Positions 1 through 64,000 of a DNA stretch of 64,000 bases are shown in pieces; within the stretch, counting starts at the first letter, position 1; each line of letters opens with the position of its first letter. A program made the position numbers and the translations under genes. Origin of the DNA: Bacteroidia bacterium (GTDB taxonomy: Bacteria > Bacteroidota > Bacteroidia > J057). The notes beneath the pieces are model-generated. The model worked only from the letters and a program-made list of their open reading frames with translations. It searched no databases and was not told where the DNA came from. The DNA lies in contig JAUIGE010000022.1 of NCBI GenBank assembly GCA_030430205.1, positions 1 through 64,000 of the forward strand, written 5' to 3'.

Positions 1-11
1 TGCATAATTGT

Positions 12-19
12 TAGATTTG
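12..19 (+). promoter_or_regulatory. Candidate -7 element toward the repressor gene
   Basis: TAGATTTG matches the Bacteroidota -7 consensus TAnnTTTG exactly. The matching -33 element would lie outside the window. The expected start of transcription, near position 26, falls at the edge of the dyad at 28-45, so a protein bound there would block it. Confidence 0.45.
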
Positions 20-27
20 TACTATCA

Positions 28-45
28 ATTGTCGAAAGTGACAAT
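28..45. promoter_or_regulatory. Candidate repressor operator (ATTGTC-N6-GACAAT)
   Basis: A perfect 6+6 inverted repeat with a 6-base centre lies between two outward-facing TAnnTTTG motifs, about 105 bases ahead of an HTH repressor-like gene. This is the layout of a prophage or integrative-element immunity region, where one repressor controls itself and a divergent gene. The dyad is visible; the identity of the binding protein is inferred from position. Confidence 0.5.
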
Positions 46-46
46 A

Positions 47-78
47 CAAACATAACAACTTTTGTTTCTTTTTTCAAA
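47..78 (-). promoter_or_regulatory. Candidate divergent promoter leaving the window to the left
   Basis: On the minus strand TTTG (78-75) is followed after 20 bases by TATGTTTG (54-47). Both elements and the spacing fit the Bacteroidota housekeeping promoter. It would drive a gene to the left of the window. Its transcript would begin inside the dyad at 28-45, so that operator could control both directions. Confidence 0.5.
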
Positions 79-150
79 ATATAAAGCGGCACACATGTAA
101 TAAATATATTATAGTTGGTTGAAAATTGTCAAGATTTACTAATTCTACAC

Positions 151-609
151 ATGGAGCCATCACAGCGAATTAAGTTTTTAGTTGATATTCTTTTTGATGG
201 AAACCAAGCTGCATTTTCAAAAAAAATAGGAGCTAAGGCACAGACAATCAGTAATTTAATATCAAGGAAAAGTAAGCCTAGCTTCGGCCTTATTGAAAGT
301 ATTTTACAGGCATTCCCTGAGTTGAATGCTGATTGGTTAATACTAGGAAAAGGCGATGTTGGATTATCTACTGAAATAGATAAATATGGAAAGTCTAAAG
401 GGATGGATATACAATTATTGTCAAGATCAAATGTAGAAGATCACCCTTCTATTAGTAAGGATGAGATGAAAGATGTAGAAAAACTTTTAGCGCGAATCCG
501 TTCATTAGAGCGCGAGATTGAACTACTCAAGGATAATGTTGAATCTCAGCATGAGACTATAAAGGCTAAGAATTTGTTGATTGAACACTTTCAAAAACTA
601 ATGTCATGA
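151..609 (+). CDS. Phage-repressor-like HTH protein with C-terminal coiled coil
   Basis: 152 residues from the ATG at 151; an upstream in-frame TTG at 115 is less likely. Residues about 8-60 have the XRE/Cro layout: AAFSKKIG, then a turn and TISNLISRKSKPS as recognition helix, followed by LNADWLILGKGDV, a tail typical of Bacteroidota phage-type repressors. The last 45 residues are charged with leucine spacing (RIRSLEREIELL) and should form a coiled coil, presumably for oligomerisation. No LexA-type peptidase domain is present, so RecA-triggered self-cleavage is not expected. The stop overlaps the next start by 4 bases. It probably binds the dyad at 28-45. Confidence 0.75.
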   Translation: MEPSQRIKFLVDILFDGNQAAFSKKIGAKAQTISNLISRKSKPSFGLIESILQAFPELNADWLILGKGDVGLSTEIDKYGKSKGMDIQLLSRSNVEDHPSISKDEMKDVEKLLARIRSLEREIELLKDNVESQHETIKAKNLLIEHFQKLMS

Positions 610-917
610 TAAGAGCATTTTGGTTGTTGCCTGTTGGCATCGTTACGACAATCCTGATAATAATAATGTACATCATTGCAGGAACATCTGCAAGCAGTAC
701 CATGCCTGGTGGCCCAGAGCATTTTATCCTATTGCTGATCGGTGAGGGACCACTGATTGCCTTCTTTATCCTTAATGTGAATCACCGGAAGCGCGAAGCA
801 AAATTAAGCCAGTCGGGTGGCTCCCAGGAGGCTGCTTTGCTGAGACGGGAGATTGAGCTGTTGGAGAAGGGTTTGAGGGATAAGGATGTGGTGATTGAGT
901 CGCTTCGTGGGAGGTGA
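606..917 (+). CDS. Small membrane protein with C-terminal coiled coil, unknown function
   Basis: 103 residues, start overlapping the previous stop (ATGA), so translation is probably coupled. Two hydrophobic segments (about residues 4-26 and 40-57) are joined by a short polar loop with GGPEH. The cytoplasmic tail from residue 60 is charged with a heptad pattern (LLRREIELLEKGLRDKD) resembling the coiled coil of the upstream HTH protein, so the two could associate. No family was recognised. Confidence 0.55.
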   Translation: MIRAFWLLPVGIVTTILIIIMYIIAGTSASSTMPGGPEHFILLLIGEGPLIAFFILNVNHRKREAKLSQSGGSQEAALLRREIELLEKGLRDKDVVIESLRGR

Positions 918-964
918 TTGCTGGTGAGGATATCATACTGGATAACTTAAAGCAGGATATTAAA

Positions 965-1522
965 ATGGATATTAATAATTGGCTGTTAATAGGTACAAAT
1001 GTTTTCACAGGATTGCTTGCCCTATTTCAATTTCTCAGATTAAGAGCATTTCACAAAAAGGACATACTACATCAAAAAAAGTATGAATACTACCAGAATT
1101 TTATCAAAAATGAAGCTGAATTTAATCACTTTATTACAATCAGTCATGGACAATTCTCCTTCGATCTAAGAAAAATGGTCGATGGTGACTGGGAATTCTT
1201 AAAAGACCATCTCATGGGTACTTTAAACAAAAATGTCAACATGTCCTCAAAGTTTATTCAAAGTATGAATGAAATCCGGCTAGTTGTAAATCGGTCAAAT
1301 TCCGACAGCTTGGATCATTTAAAAACAAGTTTACTTTACTTCATTAATCAGATGAATGAATGCATAACATTGCTTGTACATACACAATCCAAGGAACAAT
1401 TTGATAAAAACGGAAACTCTGCTAAAGAGACAATAATCTCTCTTCTTAAGTATAGGCTAACTAGTATTCCCATAATGAATGACATTGTGAAAAGTATGAG
1501 AGATGAATTAGGAATCAGATAA
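965..1522 (+). CDS. Membrane-anchored protein of unknown function
   Basis: 185 residues from the ATG at 965. A GTG at 914, overlapping the upstream stop, would add 17 residues of unconvincing sequence. One hydrophobic segment near residues 5-24 is followed by a basic stretch (RLRAFHKKDILHQKK) and a mostly helical soluble domain. No enzyme motif or known family was recognised. It is third in the cassette behind the repressor-like gene and is followed by two terminators, so it is probably the last gene of that transcript. It is AT-rich like its neighbours. Confidence 0.5.
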   Translation: MDINNWLLIGTNVFTGLLALFQFLRLRAFHKKDILHQKKYEYYQNFIKNEAEFNHFITISHGQFSFDLRKMVDGDWEFLKDHLMGTLNKNVNMSSKFIQSMNEIRLVVNRSNSDSLDHLKTSLLYFINQMNECITLLVHTQSKEQFDKNGNSAKETIISLLKYRLTSIPIMNDIVKSMRDELGIR

Positions 1523-1575
1523 AATGATGGCACAGATGTGACTATTGTATATGCAAGAAATAAGTATTTGGATAT

Positions 1576-1618
1576 GGCGCACAGCGCCAAGACACAACTT
1601 GCGCCAAGCTGCGCCAAG
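1576..1618. repeat. Short GCGCCAAG repeats with a small hairpin
   Basis: GCGCCAAG occurs at 1584, 1601 and 1611, and the first copy pairs with GGCGC at 1576 in a small hairpin. The tract lies between the last gene of the cassette and its first terminator. No known element was recognised. Confidence 0.4.
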
Positions 1619-1628
1619 TCAAAAAAAT

Positions 1629-1659
1629 GCCCTCAGAACGTGCTGTGGGCGTTTTTTTT
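1629..1659 (+). terminator. Rho-independent terminator 1 of the repressor cassette
   Basis: An 8-bp stem (GCCCTCAG with CTGTGGGC, one T-T mismatch) and a 6-base loop are followed by eight T residues. It sits 107 bases after the stop at 1522 and ends the rightward transcript. Confidence 0.8.
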
Positions 1660-1687
1660 GATCACCGCCGATTCTTGTCGGGGGTAC

Positions 1688-1724
1688 AAATCGCTTCATC
1701 CCTAACGGATGGAGCGATTTTTTT
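1688..1724 (+). terminator. Rho-independent terminator 2 of the repressor cassette
   Basis: ATCGCTTCATCC pairs with GGATGGAGCGAT (one G-T wobble) around a 5-base loop, followed by a run of T. Two terminators in tandem suggest that read-through into the convergent gene at 1743 is disfavoured. The reverse strand lacks a good T-run, so it is a weaker terminator for that gene. Confidence 0.75.
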
Positions 1725-1742
1725 GATTTTGGTCAAAAAATA

Positions 1743-2288
1743 TCAGATCGGATGCCATCTAAATTCTTTCGCAATTACATAATTGTCGGCAATGAAAATC
1801 AGCTTGTAGCTGCATCGCTGTAATTCACCACCAAAAACCTTTGTCGCAACATGGTGTTTTTTACAAATTTCAACGACCTTTTGCGTAATTGAAAATGGAG
1901 CTTTTAATAGCTTTCCTGTCCCGCTTTTTACGTTGTCTAAAAATGTGTCTACAGTAAAGTTTATATTCCTGTCCTGCACATAGCTTGTCCAGTCACGCCA
2001 GCCTCCGGTAATTTCATTTATTGCATTTTCGAAGTCTGATATAAAGCTTTCGAAATGGTTAGGCTTGGAGTTTATGTATGTCGTTAAGGTGTTTTCGTTG
2101 TAGTCAATGAGTAAAGGGTGTGCCTCATAAATTTTTAATTGTCCACGTGTCCCTTTTTTTAAGTTAAATTCCATTTTGTCAATGAGGTCAAAACGAATTT
2201 GCTGACCGTCAATTTTAAGCGTCAAAAATGTCGCTTGGTAATTGTCAACCTGAACAATCTTATTTTGAAGGTCTACAATGTTCACCAT
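1743..2288 (-). CDS. Hypothetical protein, 181 residues
   Basis: The reading frame opens with ATG and runs 181 residues with no signal peptide or membrane segment. The N-terminal half alternates hydrophobic and polar residues and looks beta-rich; the C-terminal half is helical with several lysines and ends KEFRWHPI. There is no recognisable motif or family. Composition is AT-rich like the adjacent repressor cassette and unlike the genes after 2.4 kb, so it may belong to the same acquired segment. It is convergent with that cassette. Confidence 0.6.
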   Translation of the reverse strand: MVNIVDLQNKIVQVDNYQATFLTLKIDGQQIRFDLIDKMEFNLKKGTRGQLKIYEAHPLLIDYNENTLTTYINSKPNHFESFISDFENAINEITGGWRDWTSYVQDRNINFTVDTFLDNVKSGTGKLLKAPFSITQKVVEICKKHHVATKVFGGELQRCSYKLIFIADNYVIAKEFRWHPI

Positions 2289-2464
2289 TATCGTTTCAAA
2301 GGTTATCTATGAAGATGGAATTTAGAGTTTTTCATCAAAAAAAAATTTAATCTCCACTTCCTTCCAAGAAGAACAAATTGCCATTTCATTCTCCTAAGTA
2401 GTAAATTGCATCTACTAACCAACCGGGTTATATTTTTTTGTTTGCTTTAAAATCATTTTCCAGC

Positions 2465-4690
2465 ATGAAAAATCAGCCTAAACTCATCCTCGCCCCCCTC
2501 AAAACATTGATTTTCAGCTTGTTATTATTCACTTTTTCTCTGAATACCATTGCAGCTCATCAAACTGTCGCCCGACAGTGGAATGAAGTGCTGCTGGAAG
2601 CCATCCGAAATGATTTCGCCCGACCAACCGTGCATGCACGGAATTTATTTCATATTTCCATAGGCATGTATGATGCCTGGGCAGTATATGACCAGCAGGC
2701 TACCCCTTTTCTCCTGGGCAAAACCGTGGGTGGCTTCACCTGTCCCTTTTCTCCCATGCCTTTGCCTGCCCTCCCCTACTCCATACAAATTGCCCGTGAG
2801 GAAGCCATCAGCTACGCTGCCTATCGCCTGATCAAATACCGCTTCCGGGAAGCTCCGGGGAAGGCATATATTTATCAGCTCTGCGATGAGCTTTTTGAGG
2901 AAATGGGATATGATTCATTGAATACTTCACTGGATTATTTGCGGGGAGATGCCGCGGCCCTCGGCAATTATATTGCCGCTCAGATCATCCAATTTGGCCT
3001 GCAGGACGGCTCCAATGAAGCTAACAGCTACAGAAACCAATATTATGAGCCAGTCAACAATTTCATGAACCCACGCTGGCCGGGCAATACTACCCTATCC
3101 AATCCCAACCGCTGGCAACCCCTCGGCCTGGGCATTTTTATCGACCAAAGCGGAAATCCCGTTGAGGATGGCGCACCCAAATTCCTCAGCCCGGAATGGG
3201 GCTGGGTGACACCCTTTGCCATGCAAGAAAAGGATGCTCAGGTAAAAGCGCGGGAAGGCTTTGCATTCAAGATATACCATGATCCGGGCCCAGCTCCGCT
3301 GTTGGAAGCCAACAATGCAGATGATGAATATCGCTGGGGCTTTGAGATGGTTGCCGTATGGGCAAGCCATCTGGATCCCGCAGACAGTGTTGTCTGGGAT
3401 ATTTCACCCGCCTCCATCGGCAATACTGACATCGACGATTATCCTCAATCTGTCTCCGAGCTGCGCAATTTTTACAAATTCCTGGAGGGAGGAGATATTG
3501 GTAAGGGCCATGATCTCAACCCTTATACGGGACAGCCTTATGAACCCAATTTGGTGAAAAGAGGAGATTACACCCGCGTTTTGGCAGAATTTTGGGCAGA
3601 TGGCCCGAGTTCGGAGACACCTCCCGGCCACTGGTTTACCCTTTTAAACTATGTGAATGACCACCCCGCCCTTACCAAAAAATGGAAAGGTGAAGGTGAA
3701 GAAGTAGACGAGCTGGAGTGGGATGTGAAGACCTATTTTACGCTGGGCGGTGCCATGCATGACGCAGCTATTTCTGCATGGAGCATCAAGGGCTATTATG
3801 ATTATATCCGTCCCATTTCGGCTATTCGATTTTTGGGACAAGGGCAGTCCAGCGATCCACAGCTTCCCTCCTACTCTCCTACGGGAATCAAATTGATTCC
3901 CGGTTTCGTCGAACTCATCGAACCTGGCGATCCGCTGGCTGGCGCAAATGATGAATTTGCAGGAGAGATCAAATTGAAAAGCTGGAGAGGGCCGGATTAT
4001 ATTTTTAACCCGGATTCAGTAGCCGCTGGTGTGGGCTGGATACGGGCAGCCTATTGGTGGCCTTACCAACGGCCCAGCTTTGTTACTCCGCCTTTTGCAG
4101 GCTATATCTCGGGTCATTCTACCTTTTCGCGCGCTGCTGCGGAAATCCTAAGCATGATCACAGGCGATCCCTTCTTTCCGGGAGGGATGGGCGAATTTCA
4201 TGTCACCAAAAATGAATTTTTGGTCTTTGAAGAAGGGCCTTCTGAGAGTTTCACTTTGCAATGGGCAACCTATAGGGATGCCTCGGACCAGACAAGTCTG
4301 AGCAGAATCTGGGGCGGCATACATCCGCCCGCAGATGATATTCCGGGCCGCCTGATCGGCGATGTGATAGCAGCAGACGCTTTTGCCTTTGCCGAAAAAT
4401 ACTTCAAAGGCGAGGTTTCGCCTGCCAGTTCTGCGGATTTCCCGGAGATTTTCCCAAATCCGGTGAGCAGAAATGAATTGTTGACCATTTCCATCAAGCA
4501 ATCCATCCCCGATGGGATTGTGCAATTTATCGGTCAGGATGGAAGGCTGCTCCACCAGCAAAACATATCAGAAGACATGATCAACGGTTTCCTGCAAATT
4601 CCGACAGAGCATTTTGCGCCGGGAATTTATGTGGTGAGAATCACAGGTAAAGACTTCGAATCGAGCCGGAAAATTCTTGTCAAACCTTAA
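2465..4690 (+). CDS. Secreted vanadium-haloperoxidase / PAP2-like protein with T9SS sorting domain
   Basis: 741 residues from the ATG at 2465; a TTG at 2438 would only add residues before the signal peptide (hydrophobic core about 9-30, cleavage near TIAA). The three active-site motifs of vanadium-dependent haloperoxidases and related acid phosphatases are present in order: K-x6-RP as KGYYDYIRP near residue 442, ISGHS near 549, and SRIWGGIHPPADD near 613-625 with Arg and the axial vanadate-ligand His. The last 80 residues start at IFPNPV and end in a basic tail, a type A T9SS sorting domain. It is probably exported and surface-attached. Haloperoxidase versus phosphatase activity cannot be told from sequence. 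Confidence 0.88.
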   Translation: MKNQPKLILAPLKTLIFSLLLFTFSLNTIAAHQTVARQWNEVLLEAIRNDFARPTVHARNLFHISIGMYDAWAVYDQQATPFLLGKTVGGFTCPFSPMPLPALPYSIQIAREEAISYAAYRLIKYRFREAPGKAYIYQLCDELFEEMGYDSLNTSLDYLRGDAAALGNYIAAQIIQFGLQDGSNEANSYRNQYYEPVNNFMNPRWPGNTTLSNPNRWQPLGLGIFIDQSGNPVEDGAPKFLSPEWGWVTPFAMQEKDAQVKAREGFAFKIYHDPGPAPLLEANNADDEYRWGFEMVAVWASHLDPADSVVWDISPASIGNTDIDDYPQSVSELRNFYKFLEGGDIGKGHDLNPYTGQPYEPNLVKRGDYTRVLAEFWADGPSSETPPGHWFTLLNYVNDHPALTKKWKGEGEEVDELEWDVKTYFTLGGAMHDAAISAWSIKGYYDYIRPISAIRFLGQGQSSDPQLPSYSPTGIKLIPGFVELIEPGDPLAGANDEFAGEIKLKSWRGPDYIFNPDSVAAGVGWIRAAYWWPYQRPSFVTPPFAGYISGHSTFSRAAAEILSMITGDPFFPGGMGEFHVTKNEFLVFEEGPSESFTLQWATYRDASDQTSLSRIWGGIHPPADDIPGRLIGDVIAADAFAFAEKYFKGEVSPASSADFPEIFPNPVSRNELLTISIKQSIPDGIVQFIGQDGRLLHQQNISEDMINGFLQIPTEHFAPGIYVVRITGKDFESSRKILVKP

Positions 4691-5354
4691 TTTGGCTATC
4701 CCCTTGGTATATTTTGAAGTGCATTATTGGGGGAAGTTTCAACTGCTGGCATCTCCTGTGAAGGCTGGAGAATGGCTTCAGGTGGCTGAAAAAGTGACTT
4801 ATGGACCTCCTGTCTTTCTTCTCCTCTCCCCTACTTCAGGGCTTTTTTCCCTGTCAACAAAACCAGATTTTTCCATTGCTGAAAGCTGGGATGAGTTTTT
4901 GGATGAGGAAATACAAGGAGAATCCTTTGAGGGAAGTTCCATATATTTTGACAAAAGGAAAAAGTTGGAGGAACTGCTATCTGCTGGAGATTATTTCACA
5001 ACGGAAATCAATGATCCCGAATATTTCGAAGAGGTAGAAGCCTATATGGAAGTAATAGAAATTTGTGAAAAAATGTCAGGAGGAGAGTTACATTTTCAGG
5101 CGAAAAGTGGAAGGCATGTTAGTGAATACAAAAAAGAGATCTATTTGCATACGGCTGAAAAACAGTACTTTATCACCCTTTCCAAAGAGCTTTTCGACAA
5201 TGAAATTATTCATGGGTTGAACAGAATCCTGGAAGATCGTGGCACAGACAACTATCGTTTTTCCAGCACCATCAACGGGGAACTGAAGATGGTGATACTC
5301 AAATTAACTGCTGACAAATTTCGGGAGTTAGAAGGAATGGGCCTATTGATTTGA
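4677..5354 (+). CDS. Hypothetical soluble protein overlapping the haloperoxidase gene
   Basis: Up to 225 residues. There is no early ATG; candidate starts are TTG at 4677 (14-base overlap with the upstream gene), 4692 and 4707. The protein is acidic, lacks signal peptide and membrane segments, and has the N-terminal stretch VYFEVHYWGKFQLLASP. No family was recognised. The overlap and shared terminator at 5381 suggest co-transcription with the haloperoxidase-like gene, but a functional link is only inference. Confidence 0.6.
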   Translation: MSNLNLAIPLVYFEVHYWGKFQLLASPVKAGEWLQVAEKVTYGPPVFLLLSPTSGLFSLSTKPDFSIAESWDEFLDEEIQGESFEGSSIYFDKRKKLEELLSAGDYFTTEINDPEYFEEVEAYMEVIEICEKMSGGELHFQAKSGRHVSEYKKEIYLHTAEKQYFITLSKELFDNEIIHGLNRILEDRGTDNYRFSSTINGELKMVILKLTADKFRELEGMGLLI

Positions 5355-5380
5355 TTTCAAGAATCAATCCTATTCAAAAG

Positions 5381-5427
5381 AACTCTGGGTAGAAAGGGAA
5401 ACAAATCCTTCTCTACCCAAAGTTTTT
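5381..5427 (+). terminator. Rho-independent terminator after the haloperoxidase gene pair
   Basis: AACT-C-TGGGTAGA pairs with TCTACCCA-A-AGTT around a purine-rich loop of about 18 bases, followed by TTTTT. It lies 26 bases after the stop at 5354. Confidence 0.75.
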
Positions 5428-5487
5428 AGGCAAGCAAATTTTTCCTATCAAATTAAAAAGAGTACGGCAAGCACAGCCAAACGCTTT

Positions 5488-6114
5488 TTACAGTACGCTA
5501 AAGCGCTTCACAGCTACTTTTCCGTTGCAGATTAATTTGACAAAATAGTGTCCTTTGGTGAGTTTGTTGGTGAATAATACCGTTTCGTAAACGCCTGCTT
5601 TGTGGTCATTGAAAGCCTGGCTCAATACCACCCGACCTGTAAGATCATAGACTTCAATGCCGAATCCACCATCTTCAGACAATTCCACATCGAATTTCAG
5701 GTTTTGACCCTGAGAGACGGGATTGGGAGCCAGAGCTGAAATCAGCAGTTCATCATTGGCCGGATGAGCGTTTCTGTTGCCAATCCCCTGATAATCAGCG
5801 ATAGCCGTAGCTGTAGCAAACTTACAATCGGCTGTCAAGGTAACAGAAGTGCTCCCTGAGGCATTTCTTAGGCTCAATTTATATTTACACTCATCCACCA
5901 GGCAAATGGACCGATTACAGTGGTGGGTAACACTTACATAGGTGATTGCATACTTTACTCCGCCATGGTTGTAGACCGAATCTTTGGCGTGGTTAGCAGG
6001 AATATTGCAAACACACTTGGCAGCAGGTTCAACAGCCACCTGTAGCTGGGCAAGTGAGAACTGGACAAAAGCAAAAAAAACAAATACGCTAGTGAGTAAT
6101 TGAAGCTTTTTCAT
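5488..6114 (-). CDS. Small secreted protein with T9SS sorting domain
   Basis: 208 residues from the ATG at 6114, which begins a classic signal peptide (MKKLQLL... cut near SLAQ). An upstream start at 6180 would place 22 residues before it. The mature N-terminal domain has eight cysteines within about 90 residues (CVC, CNRSICLVDEC and others), suggesting disulfides in the periplasm or on the surface. From about residue 128 (LAPNPV) to the end (VAVKRFSVL) it is a T9SS sorting domain. The cargo domain was not recognised. Confidence 0.8.
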   Translation of the reverse strand: MKKLQLLTSVFVFFAFVQFSLAQLQVAVEPAAKCVCNIPANHAKDSVYNHGGVKYAITYVSVTHHCNRSICLVDECKYKLSLRNASGSTSVTLTADCKFATATAIADYQGIGNRNAHPANDELLISALAPNPVSQGQNLKFDVELSEDGGFGIEVYDLTGRVVLSQAFNDHKAGVYETVLFTNKLTKGHYFVKLICNGKVAVKRFSVL

Positions 6115-6473
6115 GATACAATAAGTTGTTTGGGTTACAAAAATTGAGAGGAGAAATTCAAGGCATAGATTTCCTGCCATGACTTATTCGAATGAATAGC
6201 TATGCTTTTTCAGGTCTTTGAATTGAGGAAACCCAAAGACAAAATTCTCCTTTTTGAGAAAATGATTAGAAGGATAAAAGCGAAATACACGTAAGAAATG
6301 AAAATTTCAAACTGATAGGAAGGTTGTTGTGCTTGCTTAGATAAGATTAGAAATAATATTCGATTTTTCCAATCGAATATTTAATTTTAATGGTATAAAT
6401 GTTTTATTGAGATGTAAGGTTTTTTGTGAAAAAATAAATTTCAGATAACTCCTTTCATCGCATATATATGAAA
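6115..6473. other. AT-rich intergenic region
   Basis: About 360 bases between two leftward genes. No open frame of note and no exact TAnnTTTG on the minus strand. It must hold the promoter of the gene starting at 6114, which was not identified. Poly-T and poly-A tracts and AATCGAAT/ATTCGATT-type half sites near 6350-6380 are the only visible features. Confidence 0.4.
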
Positions 6474-6512
6474 ACAGGCTTGCAGTTGAATTATTTTCTC
6501 CTGCAAGCCTGT
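6474..6512 (-). terminator. Terminator-like hairpin after the pirin operon
   Basis: ACAGGCTTGCAG and CTGCAAGCCTGT form a perfect 12-bp stem with a 15-base loop, 26 bases beyond the stop of the leftward gene at 6538. On the minus strand it is followed by TTTTC, a short T-run. Confidence 0.65.
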
Positions 6513-6537
6513 AAGTTGTTGAGCAAAAAAGCCAGAG

Positions 6538-7194
6538 TTAGCCTTGATGGTATAGCAATATTATTTGGCTCTTTTTGCGAGGAAGGATATCCAGAGATTT
6601 CATAGAGGAAAGGCATAGGCCCCTACCCGCTTCGAGCTTGATATCATTAATGATAACTTCGCCTGAAATCAGCTGGGCATAAACCTGTGTTCCTTTTGTC
6701 ACTTTACGGCTTACTTGTTTAAAACCGCTCAGATTCCCTACTTCCATCTTAATGCTTTTTAGCATTTTCCCGGGGATTTGCCTGAATTCTTTTTTGGAAG
6801 GACTTAATTCCCAGGATTTGTCCTCTCTCAAAATCACTATTTCTTCCCCTTTCTTTTGTACCTGAATGGCATCCATTGTATCACTTTCGGAATCCTTAAT
6901 GAGAATGGAAAAGACTTCCAGGTCGTCGGAAGAAGATTCCGCTTCAAAACCATTTTTGTAAAAAACATTCTTACTCACATCATGCAACCAGGGAAAGGAA
7001 ATTAGGCTATTCTTGTATCCTGCCTGCGGCAGGGTCAAAACTCCGTGTCTAATTTGGCCTTCGCCTTCCCGGATGGGCACATACTGACTATTTACAAGAG
7101 AGGGAAACAAGCCTGAAGCAGTAACCAGATTTGGCGCCAGGAACACACCACTTATGCCTGTGGCTACTTTTTTCACAAAAGATCTTCTTTTCAT
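6538..7194 (-). CDS. Tat-exported pirin/quercetinase-like cupin protein
   Basis: 218 residues from the ATG at 7194, two bases after the upstream pirin stop; an alternative ATG at 7212 overlaps that gene and would bury the signal. The N-terminus MKRRSFVKKVATGISGVF is a twin-arginine signal. The mature part resembles the C-terminal half of pirin-family bicupins (HGVLTLPQ, later GEVIINDIKLEAGRG and a terminal LLYHQG), without the N-terminal metal-binding cupin. It probably works beside the upstream pirin, in the periplasm. Substrate unknown; similarity judged by eye. Confidence 0.65.
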   Translation of the reverse strand: MKRRSFVKKVATGISGVFLAPNLVTASGLFPSLVNSQYVPIREGEGQIRHGVLTLPQAGYKNSLISFPWLHDVSKNVFYKNGFEAESSSDDLEVFSILIKDSESDTMDAIQVQKKGEEIVILREDKSWELSPSKKEFRQIPGKMLKSIKMEVGNLSGFKQVSRKVTKGTQVYAQLISGEVIINDIKLEAGRGLCLSSMKSLDILPRKKSQIILLYHQG

Positions 7195-7195
7195 A

Positions 7196-8074
7196 TCAAT
7201 CAAAAATTTCATTCAATACCCCCATTTCACCCATTTGATAATCCCGAACAGCCTGCAGAACTTCTGCCTGGCTATTCATCACAAAGGGGCCATAGGTAGC
7301 CACAGGCTCATTGATCGGTTCACCCGCCAATAAAATGGCGCGGGTATTTTCCAGCGCAGCTGTGTCTACAAATTCACCATCATTGGACAACCAAATGAGG
7401 TCTTTACCCTTAGTTTGTTGTTTTCCATTGATGGTCAATCCACCATCCAATAGGTAAATGAACGCATTATATCCTTTCGGAACAGGTAAACGAAGCTTAC
7501 CACCCTTTTCATATAACATTCTTAGTGCCAAAATGGGTGAAAAGGTCTCAATCGGTCCTGTTACTGTATTAACTTTTCCTGCGACGATGCCTATTTCCAC
7601 TTTTCCATCTGCCGATTTCATCACAGGTGTTTCTTCATAGCTCAGGGGCAAATATTGGGGTTCGCTGAATTTATACTTTGCAGGAACATTGACCCAAAAC
7701 TGGATCAATTCCCAGCTTTTGCCTTTTTCGGCAACTTCTTTGGCAGGGCGCTCAGAGTGTACAATGCCTTTGCCGGCATGCATCCATTGGGTACCTCCAC
7801 CATAGATTACACTGCTTTTTCCTAAAGAATCGCGGTGATGAACTCCTCCCTTAAAAACAAAAGAAACAGGTGCAAAGCCCCTGTGCGGATGGGGAGGAAC
7901 ACCTACATCCTGCTGCCGCTGGCCAGCCGGATAGGTATGGTCCAGGTGGTGTACCAGCAAAAAAGGATCAATTTGATCCGTTCCCCTGGCAGGCAATGCC
8001 TGATCGAGTATGATGCCACCCATATTCACCTTAAAGGCAGGTATGATTTGTTTGATGGACCTTAATTCGCTCAT
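7196..8074 (-). CDS. Pirin family protein (bicupin, possible quercetinase-type dioxygenase)
   Basis: 292 residues, the usual pirin length. The N-terminal cupin carries the metal-site motifs PHPHRG near residues 61-66 and HAGKGIVHSE near 99-108 (two His, then His and Glu), expected to bind Fe. The C-terminal cupin lacks such ligands (residues about 170-280). Pirins include redox-sensing iron proteins and quercetin 2,3-dioxygenases; which applies is unknown. First gene of a two-gene operon with the Tat-exported cupin, under the palindrome-controlled promoter at 8135-8154. Confidence 0.9.
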   Translation of the reverse strand: MSELRSIKQIIPAFKVNMGGIILDQALPARGTDQIDPFLLVHHLDHTYPAGQRQQDVGVPPHPHRGFAPVSFVFKGGVHHRDSLGKSSVIYGGGTQWMHAGKGIVHSERPAKEVAEKGKSWELIQFWVNVPAKYKFSEPQYLPLSYEETPVMKSADGKVEIGIVAGKVNTVTGPIETFSPILALRMLYEKGGKLRLPVPKGYNAFIYLLDGGLTINGKQQTKGKDLIWLSNDGEFVDTAALENTRAILLAGEPINEPVATYGPFVMNSQAEVLQAVRDYQMGEMGVLNEIFD

Positions 8075-8134
8075 GATGTATCGTCTTCTTTCCTTTAGAT
8101 GGCTGAATCGAAGATAAGTAACTCTTGAATCTTC

Positions 8135-8154
8135 TTCAAAGTTACAACTTTGAA
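8135..8154 (-). promoter_or_regulatory. Palindromic operator overlapping the -7 element of the pirin operon
   Basis: A perfect 9+2+9 palindrome, TTCAAAGTT-GT-AACTTTGAA on the minus strand, lies 61-80 bases ahead of the pirin start. Its right half contains TAACTTTG (8144-8137), an exact TAnnTTTG -7 element. No good -33 TTTG is present at the expected distance. A dimeric regulator bound here would cover the promoter. Which regulator is unknown; MarR/HxlR-type factors often control pirin genes. Confidence 0.65.
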
Positions 8155-8175
8155 TTCATTTAATTGTTTATCAGC

Positions 8176-9729
8176 TTATTTTCTACCTGTATCCTGAGCC
8201 ATTTTAAGTAAAGCTTCGATGAGTCCTTTTTTAAGGTTTCGCCTTTCAGGAGCGCGGAGCAAACCTGCTTCGAAGACCTTTTGGGCTTCCTCCTCCTTGC
8301 CTTCGGCAAGGAATATTTCTCCCAGCACTTCATGGCTGGGTTTGACAATGGCCGGTGGTCCAAAGGAAAAACTGAGTTTTTCCTCCTTTTGAGTAGCACT
8401 CCTCAGCACTGCCTGGGCAGGAATTTTATTTCCCTGCATGTATAAACGAATGCCAGAAAGGCATTCTGTCATTACCTCAATGGCAAGGCGGGTCTGTTCG
8501 CCCATCTCCTCTGCGCCAGGCGCAGCACAACAGGAGGCGGTAGCCTCCTCGCTTTGAGCGGGCAAAGCCGTGGCTTTAGGCAACAGCAGTTGTAACTTTT
8601 CTATGGCCTCCCCTACTCCACTTATATTTCCTTTCTTCCAGGAAACGATACCGTTGGTATAATGATAAATAGCTTGAGTTTTTTTATTGATCACTTTCAT
8701 ATCAGGCTGAATATCAACGGCTTTGCTGTCCCAATCTTCAGTATCAATTAAATGTGCAGCGCGCATGACTGTCAGGTGGTATTCGACGGTGAAGTCATCA
8801 CTTCGCTTAGCATCGAGCTGCATGCTGTCGAGCAGCAAGGCTGCTCTGTCAAAATCTCCCAATTGGAGATAGCCGTAGGCCAGCCACCAAAAAGAGTGGT
8901 ATCCTCTGGCGGAAAGATCGAGCGCTTTGCGCTCCTGACGGGCGAGCGAAGCTCGCCAGGAGTCCTCATTGGAGGCCACTACCCTATCCCAGTCGCCTAT
9001 GGCGACAAAGATATGCGAAGGCATGTGCAGGGCATGCGCTGCTGCAGGCGCAACTTTTGCGTAGCGTTCAGCGGCCCGCAGGCCCAGGACTGCGTGAACA
9101 GGATCATCATAAGAATGAATGAGGTAATGCAAAGCCCCCGGATGGTTAGGGTTCTTTTCATATACACGCTCTACAATCGAAGCTGATTTCATGTATTTTC
9201 GCAGGTCACGCGCTCCGTGGCTTGTTCCCAGTATGGAGAGCGCGTAAAATGAAGCTATCTCAAGGTCTTCGGGATATTGTAGATGCAAATTTTCCATGGC
9301 TTCACAATAGGCATAATCACCTTCTTCTTTCACTTTTGCCCCATAAAGCCTCTCCACAGCATTCAATAAAGCGCCTTCTTTCTCTGTCGGAGCCTTTTGG
9401 GAGCGTTCCTCTGGCGTTTTCCCCAGCTTTTCGAGCGCCTTGATTGCCTCCTCTTTGTATTGTCGCATCCATATAGGATGATTGTGGGTCATCGCCTCCC
9501 CCCAGTATGCCATGAAAAAATCAGGCTCGATTTCCTGAGCCTTCTGAAATGCCTCCCGGGCGTCTTCATATTCAAAACTATGGAGGAGCAAAGCTCCTTC
9601 TATAAAAGCTGCTTTGGCTGCTTCTGATTTCACTGTTACGGGGAAATTTATTTCCCCCAATTGCAGATCCTGCGCATGAATCTGCGTGCACAGGAAGATG
9701 AGCAAACCGAATATTCCCGAATATCTCAT
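8176..9729 (-). CDS. Secreted tetratricopeptide-repeat protein
   Basis: 517 residues with a signal peptide (FGLLIFLCTQIHAQ, cut near residue 19). TPR-like helical pairs recur along the protein: FIEGALLLHSFEYEDAREAF near 42, residues 195-260, 280-300, and a last one near 470-500. A family hallmark is HALHMPSHIFVAIGDWDRVV near 233-252. A short insert near residue 397 has two adjacent cysteines (SCCAAPG) flanked by small residues. It is probably periplasmic or attached to the outer membrane and scaffolds protein contacts; the partner is unknown. Confidence 0.8.
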   Translation of the reverse strand: MRYSGIFGLLIFLCTQIHAQDLQLGEINFPVTVKSEAAKAAFIEGALLLHSFEYEDAREAFQKAQEIEPDFFMAYWGEAMTHNHPIWMRQYKEEAIKALEKLGKTPEERSQKAPTEKEGALLNAVERLYGAKVKEEGDYAYCEAMENLHLQYPEDLEIASFYALSILGTSHGARDLRKYMKSASIVERVYEKNPNHPGALHYLIHSYDDPVHAVLGLRAAERYAKVAPAAAHALHMPSHIFVAIGDWDRVVASNEDSWRASLARQERKALDLSARGYHSFWWLAYGYLQLGDFDRAALLLDSMQLDAKRSDDFTVEYHLTVMRAAHLIDTEDWDSKAVDIQPDMKVINKKTQAIYHYTNGIVSWKKGNISGVGEAIEKLQLLLPKATALPAQSEEATASCCAAPGAEEMGEQTRLAIEVMTECLSGIRLYMQGNKIPAQAVLRSATQKEEKLSFSFGPPAIVKPSHEVLGEIFLAEGKEEEAQKVFEAGLLRAPERRNLKKGLIEALLKMAQDTGRK

Positions 9730-9907
9730 TGTCTATACTTTAATTGTTGCTTACAAGATAGCAGCCTTTTTTGAAAATGGCTATACCTCCCCTACTTACC
9801 ACACTCTGTAAGTCGCAGGAATTTCTGAGACTGATCTCTGATCAGGCCTTTAAAACCAGAGAATAACACTGTTAGATTTTTGTATTATGTTATTAATGGC
9901 GAAAAAA

Positions 9908-10681
9908 TCATAAGGTCTCAAATACCGATCTGGGCAATTTGGGAAACACTTTGATTTCGGTAAGCTCGCCTTTCCCTCGACCTCCACTCAACAGGATTTT
10001 TCCTTGTTGCTCATACTTATCCCAAGGCGTGCTGAATTGCGGTTTTTTCATATTTGCCCGGGGGAAAAAGTCCCATTGCTTTACCAGTTTTTCCTCCTTA
10101 CTGATGTAAATATGGTATTCATTCTGAGGGGTATCCCCCACTCCCTGAAATCCCAACTTAATCACATCTGAGGCCTCTCCCGCCAGGGTCGTATCCACGC
10201 CGACATAAGTGAGTCTCACCCCTGCATCTTTAAGTTTGAATGGCATAACCAGCCAATAGCTGTCATTGATCCACATGCTTTTGGCTCTTTGCAGGTATTT
10301 TTGAAGGGAATCTGGCTGAGTCAGTTCTTTCCCATCTTTCCACACCCTCCCGCTTAGGCTATCCAGGTCTACAATTGCCCGAAAGTCTTCCTTCAGGGAC
10401 TGGATTTTGGCTATATTTTTCTGTTTATCCCATGTATGCTTCCGGGAATTGAAAAAATTCCAATGGATATAACGGGTTTCATCCCAGGCATTTCGCCCAC
10501 CCATGGCCACCATGACTTCATCGGCCAGGGCAATTGCCATTGAGTCAGATTGATTGATTAAAAAGCCGTAGGCTGGCGGATTGGGGTTAGGTTTGTGCTG
10601 TGCACGGTTTTTCTTTTCATCTGGCGAATCCGTACAGGCTGTTAGCAGGAAAAGAAAAAGAAGGGGGAAAATTACTTTCAT
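9908..10681 (-). CDS. Lipoprotein of unknown function
   Basis: 257 residues from the ATG at 10681, which opens directly into the signal peptide MKVIFPLLFLFLLTAC; a start at 10720 would add 13 residues. LTAC is the lipobox, so the mature protein is a lipidated envelope protein. The mature domain alternates beta-like segments (VRLTYVGVDTTLAGEASDVIKL, YHIYISKEEKLVKQWDFF) resembling LolA/LolB-type folds that bind lipid, but this is a loose impression. It is divergent from phoH, with only 39 bases between the starts. Confidence 0.7.
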   Translation of the reverse strand: MKVIFPLLFLFLLTACTDSPDEKKNRAQHKPNPNPPAYGFLINQSDSMAIALADEVMVAMGGRNAWDETRYIHWNFFNSRKHTWDKQKNIAKIQSLKEDFRAIVDLDSLSGRVWKDGKELTQPDSLQKYLQRAKSMWINDSYWLVMPFKLKDAGVRLTYVGVDTTLAGEASDVIKLGFQGVGDTPQNEYHIYISKEEKLVKQWDFFPRANMKKPQFSTPWDKYEQQGKILLSGGRGKGELTEIKVFPKLPRSVFETL

Positions 10682-10720
10682 ACTTGACATGTATGGAATA
10701 AAGTTGAGAAATTGTCGCAA

Positions 10721-12058
10721 ATGAACAAAACTGCTGCTTCAAGAAAAATTTATGTAATCGATACCTCGGTTATTCTATATGACAACCAGGCAATCCGCAA
10801 TTTTGAGGAGAACGACATCGCCATTCCGATCACTGTTCTGGAGGAACTCGATAATTTCAAACAGGGAAATAGCACCAAGAGTTTTGAAGCACGTGAGTTT
10901 TTACGCTTCATAGACACGCTTTCCCAAAAGCATACCCTCCAAAATTGGATTCCCTTCAATGGAAGTGAAAAAGGCCGCTTCAAAGTCATCATGGATCAGC
11001 ATGCTAACAAATTGGACGCAACCCAAATCTTTGACAGCCAAAAGGCAGATCACAAAATCCTCAATGCAGCCATCGCAATGAAGGAGCAGGAGCCTGAGGC
11101 AAAGGTCATCCTTGTGACCAAAGACATCAACCTCAGGCTGAAAGCCAAAGCGCTCAATCTTCCCGCAGAAGATTACAAAACAGGCAAAATCCAGGATATT
11201 GACAATTTGTATAGCGGCACCAGCATGGTGGAGGATGTATCTCAGGACCTTTTGGACCAACTGTACAAAGGCGGCAGACTGGAAGTCGAAAGCCTACTGA
11301 AGGAGGCCCCGATCAATAATCATTTTTTGATTTTGCGCAATGGCTCCTCTTCTGCCCTTTCCTACTACAATCCTTTTAACCAAATCATCGAGCGGGTAGA
11401 TGTACCAGAAAGTTATGGCATCCGCCCCCGTAACGCCTTGCAGTCTTTTGCGATGCATGCAATCTTGAATCCGGAAATCAAACTTGTGAGCATTTTGGGG
11501 GGAGCAGGTACAGGGAAAACGCTATTGGCACTTGCCGGCGCCATTGAGCAACGCAGCCAGTACCGGCAGATTCTGGTTTCGAGGCCCGTTATTCCATTGG
11601 GAAACAAGGATATAGGCTATCTACCCGGGGACATCAAATCCAAGATGGATCCCTATATGCAGCCACTTTGGGACAACCTCCGGCTGGTGAAAAATCAATT
11701 TTCAACCACTGACTCCAACTATAAACGCATTGACAATATGGTGGAGCAGGAGAAAATCATCATCACGCCTTTGGCCTATATCCGAGGCAGAAGCCTCGCC
11801 AGGGTTATCTTCATCATTGATGAGGCCCAGAACCTCACCCCTCATGAAATCAAAACCATCATCACCCGGGCCGGAGAAGGAACCAAAATCATCTTCACAG
11901 GAGATATCAACCAAATAGACACCCCTTACCTCGACGCCCAAAGTAATGGACTCTCCTATATGATCGACAGGCTAAAAGGCCGCAAGCTCTTTGCGCATAT
12001 CACCCTCCGAAAAGGAGAAAGATCCGAGCTCGCCAACTTAGCCAACGAATTGCTATAA
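10721..12058 (+). CDS. phoH: PIN-PhoH family ATPase/ribonuclease
   Basis: 445 residues from the ATG at 10721. The N-terminal PIN domain starts IYVIDTSVILYD, followed by the acidic EELDNFK near residue 46 and later VTKDINLRLKAK, supplying the Asp/Glu metal site of a PIN nuclease. A linker leads to the PhoH ATPase: Walker A GGAGTGKT near 260, Walker B VIFIIDEAQNLTPHE near 362, sensor FTGDINQID near 395. This PIN-PhoH fusion matches PhoH2/YlaK-type proteins, in some of which RNA unwinding and cleavage have been shown; here it is inferred. No phosphate-box was sought or seen. Confidence 0.92.
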   Translation: MNKTAASRKIYVIDTSVILYDNQAIRNFEENDIAIPITVLEELDNFKQGNSTKSFEAREFLRFIDTLSQKHTLQNWIPFNGSEKGRFKVIMDQHANKLDATQIFDSQKADHKILNAAIAMKEQEPEAKVILVTKDINLRLKAKALNLPAEDYKTGKIQDIDNLYSGTSMVEDVSQDLLDQLYKGGRLEVESLLKEAPINNHFLILRNGSSSALSYYNPFNQIIERVDVPESYGIRPRNALQSFAMHAILNPEIKLVSILGGAGTGKTLLALAGAIEQRSQYRQILVSRPVIPLGNKDIGYLPGDIKSKMDPYMQPLWDNLRLVKNQFSTTDSNYKRIDNMVEQEKIIITPLAYIRGRSLARVIFIIDEAQNLTPHEIKTIITRAGEGTKIIFTGDINQIDTPYLDAQSNGLSYMIDRLKGRKLFAHITLRKGERSELANLANELL

Positions 12059-12076
12059 GCAAGCTTCACTCCCATG

Positions 12077-12111
12077 CTCTCTACTCTCTACTCTCTACTC
12101 TCGCCCCTCCT
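12077..12111. repeat. Short GAGAnnn heptamer array after phoH
   Basis: Five 7-base units, CTCTCTA three times then two variants, follow the phoH stop by 18 bases. Read on the minus strand the unit is TAGAGAG, the same purine-rich GAGA class and the same 7-base period as the arrays at 35041 and 55958. Confidence 0.65.
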
Positions 12112-12260
12112 ATCTGTTGAAAACTTTGTGGAAAAACATGGCAAAACAGGTGGATAACAAGGGCTCATAAAACTTGTCCAAAATCATTTTTATCCTGATA
12201 TTTGATATTACCAAGTGAGAGATAAAAGACAGACTCTCAAATTGACATACTGAGTTATCC
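12112..12260. other. Cluster of DnaA-box-like nonamers: candidate replication origin
   Basis: Three same-strand nonamers resemble TGTGGATAA: TGTTGAAAA at 12115 (7 of 9), TGTGGAAAA at 12127 (8 of 9) and GGTGGATAA at 12149 (8 of 9), spaced 12 and 22 bases, close to whole helical turns. Weaker inverse sites are TTGTCCAAA near 12174 and TTATCCCCT near 12256. Between them lies an AT-rich stretch (12165-12250). No dnaA, dnaN, parAB or rpmH is in the window. Bacteroidota origins are often away from dnaA, so this is a candidate only. Confidence 0.3.
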
Positions 12261-12783
12261 CCTTCGGAAGTATCCGAAGTCTGATGGAAAGGTGAGCTTA
12301 GGCCATACCGGAAAATCAGAAAGCGTTCTGCCCTTTCAGGAAAGAAGCTGCGGTGGTAATGCTGAGAAGTCGCAAATACTCTTTGCGTCATGCTCAACCT
12401 GATCAAGCAAGCAATTGCGCGATTGGTTCAGTAAATCATTTGTTCTTTGGTGTCTTGATAGGAAGTATGTCTGCAGCTGACAATTTGCCCCGGTCTTGCA
12501 TTCCGAAAGGAATACTGGATACAGCTTTTGAAACTCAGACCCGCACATCAAGCCTCGAGCCTTGTGCGAATAGCTTGCGATCCCCTGTGCTTAATTGCCA
12601 GGAATGATACAAGGTACCTTCTAACAATGCCAAAGGGTTCGGCATCAGTTTTCAGCTTGCTGGAATCTGGGTTGACTCCCCAAAACAAAGCTGCCTCGGC
12701 AGTAGCGCTTGAAGGAGTAGTCATAATAACTGTAACTTGGCGCGGGATGTATACCACGGTACACATTCAACGAAGCGGAAAGT
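12261..12783. other. Non-coding region rich in hairpins, no supported gene
   Basis: About 520 bases downstream of metX with no convincing reading frame. Several compact inverted repeats are visible: CTTCGGA-AGTA-TCCGAAG at 12262, ATTCC-GAAA-GGAAT (GNRA loop) at 12500, CGCACA...TGTGCG around 12545-12572, TGCC...GGCA near 12628-12643, CTGCC-TC-GGCAG near 12691. The region is not AT-rich, unusual for a plain spacer. It could be a structured RNA, a gene relic or part of an origin; no RNA family was recognised (RNase P, tmRNA and SRP RNA motifs were sought and not seen). Confidence 0.35.
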
Positions 12784-13824
12784 CTATTGAATAAATAGGT
12801 TTTCCGCTTTTGCTTTTTGGAAAACACTGATCTGCTCACTGATTTTTTTCCCTTCAATCAAAAATCCATCATGTCCATAGGGAGAGGAAATGACCTCCAA
12901 CTCGGCTCCGGGAATATGCTCAGCAATAAAACGCTGCTCTGAAGGCGGGAAAAGCACATCTGAATCTATCCCCAAAACTAGCGTTTTGGCTTGTATTTTC
13001 CCCAGGGCAAGTTCAGCACTGCCTCTCCCCCGCCCCAAGTGATGGCTATCCATTGCTTTGGACAATGTCCAATATGCAAAAGCATCAAAGCGACTCGCAA
13101 GTTTCTCGCCCTGGTATCTTTGATAAGAAGAAGCCTTGAAATTATCCCGTACTTCCTGATTCAATTCATGCTGGCTTTGGTTGTAGACTTCGTAATTTCT
13201 GTAGGAAATCATAGCTGCAGCTCTTGCAGCTTTCATTCCCGCCAATCCGGCTGTTTTTTCCTTTTTTAACCAACTTCCATCTGCTTCAATGGCCATTCTC
13301 TGTGCTTCATTAAAGGCAATACCCCAGGGTGAATGAAAGGCATTGGTAGCAATGGGCACACAAAATTCAAATATTTCCGGTTCCATAACCGCCCATTCCA
13401 ATACCTGCTGTCCTCCCAAAGATCCCCCCAGGATCATGTGGATTTGCTCAATCTCCAGGTGCTTACGCAATGCTATCAAGGCCTGCACCATATCCCGGAT
13501 GCTCAGAAATGGGAAATCATGGTAATAAGGATGGCCAGTCTCAGTATTTTCTGACAAAGCGTAAGTGGATCCATAACAACTGCCGATGACATTGGCACAG
13601 ATAATAAAGTACTTTTTCGGGTCAAAAAGTGCATTTTCACCTATCAAACCCGGCCACCAATCTGCTGTATCGGCATTTCCCGTTAGTGCATGACATATCC
13701 ACACAACATTGCTTTTGTCTGCGTTGAGACTCCCCCAGCTTTTCCAGGCAAGCTTAAAAGTGGGCAATTCTTTGCCGGATTCAAGTGGCAATGGATACTG
13801 ACTTGTGAAAATTTGGGTTGACAT
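12784..13824 (-). CDS. metX: Homoserine O-acetyltransferase
   Basis: 346 residues, typical MetX length. It transfers acetyl from acetyl-CoA to homoserine, the first committed step to methionine. Alpha/beta-hydrolase fold: NVVWICHALTGNADTADWW near the N-terminus, nucleophile Ser in GGSLGGQQ near residue 137, acid Asp in GIDSDVLFPP and catalytic His in SPYGHDGF near the C-terminus. It lies 85 bases downstream of metY in the same direction, separated by a palindrome, and is probably co-transcribed under the SAM riboswitch. Confidence 0.95.
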   Translation of the reverse strand: MSTQIFTSQYPLPLESGKELPTFKLAWKSWGSLNADKSNVVWICHALTGNADTADWWPGLIGENALFDPKKYFIICANVIGSCYGSTYALSENTETGHPYYHDFPFLSIRDMVQALIALRKHLEIEQIHMILGGSLGGQQVLEWAVMEPEIFEFCVPIATNAFHSPWGIAFNEAQRMAIEADGSWLKKEKTAGLAGMKAARAAAMISYRNYEVYNQSQHELNQEVRDNFKASSYQRYQGEKLASRFDAFAYWTLSKAMDSHHLGRGRGSAELALGKIQAKTLVLGIDSDVLFPPSEQRFIAEHIPGAELEVISSPYGHDGFLIEGKKISEQISVFQKAKAENLFIQ

Positions 13825-13861
13825 AATACGTTAATTTTCGACCTATTTTGGGGTAGGATAG

Positions 13862-13889
13862 GTAGGGTCAGATTATAACCTGACCCTAC
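13862..13889. repeat. Near-perfect 28-bp palindrome between metY and metX
   Basis: GTAGGGTCAG pairs with CTGACCCTAC, and the 8-base centre is itself palindromic except for one pair. On the metY-metX transcript it forms a strong hairpin without a T-run, so it is not a classic terminator. It may be a dispersed REP-type element or an mRNA processing/stability hairpin. Confidence 0.6.
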
Positions 13890-13909
13890 AGAAATCATTT
13901 CATTTTTTC

Positions 13910-15325
<1,416 letters not shown>

Positions 15326-15360
15326 ATTTACCAAGAAGAATCCTATGTGGAGCTTCTTGT

Positions 15361-15381
15361 CAACAACAACAACAACAACAA
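15361..15381. repeat. (CAA)7 trinucleotide tract in the metY leader
   Basis: Seven perfect CAA units ((TTG)7 in the mRNA), flanked by CTTGT and an AAG end that can pair. It lies between the aptamer and the leader terminator, outside any gene. Confidence 0.85.
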
Positions 15382-15480
15382 GTCGAAAATTCAACTTGCG
15401 TCACCTTGCCTAGCAAAAAATTGTTGAAAAATGTGGAGATGGAAGGATGCGAATTCATTTTCTTGTGGGTTAACATAAAA

Positions 15481-15591
15481 CATATTTTTCCCCAGATGGG
15501 GTTGGAAGGGGCACCTTTTTCACAAGGGTGAAGGTTGCCAGAGGGTCATCGAGCCAAATCTCTCGCCTCATTCTTGATATGCGCCCACAAG
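15481..15591 (-). promoter_or_regulatory. SAM-I (S-box) riboswitch controlling metY-metX
   Basis: The minus strand shows the S-box core in order: ATATCAAGA, a GAGG...CCTC P2 stem with K-turn GATGA, GGCAACC, a P3 hairpin (CTTCAC...GTGAAA), AAGGTGCC, CTTCC, and a P4 hairpin CCCC-ATCT-GGGG. P1 forms from CATAT (15581-15577) and ATATG (15485-15481). An outer stem CTTGTGGG (15591-15584) with CCCACAAG (15469-15462) extends it coaxially. It begins about 30 bases after the promoter at 15625. SAM binding is expected to lower expression of the two methionine genes. Confidence 0.9.
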
Positions 15592-15624
15592 TTCAATTTT
15601 GAATAGTTGTGATTCGCAATGGGT

Positions 15625-15657
15625 CAAATGTATTAATTTTTAATAATAAACCACAAA
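15625..15657 (-). promoter_or_regulatory. Promoter of the metY-metX leader
   Basis: TTTG (15657-15654), a 21-base AT-rich spacer and TACATTTG (15632-15625), an exact -7 match. Transcription would start near 15618, just ahead of the riboswitch P1 stem. Confidence 0.75.
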
Positions 15658-15951
15658 TAAATAAGAAATTATTAAAATTAATTAACATTTTCATAACAAA
15701 ACACCAGTTTACCGATTAGAAAGTGTGTAACAAAGGAGAATATTTGTAATATCATAGGGTACAAACTTGGAATAATTTTATTTATTTGGCGCCTTCTATA
15801 AAATAAGGCATGTGGAAATCGCCAAGTAAATTAGTAATATTGCGAAGCCACTAAAACGACCTGAAATACGATTAACAAACTGATAATAAAACCAAAAGCA
15901 ATTATTTTCACACGCTATTTTTCACTCTATTTTAATCAATCTTATTCGATT
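15658..15951. other. AT-rich region upstream of the SprB-repeat protein gene
   Basis: About 290 bases, very AT-rich near 15630-15700. No exact rightward TAnnTTTG was found; AATATTTG near 15746 and TAATATTG near 15832 are one-mismatch candidates. No reading frame is supported. Confidence 0.4.
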
Positions 15952-18900
15952 ATGAGAAAACTAATTACGCTATGTGCGGCGCTGCTCGTCGCTTCTTTTG
16001 CTTTCGGGCAAAAATTTGTAACAACCCCAGACATGGAGGAGGCACTGCAAGCACTGCCAGAGAGCCGTTTTCTGGAAGTTGAGCAAAATGCCAGACCTTC
16101 TTCAGGCACAACTCATGGTGCACTCGGTAATGTCAGCGGTAGCGCTGTTACTGCTATTAAAGTTGCCGAATCATCCAATGCCTTTACCTCTTTGGTAAAT
16201 GAGACTAACCAGGTATATTCTCTTCCTTCTGCAGGAAATGGTGGTGCGGTTGCCTTTTTCAACCGTCAAAATATCCAGGATTGCGGTGGACAAACTGGCG
16301 ACAATGGACGTTTCCGCTATTCCATCTCCATTGATGGTGGAGCTACCTGGAACATCGGTGGCAATGGCGGTACCTATGTACCCCCTTCTTTCAATGGCTG
16401 CTATGGCATTGGCCCTGTAACTCCTACCTATACCCGCCCATGTCGTTATCCTAACATGAACCTCTTCGCAAGAGGGGGATCAAACAGCGCAGATAGCCTG
16501 GCCCTTGTTTATTCAGGCCCTGTACTCCAGCCTTCTGGAACGGGCTGGGATGGTGCTGTAGTAGGAACTGTACTAAATGTTGCTGACTCGATGAACAACT
16601 TCGCAGTTACTCAGGAGCAATATGTACAGCAGGCGGGAAACCAGTATTTCACATACAGCATGGTTTCTCAGGTTGATAGCCGGACGGGTGCGATCAACTT
16701 CTGGTATGGCGCTCGTAGCTGGGATGGCACCAATGTTGGAAATACTTTCTTCTTAAACAAAGGAACCTATAACCCCAACACCAAAAGGGTTAACTGGACA
16801 TTAGCAAAAACCATCAATCTTCCTTATTTCACCGGATTTGATGGCAATCCACGTGCAGCTAACTTTTCTATTGCATTTAGCCCCAACGGCCAGCATGGCT
16901 GGATCGGTATGGTCGGCGACCTGATAGGGGGAGAAGATACGGTTTACCAGCCGATCTTTATCCATTCTGATAACTATGGCGATACATGGGGAAGTGCTGT
17001 TGAGGTGAATATCAATGATTTTCCTGAATTGATTGATACCCTTGTGTTAAACTCTCCTCCTGCAGTCTTTGTTGACTCTTTAGGAAATCCGGTTGACACA
17101 CTCCCATTCTCACTAGGAAAAGCTACAACAGGCTTTGATTGTGACTTGGAAGTAGATGCTGATGGTAACCCACACATGATGGTGGTTGTAGGTAGCGCTA
17201 CTTCTGTTACGACTACAGAAGCCGGTTACTCTATCTTCTCAGGGCTGGGTCTATATGTTTTTGATGTGACCAAGGACGCTTATGGTGACTGGAATATGCT
17301 TTATATTTCTCGCCAAACAACCTTCCGTGGCACATTTGGTGATGAAAGTGTGACCAGTGGTTTCTTTACCGCTGACCCATACCTGCAGGTTTCTCGCAGT
17401 GCAGATGGAACCAAAATTTTCTTTTCCTGGACAGATTCAGATACCACAGGTATCGGAGGAACAGACAACAACCTGCCTAATCTATTAGGCCGTGCATTCG
17501 ATCGTACGACCAACAAATTAACAAACAAAGTCAACTTTACCAGCAATGACCTGGACTGGGCTACCCGTGCGATTTTGCCTAAAACAGCCAATAGTGCTAT
17601 CCAGGCAGGAACAGTATTCAAGGTCCCTACGGTTGTTCTTAGCCTTGATAATGGTGACGCTATCCAGCCTGTTTCTTTCTGGTATTTCCAGGATGTGCAG
17701 TACGATACAGACACAGACTTCACTAATAATCCTATCTTCTTTTACAACTGTAAGCAAAACCCATTTACGAACATGCCTACTGTTGGTGACGCCAGCTGTG
17801 CAATGAACAATGATGGTACAGCCACTATCACTCCTGGCGGAGGTGTAAGTCCTTATTCTTATGTCTGGAACACTGGCAATGCCGCTGACACTACTGCCTC
17901 TTTGACGGGTCTTGCTGCTGGCGTATATACTGCTTTTGTTTCTGATGACAAAGGCTGTGTAGATACGGTAACCGCAATCGTAAATAACGTTGGCGCACCT
18001 ACTGCAACTATTTCCACTGCAACTGTAACCAACCCTAGCTGCTTTGGTTCTACCAATGGTACTGCAACTGTAGCATCTACAGGCGGTAGCGGCGGTACTA
18101 CATACCTCTGGAGTAATGGGGAAACCACAGCAGCAGCCACTATGCTTCCTGCTGGTAGCAACAGGGTAACCGTTACAGATATGAACGGCTGTGCAAGCTT
18201 CGCTGTAGTAAACCTTACCCAGCCTCCAGCTATCGTTGCAACGACCGTTAGCAGTGATGTACTGTGTAATGGCGACGGAAATGGCAGCGCTGAAGTAACC
18301 CTGGTTACAGGTGGTGCAGGTGGATTTACCTTCCTCTGGGATGATGCCAGTGGCACAACAGGTACTTCCCTAACCGGTGTCGGTGGCGGTACTTATACCG
18401 TAACCATCACAGACATGAACGGCTGTGAAGAAACTTCTTCTGTAACTATCGTAGAGCCTGCAGCGCTTACTGCTACTACCAGCAATACTCCTCCGACAGT
18501 ATGTGGGATCACTTTTGACGGTACAGCTTCAGCTACAGCGATGGGTGGTACAGCTCCATTTACCTATACCTGGACAACCTCCTCAGGAGCAGCAGCAGGT
18601 TCCGGATCATTTATTTTTGGACTGGATTGTGGATATTACAAGGTGACCGTTACAGATGATAACGGTTGTCAATTTGTACAAGATTCTATCCTGGTAGGTT
18701 TAGTTAGCATTGAGGATGACATTACCGCAGGTATCAACAGCTGGTCTCTCTTCCCGAACCCAGCTGAGTCTAACCTCAATGTAGAAATTGAGCTGGTGAA
18801 TATAGATCAGGTACGTTTTGACATCATCGATCTTCACGGTCGTACACTGGTCAGCCGTAGCTTCAACTCAAGCCTCAATATCCGCAGCAGCTTCGACCTG

Positions 18901-18981
18901 AGCGATGTTGCTAAAGGTATCTACCTGGTGAAGTTGAGCACGTCTAAAGGTGCTACTACCCGTAAATTGATTGTGAAATAA
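15952..18981 (+). CDS. Large secreted protein with SprB-type repeats and T9SS sorting domain
   Basis: 1009 residues. Signal peptide MRKLITLCAALLVASFAFG. Residues about 100-590 contain BNR/sialidase-like segments (SISIDGGATWN, SDNYGDTWG), suggesting a beta-propeller. Four repeats of about 75-80 residues follow (about 601, 682, 758, 836), each with PSCFGSTNGTATV-like starts and GxYTVTVTDxNGC-like ends, the SprB/adhesin repeat. The last 90 residues (LFPNPAESN to RKLIVK) are a T9SS sorting domain. It is probably a surface adhesin; ligand unknown. It is followed by a strong terminator. Confidence 0.88.
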   Translation: MRKLITLCAALLVASFAFGQKFVTTPDMEEALQALPESRFLEVEQNARPSSGTTHGALGNVSGSAVTAIKVAESSNAFTSLVNETNQVYSLPSAGNGGAVAFFNRQNIQDCGGQTGDNGRFRYSISIDGGATWNIGGNGGTYVPPSFNGCYGIGPVTPTYTRPCRYPNMNLFARGGSNSADSLALVYSGPVLQPSGTGWDGAVVGTVLNVADSMNNFAVTQEQYVQQAGNQYFTYSMVSQVDSRTGAINFWYGARSWDGTNVGNTFFLNKGTYNPNTKRVNWTLAKTINLPYFTGFDGNPRAANFSIAFSPNGQHGWIGMVGDLIGGEDTVYQPIFIHSDNYGDTWGSAVEVNINDFPELIDTLVLNSPPAVFVDSLGNPVDTLPFSLGKATTGFDCDLEVDADGNPHMMVVVGSATSVTTTEAGYSIFSGLGLYVFDVTKDAYGDWNMLYISRQTTFRGTFGDESVTSGFFTADPYLQVSRSADGTKIFFSWTDSDTTGIGGTDNNLPNLLGRAFDRTTNKLTNKVNFTSNDLDWATRAILPKTANSAIQAGTVFKVPTVVLSLDNGDAIQPVSFWYFQDVQYDTDTDFTNNPIFFYNCKQNPFTNMPTVGDASCAMNNDGTATITPGGGVSPYSYVWNTGNAADTTASLTGLAAGVYTAFVSDDKGCVDTVTAIVNNVGAPTATISTATVTNPSCFGSTNGTATVASTGGSGGTTYLWSNGETTAAATMLPAGSNRVTVTDMNGCASFAVVNLTQPPAIVATTVSSDVLCNGDGNGSAEVTLVTGGAGGFTFLWDDASGTTGTSLTGVGGGTYTVTITDMNGCEETSSVTIVEPAALTATTSNTPPTVCGITFDGTASATAMGGTAPFTYTWTTSSGAAAGSGSFIFGLDCGYYKVTVTDDNGCQFVQDSILVGLVSIEDDITAGINSWSLFPNPAESNLNVEIELVNIDQVRFDIIDLHGRTLVSRSFNSSLNIRSSFDLSDVAKGIYLVKLSTSKGATTRKLIVK

Positions 18982-19010
18982 GAAAAGACCTTTTAGGTTT
19001 TTTTAAATAA

Positions 19011-19049
19011 AAAGCTTTACTAAACTTTAAGGTTTAGTAAAGCTTTTTT
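19011..19049 (+). terminator. Strong rho-independent terminator before mqnB
   Basis: AAAGCTTTACTAAAC and GTTTAGTAAAGCTTT form a perfect 15-bp stem with a 6-base loop, ending in TTTTTT. It closes the surface-protein gene. The mqnB start at 19057 follows the T-run by only 7 bases. A small hairpin ACCT-TTT-AGGT with seven T (about 18988-19004) precedes it. Confidence 0.88.
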
Positions 19050-19056
19050 CATTTAT

Positions 19057-19731
19057 ATGAATATCCTCCTCCTCGTAGCAACAGAGCTTGAATCCCACCG
19101 CATCAATGCAAGCTTTGATTTTGTACAAGATAAAGACTGGCTTGTCGCCCCGCTGCCCAGGGGGAAAGTATACCTTCTTCATAGTGGTATCGGAATGGTT
19201 TCGACTGCTTATATGCTCGGGCGATTTCTCGCCCTGAGAGAAGTTGATCTGGCGATCAACCTTGGGATTGCAGGTAGCTTTGATCGGACGATCAAATTGG
19301 GAGAAGTGGTTGAAATTGTCGAAGACAATTTTGCAGAGATGGGAGCCGAGGATGGAGCTGATTGGCTCCATTTGCCAGAATTGGGCTTCGCCCAATTTGA
19401 GCAGGAAGAAAAATCTTTCTTCAATACCTTCACCAACCCCTCACCCTCTGCCTTTTCTGTCAGAAAAGTGACAGCCCTGACCCTAAACCGTACCCACGGC
19501 TATCCTGACTCTATAGATAAAGTCCAAAAGTATTGGCCCAAACAAGTAGAAAGCATGGAAGGCGCTGCCTTTTTTCACGCGATGATTCGCGCAAAGATTC
19601 CTTTCTACGCTTTCAGGTCCATCTCCAATTATGTCGAATTGAGAAACAAAGATGCATGGGAAATCCCCTTGGCTGTACGGAATATGGAAGAATGGCTTAT
19701 TGAGAATTTGAAGCTAATAAGCGAACAATAA
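19057..19731 (+). CDS. mqnB: Futalosine hydrolase
   Basis: 224 residues, nucleoside phosphorylase/hydrolase fold like MTA/SAH nucleosidase. Motifs: LLHSGIGMVSTAYMLG near residue 45, INLGIAGSFD near 69, VESMEGAAFF near 168, FRSISNYVE near 186. It releases hypoxanthine from futalosine in the alternative menaquinone pathway found in many Bacteroidota. No other mqn gene is in the window. The start lies directly after a terminator, and the 3' end overlaps the convergent permease gene by 35 bases. Confidence 0.85.
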   Translation: MNILLLVATELESHRINASFDFVQDKDWLVAPLPRGKVYLLHSGIGMVSTAYMLGRFLALREVDLAINLGIAGSFDRTIKLGEVVEIVEDNFAEMGAEDGADWLHLPELGFAQFEQEEKSFFNTFTNPSPSAFSVRKVTALTLNRTHGYPDSIDKVQKYWPKQVESMEGAAFFHAMIRAKIPFYAFRSISNYVELRNKDAWEIPLAVRNMEEWLIENLKLISEQ

Positions 19732-21349
19732 ATTTGACAGGCCCTAGTTTTGCCCAGACATTTTCATCCAGTAATCGGGATTCATTGGCTGCTTTGTAAA
19801 TAAGGAAAAAGGCAATAGGCCCAAATACAAGGGCTGGCAGCCAGGCACTTAGTGTAGGATCAAGCAGGGCTTCTTTGGCAAACTTTTTCCCCTGGGCATT
19901 GATCACATAAGCCAAAACCAGCAAAAGTGTAGATATCAAAGCAGGAACCCCAAGGCCGCCTTTGCGGATGATGGCTCCCAGGGCGATGCCTATAAGCATA
20001 AAGAAAACCACATTCAAAGGACTCGATATTCGAAACTGGTATTCATAGATATAGCGGTTGATCCGCTTGATTTCTTCATTTCGTTTTCGGGTTGAAAATT
20101 CAACATAGTTTTTCACAGCCCGACCAGAGCTCAATGCTTTATTTATGGCCTCCACCCTATTGATATCTGTAAATAAATCCAAAGCAGAAATGGTGGAATC
20201 GTTTCCTTCTGCCCAACTCAATGTCGGAAGGGCATCAGGATAGCCCTGATGGTTGCTTGGAGACGGAAGGCTACTCAAGTCTGGGGGAGGTGATTTGCCT
20301 TTTTCTGCCAAATGCGTTGGTGTTTTTTTAAGTTGTTTCAGTTGTTCCTCTGAGAGCTGAATTCCTTCATCCAATTTTTTCTCCCTGATCGCCACGGAGT
20401 CTTCTTTTTGGGGAACAACAACTCGCGGAACATAGCCAGGAAGAAATGATGAATCCAGCCTCGTATAGGGCCGCAGGTAGTTGCGAAACTTATCCAGATT
20501 CCCGGACTGGCGTGCATAGAGGCTATCCAGGGCCTCTCGAAGCTTCCACTGATCAAGGGTCACCTGATGCCGGGCAAAAAGCCCCTCATCTGTCCTATCC
20601 AGCTCAAATCCTTTGAGTTTGAATTTGTACAACAACGAATCGAAATAGGTCCGACCGTAATTATAGGTCTTGGTCTTGCCAGGATCGGGCTTATAATCCT
20701 CATGGCGTACGCCCGAGTATAGCACCATTTGCATGGAGCTGGGGTCTTTGGGATTGAGGCGCGTACGCGCCGAGTCAGCCGCGATCACATCCACCGCTCC
20801 GCGGTTTTCTGTATGGTTATAAACCATCACATCATAGAGCGTCCGACGCTCTATGCTTTTGTCCGAAATCCTGATGACATAGCCATCTATATCCCGGTAA
20901 AACTGCCCCGGCGTCAGGCTCAGCTCCGCTTTCTTTTTCCCTACATCATAGAGCAAACTGAAAAATTTCAGGTTGGCCATAGGTACTACCTGGAAGGAAA
21001 ACCAAAAAGATAAAGCCGTAAGGAAAAGGGAAAAAACAAACATGGGCCGGCCAATCTTCCAGAGGCCTATGCCGCTGGACTTTAGCGCTGCCAGCTCATT
21101 GTGCTCACCTAAACTCCCGTAAGTCATCAGAGCTGCAGCCAGAACTGCCACAGGAAGTGCCAGCAGGGACAGTTTCCCTGAGGCATACATAAATAATTTG
21201 CTGATGATTTCCAGGCTAATGCCTTTACCGGCGATTTCATCTATATACATAGACAAAAACTGCAGCACAAGGATAAAGAGGATGATGGCAAAGCTCATCA
21301 CCATCGGTCCTATAAAAGATTTGAGTATGAGCCAGTTAAGTCGTTTCAA
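19697..21349 (-). CDS. LptF/LptG family permease
   Basis: 550 residues; LptF/LptG of the lipopolysaccharide export ABC system usually have about 360. N-terminal membrane helices at about 14-37, 55-75 and 98-120 with LKSSGIGLWKIGRPM between them, a long periplasmic part, and three helices at the end (FFMLIGIALGAIIRKGG, LISTLLLVLAYVINAQG, LPALVFGPIAFFLIY). The periplasmic domain carries an added low-complexity stretch (PPPDLSSLPSPSNHQG) near residue 355. The start overlaps the upstream WG-repeat gene by 4 bases. It probably pairs with a second permease and LptB elsewhere. Confidence 0.88.
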   Translation of the reverse strand: MKRLNWLILKSFIGPMVMSFAIILFILVLQFLSMYIDEIAGKGISLEIISKLFMYASGKLSLLALPVAVLAAALMTYGSLGEHNELAALKSSGIGLWKIGRPMFVFSLFLTALSFWFSFQVVPMANLKFFSLLYDVGKKKAELSLTPGQFYRDIDGYVIRISDKSIERRTLYDVMVYNHTENRGAVDVIAADSARTRLNPKDPSSMQMVLYSGVRHEDYKPDPGKTKTYNYGRTYFDSLLYKFKLKGFELDRTDEGLFARHQVTLDQWKLREALDSLYARQSGNLDKFRNYLRPYTRLDSSFLPGYVPRVVVPQKEDSVAIREKKLDEGIQLSEEQLKQLKKTPTHLAEKGKSPPPDLSSLPSPSNHQGYPDALPTLSWAEGNDSTISALDLFTDINRVEAINKALSSGRAVKNYVEFSTRKRNEEIKRINRYIYEYQFRISSPLNVVFFMLIGIALGAIIRKGGLGVPALISTLLLVLAYVINAQGKKFAKEALLDPTLSAWLPALVFGPIAFFLIYKAANESRLLDENVWAKLGPVKFIVRLLASNSQ

Positions 21350-22587
21350 GGTTCAATCCAAATTACATCGCCTTCCAAATTGATATAGGCAAGCCTGTTT
21401 CTATATCTGTCCTGCCCTTCCGATTTCAGCTTAACAACGGTAACGGGGCCATCGAAGTAGCCTGCAAATTTGAATTGCGGCTTAAAAACATATTGTCCCC
21501 TGTTGTTGATATATCCCCAGTTCCTGCCGACTTTGACGGCAGCTATATGAGAGCGAAAACCTTTCGCTTCATCATACACAGGATTGATCCGAATAAATCC
21601 GACGCTATCTACAAATCCCCATTTTCCTCCCTGAAAATCCTGAGTGTTGGCCTGATCGGCATAAATGGGTTGTCCGGATTTATTGCTTCCTATCCGCACC
21701 GGGCACATGCCCGATCCAAAATATCCCCCCTGGTCAAATTGGGCATCTACCAGGATATGCCCTGTGGTATTCATAAGCCCTATCCGATATCGGTCAGAAA
21801 AAAAGGTTTTGCTTCCTTCAAAGCCCTCACGAATGCTGGCGACATCATTATGAAAATTCGTTTCTATCCTGTATTGACTAAAGACCTGATAGCCTTTTTT
21901 GTCTATGCAAACGACTTTTCCATTGTCTTCGGAGACGAGGGCGTAGCCGCAGGAAAAATCTACGGGAAAAAGGTATTTTGCTTCAATGACCAATTCGCCT
22001 TTTTTATTGATATACCCCCAAAAACCGTCTACAAAAACGGCTGCCAGGCCTTCCGAAAAGGTTCTGGCGGAAAGTATATTCAGCGAATCAATCTCACTTC
22101 CGGCTTTTCGCAGGACAAAATCAATGACAATTTGGTTATCAGGGTTTATGTAAACCCATCTTTTTTCCAGTCTGACTGCCGCCAGGCCGTCTATAAAGCG
22201 GTAGCCGTCGTGCATAACAGGAGCGAGGTCCTGGGCATCGTAGGGCATACCTCCGTTGGGAGGCGAGTAATAAACCGGGTTGATGACAAATTTGCCATTG
22301 GTGCCAATAAAGCCCCACTTGCCATCTGTGGGCATATCACGGCCGGAGGCATTGCCACCCACATTTACCGCAGCCAGCCCCTCGCTAAAATCCAGCGCAT
22401 AGGCAAATTGTGCAGAGATCACCGGATTGCCCAGGCGGTCAATGAAGCCGTAAAAACGGCCTTTTTTGATGGCATAAACATTGGATGTATCCTCTGAAAT
22501 CTTGGGTCTGCTGCAAGCAGTAGCCAGAAGACTAACCAGCAGGATCACAAACAGTCGGATTCTCCAATTATGTACGGTAGCGTTCAT
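21346..22587 (-). CDS. WG-repeat lipoprotein
   Basis: 413 residues. Signal peptide ends in the lipobox SLLATAC near residue 25. At least six WG (KWG) repeats follow: FYGFIDRLGNPV, KWGFIGTNGKFV, WVYINPDNQIV, FWGYINKKGELV, KWGFVDSVGFI, NWGYINNRGQYVF, each followed by an F/Y-rich and GLAAV-like segment. Such repeats form a beta-rich scaffold of unknown role in the envelope. It overlaps the acyltransferase gene upstream by 20 bases and the LptF/G gene downstream by 4, so all three are co-transcribed. Confidence 0.85.
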   Translation of the reverse strand: MNATVHNWRIRLFVILLVSLLATACSRPKISEDTSNVYAIKKGRFYGFIDRLGNPVISAQFAYALDFSEGLAAVNVGGNASGRDMPTDGKWGFIGTNGKFVINPVYYSPPNGGMPYDAQDLAPVMHDGYRFIDGLAAVRLEKRWVYINPDNQIVIDFVLRKAGSEIDSLNILSARTFSEGLAAVFVDGFWGYINKKGELVIEAKYLFPVDFSCGYALVSEDNGKVVCIDKKGYQVFSQYRIETNFHNDVASIREGFEGSKTFFSDRYRIGLMNTTGHILVDAQFDQGGYFGSGMCPVRIGSNKSGQPIYADQANTQDFQGGKWGFVDSVGFIRINPVYDEAKGFRSHIAAVKVGRNWGYINNRGQYVFKPQFKFAGYFDGPVTVVKLKSEGQDRYRNRLAYINLEGDVIWIEP

Positions 22588-23158
22588 CTAAGGCAAATTT
22601 TTCAGGGAATTTAGGTTTTGACCATTTGCTGTAAAATTCAACAATTTTTCGCATATCTGCATCCATATCGTCTGAGGGAATCAGTACTTCCGGCACACCC
22701 ACCCTTTTATTTTCATAATCAATATAGCCCAAAGCAATGGGAACATTCGCCAGTTTGGCTACATGGTAAAAGCCGGTTTTCCATTGTGGCTGGAGGCTAC
22801 GGCTTCCTTCGACTGTCACCAGCATGGATATCTTTTCATCCGGGCGTTCCAACAGGATGTTTGCCATGACTTCAACCATACTGAGGCGTTTTTCTCCCTC
22901 TTTCTTAGGACTTCTGTCAATCCACAAAGCCCCGAGCGATTCCAGCCAGGGGCCCAGGAGGAACTTATCCAATTCCTTTTTAATGGTAAAGCGTGCATTC
23001 AGTTTGAGCATCTTCCAGCCAACTAAGGCATAGAGAAAATCCCAATTGCTGGTGTGGCCAATAGCGATTAAAACGGATCTTTCAGCCCTTTTATCAAAAT
23101 TGGTGTCGACCTTCCATCCCTTTAGCCGGAAGATCAATTTAAGAATCCAGTAAATCAT
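22568..23158 (-). CDS. 1-acylglycerol-3-phosphate acyltransferase-like protein
   Basis: 196 residues, short PlsC-fold enzyme. The catalytic H-x4-D motif is HTSNWD near residue 34 and the phosphate-binding EGSRS near 119; between them is the conserved GALWIDR. One hydrophobic segment at the N-terminus probably holds it at the inner membrane. It likely acylates a lysophospholipid or another lipid, consistent with neighbouring envelope genes; the substrate is not determined. Confidence 0.82.
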   Translation of the reverse strand: MIYWILKLIFRLKGWKVDTNFDKRAERSVLIAIGHTSNWDFLYALVGWKMLKLNARFTIKKELDKFLLGPWLESLGALWIDRSPKKEGEKRLSMVEVMANILLERPDEKISMLVTVEGSRSLQPQWKTGFYHVAKLANVPIALGYIDYENKRVGVPEVLIPSDDMDADMRKIVEFYSKWSKPKFPEKFALDERYRT

Positions 23159-23180
23159 GAGAGCAAGATAGGAAATCCGC

Positions 23181-24356
23181 TCAATAGCTCCACTTCATCC
23201 GGAGATAAACTCCATCTACGAAGTTTTGAAAGGAAGATTGATTTTCCAGAAAAAATAACTGCCCCACCAAATCCAGGTCCCAGTTTTCCTTTATGGAATA
23301 AGAAATGGTTGGGATTGCGGTAAGTAAATGCCCATTGGGGGAATACATCAGGCCCAGGGAGATGGCGGACAAGGGACTCAACTGGGTGGAAGCATTGGTG
23401 AAGAAAGCCCATTTTGTGGGGTAAAGATTTTTGGCGGACAATTGTCCGCCGAGCAGGCCTGTTTGCAGGCTACCCAAATCGATCTTATCCAGGCCACGAC
23501 TGCCATAATAGGCAGAAGCCATCAGATATACTTTCCCCAACTGATAATCCGCTGTCATGGAAATGGAAAAGGTGTTGAGGCTATCTGTCGATTGTTCCGT
23601 AGGAACAAAATAGGATGCTTCGCCTTTAAATCCGGCACCGCCGATATAGCCAGACCAACCCCCTCCCATGGCAATATCTCCCCTGTAATATCCACTCATC
23701 AGCTGCAAATCATAGCTTTTCAGGTTAAAGCGATATAGCGCCGCCGCCACTGACTGATCCAGGTCTTTTGAAGGGCTGAAAGCTATTTCCAAACTGGAGA
23801 GCAAACCTGTATAATAAGTAAATCGCAGCGCATCGCTCCCAGGCCTTTCTTCATAGTCAAAATCCAGGTAATTGAAAGCATTAAACAGGTCATTGGGATT
23901 CCAAACCGTGTTAATCCCCCAATTGATCCGCTGGCGCCCGAGGCGCAATTCCCATTTTTCGGTAGCATATTCGAGATATGCGCGATCCAAAATGGAGTGC
24001 ATCACAAAGGCTTCTTCATTTACCCATAAAGCAGACAAATCAACCAAACCCACATAGGTATCTATCAGTTCTCCATAATCAGGGTTCATTTTCACCTCCT
24101 CTCCCCAAAAAATCCTGTTTCTGGCTTCCAGGCTAAAGGTCAGGCGGTTGGTAGCGTACCATTTGAGATTCAGTCTGTTATGAATCAGGTTATTGGTAGT
24201 CAATGCTTTCAGGGGGTTGATGTAGGCATTGGACTGGAGGTATTTCACATAGCCTCCCAGGACGAGTTTGGGTTGATCGCTGTCCTGAGCTTTTCCAAAG
24301 GAGAAGCTCAGAATCAACCCTCCCAAAAGCAGGTATCTCAGAAATGATTTCATCAT
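23181..24356 (-). CDS. Outer-membrane beta-barrel protein of the TetR-ABC operon
   Basis: 391 residues from the ATG at 24356, one base after the ATPase stop, with AGGAGA in the ribosome-binding position; upstream in-frame starts lie inside the ATPase gene. Signal peptide ends near GKAQ. The mature chain alternates short amphipathic strands with aromatic ends (GGYVKYLQSNAYIN, WELRLGRQRINWGIN, YDLQLMSGYYRGD), and ends with Y in RMKWSY, the C-terminal aromatic expected of a barrel. It is the putative outer-membrane partner of the ABC system encoded just upstream. Confidence 0.78.
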   Translation of the reverse strand: MMKSFLRYLLLGGLILSFSFGKAQDSDQPKLVLGGYVKYLQSNAYINPLKALTTNNLIHNRLNLKWYATNRLTFSLEARNRIFWGEEVKMNPDYGELIDTYVGLVDLSALWVNEEAFVMHSILDRAYLEYATEKWELRLGRQRINWGINTVWNPNDLFNAFNYLDFDYEERPGSDALRFTYYTGLLSSLEIAFSPSKDLDQSVAAALYRFNLKSYDLQLMSGYYRGDIAMGGGWSGYIGGAGFKGEASYFVPTEQSTDSLNTFSISMTADYQLGKVYLMASAYYGSRGLDKIDLGSLQTGLLGGQLSAKNLYPTKWAFFTNASTQLSPLSAISLGLMYSPNGHLLTAIPTISYSIKENWDLDLVGQLFFLENQSSFQNFVDGVYLRMKWSY

Positions 24357-24357
24357 T

Positions 24358-25095
24358 TTATCTCCTTTCATCCGATACAATCTGTCCATCTTCCAGGGTG
24401 ATGACCCTGCGGGCACGGTCTATCACACGCTGGTCATGCGTGGAAAAAATGAAGGTCATGCCTTCTTTTTTGTTCAATTCGAGCATGATGTCGAGCAAAG
24501 TGGCAGTGGAATGCGAATCCAGGTTGGCTGTAGGCTCATCCGCCAGGATGAAAGTAGGCTTCGGCGCCAGGGCACGCGCTACGGCTACGCGTTGCTGCTG
24601 GCCTCCAGACAACTGGCTGGGCCGTTTGTCCCCCAATCCTCCTATGCCTACGGCATTGAGCAACTCGGTGGAACGGGCTTCGCGCTCCTCTTTGGGGCGC
24701 TTTTGAAGTAACATGGTGAATTCGATATTCTCCTGCGCTGTCAAGACTGGAATCAGGTTATAGGCCTGAAAAACAAAGCCAATGTTGTTGAGGCGAAAGT
24801 CAGTAAGCACACTCTCTGGCAGGTTTGCCAGGGAGGCACCAGCGACGATTACATCGCCGGAATCCTGGCGGTCCAGGCCGCCAATGATGTTGAGCAGGGT
24901 GGTTTTTCCGGAACCGGAAGGGCCTACAATGGCAGTAAACTCGCCGGCGGCGATTTCGAGATTGACGCCGTTTACGGCGTGAACGGGTTCTACGCCCTGG
25001 TAGATTTTATGAAGATCGATGGTTTGTACCACGAGCTCGCTTCCTGTGGGTGCAGAGGCTGAGATTTGGCTATTTGTTTCTGTATTCAAATCCAT
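24358..25095 (-). CDS. ABC transporter ATP-binding protein, LolD/MacB type
   Basis: 245 residues. Walker A GPSGSGKTT near 57, Q-loop FVFQAYNLIPVLTA, signature LSGGQQQR, Walker B FILADEPTANLDS, H-loop STHDQ. This is the LolD/FtsE-like branch that powers FtsX-type permeases in moving lipoproteins, lipids or drugs out of the inner membrane. It is immediately downstream of two such permease genes. An N-terminal extension of about 20 residues (SQISASAPTG) precedes the domain. Confidence 0.92.
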   Translation of the reverse strand: MDLNTETNSQISASAPTGSELVVQTIDLHKIYQGVEPVHAVNGVNLEIAAGEFTAIVGPSGSGKTTLLNIIGGLDRQDSGDVIVAGASLANLPESVLTDFRLNNIGFVFQAYNLIPVLTAQENIEFTMLLQKRPKEEREARSTELLNAVGIGGLGDKRPSQLSGGQQQRVAVARALAPKPTFILADEPTANLDSHSTATLLDIMLELNKKEGMTFIFSTHDQRVIDRARRVITLEDGQIVSDERR

Positions 25096-25107
25096 GATTC
25101 GATGTAT

Positions 25108-26316
25108 TTAGCGGGTGATATATTGTGTTTTGAATCCCACCGCCTTGAAGGCGGGATAGATGGAGCCCAGTATAGCTACCACAAAAACCTGAATGGCAAC
25201 GATCACATAGTATTTTGGCTCCATCATCGGATAGACCGTAGAACTCATCCCCATCTGGGCGAGTCCTTCTGAAAAAGCAGACATATCGATGCCGACATTT
25301 CCCATGATTCCTACTGTTAGTTGGGTAAGAACAATACCCAGGGGCACGCCAATCAGGGAAATAAGAGTAGATTCCAGCACAATCATTTTAAACACCTGAG
25401 CCCTTTTCATGCCCACGGCCATCAACATACCTGTCTCTTCTTTTCGTTCCAATACGGCCATCAGCATGGTATTGATGATGCCGAAAAACAGGCCTATGAT
25501 CACTACTCCCACAAAAATCCAGACCACCTGGTCCATGCTATCTGCCATCATGCTGAGTTCGGGTGAGACCTCCTTCCATGTTTCAACCTGCACTTCGGGA
25601 AAGGCTTCTGCTAGTTCAGCCTGAACAGGGAGGACTTCTTCTTTGCTATTGAGCAAAATGGCGATTTCGTGGATTTGCCCTTCCTGCCCCAGCATCCTTT
25701 GTAAATCTGTGGCCTGTACAAAAACATGAGCCTCATCATATTTTGCATCAATGGTTTTAAAAATACCTCCTACACGAAATGCGCTTGCAACCATCTCTCC
25801 CTCAGCATTTTGTGATGTCAAGGTTATTTTAGACCTCAATTTGATCTTGAGCATTTTGGCCGCCCGTTCACTCACCAAAATTGGGTTTCTGGCATCCTCA
25901 GGGAAATATTCTCCCTCGATAACTTTCCCTTCCAACTGCGTTACAAGGGCTTCACTTGCAGGCATGACGCCATTGATCATGACACCTATGGATTTGCGGG
26001 GCGAAGCCAGCATACCGCCTGCAAGGCTTCTGCCTGTAGCGGCTTTGATGTTCGGTTTTTGCTGAATCTCATTCAGAACCTGCAATCCGTCAGGAATAAA
26101 AAGTTCCACTTTTCGCTCATCCCGATAATCGGGATGATGAAGCTGTACATGGGATATCAGCTTTTCAATCTGATCTTTGGCTCGCTGGTCCATCATCCCC
26201 AGAGAAAAAGAGACCATCGCGAGGCCTCCCCACAATCCGAGGACCACCGCAGCAATCAGAACAAGGCTTCTTGTCCGGTTGCGCCAAATATTTTTCCAGG
26301 CTATTTTCAATAACAT
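25108..26316 (-). CDS. FtsX-like ABC permease 2
   Basis: 402 residues. One N-terminal helix (residues about 15-40, LVLIAAVVLGLWGGLAMVSF) with the preceding WKNIWRNRTRS motif, a periplasmic MacB-type core domain, and three C-terminal helices (VWIFVGVVIIGLFFGIINTML, STLISLIGVPLGIVLTQLTVG, YVIVAIQVFVVAILGSIYPA). Topology and motifs are those of LolC/LolE and MacB. It is homologous to the upstream permease, so the two probably form a heterodimer with the ATPase. Confidence 0.88.
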   Translation of the reverse strand: MLLKIAWKNIWRNRTRSLVLIAAVVLGLWGGLAMVSFSLGMMDQRAKDQIEKLISHVQLHHPDYRDERKVELFIPDGLQVLNEIQQKPNIKAATGRSLAGGMLASPRKSIGVMINGVMPASEALVTQLEGKVIEGEYFPEDARNPILVSERAAKMLKIKLRSKITLTSQNAEGEMVASAFRVGGIFKTIDAKYDEAHVFVQATDLQRMLGQEGQIHEIAILLNSKEEVLPVQAELAEAFPEVQVETWKEVSPELSMMADSMDQVVWIFVGVVIIGLFFGIINTMLMAVLERKEETGMLMAVGMKRAQVFKMIVLESTLISLIGVPLGIVLTQLTVGIMGNVGIDMSAFSEGLAQMGMSSTVYPMMEPKYYVIVAIQVFVVAILGSIYPAFKAVGFKTQYITR

Positions 26317-26334
26317 ATCCTTGTGTGATTGAGG

Positions 26335-27552
26335 TTAGTGCCGCATGGCCTCTACCGGCTTGATGCGAAATATTTTATTGATGCTAAAGGCGTATACAAG
26401 CATCGCAAGGACAAAAACCACGATTGCCTGATAGTAAAAAATGGAGGGATCCAGGGAAGCGGGCATGATGGCTTCAAAGCCATATTGCTGGTACACCTCT
26501 TCCATTTCTCCTCCCAGCTGAATGGGGTTTTCTTTGAAATACCACAGGAGGGGAATGGTTAGCGTGAAACTGCTTACAATGGCAATCAGGGTCATAAAAA
26601 GCATTTCTATTAATGTCATCAGGGCCACTTTGCGTTTTTTCATCCCTACCGCCATCACTACACCAAATTCATATTGGCGCTCCTGAATCATCATAAGCAG
26701 GGTGCCAAAAATGACAAAACCGATGACTAAATAAAGGATTCCCATCATGACTTTATTTCCTCCGGCGTCAGCCTGCTGCATTTGCAGCAGCCAGGGCATC
26801 ATTTCATTCCAGTTCATGACTTCATAGGCATGGGTATCCAACCTTTGCTGAAGATCAGCCACGACCTCATCCACGGCGCTTCCTTTATCCAATAATAAAG
26901 CATAAGAAGTCAGCCGATTTTCTGCTCCATAGAAATATTGAGCTTCTTTAAGGGGAAGGTAAATCACGGATTTATTGAGTTCGGGCGAACCAAATTTGGC
27001 TATGGCCATGATCGGATAGAGCCCTGTGGCGCTTACGCCATGATAGCCCTGCCCCATCAGGACGATGGAATCACCGATTCCCAGCTCCAATTTGGTGGCT
27101 ACGCCCTCCCCTATCAACAGTGCCCGATCTTCTGGGGAGGGATAGCTTCCCGCTATCAGCTTGTCTTTCAATTTGGTGAGCGCCTGCTCAGCTTCTGGAT
27201 CAAAGCCGATCAGCTGGGTGGTTGTGGTTTTTTTCCGCGATGCGGCCAGGGTGAAGGATTCAAGTCGTGAAACGACTTCTTCGACATGTGAATTGGCAAG
27301 GATCTCCTTCTTGAGCCCCTCTACATCCTCGAAGGTATTGTCCATGATCTGGTCATCCCAATATCCTTTCTGATGGACCTGAGCGTAGCCGGTATAGAAA
27401 CCGACCATATTTTTGATGTTGTTTTCATATACACCGGCTTGCAGGGAGTCCATCACAGTGGACAGCAAAACGGCAAACATGATGGCGGCAATCACGATGA
27501 AGGTACGGCGTTTATTGCGCCATAGGTTGCGCCAGGCTAGTTTTGTTACCAT
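26335..27552 (-). CDS. FtsX-like ABC permease 1
   Basis: 405 residues. N-terminus KLAWRNLWRNKRRTFIVIAAIMFAVLL is the classic start of this family, followed by a periplasmic core (residues about 45-270) and three C-terminal helices (MGILYLVIGFVIFGTLLMM, LIEMLFMTLIAIVSSFTLTI, AIVVFVLAMLVYAFSI). It ends IKPVEAMRH, a tail common in FtsX-type permeases. It is 2 bases after the LolA-like gene and 18 bases before permease 2. Confidence 0.88.
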   Translation of the reverse strand: MVTKLAWRNLWRNKRRTFIVIAAIMFAVLLSTVMDSLQAGVYENNIKNMVGFYTGYAQVHQKGYWDDQIMDNTFEDVEGLKKEILANSHVEEVVSRLESFTLAASRKKTTTTQLIGFDPEAEQALTKLKDKLIAGSYPSPEDRALLIGEGVATKLELGIGDSIVLMGQGYHGVSATGLYPIMAIAKFGSPELNKSVIYLPLKEAQYFYGAENRLTSYALLLDKGSAVDEVVADLQQRLDTHAYEVMNWNEMMPWLLQMQQADAGGNKVMMGILYLVIGFVIFGTLLMMIQERQYEFGVVMAVGMKKRKVALMTLIEMLFMTLIAIVSSFTLTIPLLWYFKENPIQLGGEMEEVYQQYGFEAIMPASLDPSIFYYQAIVVFVLAMLVYAFSINKIFRIKPVEAMRH

Positions 27553-27554
27553 AT

Positions 27555-28304
27555 CTATCTCACCTTTTTCATGTTCTGAATGGAAAAAAAGCTGTCTGGA
27601 ATCTCCTTGTCGAATTTCATTTCGCCATATTTCAGGACAGTTTTTTGTCCTTCTTCTTCGACAGGGATCATTTCCATTTTGGTGACGATCTTGCGACCGT
27701 CTCTCTCCTCAATTTCGGAGCCCTGCATCACATTGACCAGGTAGCCTTCTTCATCATAAAACTCAGACCGCAATTGCAGGTAATCATCCTTGCTGATAAA
27801 CATGATCACTTTGCCCCATACGACTGCCGCATCTTCTTTGGGAGTAAGAATGATCTTCCAGCAGCTTTTGCCTTCGATGACTTTTTCTTCTCCAAATGCA
27901 TGGGAATAATCCTCTACGATGGAAAACTCCCTGACGAGGTCGTCATTGGTCAAATCCGATCCCATCCAGGATTGAGACATCATAGAAGGCGGTAATTTGA
28001 TAGATCGTTCGATGCGGGGCATCCAACTCCAGACCTCGCGCCCGCGCTTGAGGTTGGTGGTACCTTTGTCCCGCTCAGGGCTTGTGACGAGAATCAGGGC
28101 GTATTCAGTACCCTTAGACCAGCTTTTCATGCTCATTTCTCTTGTCCAATTGGGGCGCACTATCGTCATGGTTATTTCCGCTTCGACGGATTTGACACCC
28201 CGAAAGCGCTTTTCGGATTCATGGATTACCTCTTTTGCTGTTTGCCCAAAAGCGGATGCAGCCATTAGAAACACCAGTAAACTGAATATGAATTTGTTTT
28301 TCAT
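27555..28304 (-). CDS. Outer-membrane lipoprotein-sorting-like protein (LolA-like)
   Basis: 249 residues with a signal peptide cut near SAFGQ. The mature domain matches the LolA-like family that accompanies TetR/FtsX-ABC operons: KSVEAEITMTIVRPNWTREMSM, YALILVTSPERDKGTTNLKRG, EVWSWMPRIERSIKLPPSMMSQSWMGSDLTNDD cited in part. The LolA-like fold is an open beta-barrel holding a hydrophobic ligand, so it probably ferries a lipid or lipoprotein across the periplasm between the ABC permeases and the outer-membrane protein of the same operon. Confidence 0.85.
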   Translation of the reverse strand: MKNKFIFSLLVFLMAASAFGQTAKEVIHESEKRFRGVKSVEAEITMTIVRPNWTREMSMKSWSKGTEYALILVTSPERDKGTTNLKRGREVWSWMPRIERSIKLPPSMMSQSWMGSDLTNDDLVREFSIVEDYSHAFGEEKVIEGKSCWKIILTPKEDAAVVWGKVIMFISKDDYLQLRSEFYDEEGYLVNVMQGSEIEERDGRKIVTKMEMIPVEEEGQKTVLKYGEMKFDKEIPDSFFSIQNMKKVR

Positions 28305-28329
28305 GGTAAAATGCTTGTGTGAATATTTG

Positions 28330-28926
28330 TTAGTTCAATTTTTTAGGGTTCAGATTATATCGTTCAAAAATGCCATGTTTGATCTTTTCAATGGGCATTG
28401 CATCTCCCAAAATGGTGGCTTGGGTGCCTACACCGTCGATCAGTGCTGCAAGCACATAGCTTTCCTCCTCCGCATTTTCGATGCCTACAGCTTCGAGTAA
28501 GGGTGCCAGGAAGGGAACAGTGCCTTTGTATTTGGCGAGTACTATCTCTTTTATTTCAGGAAATTGGTCGATCTGAAGCGAAAGGCTAAGCATCAACTTG
28601 TAATGCTCCTTCCGTTCTATGATTTCCTGGAAAGCCTGCTCTAATATGAAGCGAAGCTGATCTGAAGGCTCCGGCAGTTTCATCATTTCCCGCATGACCT
28701 CCTCCCCTTCAGCCATAGCCTGCCCCACTATTCCATCCAATAGGGCTTTTTTGCTGTCAAAATAATTGTACAACAGCCCCTTTGAAACGCCAGCTTCCTG
28801 GGTAAGCTGGGATATAGATGTGTTGTGGTAGCCCCTTTCGGCAAACAGCTTAAGTGCCGCATCCAGGATCTTATTCCTGCTTAATTCTCTTACTTCTTCG
28901 AGTTGCTCTGATGTTCTTGGAGCCAT
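28330..28926 (-). CDS. TetR family regulator of the envelope ABC operon
   Basis: 198 residues. The HTH lies in residues about 17-62: KILDAALKLFAERGYHNTS, then ISQLTQEAGVSKGLLYNYF as turn and recognition helix, with the conserved FDSKKALL. The variable C-terminal ligand domain is helical with MMKLPEPSDQLRFILEQAF. First gene of the leftward operon, 25 bases ahead of the LolA-like gene. The palindromic site at 28940 suggests autorepression; the inducer is unknown. Confidence 0.9.
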   Translation of the reverse strand: MAPRTSEQLEEVRELSRNKILDAALKLFAERGYHNTSISQLTQEAGVSKGLLYNYFDSKKALLDGIVGQAMAEGEEVMREMMKLPEPSDQLRFILEQAFQEIIERKEHYKLMLSLSLQIDQFPEIKEIVLAKYKGTVPFLAPLLEAVGIENAEEESYVLAALIDGVGTQATILGDAMPIEKIKHGIFERYNLNPKKLN

Positions 28927-28939
28927 AATAATTTTTTAA

Positions 28940-28962
28940 GACTGACCGGTCGGTCAATATTA
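28940..28962 (-). promoter_or_regulatory. TetR-type operator and -7-like element
   Basis: GACTGACCGGTCGGTCA (28940-28956) contains the perfect palindrome GACCGGTC within repeated GGTC half sites, a common TetR-family operator form. It overlaps TAATATTG (28962-28955, minus strand), one mismatch from TAnnTTTG, 29 bases ahead of the regulator start. Confidence 0.65.
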
Positions 28963-28971
28963 CGATTTAAT

Positions 28972-29003
28972 TTTGAGATGGTTAGCAGAAAATTGAATCT
29001 TTG
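28972..29003 (+). promoter_or_regulatory. Candidate promoter of the small kinase gene
   Basis: TTTG (28972), 20 bases, then AATCTTTG (28996-29003), one mismatch from TAnnTTTG. Transcription would start near 29010, giving a very short leader before the ATG at 29018. Confidence 0.4.
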
Positions 29004-29017
29004 TAAAAAAACTATAT

Positions 29018-29521
29018 ATGCTTATCGGTATAGGCGGCCTGAGCAGATCAGGTAAGAGTACATTGGCCAGCCAGATAAGACAGGCCTTTGAGGAACAGGG
29101 CAAAAGCTGCCAAATTCTGGCCCAGGATGACTTTGTGAAGGAGGAATCTCTGATTCCTAAGATCAGGGACAGGGTGGATTGGGAGCATCCCGATTCCATC
29201 GATTGGGAGACATTGATAGAGGCTGTAAAGCTTTCCCAGGAAAGCTTTGAGATCACCATCATGGAAGGCCTCATGGCCTTTGCACATCCCCTGCTGACAA
29301 GCATGTATGATCACAAAATCTATTTGCACATCAGCAAAAGCACCTTCCTCGCCCGCAAAGCGGCCGATGAGCGCTGGGGGCCTGAACCGGCCTGGTTCAT
29401 CGAGCACATCTGGGAAAGCTTCCATATATATGGAAAAATAGATGCAGGAGATGCCTCCTTTCAGGTTTTTAGTGGGGAAAAGGAAATTGATATTTCAGAC
29501 ATGCTAAGTCAGTGGATATAA
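29018..29521 (+). CDS. P-loop kinase of the uridine/nucleoside kinase type
   Basis: 167 residues. It starts directly with a P-loop: [18 protein letters not shown] near residues 2-19. LAQDDFVKEE gives an Asp pair after the second strand, and RVDWEHPDSIDWETL matches the substrate region of uridine kinase-like and nicotinamide riboside kinase-like enzymes. Substrate is not determined. It is transcribed divergently from the TetR operon and its 3' end overlaps the convergent phosphotransferase gene by 18 bases. Confidence 0.7.
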   Translation: MLIGIGGLSRSGKSTLASQIRQAFEEQGKSCQILAQDDFVKEESLIPKIRDRVDWEHPDSIDWETLIEAVKLSQESFEITIMEGLMAFAHPLLTSMYDHKIYLHISKSTFLARKAADERWGPEPAWFIEHIWESFHIYGKIDAGDASFQVFSGEKEIDISDMLSQWI

Positions 29522-30508
29522 GGATAAAAGCTGCAAATAGCCCTTTACTTCCCTCAGTAAATCAGCCTGCTCCTCCCCTTCTGCCTGCATGGCGGCAAGC
29601 GCCTTAACCTTCGCCCGGACGTTGGCGCGATAGCCTTTGTAATAGGCGAAAAGGGCTTCATGAAACAAGCCCGGGAGTTGCTGCATCTCGTCCCTGTATT
29701 TTTGGATAAAATACTGGCTCAGGTCCTCACGCCCATGGGCCTCCAGGTCCATGCAGAAAAAGGCAATCTCATTCAGCAGATCTATCTGCCGGAAAGCATC
29801 ATTGAATTCGATGCAATCGAATATGACGGGCTTCTCCAGCAGGAAAATATTTCCTGCGTGTAAGTCGCCATGCACATCGCGGATAAAACCGCTGGATAAA
29901 CGCTCTGCGAGCAATTTTGCATGACTAGCCAAAAAGTCATCAGACTTTCTCACCGCTTCATCTATGATGTCTGCGAAACGATTTCCCAGTTTTGCGCCCA
30001 CAAACTCCCGCACGGAGGCCAAGTCATTGAATTCGTTTTTGCTTTTTTCAACATCAAAAGCAGGCTTGTATACCTCTGCCTTCAGGTGAAAGGCCGCGAG
30101 TTGCCGGGCCAATTGCCCGATATGGGCATGCCTGACTTCGCCTTTTTGCAGCAGCAGATGCATCTGCCTTTGTGGGTCCAAACGCTTCATCCACAAGGCA
30201 TAGTCGACGATTTTGCCCGGGCCCTCCCCTACCCGCCACTTGCCGTTTTCGGCTTTGACCGGCAGGACGCCCAGGTACATATCCGCTGCCAGGCGGCGGT
30301 TCAGTTTGCACTCTATTTCGCAGGATGCCTTCCGCTTTTCCAATGAAGAAAAGTCCAAAAAATGCAATTCAAGCGGCTTTTTCAGTTTGAAAGCAAAATC
30401 ATCCGTCAGGATTACGCGGGAGATATGGGTTTCTATCAGGCTTCTTTCAGAAGCTTTTCCAGGAAAAATCCCTTTTTCGACCAATTCTTGTACTTCCTCT
30501 TTAGTCAT
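29504..30508 (-). CDS. Aminoglycoside-phosphotransferase-fold protein
   Basis: 334 residues. The catalytic loop is IRDVHGDLHAGNIFL near residue 211-225 and the metal site IFDCIEFND near 229, as in the COG2187 group of APH/choline-kinase-like proteins. The N-terminal lobe has FAFKLKKPLELHFLDFSS. In many bacteria this domain is fused to a P-loop kinase; here that kinase is a separate gene overlapping by 8 bases. It probably phosphorylates a small molecule; an antibiotic substrate is not implied. Confidence 0.78.
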   Translation of the reverse strand: MTKEEVQELVEKGIFPGKASERSLIETHISRVILTDDFAFKLKKPLELHFLDFSSLEKRKASCEIECKLNRRLAADMYLGVLPVKAENGKWRVGEGPGKIVDYALWMKRLDPQRQMHLLLQKGEVRHAHIGQLARQLAAFHLKAEVYKPAFDVEKSKNEFNDLASVREFVGAKLGNRFADIIDEAVRKSDDFLASHAKLLAERLSSGFIRDVHGDLHAGNIFLLEKPVIFDCIEFNDAFRQIDLLNEIAFFCMDLEAHGREDLSQYFIQKYRDEMQQLPGLFHEALFAYYKGYRANVRAKVKALAAMQAEGEEQADLLREVKGYLQLLSLYPLT

Positions 30509-31013
30509 CTTGTCGGTTTAAATAATCCCAGGCCATTTCCATCATCTCTGCCAGGTTTTCGTCGGTAGAGTTCAACGTTAAACAGGGCATTTCGATGGGT
30601 TCAAACAAAGCTTTTATGCTGAGATGCACGGCGTAATCGGCATCGCTGTCTTCGCGCTTCTTTTGGGTTCGCCTGCGGACGGTCTCCTCATCGGCCTGTA
30701 TGTAAAGAAAATGGATTTTGACGGCTATAGAGGCCGCTCTCTGGCGCATGATCCCGCGGATACTTTTCAGGTAAAAAGTACTGTCCAGAACGACCCTTTT
30801 GCCTTCAACAAGTGCTTTTTCCATTCGCCTGGCCATTTCTTCATAGATCTGCTCTTTTTCTTCAGATGTATAGGTCGGTTGGGGAAAAAGCGTTTTTCGG
30901 ATGCGGTCGCTGCTCAGGTAGACAGCGCCGAGTCGATCTGCCAGTCTGCTGGCAAAATAACTTTTGCCAGAACCCGGCAAACCGGCTACCATCACCACAA
31001 AGGGTTTTTTCAT
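30501..31013 (-). CDS. AAA-type P-loop kinase
   Basis: 170 residues. Walker A AGLPGSGKSYFASRLADR near residue 10, LSSDRIRKTLF as substrate segment, VVLDSTFYLKSIRG as Walker B region, and a lid-like RRRTQKKRED. This is the small zeta-toxin/chloramphenicol-kinase-like branch usually linked to COG2187 proteins; it precedes that gene with an 8-base overlap, so the two are translated together. Substrate unknown. Confidence 0.78.
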   Translation of the reverse strand: MKKPFVVMVAGLPGSGKSYFASRLADRLGAVYLSSDRIRKTLFPQPTYTSEEKEQIYEEMARRMEKALVEGKRVVLDSTFYLKSIRGIMRQRAASIAVKIHFLYIQADEETVRRRTQKKREDSDADYAVHLSIKALFEPIEMPCLTLNSTDENLAEMMEMAWDYLNRQDD

Positions 31014-31060
31014 TGAATTCGGTATTTTCTCCTAAATTTAGCACGAAATAGCACCTATTC

Positions 31061-31687
31061 ATGAAATATATCCTTCCTTTTTTCTTCTTGCTCATGCTTG
31101 GACAGGCTTGCCATTCGACAAAAAATATTTCGGACGAAAAGGCCATCAGCCCTTTTGAGGCAGTTTTTCACACGACCCAGGGCGACTTCACAGTCGCTTT
31201 TCAGCCCGATTGGGCCCCTATAGGTGTGGCGCATGTGCGCAAATTGATAGAAAGCGGTTTTTATAGCGATGTCGCTATTTTTCGGGTGGTGAATGACTAT
31301 GTCGTTCAGTTTGGCATCAGCGATGATTCCAGCCTCAATCAGCACTGGATAGATCGCCAGATCAAGGATGAGCCTGTCTTACAGGCTAATAGAAAATGGA
31401 CGATGTCCTTCGCCCGCGATGGGGCGGACACGCGTGATACGCAGCTTTTCATCAACCTGAAAGACAATACACCGCGCCTGGATACGATCAATTACCTGGG
31501 AAGTACGGGTTTTCCGGTGATAGGGGAAGTCACCAAAGGGACAGAGGTGATAGGCAAATTTTACAAAGCCTATGACAATGCTCCTGCCATGGAGCAGGAT
31601 TCAATCTATGCCATGGGCAATGCCTATTTGAAGCGGAAGTATCCTGAATTGGATTATATACTGCATGCCGAAATCCTGGAAAAATAG
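31061..31687 (+). CDS. Cyclophilin-type peptidyl-prolyl isomerase, lipoprotein
   Basis: 208 residues. The signal peptide ends in the lipobox LGQAC at residue 17. The domain has the cyclophilin landmarks in diverged form: FHTTQGDFTVAFQPDWAP, HVRKLIESGFYSDVAIFRVVNDYVVQFG, then MSFARDGADTRDTQLFINLKDN and FPVIGEVTKGTEVIGKFY. The usual catalytic arginine aligns with FRVV. It should assist folding of envelope proteins in the periplasm. It is divergent from the P-loop kinase gene. Confidence 0.88.
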   Translation: MKYILPFFFLLMLGQACHSTKNISDEKAISPFEAVFHTTQGDFTVAFQPDWAPIGVAHVRKLIESGFYSDVAIFRVVNDYVVQFGISDDSSLNQHWIDRQIKDEPVLQANRKWTMSFARDGADTRDTQLFINLKDNTPRLDTINYLGSTGFPVIGEVTKGTEVIGKFYKAYDNAPAMEQDSIYAMGNAYLKRKYPELDYILHAEILEK

Positions 31688-31713
31688 GGTAAAACCTACC
31701 CCTGTTCCCTTTC

Positions 31714-33120
31714 TTAAGGCTTATCTACCAGGATTTTCTTCACTACTGTACCGGCATCGCTTTCTATCTTCAACACATAAAATCCTGGCTGAAGGCCAGC
31801 CTTCAGTTCCCATGTCAGCCTGGAAGCCAGCAGGGCTTCCTTTCTTTCCATGACCCGACGACCCTGCAGGTCGTAGAGGCTCAAATGCAGATTTTGAAGC
31901 GTCTGCTCGCTTTTGAGCATGATCCGGTCTGTGACCGGATTGGGATATACCAGCAATCCGATATCGGAATCGCCTCCTATAGCTGTTCCCCGAATACCTG
32001 CCTCCAACACATACAGACCCGTCTGCATATCAGAAGCCAGGATCAGACCACTCGGCAGAAAAGGATATACCCCCCAATTGCCATGGTATTCGCCTATGTT
32101 AGGCTTGCGGTAGGTATCATAAAAAGCAGCTACGACAGGATTCTGGGGATCCGTCATATCCCAAATATAGACGCCATTGTAATAGTAGGACGAAAAGACA
32201 TAATCATCCCGGATGATGGGATTGTGTGCGATAGCGTTGGTATCCTGGATGGGAAAAGACATTTCAGGAAAGAGATAGCTATCAATGCTGATATTGGATA
32301 AATCGCTGACATCCATGTATTTAAGGGGCATGCCATGGGTTTCATCGGCCATGACGTATTTTTTGCCATCGGCACTGAGCCAGCCGCTGTGGTTGTAGCC
32401 CATAAAGGGATAGTTGGTGTAATTGGCGAGTATTTTGGGATCGTTGGGATCTTTAAAATCCACTACAAACATACCCCTTGCTTCAGAATTCAGAAATGCT
32501 GTGTCATTCCGTGCATAGAGGTCATGCACATTGCCCCAGGGGTAATCGCTGGAGGGATATTCTTTTACCATAAGGGGCGTAGCGGGATTTGCAATATCAA
32601 TAATCGCCAGGCCATTGACAAAGGGTTGGCCGTCAAAGCGTGGCACACAGGCATAAAGTTTATCTCCATCTACCCAAAGGTTGTGGGATTTGTTGAAAAA
32701 AAGCGCCCGGTCGTAGAGCACCGTCACGCTATCGGGCAGGGTAGACATATCCATGACGACAAGGCTTTCCTTGAATTCATCCGCAACAGCAAACAGGTAT
32801 TGCCCCTTGTTTTTGTAGTCCCGGTGAATCACATGGTCTTCCCTTCCCGCCACATAATCTACCAATTGGATATGGGATGGATCTGTTACATCAAAAAAAT
32901 GCGTCCCAATAGATGAGCCAATGATGGCATATTCCCGCTGTTTCACTTCATCATACCAACCCCATATTTCATTATATACATTCCTGACTACCACCGCTTT
33001 AGGAATCGTCGAATCCTGCCAATTGTAAATCATACGCATGTTGAGAGAATCCTGAGCCGAAGTGTTGAAGCCGGAAAGGAAACAGAAAACAAAAGGGAGG
33101 AACAGGATAATCTTTCTCAT
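31714..33120 (-). CDS. Choice-of-anchor B family surface protein with T9SS sorting domain
   Basis: 468 residues from the ATG at 33120 (signal peptide MRKIILFLPFVFCFLSGF, cut near TSAQ); an earlier start at 33204 would precede the signal. The body is a LVIVD-type beta-propeller: repeated segments such as HFFDVTDPSHIQLVDYV, LAIIDIANPATPLMVKEY, MFVVDFKDPNDPKIL and VYIWDMTDPQNPVVAAF. The end (VYPNPVTDR to KKILVDKP) is a T9SS sorting domain. Function unknown, probably surface binding. It is a paralog of the protein at the right window end. Confidence 0.88.
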   Translation of the reverse strand: MRKIILFLPFVFCFLSGFNTSAQDSLNMRMIYNWQDSTIPKAVVVRNVYNEIWGWYDEVKQREYAIIGSSIGTHFFDVTDPSHIQLVDYVAGREDHVIHRDYKNKGQYLFAVADEFKESLVVMDMSTLPDSVTVLYDRALFFNKSHNLWVDGDKLYACVPRFDGQPFVNGLAIIDIANPATPLMVKEYPSSDYPWGNVHDLYARNDTAFLNSEARGMFVVDFKDPNDPKILANYTNYPFMGYNHSGWLSADGKKYVMADETHGMPLKYMDVSDLSNISIDSYLFPEMSFPIQDTNAIAHNPIIRDDYVFSSYYYNGVYIWDMTDPQNPVVAAFYDTYRKPNIGEYHGNWGVYPFLPSGLILASDMQTGLYVLEAGIRGTAIGGDSDIGLLVYPNPVTDRIMLKSEQTLQNLHLSLYDLQGRRVMERKEALLASRLTWELKAGLQPGFYVLKIESDAGTVVKKILVDKP

Positions 33121-33185
33121 GGGGATTAACTTTTTTGGTAGACGAAAATGCTTTAGTTTAGTAAACTTTAATTTTACCGTATCAG

Positions 33186-33222
33186 TTTGCTTAAAGGAAG
33201 CCAATTACGGAAAATATTTTTG
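33186..33222 (+). promoter_or_regulatory. Candidate promoter of the ABC exporter
   Basis: TATTTTTG (33215-33222) is an exact -7 element 16 bases ahead of the ATG. The nearest TTTG lies at 33186, a 25-base spacer that is longer than usual. Confidence 0.5.
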
Positions 33223-33238
33223 TAAAATTAAGTTATTC

Positions 33239-35041
33239 ATGAAGGCACTTTTCGCCCTTAATCCTTACATCTGGCGTTATAAGAAATTGTTGATTCTGGG
33301 CACCCTCTTTATCATCCTTTCCAATATCTTCAGTGTTTACCCCGCCCAAATCGTACGGATGTCTATTGACATGGTGGCGGAATTGATCCGTACCTATCGG
33401 TTGATCAGTGATTTTGATGCCATCAGTGGCCTGGATTCCCTGTTGTTACCTGCGCTCCTGCTATTTGGAGGACTGGTAATTCTGATGGCTGTCATCAGAG
33501 GGGTATTTCTCTTTTTGACCCGGCAAACCCTCATCATCATGTCCCGCAAGGTCGAGTACGACCTCCACCGCGACCTCTACGATCATTTTCAGTCACTTAC
33601 CCTTTCCTTCTACCGCAAAAGCCGCACGGGCGACCTCATGGCCCGCATCACAGAAGACGTCGGGCGCGTCCGCATGTACCTCGGTCCCGGCATCATGTAC
33701 ACCCTCAATGCGATTTCCACGGCCATCGTGGTCATCATTACCATGATTGCCGTCAATCCCGAGTTGACGCTCTATGTGCTGCTTCCTTTGCCGATCCTGA
33801 GTTTTGTGATCTATTATGTGGAATCCCTTATTCAGCGAAAAAGTGACTTGATCCAGCGCCAATTATCCAAATTGACCACTTTTACTCAGGAGATATTTTC
33901 AGGAATCAGGGTAATAAAAGCCTATGTAAAAGAAGAAGAATCCAGCAAAGTCTTTGCCCACGAGGCTGATATCTACAAGAATCGCTCGGTGAATCTGGCC
34001 AAACTGGAAGCGCTCTTTATCCCGGCGGTGATATTTCTTGCGGGGCTGAGCACCCTGCTTGTGGTGTGGATTGGAGGGGAAAAAATAATTGCCGGCTCCC
34101 TGACCATCGGCAATATCGCCGAGTTTATCATTTACATCGGCCTGTTGACCTGGCCGATCATCGCTGTGGGTTGGGTCACCACCCTGATCCAGCGCGCCGC
34201 CGCCTCTCAGGTTCGGCTGAATGAGCTGCTCGCAGAGCGCCCTGAAATCCGCTTTCCGGAAAGCGGCCCGGTTCTGGAACAAGCCAGCCTGAGCTTTCAG
34301 GATGTTTCCTTCACCTATGCCGATACCGGCATAAACGCCATCAAAGATATCAGCTTCCGCCTCGAAGCGGGACAAAAACTGGGCATCTTAGGCCCGACGG
34401 GCTCCGGAAAATCAACGCTTTGCGCGCTGATACCCAGGCTTTTTGACACGGATTTTGGAAAAATTCACATCAGCGGAAACGAGCTCAGGCAATACAGCAT
34501 CCACGGCCTACGTGATGAGATAGGCTATGCGCCCCAGGATGTTTTCCTTTTTTCGGATAATGTCGCCAACAATATCGCATTTGGTAAACCTGACGCCAGT
34601 CAGGAAGAAATAGAAGCCGCCGCAAAAAATGCGGATATCTACAACAACATCCAGGACTTCAAAGAGAAGTTTAAGACGGTAGTAGGTGAAAGAGGGGTAA
34701 CCCTCTCCGGCGGTCAAAAACAACGAATTTCCGTTGCGCGGGCGTGGATTCGCAAACCCAAATTACTGATACTCGATGATGTCTTATCTGCGGTAGACAC
34801 CCGCACAGAAGAGACCATCCTCAACAATCTGCGCACTTACCGACAGAAAAATCCCCAATCTTCCGTTATCATGGTGGCACATCGCATCTCTTGTTTACAA
34901 GATGCTGACCATATTATCGTTTTGGAAGAGGGACGTCTGACTCAGCAAGGAACTCATGAGGAGTTGGTAAATCGTGAAGGATATTATCAGCGGATTTATC
35001 AGAAGCAGTTGCTGGAAGCGGGGGCAGAGAACCGGGACTAG
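33239..35041 (+). CDS. ABC exporter, fused membrane and ATPase domains (MsbA/BmrA-like)
   Basis: 600 residues from the ATG at 33239 (MKALFALNPYIWRYKK); upstream in-frame starts lie before the promoter motif. Six membrane helices in residues about 15-310, including the coupling segment MSRKVEYDLHRDLYDHFQSL typical of type I exporters. ATPase: Walker A GPTGSGKST near 384, signature LSGGQKQR, Walker B LLILDDVLSAVD, H-loop AHRIS. At the catalytic glutamate position there is Asp (LDDVLSAVD), as in the degenerate site of heterodimeric exporters. Substrate unknown; lipid or drug export is possible. Confidence 0.92.
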   Translation: MKALFALNPYIWRYKKLLILGTLFIILSNIFSVYPAQIVRMSIDMVAELIRTYRLISDFDAISGLDSLLLPALLLFGGLVILMAVIRGVFLFLTRQTLIIMSRKVEYDLHRDLYDHFQSLTLSFYRKSRTGDLMARITEDVGRVRMYLGPGIMYTLNAISTAIVVIITMIAVNPELTLYVLLPLPILSFVIYYVESLIQRKSDLIQRQLSKLTTFTQEIFSGIRVIKAYVKEEESSKVFAHEADIYKNRSVNLAKLEALFIPAVIFLAGLSTLLVVWIGGEKIIAGSLTIGNIAEFIIYIGLLTWPIIAVGWVTTLIQRAAASQVRLNELLAERPEIRFPESGPVLEQASLSFQDVSFTYADTGINAIKDISFRLEAGQKLGILGPTGSGKSTLCALIPRLFDTDFGKIHISGNELRQYSIHGLRDEIGYAPQDVFLFSDNVANNIAFGKPDASQEEIEAAAKNADIYNNIQDFKEKFKTVVGERGVTLSGGQKQRISVARAWIRKPKLLILDDVLSAVDTRTEETILNNLRTYRQKNPQSSVIMVAHRISCLQDADHIIVLEEGRLTQQGTHEELVNREGYYQRIYQKQLLEAGAENRD

Positions 35042-35131
35042 AGAGGAGAGAGGAGAGAGGAGAGAGGAGAGAGGAGAGATCAGAGATGAGAGATGAGAGA
35101 CGAAACCCGAAACTCAAAACCCGAAACTCAC
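35041..35131 (+). repeat. GAGAnnn heptamer array, 13 units
   Basis: Thirteen 7-base units run from the stop codon of the ABC exporter to 9 bases before the next ATG: GAGAGGA five times, then GAGATCA, GAGATGA twice, GAGACGA, and four A-rich variants such as AACCCGA and AACTCAA. The 7-base phase is kept throughout. Same class as the array at 55958. Confidence 0.88.
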
Positions 35132-35139
35132 CCTCCCCC

Positions 35140-35922
35140 ATGCGTGGATTTTTTTGTGTCATATTGCTGGCTTGTCTGTCGTGGAGAAGTTTTCCGAAGG
35201 TGGAAAATGACACCTTTCAGGAAGGAGAATATGCGCGCTATCGCATGCATTACGGCTTTGTGACGGGCGGTTATGCAGAAGTGAGCGTAAGTGAAAAAAG
35301 CCACCAGATTGATGGCCGAAAATGCTTTCATTTATCGGCAAAAGGCTGGACGACCTCTTCTTTTGATTTTTTTTACAAAATCAGGGATCATTATGAGAGC
35401 TATGTTGACCAGGCCTCTCTCCTCCCCCTGCGCTTCAAGCGCGACATCAAAGAAGGCGGCTTCAAAAGCTATACGGAAATCCGATTCGATCACGAGAAAG
35501 ACACCGCCTTTTATACCCATCGCAACAAGCAGATTACGCCTTATGTCGTCCCGGATAACATCCAGGATGTGGTTTCCTCCTTCTTTTTTGCCCGTGCGAC
35601 TAATGACCATCAGGCATTGCAAACAGGGGATCTGATCCCTCTTACTTGTTTTTTAGATCGGGAGACGTTCAGGCTTCAGGCAAAATTGTTAGAGCGGGAA
35701 GAAATTGAGGTGGAAGGCAAGCGCTATAAAGCGCTGCATTTCAAGCTGTTGGTGGAGGAAGCAGGCCTGCTTACGGATGGGGGAAAAGTGGACTTTTGGA
35801 TCTCCGATGACAAAAACAAGCTGCTGCTCCGCATGGAATCCGAGCTATGGGTCGGCTCCATCAAGGCAGATCTCGTCGAGGCCAGAGGCCTCAGGCATGC
35901 GCAGAGCGCCTTGCTGGAGTAA
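35140..35922 (+). CDS. DUF3108-like secreted protein
   Basis: 260 residues from the ATG at 35140 (MRGFFCVILLACLSW, signal peptide); an earlier ATG at 35086 lies inside the repeat array. The mature domain has the DUF3108 pattern: YARYRMHYGFVTGGYAEVSV, FHLSAKGWTTSSFDFFYKI, YVDQASLLPLRFKRDIKEGG, VVPDNIQDVVSSFFFARA, VDFWISDDKNKLLLRMES. These proteins are probably periplasmic beta-barrels of unknown role. It may be co-transcribed with the exporter across the repeat array. Confidence 0.78.
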   Translation: MRGFFCVILLACLSWRSFPKVENDTFQEGEYARYRMHYGFVTGGYAEVSVSEKSHQIDGRKCFHLSAKGWTTSSFDFFYKIRDHYESYVDQASLLPLRFKRDIKEGGFKSYTEIRFDHEKDTAFYTHRNKQITPYVVPDNIQDVVSSFFFARATNDHQALQTGDLIPLTCFLDRETFRLQAKLLEREEIEVEGKRYKALHFKLLVEEAGLLTDGGKVDFWISDDKNKLLLRMESELWVGSIKADLVEARGLRHAQSALLE

Positions 35923-35935
35923 GGCAATCCAGCAA

Positions 35936-37234
35936 TTACAAAGCCAGCAAATGCTTTTTAAACTCCCCAAATTCAGTCCCCATCCATTTCGCATCCTTCT
36001 CCCTATTCGCCAGCTCCGCCAGCCTTGCAGGCACTTCCACGGCCCTGCCAATAACCGGCTCCACCACATCCAAAAATTTGGATGGATGCGCAGTCCCTAA
36101 TACAACCCCATACACATCAGGATGTGTTTTCAGATATGCATCCATGGCCAAAAAGCCCACGGCTCCATGAGGATCCAGCAAATACGTTTGCTCCTCCTCT
36201 ACCCTTTTGATGGCCTGGCGGGTTTCTTCATCGGTATAATAAAAACCGGAAATATCTGCTTTCATCGCCTGCCAGTCACCGCCGTAGAGGTCCAGCATCC
36301 GCACAAAATTGCTGGGTTTGCTCACGTCCATTGCATTGGAAATGGTGGGCACAGTCGCTTTTTCAGGAAAAATGCCTTGCTGAAGGTATCGGGCTACGCC
36401 ATCATTGAGGTTGGTTGCAGCGATAAAATGATGAATGGGCAAGCCCATGCGCTTGGCAATCAGCCCGGCTGTGAGGTTTCCCAGGTTGCCGCTGGGGACG
36501 CAGAAAACGATTTTTCCGTGCTGGGCCTTGAGTTGCTGATAGGCGCGGAAATAATAAAACATCTGAGGTATCAGCCGCGCAATGTTGATGGAATTAGCAG
36601 ATGTTAGCCGCAAATGGTTTTGCACTTCCTCATCCAGAAAGGCCTGCTTGACCAAAGCCTGGCAAGCGTCAAAATCGCCTTGAATCTCAAGCGCAGAGAT
36701 ATTTTCGCCTAAGGTGGTCAGTTGTTTTTCCTGCAAAAAACTCACCTTCCCGCTGGGATACAGCACGATGACTTTGATGCGGGGGGTTTTGTAAAAACCG
36801 CTGGCGACAGCTCCGCCCGTATCGCCAGAAGTGGCGACAAGTATGTACAGATCCTCTTTGTCATCTTTGACAAAATAACCCATCAGCCGCGCCATAAAGC
36901 GCGCACCAAAGTCCTTGAAGGCCAGCGTCGGCCCATGAAATAGCTCCAACATCCCGATATCATCGGTCACCCTGACCACAGGCGCATCAAAGGTCATCGA
37001 AGCTTCTATGATCTCCCGGAGATCATCTTCCGGGATGGCGCCATTGAGCAGACATTTGCTGACTTCAAATGCCAATTCCTGAAAGGACATTTCATCCAGC
37101 TTTTCAAAAAAGGAAGCTGGCAAAACAGGAATTTCCTGGGGCATATATAGGCCGTTGTCTTGTGGCAGGCCCCGGAGGACGGCTTCTTTTAGCCCGACAA
37201 GGGTTTTGGGAGAATGGGTGCTGTATAAAAACAT
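35936..37234 (-). CDS. thrC: Threonine synthase
   Basis: 432 residues, the longer type of the family. N-terminus YSTHSPKTLVGLKEAVLRGLPQDNGLYMP is typical. PLP-lysine in GPTLAFKDFGARF near residue 108, glycine-rich VATSGDTGGAVASGFY near 133, and SGNLGNLTAG near 247. It converts O-phosphohomoserine to threonine. It lies downstream of thrB in the same direction, separated by a palindromic element; thrA is not in the window. Confidence 0.95.
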   Translation of the reverse strand: MFLYSTHSPKTLVGLKEAVLRGLPQDNGLYMPQEIPVLPASFFEKLDEMSFQELAFEVSKCLLNGAIPEDDLREIIEASMTFDAPVVRVTDDIGMLELFHGPTLAFKDFGARFMARLMGYFVKDDKEDLYILVATSGDTGGAVASGFYKTPRIKVIVLYPSGKVSFLQEKQLTTLGENISALEIQGDFDACQALVKQAFLDEEVQNHLRLTSANSINIARLIPQMFYYFRAYQQLKAQHGKIVFCVPSGNLGNLTAGLIAKRMGLPIHHFIAATNLNDGVARYLQQGIFPEKATVPTISNAMDVSKPSNFVRMLDLYGGDWQAMKADISGFYYTDEETRQAIKRVEEEQTYLLDPHGAVGFLAMDAYLKTHPDVYGVVLGTAHPSKFLDVVEPVIGRAVEVPARLAELANREKDAKWMGTEFGEFKKHLLAL

Positions 37235-37260
37235 GATTGAATTTGCTAAAATAAAGAGTG

Positions 37261-37345
37261 GACGCAGATTAATTATGATAGTTATGATTTACACGGTTTT
37301 CTCTTAAACATTCTTCGATCATAATAATCAGCGAAAATCAGCGTC
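37261..37345. repeat. REP-like imperfect palindrome between thrB and thrC
   Basis: GACGCAGATTAATTATGAT at 37261 is echoed in inverse by ATCATAATAATCAGCG and AATCAGCGTC at 37319-37345, giving a long imperfect hairpin that fills most of the 117-bp spacer. The wording (GCAGATT, TCAGCGAAAATCAGCG) is typical of dispersed intergenic repeats seen in several bacterial phyla. No T-run follows, so it is not a terminator. Confidence 0.6.
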
Positions 37346-37351
37346 AAAAAA

Positions 37352-38287
37352 TCAAGCCAGGCGCTGCGCGCCATTTACATTAATCGCCGATACATAGCGC
37401 TTGCAAGCGATCTTATGATGTTCAAAAACCCGCTGCATCCCCATCGCCACTTTAAAGGCCATTTGATCTCCTTCGCACAAGGCAAAGATAGCTGGGCCCG
37501 CCCCTGAAATGGAGCAACCCAATGCGCCCATGCCTACGGCAGCCTGCTTCACTTCGTGAAAAGCCGGAATCAGGCTCGCCCGATAGGGTTCTGCAATCAC
37601 ATCCACCAGAGATCGGGAGATCAGGCCATAATCGGCTTTCATGAGGCCCGCGATCATCGCGCCCAGGTTTCCCCATTGGGTGACAGCATCTTTCATCGGA
37701 ATTTCTTTCCGCATGACGGCGCGTGCAGCTACGGTCAAAATTTCTATATCTGGCAGGACAACAGCTGCATACAGATTGGAGGGCGTATCGATACTTACCG
37801 TATCGAGCTCCTGGTTGCTTCGCACCAGGATCATCCCGCCAAGCAGGCAGGGGCCGACATTGTCGGCATGGATGGCACCTCCGCTTGCAACGGCTTCGCC
37901 TTTGAGGGCAAAAGGAAGCAATTCCTTGCGGCTTAGAGGTCTGCCCATCAATTCATTGATGGCCATGGCACCGGCTACGGCGCTGGCAGCGCTGGAGCCC
38001 ATGCCGCTGCCGATAGGCAGGCCTTTGTGGATTTCCATTTCCACGCCTCTTTGCATAGCGAGATGATCCATAACGGCCTGGGCAGCTACGGTAGCTGTAT
38101 TTTTTTCTATTTCGCGGGGCAATTTTCCGCCATCTCCATGCATCGCACTGATGCGCAATCCCGGTTTTTGGGAAAAACGGGCAAAGACTTCATCGCCGGG
38201 GCGATCAATGGCAAAGCCCAGCGTATCGAAGCCGCAGGCCACATTGGCAACGGTCGCAGGCGCGTATATATGAATGGTTTCAGACAT
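37352..38287 (-). CDS. thrB: Homoserine kinase
   Basis: 311 residues, GHMP kinase family. IHIYAPATVANVACGFDTLGFAID at the N-terminus, ATP loop GLPIGSGMGSSAASAVAGAMA near residue 90, and GCSISGAGPAIFALCE near 263. It phosphorylates homoserine for threonine synthase, whose gene follows. The shared substrate homoserine also feeds MetX, encoded 24 kb to the left. Confidence 0.95.
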   Translation of the reverse strand: MSETIHIYAPATVANVACGFDTLGFAIDRPGDEVFARFSQKPGLRISAMHGDGGKLPREIEKNTATVAAQAVMDHLAMQRGVEMEIHKGLPIGSGMGSSAASAVAGAMAINELMGRPLSRKELLPFALKGEAVASGGAIHADNVGPCLLGGMILVRSNQELDTVSIDTPSNLYAAVVLPDIEILTVAARAVMRKEIPMKDAVTQWGNLGAMIAGLMKADYGLISRSLVDVIAEPYRASLIPAFHEVKQAAVGMGALGCSISGAGPAIFALCEGDQMAFKVAMGMQRVFEHHKIACKRYVSAINVNGAQRLA

Positions 38288-38322
38288 GGCTGCGAAGAAA
38301 AAGAAAATTGTAGTTTTTCAGG

Positions 38323-41300
38323 CTATTTTTTTCTCTTTTTAGCAAAAAGGAAAGCACCAGACACCAGGGCGAGTGCAGCCAGAATCCATAGGTAAGTATG
38401 CTGAGTATCAGTCGGCATTTTCATGGGTCGGTCATCGCCCAGCAGTATCCATCCTGCCCAGAAGTAAGGGTGCTGATGGAAAGCATCAGCTGTCTGAAGC
38501 CATTGCAGGCGGGCCTGTTGGAGGGCATGGGCAGGCGTATCGCCTGCCTGCAAGCGCAGCACAAAGTGCTGCACCAGCTCAGCCGCACTGCGGTCATCTA
38601 CCTGCCACAGGCTTGCCAGCAGCCTCTGGCTGCCTGCGTAGCGAAAGGCATGGCCAAGGCTCAATATGCCTTCTCCCGGCAATAATGCACCATCGGCGCT
38701 GTGACAGGCGCTGAGGATTGTCAGGGGGCTATTGATGCGCATCTCATATATCTCGTAGGCATGCAACTGCCCGTCTTCTCCAGAGGGAATTGGATCCGGC
38801 ATCAGATAAATGCGCGCAAACATAGGTTTCTCAGCATCTGCTGAGGCATGGGTAGCGAGATGAAGCAGGTAGGGTTTTTCGCCCAAATGCTTGATCACCT
38901 CTTCTTTTGCTGCTTTTCCCAACAGTTTTTCCCCTCCCAACATCTCTCCGATACTTTCAACTTCCAGCTGGTTGTAGAGAAGGGGAGAAAGTTCCTCACG
39001 GCCTGCAGTGCTATCTCCGCCCATAAACTCCGGCGCAAATCCGATATAAGCCGCAGCTTCATTCTCCACCTTTTGATGATTACTTTCCATCCAGATATAA
39101 GCCCCAAAACCATAAGACACCGGATACATTTCTGCCAAAAAATGATCGCTTATGTACAAACTTTCAAAGGAAAGATGCCCCAGGGGCCCATGTGGCAAAA
39201 TCAGTAATTGCGTCCCCGCAGGGGGCAGGTCTGGAAGTAATTGAGCCAGCAAGTGTTTCCCGATGGAAGCCTGTTTGGTATTTGTGGAAGATTGTTCAGG
39301 AGATTGGGACACATAGCTATGCCAGTTTTTCAGATCGTGAGTGAGGGAATCATGTATCTCAAGCGCAGAAACATCAATTTTTTTGCGGTAGTAACGGAAA
39401 ATATACAGGCTGTCATTTCCCCAGAAATAACTGTAACAGGCCTTTTCCTCTCCCAGGGTATGTTCAAAAGCGGCCTCAAAGCCCTGATAATTAGGATAAT
39501 TCTGCTCGAAATAACGAGGATATTCCCGCTCCAATTTGCGCATTAGATTCCGGTATTGGCGGGTAAGTTGAATCTCTTCCTGCCCCTTTTGGGCCAAGGA
39601 AGCTTCTGAAAGCTGCTGAGCATATAGCTCTTTGTGAATGGCCGCGAGTCGCTGCCGGTACTGATGCTCCTGCCGCAGGAGCGAGTCCGGCAACTGTCCC
39701 TGCCGCAGGCTGGTCACGCTGTGAAAGCGATCCAGCAGTTCCCCTGCCCGGCTTCTGTCCGCGATGCGGAAAGCCACTTTCAGGGCAGCATCGCTGCCGG
39801 TAGACTGAGACAGCAGCTTCGCTGTATGGATGAGCTTCTCATAAAGCGGGAAGTTTGCCCGCATGAGATTTTGGCGGGAACGTGTACCTTCCTGGTACAG
39901 GCGCACGCTGTCGATGATATCGGCAGTAGCACAGAGTATGTCGAAAGATGCCCGAAGACTGCTTTCTTCCCGCCTTTGCTGGTATTGAAAAAGCAGGCAT
40001 GCAGCTGTTGTTTGCAATATTTTGGGGACCTGTGTGTTCCTCCACTGGCTTTGCAGATTACCTGAAATATTTCCATGCTGAAAGGGGATCCCGGGCATGA
40101 TGCGGTCCCAGGCCTTTTGGGCATTGGCGAAAGCAGAATCTTCCTCCTGCATGATGAGCCACAGATCTGCCACACAGGCATAGGCTCCGGCCTCATTCCA
40201 ATGGCTGTCTACATTTTTGTAAATCTGTATAGCCTCCTGGAATTGCAGCAAGGCTTCTGCAAACTTACCCTGCTTTTGCAGGACCTCAGCCAGGTAAAAA
40301 AAAGCATGCCCTCTTTTCAAGGGGAAAGGATTTTCTGCACCGGGTCTGAGTTTTAGCGCATGTTGAAAAGTAGATTCTGCTTCCTGATATTGCTTTAATT
40401 CCCCCAGGATAATTGCTTTAAATGTGTAGAATTCCAGCATCAGGATGTTGTCTGTGCCAAAGATTTTTTCCGCAATCAAAATACCTGACTCGATGGCTTC
40501 CAATGCCTGCTGAGGTTGAAACATTTCATAATAAATCACAGCCCGCTGGTGCTGAATATCAGCCCGGTGCTGCGCGCTCAATTCGGGATAAGTATCCAAT
40601 ACATTCCAGCATTGATCAAAATATTCCAGGGCAGCCTCATATTCTCCCACGGGCACGAGTGAAAATGCCATATTGAGCAGATTGATTAATCTGGACACAG
40701 GCTGCAATTTGTCCAGGTATTTCAGATTTTGCTGATGAATATGAATAGCATCCCAAAATAGGCCCAGGTCTCCACTGAGGGTGGCCATGTTATTGCGGAT
40801 TTGAATGATCTGCAAATGAGCTGAATCCACATGATGCAGGAGGACATTCAGGGCATTTTCATAATGCTTTCTGGCTTCGGATATGCGGTCAAGCTTGGCC
40901 AGGGTAATCGCCAGCGTATTTTCGTTATAGGCGATGTCCAAATGGGTCGGCTTAAGCTTTAACCTTCTAATATTCAGGGCCTTTTGTACAAAAAAGAGGG
41001 CACTATCGTATTCCCCTATATATACATAAGCCATTCCCATAAATTCATAGCTGATGGCTTTGAAGGTGTCCTGCTCGGCTGGCAATTGCTCGCGGAGCTT
41101 CATGGTTTCCCGGGTATACAGCACGGCGCTGTCGATGAGTCCTTTATCCATAAAGATAAAGGCTATCTCATCCCGCGCGGCCAGAATGGCCGGGTGCAGG
41201 CTGCCCAGGATGGCAGCGGCATCCAATACACTATCCAGCCGTAAACGGCTCGCCTCAAAAGCGCCCTGGCGCTCATGGTATTTGCCGATTCTCTGGGTGG

Positions 41301-41529
41301 CTAGCGCCCAGCAGGAGTGGTCGCCAGCTGCTTTTGCCAGGCTTTGTGCCTGGCGGTAACAAACAGAGGCGCTATCGTGATCCCCTTCGATCCAGATGCG
41401 GTTGCCTTTCTCGATAAGCTGCTGACAATCAGAAGCTTTGGGAAATGTCGTTGTCTGCCCGACACATATAAAATATATTCCGCCAGCAAGCAAAATTCCA
41501 TATACCAGCTTCCATTTTTTTTTCAACAA
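38323..41529 (-). CDS. TPR-CHAT protein: predicted periplasmic caspase-like protease
   Basis: 1068 residues. A hydrophobic N-terminus (YGILLAGGIYFICVG) is a signal peptide or anchor. Residues about 40-480 hold many TPRs (FEASRLRLDSVLDAA, EYDSALFFVQKALNIRR, YQEAESTFQHALKLRPG). A helical linker follows, then a CHAT domain near 760-1040 with LHLATHAS near 891 (catalytic His) and LTILSACHSAD near 937 (catalytic Cys). One membrane helix (YLWILAALALVSGAFLF) and a basic KKRKK tail end it, so TPR and CHAT should face the periplasm. It is divergent from the sigma factor and anti-sigma-like genes, the likely functional partners. Confidence 0.88.
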   Translation of the reverse strand: MLKKKWKLVYGILLAGGIYFICVGQTTTFPKASDCQQLIEKGNRIWIEGDHDSASVCYRQAQSLAKAAGDHSCWALATQRIGKYHERQGAFEASRLRLDSVLDAAAILGSLHPAILAARDEIAFIFMDKGLIDSAVLYTRETMKLREQLPAEQDTFKAISYEFMGMAYVYIGEYDSALFFVQKALNIRRLKLKPTHLDIAYNENTLAITLAKLDRISEARKHYENALNVLLHHVDSAHLQIIQIRNNMATLSGDLGLFWDAIHIHQQNLKYLDKLQPVSRLINLLNMAFSLVPVGEYEAALEYFDQCWNVLDTYPELSAQHRADIQHQRAVIYYEMFQPQQALEAIESGILIAEKIFGTDNILMLEFYTFKAIILGELKQYQEAESTFQHALKLRPGAENPFPLKRGHAFFYLAEVLQKQGKFAEALLQFQEAIQIYKNVDSHWNEAGAYACVADLWLIMQEEDSAFANAQKAWDRIMPGIPFQHGNISGNLQSQWRNTQVPKILQTTAACLLFQYQQRREESSLRASFDILCATADIIDSVRLYQEGTRSRQNLMRANFPLYEKLIHTAKLLSQSTGSDAALKVAFRIADRSRAGELLDRFHSVTSLRQGQLPDSLLRQEHQYRQRLAAIHKELYAQQLSEASLAQKGQEEIQLTRQYRNLMRKLEREYPRYFEQNYPNYQGFEAAFEHTLGEEKACYSYFWGNDSLYIFRYYRKKIDVSALEIHDSLTHDLKNWHSYVSQSPEQSSTNTKQASIGKHLLAQLLPDLPPAGTQLLILPHGPLGHLSFESLYISDHFLAEMYPVSYGFGAYIWMESNHQKVENEAAAYIGFAPEFMGGDSTAGREELSPLLYNQLEVESIGEMLGGEKLLGKAAKEEVIKHLGEKPYLLHLATHASADAEKPMFARIYLMPDPIPSGEDGQLHAYEIYEMRINSPLTILSACHSADGALLPGEGILSLGHAFRYAGSQRLLASLWQVDDRSAAELVQHFVLRLQAGDTPAHALQQARLQWLQTADAFHQHPYFWAGWILLGDDRPMKMPTDTQHTYLWILAALALVSGAFLFAKKRKK

Positions 41530-41661
41530 AAAGTGAATTAAGTGTTAACCTTTTATGTCCGCTTCCATATCCTCACAGATACTTTTGAAAAATAACTATA
41601 TCAGCATTTTTTTCCTATGAATAGCAAATATTTACTTCTATTGATCTTCCAGGGATTAGCT

Positions 41662-41691
41662 TTTGTGCTATCCCCTCTTTTGGTTAATTTG
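41662..41691 (+). promoter_or_regulatory. Candidate promoter of the sigma factor operon
   Basis: TTTG (41662-41665), 18 bases, then TTAATTTG (41684-41691), one mismatch from TAnnTTTG, about 20 bases ahead of the start. The rest of the 181-bp divergent region (41530-41710) is AT-rich; no exact leftward promoter for the CHAT gene was found, so it may use another sigma factor. Confidence 0.4.
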
Positions 41692-41710
41692 GGAAAAATC
41701 TCCCAAAACC

Positions 41711-42313
41711 ATGATGACCGAGAGGGCATTTGAACAACTCCGACAGCAGATTCAACAAAATGAAGGGCAAGGACTTCGAAATGTGTTTGAAGAAGGTCGC
41801 CACTATTGTGTGCGGACCCTATTGAAGAAAACCAATTGTTCCGAAGCTGATGCCGAAGATATTTTTATGGACGCAATACTCATTTTCAGGGAAAATATTC
41901 TCAATGGCAAATTGCAGCATTTGAGTAATACCAAAACATACCTTTTTGGTATTTGCTGGAATCTGTGGAGAGACCTGAACTACGCCCGTGGGCGCTGGCA
42001 GCGGGAGCAAAGTGAACTGCAACGGCAGGTTTACCTTTCTCTGGCTCCGGAAAGTAGCGGACTTTCCAGTTTGGAAATTGAAGAACTGAAAATGGCTTCC
42101 GAAAAGCAATTAAAGTGGGTATTGGAGGCTTTGGAAAAGCTGAAGGAGAACTGCCAGGAATTGCTCAAAATGGTTTATTTGGAAAAAAGAAAATATGAAG
42201 AAGTAGCTCAAATCATGGGAATGGCCAATGCCAATGTAGTCAAGGTCAGCAAATATCGCTGCCATCAAAAATGGTTGGAGGAAATTCAGAAAACAGAAAA
42301 GGAACATGCATAA
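41711..42313 (+). CDS. ECF-type RNA polymerase sigma factor
   Basis: 200 residues from the first of two adjacent ATGs (41711, 41714); an earlier start at 41663 would include the promoter. Region 2: YCVRTLLKKTNCSEADAEDIFMDAILIFRENI and YLFGICWNLWRDLNYARG, near residues 30-100. Region 4: ALEKLKENCQELLKMVYLEKRKYEEVAQIMGM with NANVVKVSKYRCHQKWLEEI as the HTH, near 140-195. No extra domains. Overlaps the next gene by 8 bases, the usual sigma/anti-sigma arrangement. Its targets may include the divergent CHAT gene. Confidence 0.88.
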   Translation: MMTERAFEQLRQQIQQNEGQGLRNVFEEGRHYCVRTLLKKTNCSEADAEDIFMDAILIFRENILNGKLQHLSNTKTYLFGICWNLWRDLNYARGRWQREQSELQRQVYLSLAPESSGLSSLEIEELKMASEKQLKWVLEALEKLKENCQELLKMVYLEKRKYEEVAQIMGMANANVVKVSKYRCHQKWLEEIQKTEKEHA

Positions 42314-42941
42314 CGAAAAAATACAGGAGTATATAGAAGGCCGCCTGCCGGCAGAAGATAAAACTGCCTTTGAAAAGCGCCTGGATGCGGAAAGAGCTTT
42401 GCGCTCCGATTATATGGCAGAAATGGCCCGGCATACAGCTCTCCAGGCGACCATGCGGGTTCAGGCAAAAGAAGAGTTAAAAAAAATGCTGAGCGCCAAC
42501 CCCCAGCCATACACCCGCGTCCGTAGCCTTCGGCCTATGTGGATGGCTGCTGCCATAGCCGCAGGGATACTGCTCCTTCTTTCTCTTGGATACCTGTTTA
42601 CTGCTTCCCAGGAGACACCCGAGCAACTTGCCATGAACTATCTGGAGCCCTATGTACTCGACAATCCCCGTGGGGAGGGGAATGAGTCTCCGGTTGTTAG
42701 CTTTCAGCAATCGTTGCATGAAGCCTCTCAGCTTCTTTCTGAAAGAAAGGCTAAAGAGGCAATCCGTATTTTGAAGCCCTTAGAAGGGCAGCAGCAAGGG
42801 GCTGACGCCATCGAGTGGTACCTGGCTCTTGCCTACCTTCAGGATGGCCAGGTAGAAGCTTCAAAAGAAATTCTGAAAGATATCAGCACGAAAGCCCACT
42901 ATCGCAAAGCCCAGGCAATGGAGCTGCTTGACCGCTTGTGA
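42306..42941 (+). CDS. Anti-sigma-like membrane protein with periplasmic helical domain
   Basis: 211 residues. The cytoplasmic N-terminus IQEYIEGRLPAEDKTAFEKRL with a following helix is the pattern of anti-sigma domains without zinc ligands. One membrane helix spans about 78-100 (AAAIAAGILLLLSLGYLF). The periplasmic part (101-211) has TPR-like helices, SQLLSERKAKEAIRILKPL and AYLQDGQVEASKEIL. By position and topology it should hold the upstream sigma factor at the membrane. The periplasmic domain could be the target or partner of the divergent TPR-CHAT protein. Confidence 0.72.
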   Translation: MHNEKIQEYIEGRLPAEDKTAFEKRLDAERALRSDYMAEMARHTALQATMRVQAKEELKKMLSANPQPYTRVRSLRPMWMAAAIAAGILLLLSLGYLFTASQETPEQLAMNYLEPYVLDNPRGEGNESPVVSFQQSLHEASQLLSERKAKEAIRILKPLEGQQQGADAIEWYLALAYLQDGQVEASKEILKDISTKAHYRKAQAMELLDRL

Positions 42942-42957
42942 AAAGGGATTTTTCATA

Positions 42958-44568
42958 CTAATACACCAATGTAGGCAGCATCTCCGGCGCACGCCTGTGC
43001 ATCGTCGCCTGCTCATAAGCATAAGCAATTTTCAACAACACCGGCTCACTCCAGGCCCTCCCAAAAAAGGAAATACCGACGGGCAGTCCCTGCACAAAGC
43101 CCGCTGGAACCGTGATATTCGGATAACCCGAGCGGGCAGCCGGGGAGGAAGATCCTCCCCCAAAATGATCTCCATTGATGACATCTATGGGCCAGGCCGG
43201 GCCGCCAGTTGGCGCGATGATGGCGTCGAGTTGGTGTTCGTTCATCACCTTGTCTATGCCTTCTTCGCGGTTCAGCCTGCGCATCAATTCCAGGGAATCG
43301 AGGTATTCTTTTTCGGTCAAATCGCCTTTTCCCTCAGAAATATCAAGAATTTCCTGCATGAAATAAGGCATCTCTTTTTCTGAATGGGCTTTGTTAAAAG
43401 CAATCAGGTCTGCAAGACTTTTGATGGGCGCATGTGCGCCCAGGCTTTTCAAATAGGCGTTTAAACCCGCCTTAAATTCATACAAAAGGACCTGATAGCT
43501 CGCATTTCCCAACACTCTGCTTTCTGGAATAACGCGTTCCATTTCGATCAACTCAGCTCCCTGAGCTTTCATATCTTCGATGGCTTTTTCCATGAGGGCA
43601 TCTACCTTTTCGTGAAAGCCAAAAAACTGGCGGCCGATGCCGATTTTTGCACCTTGAAGGCCCTTCGCATCCAGAAATGGGGTGTAATTCTGATGGGATT
43701 TCCCTTCACTTGCTTTTGTGGCTTCATCACGGGGATCAGTTCCGGTAAGGGCTCCCAGCAGCAGCGCTGCATCTGCCACGGTTCGGGCCATAGGTCCGGC
43801 CGTATCCTGGCTATGGGAAATGGGGATGATGCCCGACCGTCCCCATAATCCTACTGTCGGTTTGATACCGACTACGCCATTGGTAGAAGAAGGACAAACG
43901 ATAGAGCCGTTTGTCTCCGTGCCGATCGCGATCGCGCAGAGGTTGGCGGAAACGGCGACGCCGGAGCCGGAGCTGGACCCGCAGGGGCTGCGGTCGAGTA
44001 TATAGGGATTGTGGGTCTGGCCGCCACGGCCACTCCAACCGCTCGAAGAGCGGGAGGATCGGAAGTTGGCCCATTCACTCAAATTGGTTTTGCCCAGGAT
44101 GAGGGCTCCGGATTCCCGGAGCTTTTGGGCTACCCAGGAATCCTGGGTTGGCCTTGAACCTTCCAGGGCCAGAGAGCCCGCAGTGGTCATCATTTTATCG
44201 GCTGTATCTATATTGTCCTTGATGAGGATAGGAATGCCATGCAAAGGGCCGCGGATATTACCGGTTTTTCGCTCCTCATCCAGCTTATCAGCTATTGCCA
44301 GGGCATCGGGGTTCAATTCGATAACTGCCTTCAGTTTTTCATTTACCTCCGAAATCCTCGCCAGGTATTTTTCTGCCAGAGAGCGGGCACTGTATTTTCC
44401 GGATTCCATTCCTTCTCTCAGTTTCGCAATGCTGAGTTCATTCAGTTCAAAATCGGCAGGCTCCTGCTTTTGTTTGCCCTGAGTTTCGTTTTCACAGGCT
44501 GCAAAACCACTGAATGCCGCCAGGCTACCCCCCAAGGCTGCTTTTTGAATAAAGTCTCTTCTTTTCAT
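42958..44568 (-). CDS. Amidase (amidase-signature family), Tat-exported lipoprotein
   Basis: 536 residues from the ATG at 44568, which begins the twin-arginine signal MKRRDFIQKAALGGS; a start at 44598 would add 10 residues. FAAC near residue 25 is a lipobox-like end. The amidase-signature triad is complete: Lys in IPILIKDNID, Ser in SPCGSSSGSGVAVSAN, and the cis-Ser in GTETNGSIVCPSS. Resembles secreted amidases rather than tRNA amidotransferase GatA, which has no export signal. The substrate, an amide in the periplasm, is unknown. Confidence 0.88.
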   Translation of the reverse strand: MKRRDFIQKAALGGSLAAFSGFAACENETQGKQKQEPADFELNELSIAKLREGMESGKYSARSLAEKYLARISEVNEKLKAVIELNPDALAIADKLDEERKTGNIRGPLHGIPILIKDNIDTADKMMTTAGSLALEGSRPTQDSWVAQKLRESGALILGKTNLSEWANFRSSRSSSGWSGRGGQTHNPYILDRSPCGSSSGSGVAVSANLCAIAIGTETNGSIVCPSSTNGVVGIKPTVGLWGRSGIIPISHSQDTAGPMARTVADAALLLGALTGTDPRDEATKASEGKSHQNYTPFLDAKGLQGAKIGIGRQFFGFHEKVDALMEKAIEDMKAQGAELIEMERVIPESRVLGNASYQVLLYEFKAGLNAYLKSLGAHAPIKSLADLIAFNKAHSEKEMPYFMQEILDISEGKGDLTEKEYLDSLELMRRLNREEGIDKVMNEHQLDAIIAPTGGPAWPIDVINGDHFGGGSSSPAARSGYPNITVPAGFVQGLPVGISFFGRAWSEPVLLKIAYAYEQATMHRRAPEMLPTLVY

Positions 44569-44609
44569 GTAATGATGCTTTTGAGTTGATATTAGCAAGA
44601 TAAAAAAAG

Positions 44610-44617
44610 TATTTTTG
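44610..44617 (+). promoter_or_regulatory. -7 element next to the start codon of the YfbR-type gene
   Basis: TATTTTTG matches TAnnTTTG exactly and ends 4 bases before the ATG at 44622. GTTG at 44585-44588 sits at about the -33 distance. A start of transcription at or beside the ATG would give a leaderless mRNA. Confidence 0.5.
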
Positions 44618-44621
44618 GGTC

Positions 44622-45200
44622 ATGAGTCATTTATTTGCCTATCTCTCCCGAATGAAATTTATCCAGCGCTGGGGCCTGATGCACAATGTGCATGAAGAAA
44701 ATATCCAGGAACATTCTCTCCAGGTTGGTATGATTGCCCATAGCCTGGCTCTGATTCGCAATAGGCTTTATGGTGGCGATGTGAACCCGGAGCGGGTTGT
44801 TGTCCTGGCGATGTATCATGATTCCAGCGAAGTGATCACAGGCGATTTGCCTACACCTATCAAATATTTTTCCCCAAAAATAAAAACAGCTTACAAAGAG
44901 ATAGAGGAAATCGCCAACAGGCGGCTTTTCGATATGGTGCCTGAAATAATGAAGGCTGACTTTGAGTCTGTGTTTTTTCCGACTGAGGAGGATGAAGAAC
45001 ATTGGAAAATCATCAAAGCAGCGGATAAAATATCGGCTTATCTCAAGTGCCTGGAGGAGCGAAAAGCCGGAAACCAGGAGTTTTTGAGGGCGGAGCAGGT
45101 GCTGCGGCAGGCTGTAAAAGACATGGATTTACCGGAGGTAAAGTGGTTTTGGAAGACCTTTGTGCCCAGCATAAAACTTACCCTGGATGAATTGGAGTAA
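44622..45200 (+). CDS. 5'-deoxynucleotidase, YfbR family (HD domain)
   Basis: 192 residues. The N-terminus MSHLFAYLSRMKFIQRWGLM matches that of E. coli YfbR, fixing the start. HD-domain metal ligands: NIQEHSLQVGMIAHSLA (His), AMYHDSSEVITGDLPTPIKY (HD pair near residue 66), and KAADKISAYLKCLEE (Asp). These enzymes dephosphorylate deoxynucleoside monophosphates in the cytoplasm. Its 3' end is close to the glucosaminidase gene in the same direction. Confidence 0.92.
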   Translation: MSHLFAYLSRMKFIQRWGLMHNVHEENIQEHSLQVGMIAHSLALIRNRLYGGDVNPERVVVLAMYHDSSEVITGDLPTPIKYFSPKIKTAYKEIEEIANRRLFDMVPEIMKADFESVFFPTEEDEEHWKIIKAADKISAYLKCLEERKAGNQEFLRAEQVLRQAVKDMDLPEVKWFWKTFVPSIKLTLDELE

Positions 45201-45249
45201 AAAGGAAATAAAGGCTTTCCCCATTCCGTTTATTCCCCTAAAAATTAAC

Positions 45250-45747
45250 ATGAGAAAACGCCAATTATTCCTGTTTGCCCTTTTAGTGCCCCTGCTGTTT
45301 CCCCTTTTGCTTTCCGCCCAAAATCCACAGGCCTATATCCAAAAATATAAGGACATCGCCATTTCGGAAATGCACCGCACAGGCGTTCCGGCAAGTATCA
45401 CCCTTGCCCAGGGCATCCTGGAATCGGCTTCCGGCACAAGCAAGCTTGCAGTCAAGGGAAGAAACCACTTTGGCATCAAAGCCAGCAAAGACTGGAATGG
45501 CAAATGCATCCTGCGAAAGGGCATGAAGTTTCGCAAATACAAGCGTGTAGAGGAATGTTTTAAAGACCATAGTGACTTTCTTGTCAACAGATCCCGCTAT
45601 GACTTTCTCTTCGAATACGATCGTACAGATTATAAAAAATGGGCCAAAGGTCTTCAAAAAGCGGGCTATGCCACAGACCGGGCTTATCCCAAAAAGCTCA
45701 TATCCCTGATTGAGAGATATGAGCTTTTTGCTTATGATAAGATGTAA
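45250..45747 (+). CDS. Secreted glucosaminidase (FlgJ/LytG-like peptidoglycan hydrolase)
   Basis: 165 residues from the ATG at 45250, which opens the signal peptide MRKRQLFLFALLVPLLFPLL (cut near LSAQ); an upstream start at 45187 would add 21 residues inside the previous gene. The domain has the GH73 landmarks GVPASITLAQGILESASGTSKLAVKGRNHFG, with the catalytic Glu in ILES, then YDRTDYKKWAKGLQKAGYATD. It cleaves the glycan strand of peptidoglycan. No LysM domain is fused. Confidence 0.88.
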   Translation: MRKRQLFLFALLVPLLFPLLLSAQNPQAYIQKYKDIAISEMHRTGVPASITLAQGILESASGTSKLAVKGRNHFGIKASKDWNGKCILRKGMKFRKYKRVEECFKDHSDFLVNRSRYDFLFEYDRTDYKKWAKGLQKAGYATDRAYPKKLISLIERYELFAYDKM

Positions 45748-45751
45748 ATTC

Positions 45752-48700
45752 TTATTTCTTCAAATTCAACTTGCCGCTCGTCGTCCATTCGGACGTTTGC
45801 AGGCGGTACAGGTATACGCCACTGGCAAATTCACTGAGATCAATGGATATGCTATGGCGCCCGGCGTCCAGCTTTTCGGTTTTGAGGAAAATCTGCTGTC
45901 CTGCAAGGTTAATCACCTCCAAATGGGCTATTCCCTGTTGGTCAGTACCAAAATCGAAGTGGAAAAAGCCTGATCCCGGATTGGGATGAACCTTGACAAA
46001 CTGCGCATTTCCATAGGTATCGAAAAAGAGCTCGACGATGGGCGAATGCTCAAAACGGCCATCCTGGTCTACCATACGGAGGCGGTAGTAAATATTGCCA
46101 ACCCCTGGATTTTGATCAATAAAGCTATATTCCTGAATAATTCCGCTTTCGCCTGTAGCTTTCACTTTGCCTATTTCTTCGAAATGCAGCCCATTGGAGC
46201 TATGCTCTATGGAGAAGAAATCGGAATTGACTTCCAGGACAGTCTCCCATCTGAGGAGACTTGTACGGCCCTCCTTTTCTGCTCTGAAGTCCAATAAATC
46301 GACAGGGAGCGGTTGGACGGTCACAAGTACCGAATCGGTCATGGTGCAGCTTCCATTGTCTGTGGTCAGGTAATACCATGTATCTACCAGGGGAGTCGCC
46401 ACAGGGTCTTCTAAAGTAGGATCATTCAATGTAGCGGCAGGTGTCCAGGTGTAAGTAACATTGGCAGGACGCGGCTCGAAGCGTAAGGATTGATTAGTCG
46501 TGGACCATCCTACAGCTGCATTTCGTCCGGTCACAGCTACGCCATTTGTACCTGTGGGTCCTTCAACCCCCTGGGTCATCGGACTAAACCAACTGGCATC
46601 TATTCGGGTCATGTGCATATCTATTTCACCTGATTCAAAAAGGACGATCTGTACAATAACAGGATTGCCTGCAGGTGGAGATACAGTGGTTGAAAACCAG
46701 TGGAGGGCTGAGACATTGGCCACAAAGCGGCGATTAGGTGCCACTCCTTGTGTTTCATAACTAACTGACATAAAGTCAAGGCTTGACCAACAATAAGCTA
46801 TCAGATTATTTGGAACTGCTGCAAGAGGAATAGTCGTTGGGTTCGTATTTGCGGCACCATTGGTGAACGTCAGGTAGCCTCCAATGGTAAAATATACCTG
46901 AGTCCTTGTATTACAATAGAAGTCAAAACCAAAGCCCAGGGGAATAGCTGCTGAGACAGTTGTCCCGCCTACAGCCAAATTCCTTGTTGTAGGTGCTGAA
47001 AGTGTATAAGGGGCATAAGGGATGTTATTGTAAATATAATCTGTACAATTAGGCTGAGGCAATGGCCCCGAGTAGGTGCTGTTTAGGTTTGCGTTATTTC
47101 CCAACAAAATCGCCTGATTGGGACCCGCATCCACTGTAGCTGCCAATACATTTAACTCTGCATAAGAAGTAGGAGCCAGGGTGTCGGTACATCCACTACC
47201 AGTATCCGTGATGATCGCATAATAGCTGGTATTTGCTGCCGGTGTCACATCCAGGCTATCGCCTGCCCCTACAACTGTCCCCAAAGGCGACTGCCAGCTA
47301 ACCGTATAAGGGCTGGGAGAAGCGGGCGAAAAACGATATGCATCATTGGTGGCTGTCCAAACCTGGGCATTTCTTCCTGCAATAGTAGCTGCAATGGTCC
47401 CACCCGGACCTTCAATTCCCTGGGTCAGAGATCCTCCATCATTTTGAATACTTGTATTATGGATTTCAATGATATTGGTGGTTTCATACAAAATCAGCTG
47501 TGTGGTAACCGTTGCAGTAGATCCAAAGTGACGGACATTGGAGTAGGTAACAACAAAGCGTCTGTTGGGAGCAGTTCCACTTAACCCATAGGTGATGGTG
47601 CCTCCTGAGTTGGGATTCAAGTCGTCCCAGGCGAGGGCGATAATATTATTGGGATTATTAGTATTGGGCATGGCCACATCCGCAGAATAAGATTGCCCTG
47701 CACCATAAGTATTGAAGGAAACCCATCCATTAGAAGATATAGTAAGCTGAGTAAAAGTATTGCAAAAATAGCTAAAGCTCATCCCCATACTTACTGATGT
47801 GACAGCATCGTCTCCCAAAGTCAGAGTGGTAGCCCCCGGAGAAAGGGGGCTAAAAGGGATAGAATTCACATAAAAGAGGTTACAGTCCCCATTTACCGGA
47901 TTGGCATATAACCTTACAGGCGTGCCATTGTCGCAATAAACCTCATCCGTCTGATCTGGACTTCCATCCAACAAATTTCCTGAAACAGTCAGGGTAACCG
48001 AGTCTTTCACCACACAGTTATTCTGATCTACAGTAGTGACAATATATTCAGTGGTAGAACTGGGATTTGCTACAGGATTACTTACCGAGCTATTGGAAAG
48101 GCCTGTTGTAGGTGCCCAGGAATAGGTATATGTGCCAGCAGCAGTAGGGTTGGCAAATAATTGCACATTGCTATTAACGCCACATACCGAGGTATCATTC
48201 TTTGAATTAAGACTGGTGACAGGATTAACAAAAACCGTCACGGAGTCCCTATTACCACAGGTAAAGTTTGTCAGCAATTCATAGGTCGTTGTCTGATTAG
48301 GAAGCACCTGTTGGGTGGCGCAGGAAGCACAACTCATAGAATTCATATCCCCTGAAACCACCGACCAGCCAAATATAGATCCTCCAATAGCCGAAATGGT
48401 TGCAGCCTGAGAGCCATTGATACAAGTCTGAATATCAGGACCTGCATATGCGCCATCCAAAACCCAAACCTCCAATCCCAGGGATTGTCGACCTTTGAAG
48501 GTGCAGCCATCATCCTCCAGGGAAAGAACCAGAGAATGAAAACCCAGGTCCGCTATAGTGGGAGACCAGGAAAAGGTACCGGTGATGGGATTGGTGCCAG
48601 AGGTGGTGAAGGTTGCGCCAGGAATCCCGCTATTGTTGGTCATCGTCAGGATGTTAGCTATATCAGCATCAGATCCTGAAATGTTAAAAGAAATGTTTTG

Positions 48701-49624
48701 TCCGGGACAAATTTCAATTCGGAAGTTACTCGGTTGGAATCCTCCTGTCAGGTTGGATATAGGACTAAATACCGGAGCGGTATTTGCCCCACAGTTTTGA
48801 ACCTGTATCTGGACATCCCGGACCACACTTCCTATCAAAACATTGTTTCGGTACTCTTCTACCTTTATTGCCATAACCCCAACCTGAAGAGTTGTAGGAG
48901 CAAGGTCAATCGTGCCAGTGTTTGCCGAGATCGTTACAGCCGGACTGGAAGCAATAGGATTGGTACCACTATAAGGCGCGAGATAGGGCAATACGGTATT
49001 GGCAGCGGACCTTGCGTTTATCAGGGAATAAACCAAAGAATCCCCATCTGAATCAAATGCGGCACTGTTGTAGGTCTGGAAAGAATTCTGACAGACAAAG
49101 GGAACTGGGCTATTTAAAAATATAGGAGATGAATTACAGGGTGCTGCAATGGAGTTCATCCTGGTTTCAATGTAAAGATCCAGATTACCCGGGCTACCCA
49201 CAGTAGTAATGGCATTATTTCTAGCAAAATGGCTAAAAGAAAAAAGCCAATCAGAGCAACTCTGTGGAAGGGTAAAGTTTCCCCTATACTTGTACTCCAA
49301 GATCCCAGGGACAGAGCCTGTTCCACAGGTTGTCTGCCCAATTTGAGAAGCGCAAACAGGAGAAACCTCAGTGACAGTTATCTGATTCACTGTAAAAGAA
49401 GTAGATTGGCTACAGCTTATGCTACTTGCATTTATTGTAAAAGTAGTGGGCATCGAAGTGGAAGCGGCACAATCATAGTAAAAGGAAAGCGTAAATTCAC
49501 TTTGAAGCCCTGAAATACAGCTATAAGTTAAATCTGCCCCCATCAAATGGGCAGCAGACAAGCGATTAACCATAGGACCAAGAAGGGTGGTAAGGAAAGC
49601 GAAAAAAAGAATATGTTTCTTCAT
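45752..49624 (-). CDS. Very large secreted protein with T9SS sorting domain
   Basis: 1290 residues. Signal peptide ends near RLSA, and the mature start AHLMGADLTYSC is common in Bacteroidota surface proteins. Ig/cadherin-like segments fill about 30-560. Two related modules of about 190 residues follow (about 575-765 and 860-1050), each opening CNLFYVNSIPFSP or CTDYIYNNIPYAP and ending with GIEGPGG/GVEGPTG, GRNA, and RFSP/RFEP. A PVDLLDFRAEKEGRT-type linker precedes the sorting domain (VHPNPGSG to GKLNLKK). Probably an adhesin; partner unknown. Confidence 0.88.
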   Translation of the reverse strand: MKKHILFFAFLTTLLGPMVNRLSAAHLMGADLTYSCISGLQSEFTLSFYYDCAASTSMPTTFTINASSISCSQSTSFTVNQITVTEVSPVCASQIGQTTCGTGSVPGILEYKYRGNFTLPQSCSDWLFSFSHFARNNAITTVGSPGNLDLYIETRMNSIAAPCNSSPIFLNSPVPFVCQNSFQTYNSAAFDSDGDSLVYSLINARSAANTVLPYLAPYSGTNPIASSPAVTISANTGTIDLAPTTLQVGVMAIKVEEYRNNVLIGSVVRDVQIQVQNCGANTAPVFSPISNLTGGFQPSNFRIEICPGQNISFNISGSDADIANILTMTNNSGIPGATFTTSGTNPITGTFSWSPTIADLGFHSLVLSLEDDGCTFKGRQSLGLEVWVLDGAYAGPDIQTCINGSQAATISAIGGSIFGWSVVSGDMNSMSCASCATQQVLPNQTTTYELLTNFTCGNRDSVTVFVNPVTSLNSKNDTSVCGVNSNVQLFANPTAAGTYTYSWAPTTGLSNSSVSNPVANPSSTTEYIVTTVDQNNCVVKDSVTLTVSGNLLDGSPDQTDEVYCDNGTPVRLYANPVNGDCNLFYVNSIPFSPLSPGATTLTLGDDAVTSVSMGMSFSYFCNTFTQLTISSNGWVSFNTYGAGQSYSADVAMPNTNNPNNIIALAWDDLNPNSGGTITYGLSGTAPNRRFVVTYSNVRHFGSTATVTTQLILYETTNIIEIHNTSIQNDGGSLTQGIEGPGGTIAATIAGRNAQVWTATNDAYRFSPASPSPYTVSWQSPLGTVVGAGDSLDVTPAANTSYYAIITDTGSGCTDTLAPTSYAELNVLAATVDAGPNQAILLGNNANLNSTYSGPLPQPNCTDYIYNNIPYAPYTLSAPTTRNLAVGGTTVSAAIPLGFGFDFYCNTRTQVYFTIGGYLTFTNGAANTNPTTIPLAAVPNNLIAYCWSSLDFMSVSYETQGVAPNRRFVANVSALHWFSTTVSPPAGNPVIVQIVLFESGEIDMHMTRIDASWFSPMTQGVEGPTGTNGVAVTGRNAAVGWSTTNQSLRFEPRPANVTYTWTPAATLNDPTLEDPVATPLVDTWYYLTTDNGSCTMTDSVLVTVQPLPVDLLDFRAEKEGRTSLLRWETVLEVNSDFFSIEHSSNGLHFEEIGKVKATGESGIIQEYSFIDQNPGVGNIYYRLRMVDQDGRFEHSPIVELFFDTYGNAQFVKVHPNPGSGFFHFDFGTDQQGIAHLEVINLAGQQIFLKTEKLDAGRHSISIDLSEFASGVYLYRLQTSEWTTSGKLNLKK

Positions 49625-49628
49625 AAGC

Positions 49629-49636
49629 CAAATCTA
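49629..49636 (-). promoter_or_regulatory. -7 element next to the start codon of the 1290-residue protein gene
   Basis: TAGATTTG on the minus strand (49636-49629) matches TAnnTTTG exactly and ends 4 bases before the ATG at 49624, the same geometry as at 44610. No clear -33 TTTG is present. The mRNA could be leaderless. Confidence 0.45.
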
Positions 49637-49716
49637 GCATGAGCAATAAAAACAATAGAAAATAAGCTTCACTGGCGCTGTCAAGAATCCAAAATAATAC
49701 TTATTCGCTGCTTATC

Positions 49717-49745
49717 AAAAAAATAAGGAGGCAATGTGCCTCCTT
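49717..49745 (-). terminator. Rho-independent terminator after sufS
   Basis: On the minus strand AAGGAGGCA pairs with TGCCTCCTT around a 3-base loop, followed by ATTTTTTT. Located 58 bases beyond the sufS stop, it ends the suf transcript. Confidence 0.88.
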
Positions 49746-49803
49746 TAAAATATTAAAAATCAATAATTTAATTATTGAATAATAATTAAATATCCATATT
49801 TTC

Positions 49804-51054
49804 TTATTTCAAAAACATTCTCCTGACTTCCAGAAGACTTTCTGTTAAGCGGTCAATTTCCTCTATGGTATTGTAAAATGCAAAAGATGCACGCATAGTA
49901 CCCGGAATGCCAAAAAAATGCATAACCGTCTGCGTACAGTGATGACCTGTACGGATAGCAATACCGAGGCGATCGAGTATCGTTCCGGCATCGTAAGGGT
50001 GAATATCTCCCATGAGAAAAGAAATGACACTGGCCTTTTCTTTTGCCGTTCCAAAAAATTGAATGCCTTCAATTTCCGAGAGCCTTGCCGTGGCATATTT
50101 CAATAAGCTTTGCTCATAGGAAGCAATAGCTTCAAAACCAATGGATTCTACATAATCCAAAGCTGTGCCCATGGCGATCGCATCTGCAATATTGGGCGTT
50201 CCCGCCTCAAACTTATGCGGCAATCCCGCAAAAGTACTTTTTTCAAATCGAACCGTTTCGATCATATCGCCTCCGCCCATAAAAGGCGGCATCGCCTCCA
50301 GCCATTTCTCTTTTCCATACAAAATCCCAAAGCCCGTAGGCCCAAAAACCTTGTGACCTGAGAAGACATAAAAGTCTACATCGAGATCCTGCACATCAGC
50401 TTTTCCGTGTGGAATAGCCTGCGCACCATCTACCAGGATAGCAGCACCGGCCGCATGAGCCATTTGTGCCATTTCCTTGATAGGATTGATCGTTCCCAGG
50501 GAATTGGAAACATGCACAACAGCGACAAGCCTGGTCTTTTCAGTCAAAAGCTTTGCGTAAGCATCCAGGTCCAAAGTGCCTGTTTCATCCATGGGGATGA
50601 CCCGCAACTGAGCGCCTTTGCGCTCACAGAGCATTTGCCAGGGCACGATATTGGAGTGATGCTCCATGGCCGAAATGATGATTTCATCTCCCTGCTTCAC
50701 ATACTTTTCCCCAAATGAATAAGCCACCAGGTTGATGCCGGCTGTGGTGCCACTGGTGTAGATAATCTCATGGGCATGCCCGGCATTCAATAAAGCTTTT
50801 ACCTTCGTCCTCGTTGCCTCATAATAATCTGTAGCCGTCTGGCTCAGGTAGTGGACGCCCCTGTGTACATTGGCATTCTCCTGCTGATAATAGGTCGCCA
50901 GACGATCCAAAACCACTTGTGGTTTTTGGGAAGTCGCGGCATTGTCGAGATAAATCAGGGGTTTATCTCCGTATATTTTTTGGTTGAGGGCGGGAAAATC
51001 CTTGCGGATTGCCGTTATGTCAAAAGCTGCCTTATTCAATTGGGGAGAAATCAT
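49804..51054 (-). CDS. sufS: Cysteine desulfurase SufS
   Basis: 416 residues. PLP enzyme of class V: YLDNAATSQKPQVV, HRGVHYLSQTAT, EHHSNIVPWQ, VDGAQA, PLP-Lys in YVFSGHKVFGPTG, and the active Cys in RTGHHCTQTVM near residue 371, the SufS/group II form. It takes sulfur from cysteine for Fe-S cluster assembly on SufBCD. It is separated from sufD by two unrelated genes in the same direction; sufE is not in the window. Confidence 0.95.
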   Translation of the reverse strand: MISPQLNKAAFDITAIRKDFPALNQKIYGDKPLIYLDNAATSQKPQVVLDRLATYYQQENANVHRGVHYLSQTATDYYEATRTKVKALLNAGHAHEIIYTSGTTAGINLVAYSFGEKYVKQGDEIIISAMEHHSNIVPWQMLCERKGAQLRVIPMDETGTLDLDAYAKLLTEKTRLVAVVHVSNSLGTINPIKEMAQMAHAAGAAILVDGAQAIPHGKADVQDLDVDFYVFSGHKVFGPTGFGILYGKEKWLEAMPPFMGGGDMIETVRFEKSTFAGLPHKFEAGTPNIADAIAMGTALDYVESIGFEAIASYEQSLLKYATARLSEIEGIQFFGTAKEKASVISFLMGDIHPYDAGTILDRLGIAIRTGHHCTQTVMHFFGIPGTMRASFAFYNTIEEIDRLTESLLEVRRMFLK

Positions 51055-51110
51055 TATTCTTATTTTTAACCGTTCTAAATAACGGCATTATTTCCCAATT
51101 GTTCAAACTT

Positions 51111-52667
51111 TTACTCTTTTACAATTTTTTGATTGAAAACATGGTCTTTTGCATCCCTGGCAGATAGGTAATAAAAGCCTGACGGCAGATCTTTTAGGCT
51201 CACCCCTTGCCCTTCAGCCAATAGGTCTGTCAAAACCGCCTGTCCCAATTGATTACTCATACTCAGCCGAATTGGAAAACGAACGTTTTCATCAAAATGG
51301 AAATAAATCCAGTCTTTCGTTGGATTGGGGAACGCCCCCATCCTTGCCGGAAATTTGTTTATCTCTATTAATGAGTTTGTCAAGACATTTCCATCTCCAT
51401 CCACTTTGATGACGATGATATCCCTTTCCTCTTTTTCCTTTTCCCGATAATCATACCTGCTACCAATCATGACAGCGCCCCCATCCCGGGTAGCAAGAAC
51501 CTTTACCATGAAATAAAAAGCATCCCCTCCATATTTTTTTTGCCAAAGTGTTACCCCCGCTCTCGCACGTAAACTATCCAATTTTGCTAAGACAAAATAA
51601 TTTTGATAGTGGCCATAATATAAATTAGATAATCCTCCTCTTGCAGTACTCCCTAAATAAATTGCATTTTTATGGACGAAGTCCAGCGGTTGATATGCTA
51701 TCCGATCAAATGTATCTTCAATTCCAATATATTGTCTTTGTACCTCATATCCGAGATTGCTACCTGTGTTAATCCATGCCAAAACCAGGTCTTCATCATC
51801 CCAGGGATTTTGGGCCAAAGGAGGACTAAAATTAGGATAAGAGGAACAGACCAACAAAGAAGTGTCATTAATAAAACGCCCAGTTCCACCAAACAACCCT
51901 CCAAAGGTAAGATATTGTATGGCTTTCCAATTAAGGTTACTATCTATATGTAATACTTCATTATGGGAAATAGCAGAAGGAGAAGAATCCGGCAAGCCAG
52001 CGCCAACAATAAAATAACCATTGCCTAAAGGGTCTGCGTCTATTGAATTACCATAGCCTCCTGTATGATATGTGACCCCTGTCGAATCCAGGACAGTGTG
52101 GTAGGCTTGATTCAATATGTTCCCCTCTAAATCTAACTCATACACAAATAACTCATCAAAGAATAAAGGTGGAGATAAAGAATAATGTGCAGCTCCAAAC
52201 ACGACAATTTTTTCCTCAAATACTTGTACATCTGTCACATTCTCTCTTAAGCCAGACCTTCCTATTCTCCTTGTCCAATTTACATTTTGAAGATCCGAAG
52301 TATAGTTTATCAAATAAAAATCTAGCTCCCCAATATAATCCTTACAGAATATGATAAGGACAGAAGAATCTTTTAAAATCAAAACTTTGGAAATACTTGC
52401 CAATACTTCATGCTTAGCAAAAAAGGTTTCTGATATTTTGTTTCCCAGAGAATCTAGTCTGATAATAAAGCCATCATAATATAATTGGCTTGGATCGTCA
52501 TCCAAAACTACATAAGCCGACAGATATAAGTCATTCAATGGGCCTTCTACCACATCATTTACAAGATCGTTTTGGGAATCACCATCTTCATAAATAAATG
52601 ATTGCGAAAAGGTGCTTGTTGAAAAAGAGATTGCAAGAAACAGCAGAAAAAAAATTCTATTGGGCAT
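51111..52667 (-). CDS. AT-rich secreted protein with T9SS sorting domain
   Basis: 518 residues from the ATG at 52667 (MPNRIFFLLFLAISF, signal peptide, cut near TFSQ); a start at 52688 would precede it. The body has beta-propeller-like repeats (DGFIIRLDSLGNKISETFF, ELFVYELDLEGNILNQAYH, IIVIKVDGDGNVLTNSLIE). The end FPNPTKDW to NQKIVKE is a T9SS sorting domain. The gene sits between sufD and sufS and is more AT-rich than either, suggesting insertion. Function unknown. Confidence 0.82.
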   Translation of the reverse strand: MPNRIFFLLFLAISFSTSTFSQSFIYEDGDSQNDLVNDVVEGPLNDLYLSAYVVLDDDPSQLYYDGFIIRLDSLGNKISETFFAKHEVLASISKVLILKDSSVLIIFCKDYIGELDFYLINYTSDLQNVNWTRRIGRSGLRENVTDVQVFEEKIVVFGAAHYSLSPPLFFDELFVYELDLEGNILNQAYHTVLDSTGVTYHTGGYGNSIDADPLGNGYFIVGAGLPDSSPSAISHNEVLHIDSNLNWKAIQYLTFGGLFGGTGRFINDTSLLVCSSYPNFSPPLAQNPWDDEDLVLAWINTGSNLGYEVQRQYIGIEDTFDRIAYQPLDFVHKNAIYLGSTARGGLSNLYYGHYQNYFVLAKLDSLRARAGVTLWQKKYGGDAFYFMVKVLATRDGGAVMIGSRYDYREKEKEERDIIVIKVDGDGNVLTNSLIEINKFPARMGAFPNPTKDWIYFHFDENVRFPIRLSMSNQLGQAVLTDLLAEGQGVSLKDLPSGFYYLSARDAKDHVFNQKIVKE

Positions 52668-52795
52668 GATTTCTTCTTTTGGATACATTTCAGAAACTAT
52701 GTTGAAAGAAATAAAACCTCCAAACTCATTTACATTTTTATATAAATGAAGTTTGGATGTTCAAAATTGCATATACTCGAAAATCTTAGTTGAGG

Positions 52796-53824
52796 CTAAA
52801 GACTTGGTGAGTTATATTCACAAACGCCCCAATAAACCTTCCCTACATGGAAGTATTTTATAGGAGAAAATGATTCCACTGGAGTAATGACTGCAGGCCC
52901 TCTACTATTGTTTTGGGGGATTCCTCCTGATGCAGTAATGGCATCTTGCATTACTATGGGAGATCCAACTACTGCAAGGTCAAGTTCCTCAGGAGTCATA
53001 CAGGAATTGGTTGAAAAAAACATCATATAATCACGATCCCAATCACTGTCGTTTCCAGATGGGTCTCCTAGCTGATGATTTGACCATTTATGAGTTGGAG
53101 TATTTACAACAACATTAAATGGGGTATAACCAACTTTCGAAAAATAAGGACTAGTTGATTGAGTGGGATTATTTGGATCTACAGCTCCACAATTAAGGTA
53201 TGATCTGTAGCCATAACAATTTTCATCATTTAATCTCTTAGCAACTTCCCAGGCACCTTCTGAATTGGTGTTAGTATTTCCATTACAACCCCCAGCTGGA
53301 GCGTTAAAAATATCTCCAAAGTGCCAATAATCATCTGTCTCATCAGCCAAACAGCTACTATCCAAATAAAAGTAGCCTAAAAACAGGGTGATTGAAAAGG
53401 AAGCAAACGAACCTTCAGGTGCTGAGGGATTAATATCAATTAATACCACATGATGATCATCCGTTGAAATCCCTACACGGTCCGGATAACCAGAAATAAA
53501 TGCTTGAAGAGAATCAAACATTTCTTCTAAATCATCTTTATCTACAAAATAACCTTCTTCGGTCTGATTCCATTCTATAGGAATTGTAAAGTTTGTTTCA
53601 TCCAAAATAGGATAAGAAAAATCCGACCCTACATCTCCATGGTAATAATTGACCAAATGCTCTAAATAGTCAATTGCATGATCATAGGTGACATCATCAA
53701 ATTCTGGGACATAGCCATTGCTCTGGCTTGCTCTGGCTGAAAACATAGGAGTTTCAACTTGGTCTGGCTCAGGCACAACATCCTGCTTATTGACACAAGC
53801 AGTTATGCACAAACAAACAAACAA
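52796..53824 (-). CDS. Lipoprotein with tetranucleotide repeat in its signal peptide (possibly switched off)
   Basis: 342 residues if read from the TTG at 53824; no in-frame ATG exists upstream. The only nearby ATG (53859) opens a frame that crosses the (TTTG)6 repeat and stops at TAA 53803. With one more repeat unit (or two fewer) that ATG would join this frame and give MSPIKTNHPLFVCLFVC followed by a lipobox ITAC. So the gene appears out of phase. The mature part is acidic, with eight or more cysteines, NSEGAWEVAKRL and a Met-rich DRDYMMFFSTNSC; no family was recognised. AT-rich like its downstream neighbour. Confidence 0.65.
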   Translation of the reverse strand: MFVCLCITACVNKQDVVPEPDQVETPMFSARASQSNGYVPEFDDVTYDHAIDYLEHLVNYYHGDVGSDFSYPILDETNFTIPIEWNQTEEGYFVDKDDLEEMFDSLQAFISGYPDRVGISTDDHHVVLIDINPSAPEGSFASFSITLFLGYFYLDSSCLADETDDYWHFGDIFNAPAGGCNGNTNTNSEGAWEVAKRLNDENCYGYRSYLNCGAVDPNNPTQSTSPYFSKVGYTPFNVVVNTPTHKWSNHQLGDPSGNDSDWDRDYMMFFSTNSCMTPEELDLAVVGSPIVMQDAITASGGIPQNNSRGPAVITPVESFSPIKYFHVGKVYWGVCEYNSPSL

Positions 53825-53833
53825 ACAAACAAA
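53810..53833. repeat. (TTTG)6 tetranucleotide repeat
   Basis: Six perfect units (CAAA on the plus strand) lie in the signal-peptide part of the lipoprotein gene. Unit changes shift the reading frame, the usual basis of slipped-strand phase variation. Confidence 0.9.
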
Positions 53834-53931
53834 GGGTGGTTGGTTTTGATAGGACTCATAATAAAATAGATTAGAGGTTGAATAATTAATAAAAATTACC
53901 TATTCTTCCTCTAACTTCCAAGACTTATTTA

Positions 53932-55200
53932 TCAAAACCGATTTTCAATCAGCCTTTCAATATATTCTGCTACAGGCTCCATGCCCATTTTTTCAATTGT
54001 CTCTCCTGCAAAAGCAAAAACCATCAGTTGCTGTGCCTGCTTTAGCGGAATGCCTCTTGCCTGAAGGTAAAAAAGGGCATCTTCGTCCATTTGACCCGTG
54101 GTAGCGCCGTGGCTGCATTTCACATCATCGGCGTAGATTTCGAGCTGCGGTTTGGTATTGATGCTGGCGGTATTGGAAAGCAATACGTTGCGGTTGGATT
54201 GGTAGGCATTCGTTTTTTGTGCGGGTTGATGCACATGGATCTTTCCACGGAATGCAGCACTGGATTCATCATCCAGAATGCCTTTATACAATTCGTTGCT
54301 ATAACAATTGGGCGCAAAATGATCCACCAGGGTATGGTTGTCTACATGTTGCTTGTTATCAAGCATATAGAGGCCATTGAGCACGGAGGAGGTGTTTTCG
54401 CCTTTTAGGTGAAAGTGCAGGTTGTTGCGGACCCAGGCACCGCCCAGGGTGATGGTAAATAGCTGAACCTGGCTGTCTTTTGCCTGGTGGACTTCCGTCC
54501 TGTCAACTCCCATAGCCTCCTGGCTCTCCAATTGCAATTTTACATATTCGCAGCGCGCATTTTCACCTACAACCCATTCTGTGACTGCATTGCGGAAGGT
54601 GGCTTGCCCTGAAAGGCTGTGGAAAGATTCCACGACTTTCACCTCAGCAAATGCTTCCAGCACAAAAAGATTGCGGCTCTGTACCGCCGAAGCTTCATTT
54701 ACATCTGTCAAATGAAGGATATGCAGCGGCTTTTCAATTGCCTTATTTTTCTTTACAGATACCCAGACCCCTTCTTCCGCATAGGCGGCATTGATGGCTG
54801 CAAAAATATCTTCATCCAGGCTGGCAAGCTGTCCGAAATCTTTTTCAAAAGCTGAAAGCTGATCCGAAGTGATGGAGCTCAAACTATTGATAGTCAGCTT
54901 GCTATCCTTGTCGACATGAGATAGTTTTTCGCTGTATTTCCCATTGACAAATACCATCACATTAGCCTCCAGGCCCGGGATCAGAAATGGGGTAATATCT
55001 GTTACATTACCCCCTTTTGCCAGTTGGAAACTATGCTCAAGAAGCGGTTTAACGCTTGTATATTTCCAGGCTTCCCAACGAGTCGTAGGCAGGCTCATTT
55101 CCTTTAGCTGGGTTGCAGCAGCCTGCCTGAGGGCAGGAGCAGTCTTTGGCAAAGGCTGAGCAGAAAATTGTGAAACAAAAGAGTTTGTTTTGCTATCCAT
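53932..55200 (-). CDS. sufD: Fe-S cluster assembly protein SufD
   Basis: 422 residues from the ATG at 55200 (MDSKTNSFVSQF), 2 bases after the sufC stop; a start at 55230 would overlap sufC. Diagnostic features: TTRWEAWKYTSVKPLL near the N-terminus, a central beta-helix, and KCSHGATTGQMDEDALFYLQARGIP near residue 365-390. It pairs with SufB and SufC in the scaffold complex that builds Fe-S clusters. Confidence 0.94.
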   Translation of the reverse strand: MDSKTNSFVSQFSAQPLPKTAPALRQAAATQLKEMSLPTTRWEAWKYTSVKPLLEHSFQLAKGGNVTDITPFLIPGLEANVMVFVNGKYSEKLSHVDKDSKLTINSLSSITSDQLSAFEKDFGQLASLDEDIFAAINAAYAEEGVWVSVKKNKAIEKPLHILHLTDVNEASAVQSRNLFVLEAFAEVKVVESFHSLSGQATFRNAVTEWVVGENARCEYVKLQLESQEAMGVDRTEVHQAKDSQVQLFTITLGGAWVRNNLHFHLKGENTSSVLNGLYMLDNKQHVDNHTLVDHFAPNCYSNELYKGILDDESSAAFRGKIHVHQPAQKTNAYQSNRNVLLSNTASINTKPQLEIYADDVKCSHGATTGQMDEDALFYLQARGIPLKQAQQLMVFAFAGETIEKMGMEPVAEYIERLIENRF

Positions 55201-55202
55201 AA

Positions 55203-55955
55203 TTATGCGAGTGCTTCTTCTTTCAACCAATCGTAACCTTTCTCTTCCAGTTCAAGCGCAAGCTCTTTTCCACCAGATTTGACAATCTGACCATCAGAAA
55301 GCACATGCACGAAGTCGGGCACAATATAATCCAGCAGGCGCTGGTAATGGGTAATGACAATGAAGCTTCTTTTTTCGGAACGAAGCGTATTGACAGCCTC
55401 AGAAACGATGCGAAGCGCATCTATATCCAGACCGGAGTCGGTCTCGTCCATGAGCACCAATGAAGGTTCCAGCATGCTCATCTGGAAAATCTCGTTGCGC
55501 TTTTTTTCTCCGCCTGAAAAGCCCTCGTTCACGGAACGCTTGGTGAGTTTGCCATCCAATTTGACAAGCTCCTGCTTTTCTTTCATCAGCTTCAAAAACT
55601 GACCTGCGGTAAGCGGTTCCTGTCCGCGGTACTCGCGTACAGCATTTACAGAAGCGCGCATGAAGTTGGTCATGCTCACACCCGGAATCTCTACAGGATA
55701 TTGAAAGGCAAGAAATACGCCTTCTCCTGCGCGCTCTTCCGGCGCCAGCTCCATCAAGTCTTTTCCATGGAAAAGCACCTCCCCATCCGTGATCTCATAA
55801 TCATCTTTCCCTGCCAAAACAGAAGCCAGGGTACTTTTTCCAGAACCATTGGGGCCCATGATCGCATGAACTTCTCCTGGCTTGACCTCCAGATTGAGGC
55901 CTTTTAGTATTGCTTTATCCTCAATAGAGGCATGTAAGTTTTTTATAGAAAGCAT
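55203..55955 (-). CDS. sufC: Fe-S cluster assembly ATPase SufC
   Basis: 250 residues. Walker [17 protein letters not shown] near 35, Q-loop [14 protein letters not shown], signature [14 protein letters not shown], Walker [18 protein letters not shown]-loop ITHYQRLL. All are typical SufC. It energises the SufBCD scaffold. The start follows sufB by an 86-base spacer that is almost entirely a heptamer array. Confidence 0.95.
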
Positions 55956-55957
55956 TA

Positions 55958-56041
55958 TTCTTCGTTTTTCGTTCTTAGTTTTCTCTTGTCTCGGTTCTCG
56001 GTTCTCGGTTCTCGCCTCTCGCCTCTCGGTTCTCGCCTCTC
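55958..56041 (-). repeat. GAGAnnn heptamer array, 12 units, between sufB and sufC
   Basis: Twelve consecutive 7-base units on the minus strand begin directly after the sufB stop codon and end 2 bases before the sufC ATG. Units are GAGAGGC (3), GAGAACC (4), GAGACAA, GAGAAAA, then three drifting A-rich units (CTAAGAA, CGAAAAA, CGAAGAA). The phase never breaks. It lies inside a co-transcribed operon, so it is present in the mRNA. Confidence 0.9.
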
Positions 56042-57490
56042 CTACCCCACACTCCCTTCCAGGCTAATCGCCAGGAGCTTTTGCGCCTCCACAGCAAACT
56101 CCATAGGAAGCTGGTTGAGCACTTCTTTGGCGTAGCCATTGACGATAAGACCGATGGCGGTCTCTTCATCGATGCCTCTTTGGGTGCAGTAGAAGATTTG
56201 ATCTTCTCCGATTTTGGAAGTAGTGGCTTCGTGTTCCACTTTGCCTGTATTATTTCCCACTTCGATGTAGGGAAAGGTATGTGCACCGCAATTGCTTCCT
56301 ACCAGGAGGGAGTCACACTGCGAGAAATTTCGGGCATTATCGGCTGATTTGGCGATTTTTACCAAACCGCGATAGCTGTTATTGCTTTTACCTGCCGAGA
56401 TACCTTTTGAGATAATGAGGCTGGTGGTGTTTTTACCGATATGCATCATTTTGGTGCCGGTATCGGCCTGCTGCATGCCGTTGGTAACGGCGACGGAGTA
56501 AAATTCGCCGCGGCTGTTGTCGCCTTTCAGAATCACGGAAGGATACTTCCAGGTGATCGCCGAGCCTGTTTCTACCTGTGTCCAGGATATTTTGGCGCGA
56601 TTTCCTTTACAGATACCGCGTTTGGTTACGAAATTATAGATACCGCCTTTACCCGTTTTGAAATCGCCAGGGTACCAGTTTTGGACCGTTGAGTATTTGA
56701 TTTCAGCTTCTTCCTCAGCGACCAACTCGACGATTGCCGCGTGAAGCTGGTTCTCATCGCGCATAGGGGCTGTACAGCCTTCGAGATAAGAGACATAGCT
56801 TTTGTCTTCAGCTACGATAAGCGTGCGCTCAAATTGTCCGGTATTTCGCTCATTGATGCGGAAATAGGTGGAAAGCTCCATGGGGCAGCGCACTCCTTTG
56901 GGAATGTAAACGAAAGAGCCATCGGTGAAGACGGCGGAGTTTAAGGCTGCATAATAATTGTCGGTATAAGGAACGACAGTACCGATGTATTTTTTGACCA
57001 GTTCCGGGTATTCCTGAATTGCATCGCTCATGGAGCAGAAAATGATGCCTTTTTCTGCCAGCTTTTCTTTGTAGGTCGTTTTGATGGAAACACTGTCCAC
57101 GACAGCATCAACGGCTACACCCGCGAGCATTTTTTGCTCATAGAGAGGAATCCCTAACTTCTCAAAAGTCTTGAGCAATTCCGGATCGACTTCGTCGAGG
57201 CTGCCCAGGGCTTTTTTCTGCTTGGGAGCAGAGTAATATATGATGTTCTGAAAATCAATTTTAGGGTAGTTGACATGGGCCCATGTCGGTTCCGTCATTT
57301 TGAGCCAGTGGCGATAAGCCCGCAGCCTGAATTTCAACATCCATTCCGGCTCATTTTTTTTGAAGGAAATCAAGCGGATGATATCTTCATTCAAGCCAAT
57401 GGGGGCCTGCTCTGACTCTATATCTGTGACGAAACCAAACTCATATTTTTGTTCGGAAGCTAGTTCTTTGATGAGTTTTTCTTCTGTCAT
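56042..57490 (-). CDS. sufB: Fe-S cluster assembly protein SufB
   Basis: 482 residues, usual length. N-terminal [28 protein letters not shown] is typical; core motifs [24 protein letters not shown]-like [40 protein letters not shown] and the conserved [17 protein letters not shown]. First gene of the suf run. The promoter region shows an inverted repeat that may be a Fe-S or oxidative-stress operator. Confidence 0.95.
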
Positions 57491-57565
57491 TTTATTTGCG
57501 CTAAAGTGTTAAAAAGACTTGTGAAAGTCTGTTCTCCAATGAAATAGGAGCCGAAGTTAATTACT

Positions 57566-57599
57566 TATTTAGACTAATACTAAATAGGGCCCAAAAATG
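57566..57599 (-). promoter_or_regulatory. Candidate sufB promoter with downstream inverted repeat
   Basis: On the minus strand CATTTTTG (57599-57592) is one mismatch from TAnnTTTG. Directly after it lies TATTTAG-N7-CTAAATA (7-bp inverted repeat, 57586-57566), where a bound repressor would cover the start of transcription. Regulator unknown; an Rrf2-type Fe-S sensor would be a reasonable guess. Confidence 0.45.
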
Positions 57600-57763
57600 T
57601 TTGAAAGAGTTACCATTCCTTTTCTGCCAACATGAAGGATATTCGCTTTCATTTACAGCATATTTATTGTTGATATTTTATTAAAATAATTATAAATTCC
57701 ACACTGATAAATACTTATTCTTATAAATAATTTCTTCCTTTTTAATCTTTTATTCAAAAAACC

Positions 57764-58891
57764 ATGAAAATTAAAACTACCCTACCCCTGCTCCTCCTGA
57801 TAGCAGGCTTCATGCTCTCGACTACGCAAGTTGTTATGGCACAGGCCCCTGAAGGCCTCTCTTATCAGGCTGTTGCACGTGATGGCAGCGGGATGTTGCT
57901 GGCCAATCAAAACATTGATGTAAAGTTTGAAGTCCGTGAAACGTCAGCCAGCGGTACGGTTATCTATGACGAAGTGCATGCCGTTACGACCAATGATTTT
58001 GGGCTTTTTACTGCCACGATCGGCATGGGAACAGCCGGAACAGGCATATTCAGCAACATCATCTGGGGAAGTGAAAAGCACTTTCTACGCGTTTTGATCG
58101 ATACCGGAAGCGGATTTGTCATCATGGGTACAACCCAATTTATGAGTGTGCCCTATAGCCTGATGGCGAAAAATGCAGACAAGGCAACAAATATGAACCT
58201 GAATGAGCTCACAGATGTGAGTGCGCCCACTCCTGCCAATGGAGAAACCCTGAAATGGAATGGTACCGATTGGGTGGCTTCCCCCGATGACGTGGGAACT
58301 TCTCCCTGGAGTCCCAGTGGTTCCGATATCTACTACAACTCTGGAGATGTGGGCATTGGCATCACAAATCCTGTGAATCCTCTGTCTGTACTTCAGGTAA
58401 CTGGTACGAGTAATACGGTGAGATTAGAATCCCAGGATCACCCCGCTGGCAAAGATTTGCTGGAACTCATCGTGCCATCAGGGTCTACAGCAAGTTCTCA
58501 ATTTATTGAGATGCAAAACGGTAGCAGCATCGTGGCCGCTGTCAATTCTGACGGATCAGCGAAATTTAAGTCTATTCAATTTGAAGATAATAGCGTTCAG
58601 ACAACGGCTGCTATCGGACCTAAAGCCTTTGGGTTTGTACAAAGTGCGGGAACCACTTCTTCAGGTTCAGGGAACTATTCAGTCAGTTGGGACGCCTCAA
58701 ACGATCGGTACGAGATTACCATCACTGGCGAAACCTATTTCTGGACTGCTTATACCAGTATCATCACTCCTGCTTCAGCAGGAATCAGTTCTATCCGGAC
58801 AAGCAGTGTAGGCGGAAAATTATTGGTATATCTATCCAATTCTTCAGGCAGCCTCATTCAAGGCAACTTCCAGTTTGTGACATATAAATAG
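57764..58891 (+). CDS. Secreted repeat-poor structural protein of Bacteroidota type
   Basis: 375 residues. Signal peptide ends near VVMAQ. The start QAPEGLSYQAVARDGSG and INDVKFEVRE-like segment is the common N-terminus of a large Bacteroidota family of exported proteins with tail-fibre-like C-termini (GIGITNPVNPLSVLQVTG, SIQFEDNSVQTTAA). No T9SS sorting domain. It is followed by a small sorting-domain protein 19 bases later, a pairing common in this group. Function unknown, possibly surface or matrix structure. Confidence 0.75.
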   Translation: MKIKTTLPLLLLIAGFMLSTTQVVMAQAPEGLSYQAVARDGSGMLLANQNIDVKFEVRETSASGTVIYDEVHAVTTNDFGLFTATIGMGTAGTGIFSNIIWGSEKHFLRVLIDTGSGFVIMGTTQFMSVPYSLMAKNADKATNMNLNELTDVSAPTPANGETLKWNGTDWVASPDDVGTSPWSPSGSDIYYNSGDVGIGITNPVNPLSVLQVTGTSNTVRLESQDHPAGKDLLELIVPSGSTASSQFIEMQNGSSIVAAVNSDGSAKFKSIQFEDNSVQTTAAIGPKAFGFVQSAGTTSSGSGNYSVSWDASNDRYEITITGETYFWTAYTSIITPASAGISSIRTSSVGGKLLVYLSNSSGSLIQGNFQFVTYK

Positions 58892-58910
58892 CATATAAAG
58901 CTTCAGGATT

Positions 58911-59417
58911 ATGAAAAAATATACAGCAATTATCCTTCTGATGACAGGAATAGGCTGGGCCTGTATGGCTCAATCTCTTGACCGTCAGGTGATTTCTTCC
59001 ACAGGTGACTTCAGTAGCTCAGGCAATCTGCAACTCTCCTCTACTGTAGGAGAAATTGCCACAGAGACGCATATCAGCGGTTCTGTGACACTTACCCAGG
59101 GTTTTCAACAGCCTGATAGCAAAGGAAATGTCGGTATTGAAGATTTGGAAATAAGCTTAAACTACAGTGTTTTCCCCAATCCCACTGCAGGCAAACTTCA
59201 CCTCCACCTGACTTCCGAAAACCCTGTCCATTTTAGCATTCAGCTTACAGACATGAGTGGCCGCCAAACGGGCATAGGGGTTCAAGACCTCCACGTGATG
59301 GGCACAGTCAAAGAAGAATTAGACCTCAGTTCATTGGCCAATGGACAATATGTGCTTTTGCTCATAGATGCGACGCATCAGATACAAAAAGCACTTCATA
59401 TCATGAAGATTGAATAA
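58911..59417 (+). CDS. Small secreted protein with T9SS sorting domain
   Basis: 168 residues. Signal peptide ends near CMAQ. The short mature part (QVISSTGDFSSSGNLQLSSTVGEIATET, cited in pieces elsewhere as SSTVGEI and LTQGFQQP) is a recurring cassette of Bacteroidota genomes and leads to a sorting domain starting VFPNPTAG. It follows the previous gene by 19 bases and is probably its operon partner. Function unknown. Confidence 0.8.
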   Translation: MKKYTAIILLMTGIGWACMAQSLDRQVISSTGDFSSSGNLQLSSTVGEIATETHISGSVTLTQGFQQPDSKGNVGIEDLEISLNYSVFPNPTAGKLHLHLTSENPVHFSIQLTDMSGRQTGIGVQDLHVMGTVKEELDLSSLANGQYVLLLIDATHQIQKALHIMKIE

Positions 59418-59449
59418 GCCATTCAACCTCTAAAAAGGCAGACCATCTC

Positions 59450-61183
<1,734 letters not shown>

Positions 61184-61368
61184 TCAAAGTTATTGCATAT
61201 CTTTAAGTATAAATTTGAAGATTTCGCAACAACTCCCTTTTTATACTCCTTCCTAAATACTCAGCCCCATCCAGCAAAGTGCTCCTGAACGACGACGTGT
61301 AGTGACTATTGTAATGCTTCATGTACCCACGCTATTTAATTTATTTGGAATGAGAAATTTGGGCACTT

Positions 61369-61893
61369 ATGAAAAAGTTATTTTTACTCGGATTTTTATT
61401 TTGCCTGTCTGGAGTGCTTGCCGGGCAAAATATCATGTTTTTAAACTATGAGAAGTACGCCAGTTATGACAAAGTGAAACACTTTTGTCATGAACAGCCC
61501 TTGACTGATGTGCTATTTGAGCAGCAAGAGCAAATGATGCTCGTGCAGTTGAAGTCTTTTATGTTCCGTTATGAGTTTTATGATGAAGCCCTCTACCGTA
61601 TCACGATGACCAAGGAATTTGACGACCTCAAAACCGCAAGAGTAGCAGAAAAAGGCGTATTGCATTACTTTGATGCAATCGGAGCGCAATTGGTGGAAAA
61701 TGTATCGCTGGGCAATACCCGGCAGTATGTCTGCCTGAGAGATGGCAGGGTAATGGAATTATTTATCACCTACCACCACGCGGAGGCTATCACCTTTGAG
61801 CTCAGCTCAAAATTCGTAAACCGGACTCCGGCTTATGACCTGGACAAGTATACCGATCTTGCCGGGGAGGCCCTGATCTCCAGAAGAGATTAA
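61369..61893 (+). CDS. Secreted protein of unknown function
   Basis: 174 residues. Signal peptide MKKLFLLGFLFCLSGVLAG, cut near residue 19. The mature part is charged, with a repeated F/Y-rich pattern (KSFMFRYEFYDEALYRITMTKEFDDLK) and no cysteine cluster or sorting domain. No family was recognised. It has its own upstream region, where TAAATTTG at 61210-61217 is an exact -7 motif, and a strong terminator follows. Confidence 0.65.
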   Translation: MKKLFLLGFLFCLSGVLAGQNIMFLNYEKYASYDKVKHFCHEQPLTDVLFEQQEQMMLVQLKSFMFRYEFYDEALYRITMTKEFDDLKTARVAEKGVLHYFDAIGAQLVENVSLGNTRQYVCLRDGRVMELFITYHHAEAITFELSSKFVNRTPAYDLDKYTDLAGEALISRRD

Positions 61894-61899
61894 TCCTAA

Positions 61900-61938
61900 A
61901 GTTCCTGCATTCAGGTTTTTGACCTGAATGCAGGAACT
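61900..61938 (+). terminator. Perfect 17-bp hairpin terminator between convergent genes
   Basis: AGTTCCTGCATTCAGGT and its complement form a perfect 17-bp stem with a 5-base loop, followed by CCATTTTTAC. It ends the rightward gene at 61893; on the other strand there is no T-run, so it is weaker for the leftward gene ending at 61945. Confidence 0.75.
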
Positions 61939-61944
61939 CCATTT

Positions 61945-64000
61945 TTACTTCACTATTTTTTTGGACACCAGGACCTGACCCTCTTTTCTTAAAACAGCCA
62001 GGTAGATTCCCTTTGCAAATGGAAAATCTATTTCCAGTTTTTCGCTTGTAGCAGGGAAACGTTTTTCCATTACCCTCTGCCCATTTAAACTAAAAAGTTC
62101 AAAACTCAGCTCTCCTTCCACAGGAGATGCAAGCTCATATATTAGGTTTAGGCGATCCTGTATAGGATTGGGGTAAATGATCATTTGGTTTTGCGCGCTG
62201 AATGGTTCTCCTATCCCAACCATTGCCTCTCCATCAGTTACCAGAAAAACGTCTATTCCCGCCTCTAGAATATTCTGTATGTTCAAATCTCCTACAGCAA
62301 AGGTAACCCTCACCGAATTGCTGAAGGAAGAGAAGAAATTATTGAGGTGAATTGCCTTTTGCTCGTTCCACCGATTTCTCCATGCATTGGCATATTTTGC
62401 CACTTCTATGTTTTGCCCTCCATTGTTTACTATGACACGCAAAGTGTCATCTCCGTCTTTGAAGCCATTGGTGCTGAAGTTGAGTAACCACCAATGGTAG
62501 CGCAAAACGGGATCTGCAAAGGTACTCAGATCCATAGTGGGAGAAGTCAGGACGGTGCTGCCGTCATCTACATCGTCCTCAAAATATTCTCCGGGCATAT
62601 TTCCTGTTACAAAAGCCTGCTTACCAAAATCAGTAGCCATATCTACATTTGGATTCGCCACATTTCCAAACAAATCCGTGCCATTGGGTTCCCCTCTTTC
62701 CCAAATCCCTGACATGGCATCACCTGTAACGCTCCAATTGTAATCAAAGATAAAATCATCATAATAGCCCTTGTGGAGTTCAATGGTAACAGAATTATTC
62801 ATGCTGTCAACCTGGACTTGTACTCCATGGGTGATATAGCCCCATTTTCCGGCTGCAACATCATATTGGCCTGCAAATAGGGCCGTATCCGTTGCGGTTC
62901 CATTCATATCAGCCTGATAATCAATGCTTGCAGCATCGGCAGGCGCATTGACCTGGATATAGGCATTGGGAATAGGTTGTTTGCTTATGGCATCTACCAC
63001 ATGAAATGTATAGGCTACTTTGGGAGCCACTTCCATAGCGACATCCTCCACGCTAAGCATTCCATTCGTTAAGCTTACACTTCGGTTTGCTGATACATAT
63101 CCATATTTGATAAAGGTCAATTGATAAGTTCCAGCATCCGCTGTGCCTGTAGCATAGGCTCCCATATTGTTGGTTCCTGTTTCCAACTCACTTTTGGGAG
63201 ATTGTATGATCACATTGTTTAAAGATTGATTCGTTGCGGCACTTGTTACATTTCCTTCCAGGTAACAAGCGCGTGTATAATTTGATTGAAAGACAAATAA
63301 GCCTTCCTGTATGTCTGTAGCCAATACCAATCCGGAAGGCAAAAAGGGATAAGCTCCCCAGCAGCCCTCTGTGTCTCCATTTTCCATTGGGCTGGTATCA
63401 TAATAGCCGACCTCCACCAGGTTGGTGGGGCGCGTTGCATCTACGATATTGAGGCCATCTTTATAATAGGAGGTAACGAGAAAGTCATTAAAGACATGCA
63501 CATTATGCGGCACAGCCCGGCCTTCACTCAGGCTCGATCGAATCCTGTCCAGTTCAATAATATCCGTTGGGTCAGATACATCCCATGCGTAAACATAGGC
63601 CGCATCTAACTCATCGGTAGTAAAACAGACATTACCTGAACCATTGAGCCAGGTATTGTGGGTAAAGGAATTTGCGTAGGAACGCGAACCCAATACTACA
63701 GGATTTGCCTTGTTGGCTACATTGATGATGGTCAGTAAGCCATCATCCACTTCGCCGGCATAAGCCAGGTTATTTCTCACATACACATCGTGCACATAGC
63801 GCTCGGTATAAGCCCCCAGATAAAGGGGTTGCCAGGGATTAGGCTTCAGGTCAAACATGACCATGCCGCCATTGTAATTGCCTGTCCCATTCGAATTATT
63901 CACTCCAACGAGGTACATGATGCCATTTTCATCTATCCAAACATTGTGGGCAGTCTCAACCGACTGAAGGATGGTATCCTTGAAGTTGACACTGGATGGC
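61945..64000 (-). CDS. Choice-of-anchor B family surface protein with T9SS sorting domain (5' end outside window)
   Basis: At least 685 residues; the frame is open to the window edge, so the start and signal peptide are missing. The first part is a LVIVD-type propeller (TAHNVWIDENGIMYLVGVN, LLTIINVANKANPVVLGSR, AYVWDVSDP-like segments, LNIVDATRPTNLVEVGYY). Then a carboxypeptidase-regulatory-like segment (KSELETGTNNMGAYATG...), a jelly-roll-like domain, and a sorting domain beginning IYPNPIQDR and ending SKKIVK. Paralog of the protein at 31714. Probably a surface protein; ligand unknown. Confidence 0.88.
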   Translation of the reverse strand, partial: PSSVNFKDTILQSVETAHNVWIDENGIMYLVGVNNSNGTGNYNGGMVMFDLKPNPWQPLYLGAYTERYVHDVYVRNNLAYAGEVDDGLLTIINVANKANPVVLGSRSYANSFTHNTWLNGSGNVCFTTDELDAAYVYAWDVSDPTDIIELDRIRSSLSEGRAVPHNVHVFNDFLVTSYYKDGLNIVDATRPTNLVEVGYYDTSPMENGDTEGCWGAYPFLPSGLVLATDIQEGLFVFQSNYTRACYLEGNVTSAATNQSLNNVIIQSPKSELETGTNNMGAYATGTADAGTYQLTFIKYGYVSANRSVSLTNGMLSVEDVAMEVAPKVAYTFHVVDAISKQPIPNAYIQVNAPADAASIDYQADMNGTATDTALFAGQYDVAAGKWGYITHGVQVQVDSMNNSVTIELHKGYYDDFIFDYNWSVTGDAMSGIWERGEPNGTDLFGNVANPNVDMATDFGKQAFVTGNMPGEYFEDDVDDGSTVLTSPTMDLSTFADPVLRYHWWLLNFSTNGFKDGDDTLRVIVNNGGQNIEVAKYANAWRNRWNEQKAIHLNNFFSSFSNSVRVTFAVGDLNIQNILEAGIDVFLVTDGEAMVGIGEPFSAQNQMIIYPNPIQDRLNLIYELASPVEGELSFELFSLNGQRVMEKRFPATSEKLEIDFPFAKGIYLAVLRKEGQVLVSKKIVK

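Follow-up and report, generated by a model that had tools for sequence, protein, structure and literature searches.

In the 64,000-nucleotide stretch of a Bacteroidota draft genome analyzed here (the window), we identified a lipoprotein gene interrupted by a tetranucleotide array lying between its start codon and its lipobox. We consider the chance somewhat better than even that this TTTG locus is phase-variable, i.e., a slipped-strand contingency locus comparable to the opa genes of Neisseria that was sequenced in its OFF state. All features of the locus lie on the minus strand. A single ATG is present in the gap following sufD (53857–53859) and starts the interrupted frame with the codons for MSPIKTNHP (53859–53833), and after 23 further bases comes an array of six perfect TTTG units (53810–53833; called by Tandem Repeats Finder as ACAA x6.2 at 53809–53833), which is followed by TGCATAACTGCTTGTGTCAATAAG. 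In the observed copy, translation from this ATG would give the OFF-phase product MSPIKTNHPLFVCLFVCA, consisting of 18 codons with a stop ending at 53803 (53803–53859). The long lipoprotein frame, including the lipobox ITA-C, spans 52796–53824 and has 342 codons when counted from the TTG of the array. It stays open upstream to 53899, but ATG and GTG codons are absent from that upstream part and TTG codons occur there only within the TTTG array, the first ATG of the long frame being found at 53746. An earlier note on this DNA had described the lipoprotein frame as lacking an ATG, which holds for everything between 53899 and 53746, and its positions for the ATG (53859) and the stop (53803), as well as the 35-base offset between the ATG and the TTG, proved correct.

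Unit arithmetic shows that the ATG at 53859 is in frame with the long frame when the array has 4, 7, or 10 units; one additional unit, or two fewer, would cure the frame as previously proposed, and ten units would do the same. As expected for a slipped-strand (SSR) locus, the number of units sets the frame of an otherwise intact gene. In the proposed mechanism, replication slippage would add or remove some of the TTTG units that separate the start codon from the lipobox. Translation from the ATG would continue into the long frame at 4, 7, or 10 units, yielding a lipoprotein whose signal peptide has 18, 22, or 26 residues. Any other length, six included, would terminate translation early, either at 53803 (18 codons) or in the third frame. 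The array, the frames, the unit arithmetic, the intact body, the lipobox, the uniqueness of the array, and the insertion described below are read directly from the DNA; from this anatomy we infer switching, in which unit numbers would differ among cells of a living population, translation would begin at the ATG, and the product would be a lipidated protein.

The in-frame leader is composed of MSPIKTNHP, a core of Leu, Phe, Val, and Cys residues contributed by the array, and ITA-C, which makes the cysteine of the lipobox residue 19, 23, or 27 with 4, 7, or 10 units, respectively. (TTTG)n spells Leu, Phe, Val, and Cys in all three frames, and the array itself is therefore the signal-peptide core. 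A lysine at position 5, the L/F/V/C core, and ITA-C with the cysteine at position 19 or 23, as expected of a bacterial lipoprotein (cysteine at about 15–35), were found together only in the in-frame phases, which agrees with the earlier claim that a change in unit number would complete a signal peptide with a lipobox. For comparison, 99 crude lipoproteins were collected from the same genome by a pattern requiring a charged n-region and a hydrophobic core. Their cysteine is located at positions 15–28 (one at 36) with a peak at 17–20; since the set was drawn by pattern, this shows that the leader has an ordinary length, not that it works. LTAC, VTAC, and FTAC lipoboxes are found among the 99, and a cysteine at lipobox position −4, as in the present leader, is shared by only two of them. 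The in-frame leader would make a plausible lipoprotein signal.

Surface lipoproteins of Bacteroidetes carry an acidic lipoprotein export signal (LES) at positions +2 to +6, e.g., QKDDE or SDDDD, with K-(D/E)2 as the minimal form (PMC5080379). The corresponding residues following the lipid cysteine here are VNKQD and do not resemble this LES, which is that of known Bacteroidetes and may not be the signal used by this family. Because VNKQD is unlike the acidic export signal and the protein contains no known domain, the label of surface antigen given to the product in the earlier note is unsupported. The slipped-strand OFF reading proposed in the same note is retained, based on the ATG, the non-triplet array, and the intact frame with its lipobox.

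The array scans covered 2.53 Mb, corresponding to 35% of the 7.24 Mb draft genome in 80 contigs. According to an order-3 Markov model trained on these 2.53 Mb, the expected number of (TTTG)6 in 7.24 Mb is 5e-7, and that of any tetranucleotide array of the same length 7e-5; the locus thus has a non-triplet tandem array beyond chance length, which is a further property of slipped-strand loci. No second array of (TTTG)4 or longer was found anywhere else in the 7.24 Mb genome. Tetranucleotide arrays of at least 16 nt were represented in the 2.53 Mb by the TTTG array and just one other. (TTTG)5 was absent from the genomes of 12 relatives within the family, and in a set of 100 relatives it was present in six genomes, including the source genome. 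Other TTTG arrays in related genomes are mostly located outside genes or before a start, or are not comparably placed. A tract this far beyond chance must be the outcome of slippage, and we take it as direct evidence that slippage has acted at the site; it says neither how often nor how recently.

The 342-codon frame has no stops before its own, while its two sister frames contain 20 and 39 and the three antisense frames between 18 and 27. Such an intact frame means that the OFF state arose recently or can be reversed. The codon-usage fit of the gene is weak (0.05 bits per codon vs. 0.25–0.34 for the suf genes), in agreement with its low GC content (0.386; GC3 0.27). The mature part comprises 333 residues and contains six cysteines in addition to the lipid cysteine, which suits an exported protein. 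Searches with the product gave no Pfam match above the cut-off and no match in NCBIfam or PDB, and no relatives were detected in the 100 related genomes, genome_contigs, or viral_contigs. A class sample of 395 genomes gave one marginal match (genome G126; 35% over residues 79–199, E 2.7e-5, in an open frame of 353 aa). A single-sequence AlphaFold model had a pLDDT of 32.6 and is too poor for fold use. As judged from these comparisons, the product is an orphan protein.

Upstream of the lipoprotein gene the order is sufB, sufC, and sufD, the sufD frame ending at 53932 on the minus strand, and the gap between the sufD stop and the ATG at 53859 is 72 bases with 22% GC. Within this gap (53860–53931, minus strand), a long hairpin with bulges, GUUAGAGG...CCUCUAAU, precedes a weakly U-rich stretch; the gap is possibly a 5′ leader or else the place where the sufD transcript has its 3′ end. 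A fold z-score of −2.6 was obtained for 192 nt around the hairpin. A promoter scan at the lipoprotein locus performed no better than shuffles. Downstream, and before sufS, is a gene on the minus strand for a 525-codon T9SS-type protein with a C-terminal sorting domain (TIGR04183; 51111–52664). In a congeneric genome the lipoprotein gene and its T9SS-type neighbor are both absent and sufD and sufS are only 15 bases apart, the next gene downstream, in both genomes, encoding a T9SS protein of ~1290 aa. The GC content of the lipoprotein gene and of the neighbor is 0.38 each, compared with 0.47 in the suf genes. Based on the absence of the pair from the congener and the close spacing of sufD and sufS there, the genes at 51111–53859 appear to have been inserted together in the source lineage, a loss in the congener being less likely. 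No convincing target-site repeats were found at the ends of the sufD–sufS insertion. The nearest named records of SufS are from Bacteroidota, several of them Saprospiraceae, with at most 64% identity.

The main rivals to a phase-variable locus are a one-way slip in a dispensable cargo gene and an error in the counted tract length. In the first case the array slipped once and the gene is a young pseudogene without selection to revert, which we regard as unlikely, if far from negligible. Such a history would fit an orphan, low-GC, inserted pair that is absent from the congener and in that sense dispensable, as well as the weak codon-usage fit of the gene and the finding that the array is the only locus of its class in 2.53 Mb. 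However, the 342 codons contain no other lesion, and the array is far longer than one slip would leave. Moreover, slippage is inherently reversible, so that a recent one-way frameshift differs from a switch mainly in the selection acting on the gene. The second explanation, an assembly or sequencing artefact with a true tract of seven (or four) units and an ordinarily expressed gene, appears improbable. The genome is a draft of 80 contigs, but a 24-base array fits well inside one short read, and common sequencing errors change homopolymers and not exact 4-base units. On the other hand, the sequencing process can itself create length variation in tetranucleotide arrays (PMC6889271). Most doubtful is that the six-unit copy yields the protein, whether by initiation at one of the array's TTG codons (53824, 53812), by reinitiation further on (ATG 53746, GTG 53776), or by a ribosomal frameshift within the array. 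Initiation at TTG is permitted, and 53824 is the start that ORF callers would choose, but the product from this TTG has a leader of only nine residues without Lys or Arg and hence without positive charge, the downstream starts would yield an unexported protein with six cysteines, and the array contains no X XXY YYZ slippery heptamer.

The reading of the TTTG locus as phase-variable also has to be weighed against observations made elsewhere in the genome and in its relatives. In its favor we counted C11 and G10 tracts in the same genome and (CAAA)8 and (CAAA)9 arrays in G051, another Bacteroidia genome. Against it we counted the single observed tract length from one assembly, the absence of a clear excess of G/C homopolymers of at least nine, the uncommon cysteine at −4, and the different placement of TTTG arrays elsewhere. 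Six units are also short, and the slippage rate at such a length may be low.

A scan of 2.53 Mb (35%) of the source genome for an ATG followed by an array and an open frame revealed, besides heptanucleotide arrays, two tracts near starts that stand out. The C11 tract (L013 5702–5712; C1:25702–25712) is located directly after ATGAAAATTTTA and has the appearance of an OFF copy, the ATG frame ending after 12 codons and another frame being open for 287 codons with a signal-peptide-like start, INFKLIIFCIITLLATNYLNAQQ, and lacking an ATG over 249 bases. Here, a miscalled homopolymer has to be considered seriously as an alternative. The G10 tract (L141 2785–2794; C61:2785–2794) is located inside a signal peptide, MILLLGGGLFSQ, and leaves the gene in frame (ON); the encoded protein has 933 codons and contains bacterial Ig, cadherin-like, and SdrD_B domains. 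Poly-G/C tracts as a class are not enriched, as 12 tracts of at least nine were found vs. roughly 10 expected, estimated from the decay of shorter tracts. In G051, both (CAAA)8 (L215 1501–1532) and (CAAA)9 (L219 533–568) sit between the end of one open frame and the start of the next, an arrangement that resembles phase-variable genes caught out of frame; one pair consists of a TPR-like N-terminal half continued by 439 codons, and the other of a 115-codon half continued by 127 codons. Together with the TTTG arrays found outside genes or before starts, these junctions suggest that the CAAA/TTTG unit can act as a frame switch in the Bacteroidia, and that it often does not. It is conceivable, although we hold this only tentatively, that the Bacteroidota lineage studied here uses simple-sequence slippage in or just before signal peptides (TTTG6 in a lipoprotein, C11 in a secreted protein, and G10 in an adhesin-like protein) to turn exported proteins on and off at random, either in addition to the DNA inversions of Bacteroides or in their place, and that other Bacteroidia such as G051 do likewise with the CAAA/TTTG unit.

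Perfect heptanucleotide arrays of at least 21 nt numbered 135 in the 2.53 Mb vs. none in Markov simulation. They are mostly located between genes and belong to few unit families (AAACCCG/AAAACCC, ACTCTCT, AATGGAT, and AACTGCC); those in the window are found at 12077–12102, 35040–35130, and 55961–56041. None were detected in ~110 kb of sequence from other members of the family, covering suf and related loci. These arrays recall the TAACTGA heptamers described from Beggiatoaceae, cyanobacteria, and five Bacteroidetes (PMC4679880), but consist of other units. A role of the heptamers as 5′ coding switches was rejected, as most are intergenic and, among the inspected cases that seem to fall within frames, the majority reflect frames extended too far upstream of what is likely the true ATG.

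In the literature searched, slipped-strand switches are described mainly from host-adapted bacteria (Neisseria, Haemophilus, Helicobacter, and Campylobacter), and phase variation in Bacteroidota is described via DNA inversion. If true, a switch at the lipoprotein array, together with the two signal-peptide tracts, would extend repeat-based bet-hedging to large-genome Bacteroidota, and the TTTG locus is testable by sequencing one amplicon. Surface proteins and capsules of Bacteroides undergo phase variation by DNA inversion (PMC11868660). These systems share with the TTTG locus the phylum and the on/off control of exported products, but their mechanism is site-specific inversion and does not involve repeat slippage. 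In Haemophilus influenzae (licA, hgp), each genome contains 12–14 or more tetranucleotide loci with repeat numbers that vary between strains, and such switches as a rule lie immediately behind the start codon (PMC2651432). The TTTG array is likewise a tetranucleotide array at or just downstream of a start codon, but it is known as one locus from one assembly. With a single 5′ locus and one other array of at least 16 nt in 2.53 Mb, a genome-wide family of such loci as in Haemophilus is not found here. In Neisseria opa, (CTCTT)n repeats are located within the leader-peptide codons of a multigene family of outer-membrane proteins, which switch at about 1e-3 per cell per generation (PMC3960869). 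The present locus differs from opa in being one orphan lipoprotein gene with a tetranucleotide unit in a different phylum and with putative switching, whereas the switching of opa has been measured. As in opa, a non-triplet coding array lies in the signal peptide of a putative exported protein after a fixed ATG, and the number of units sets the frame.
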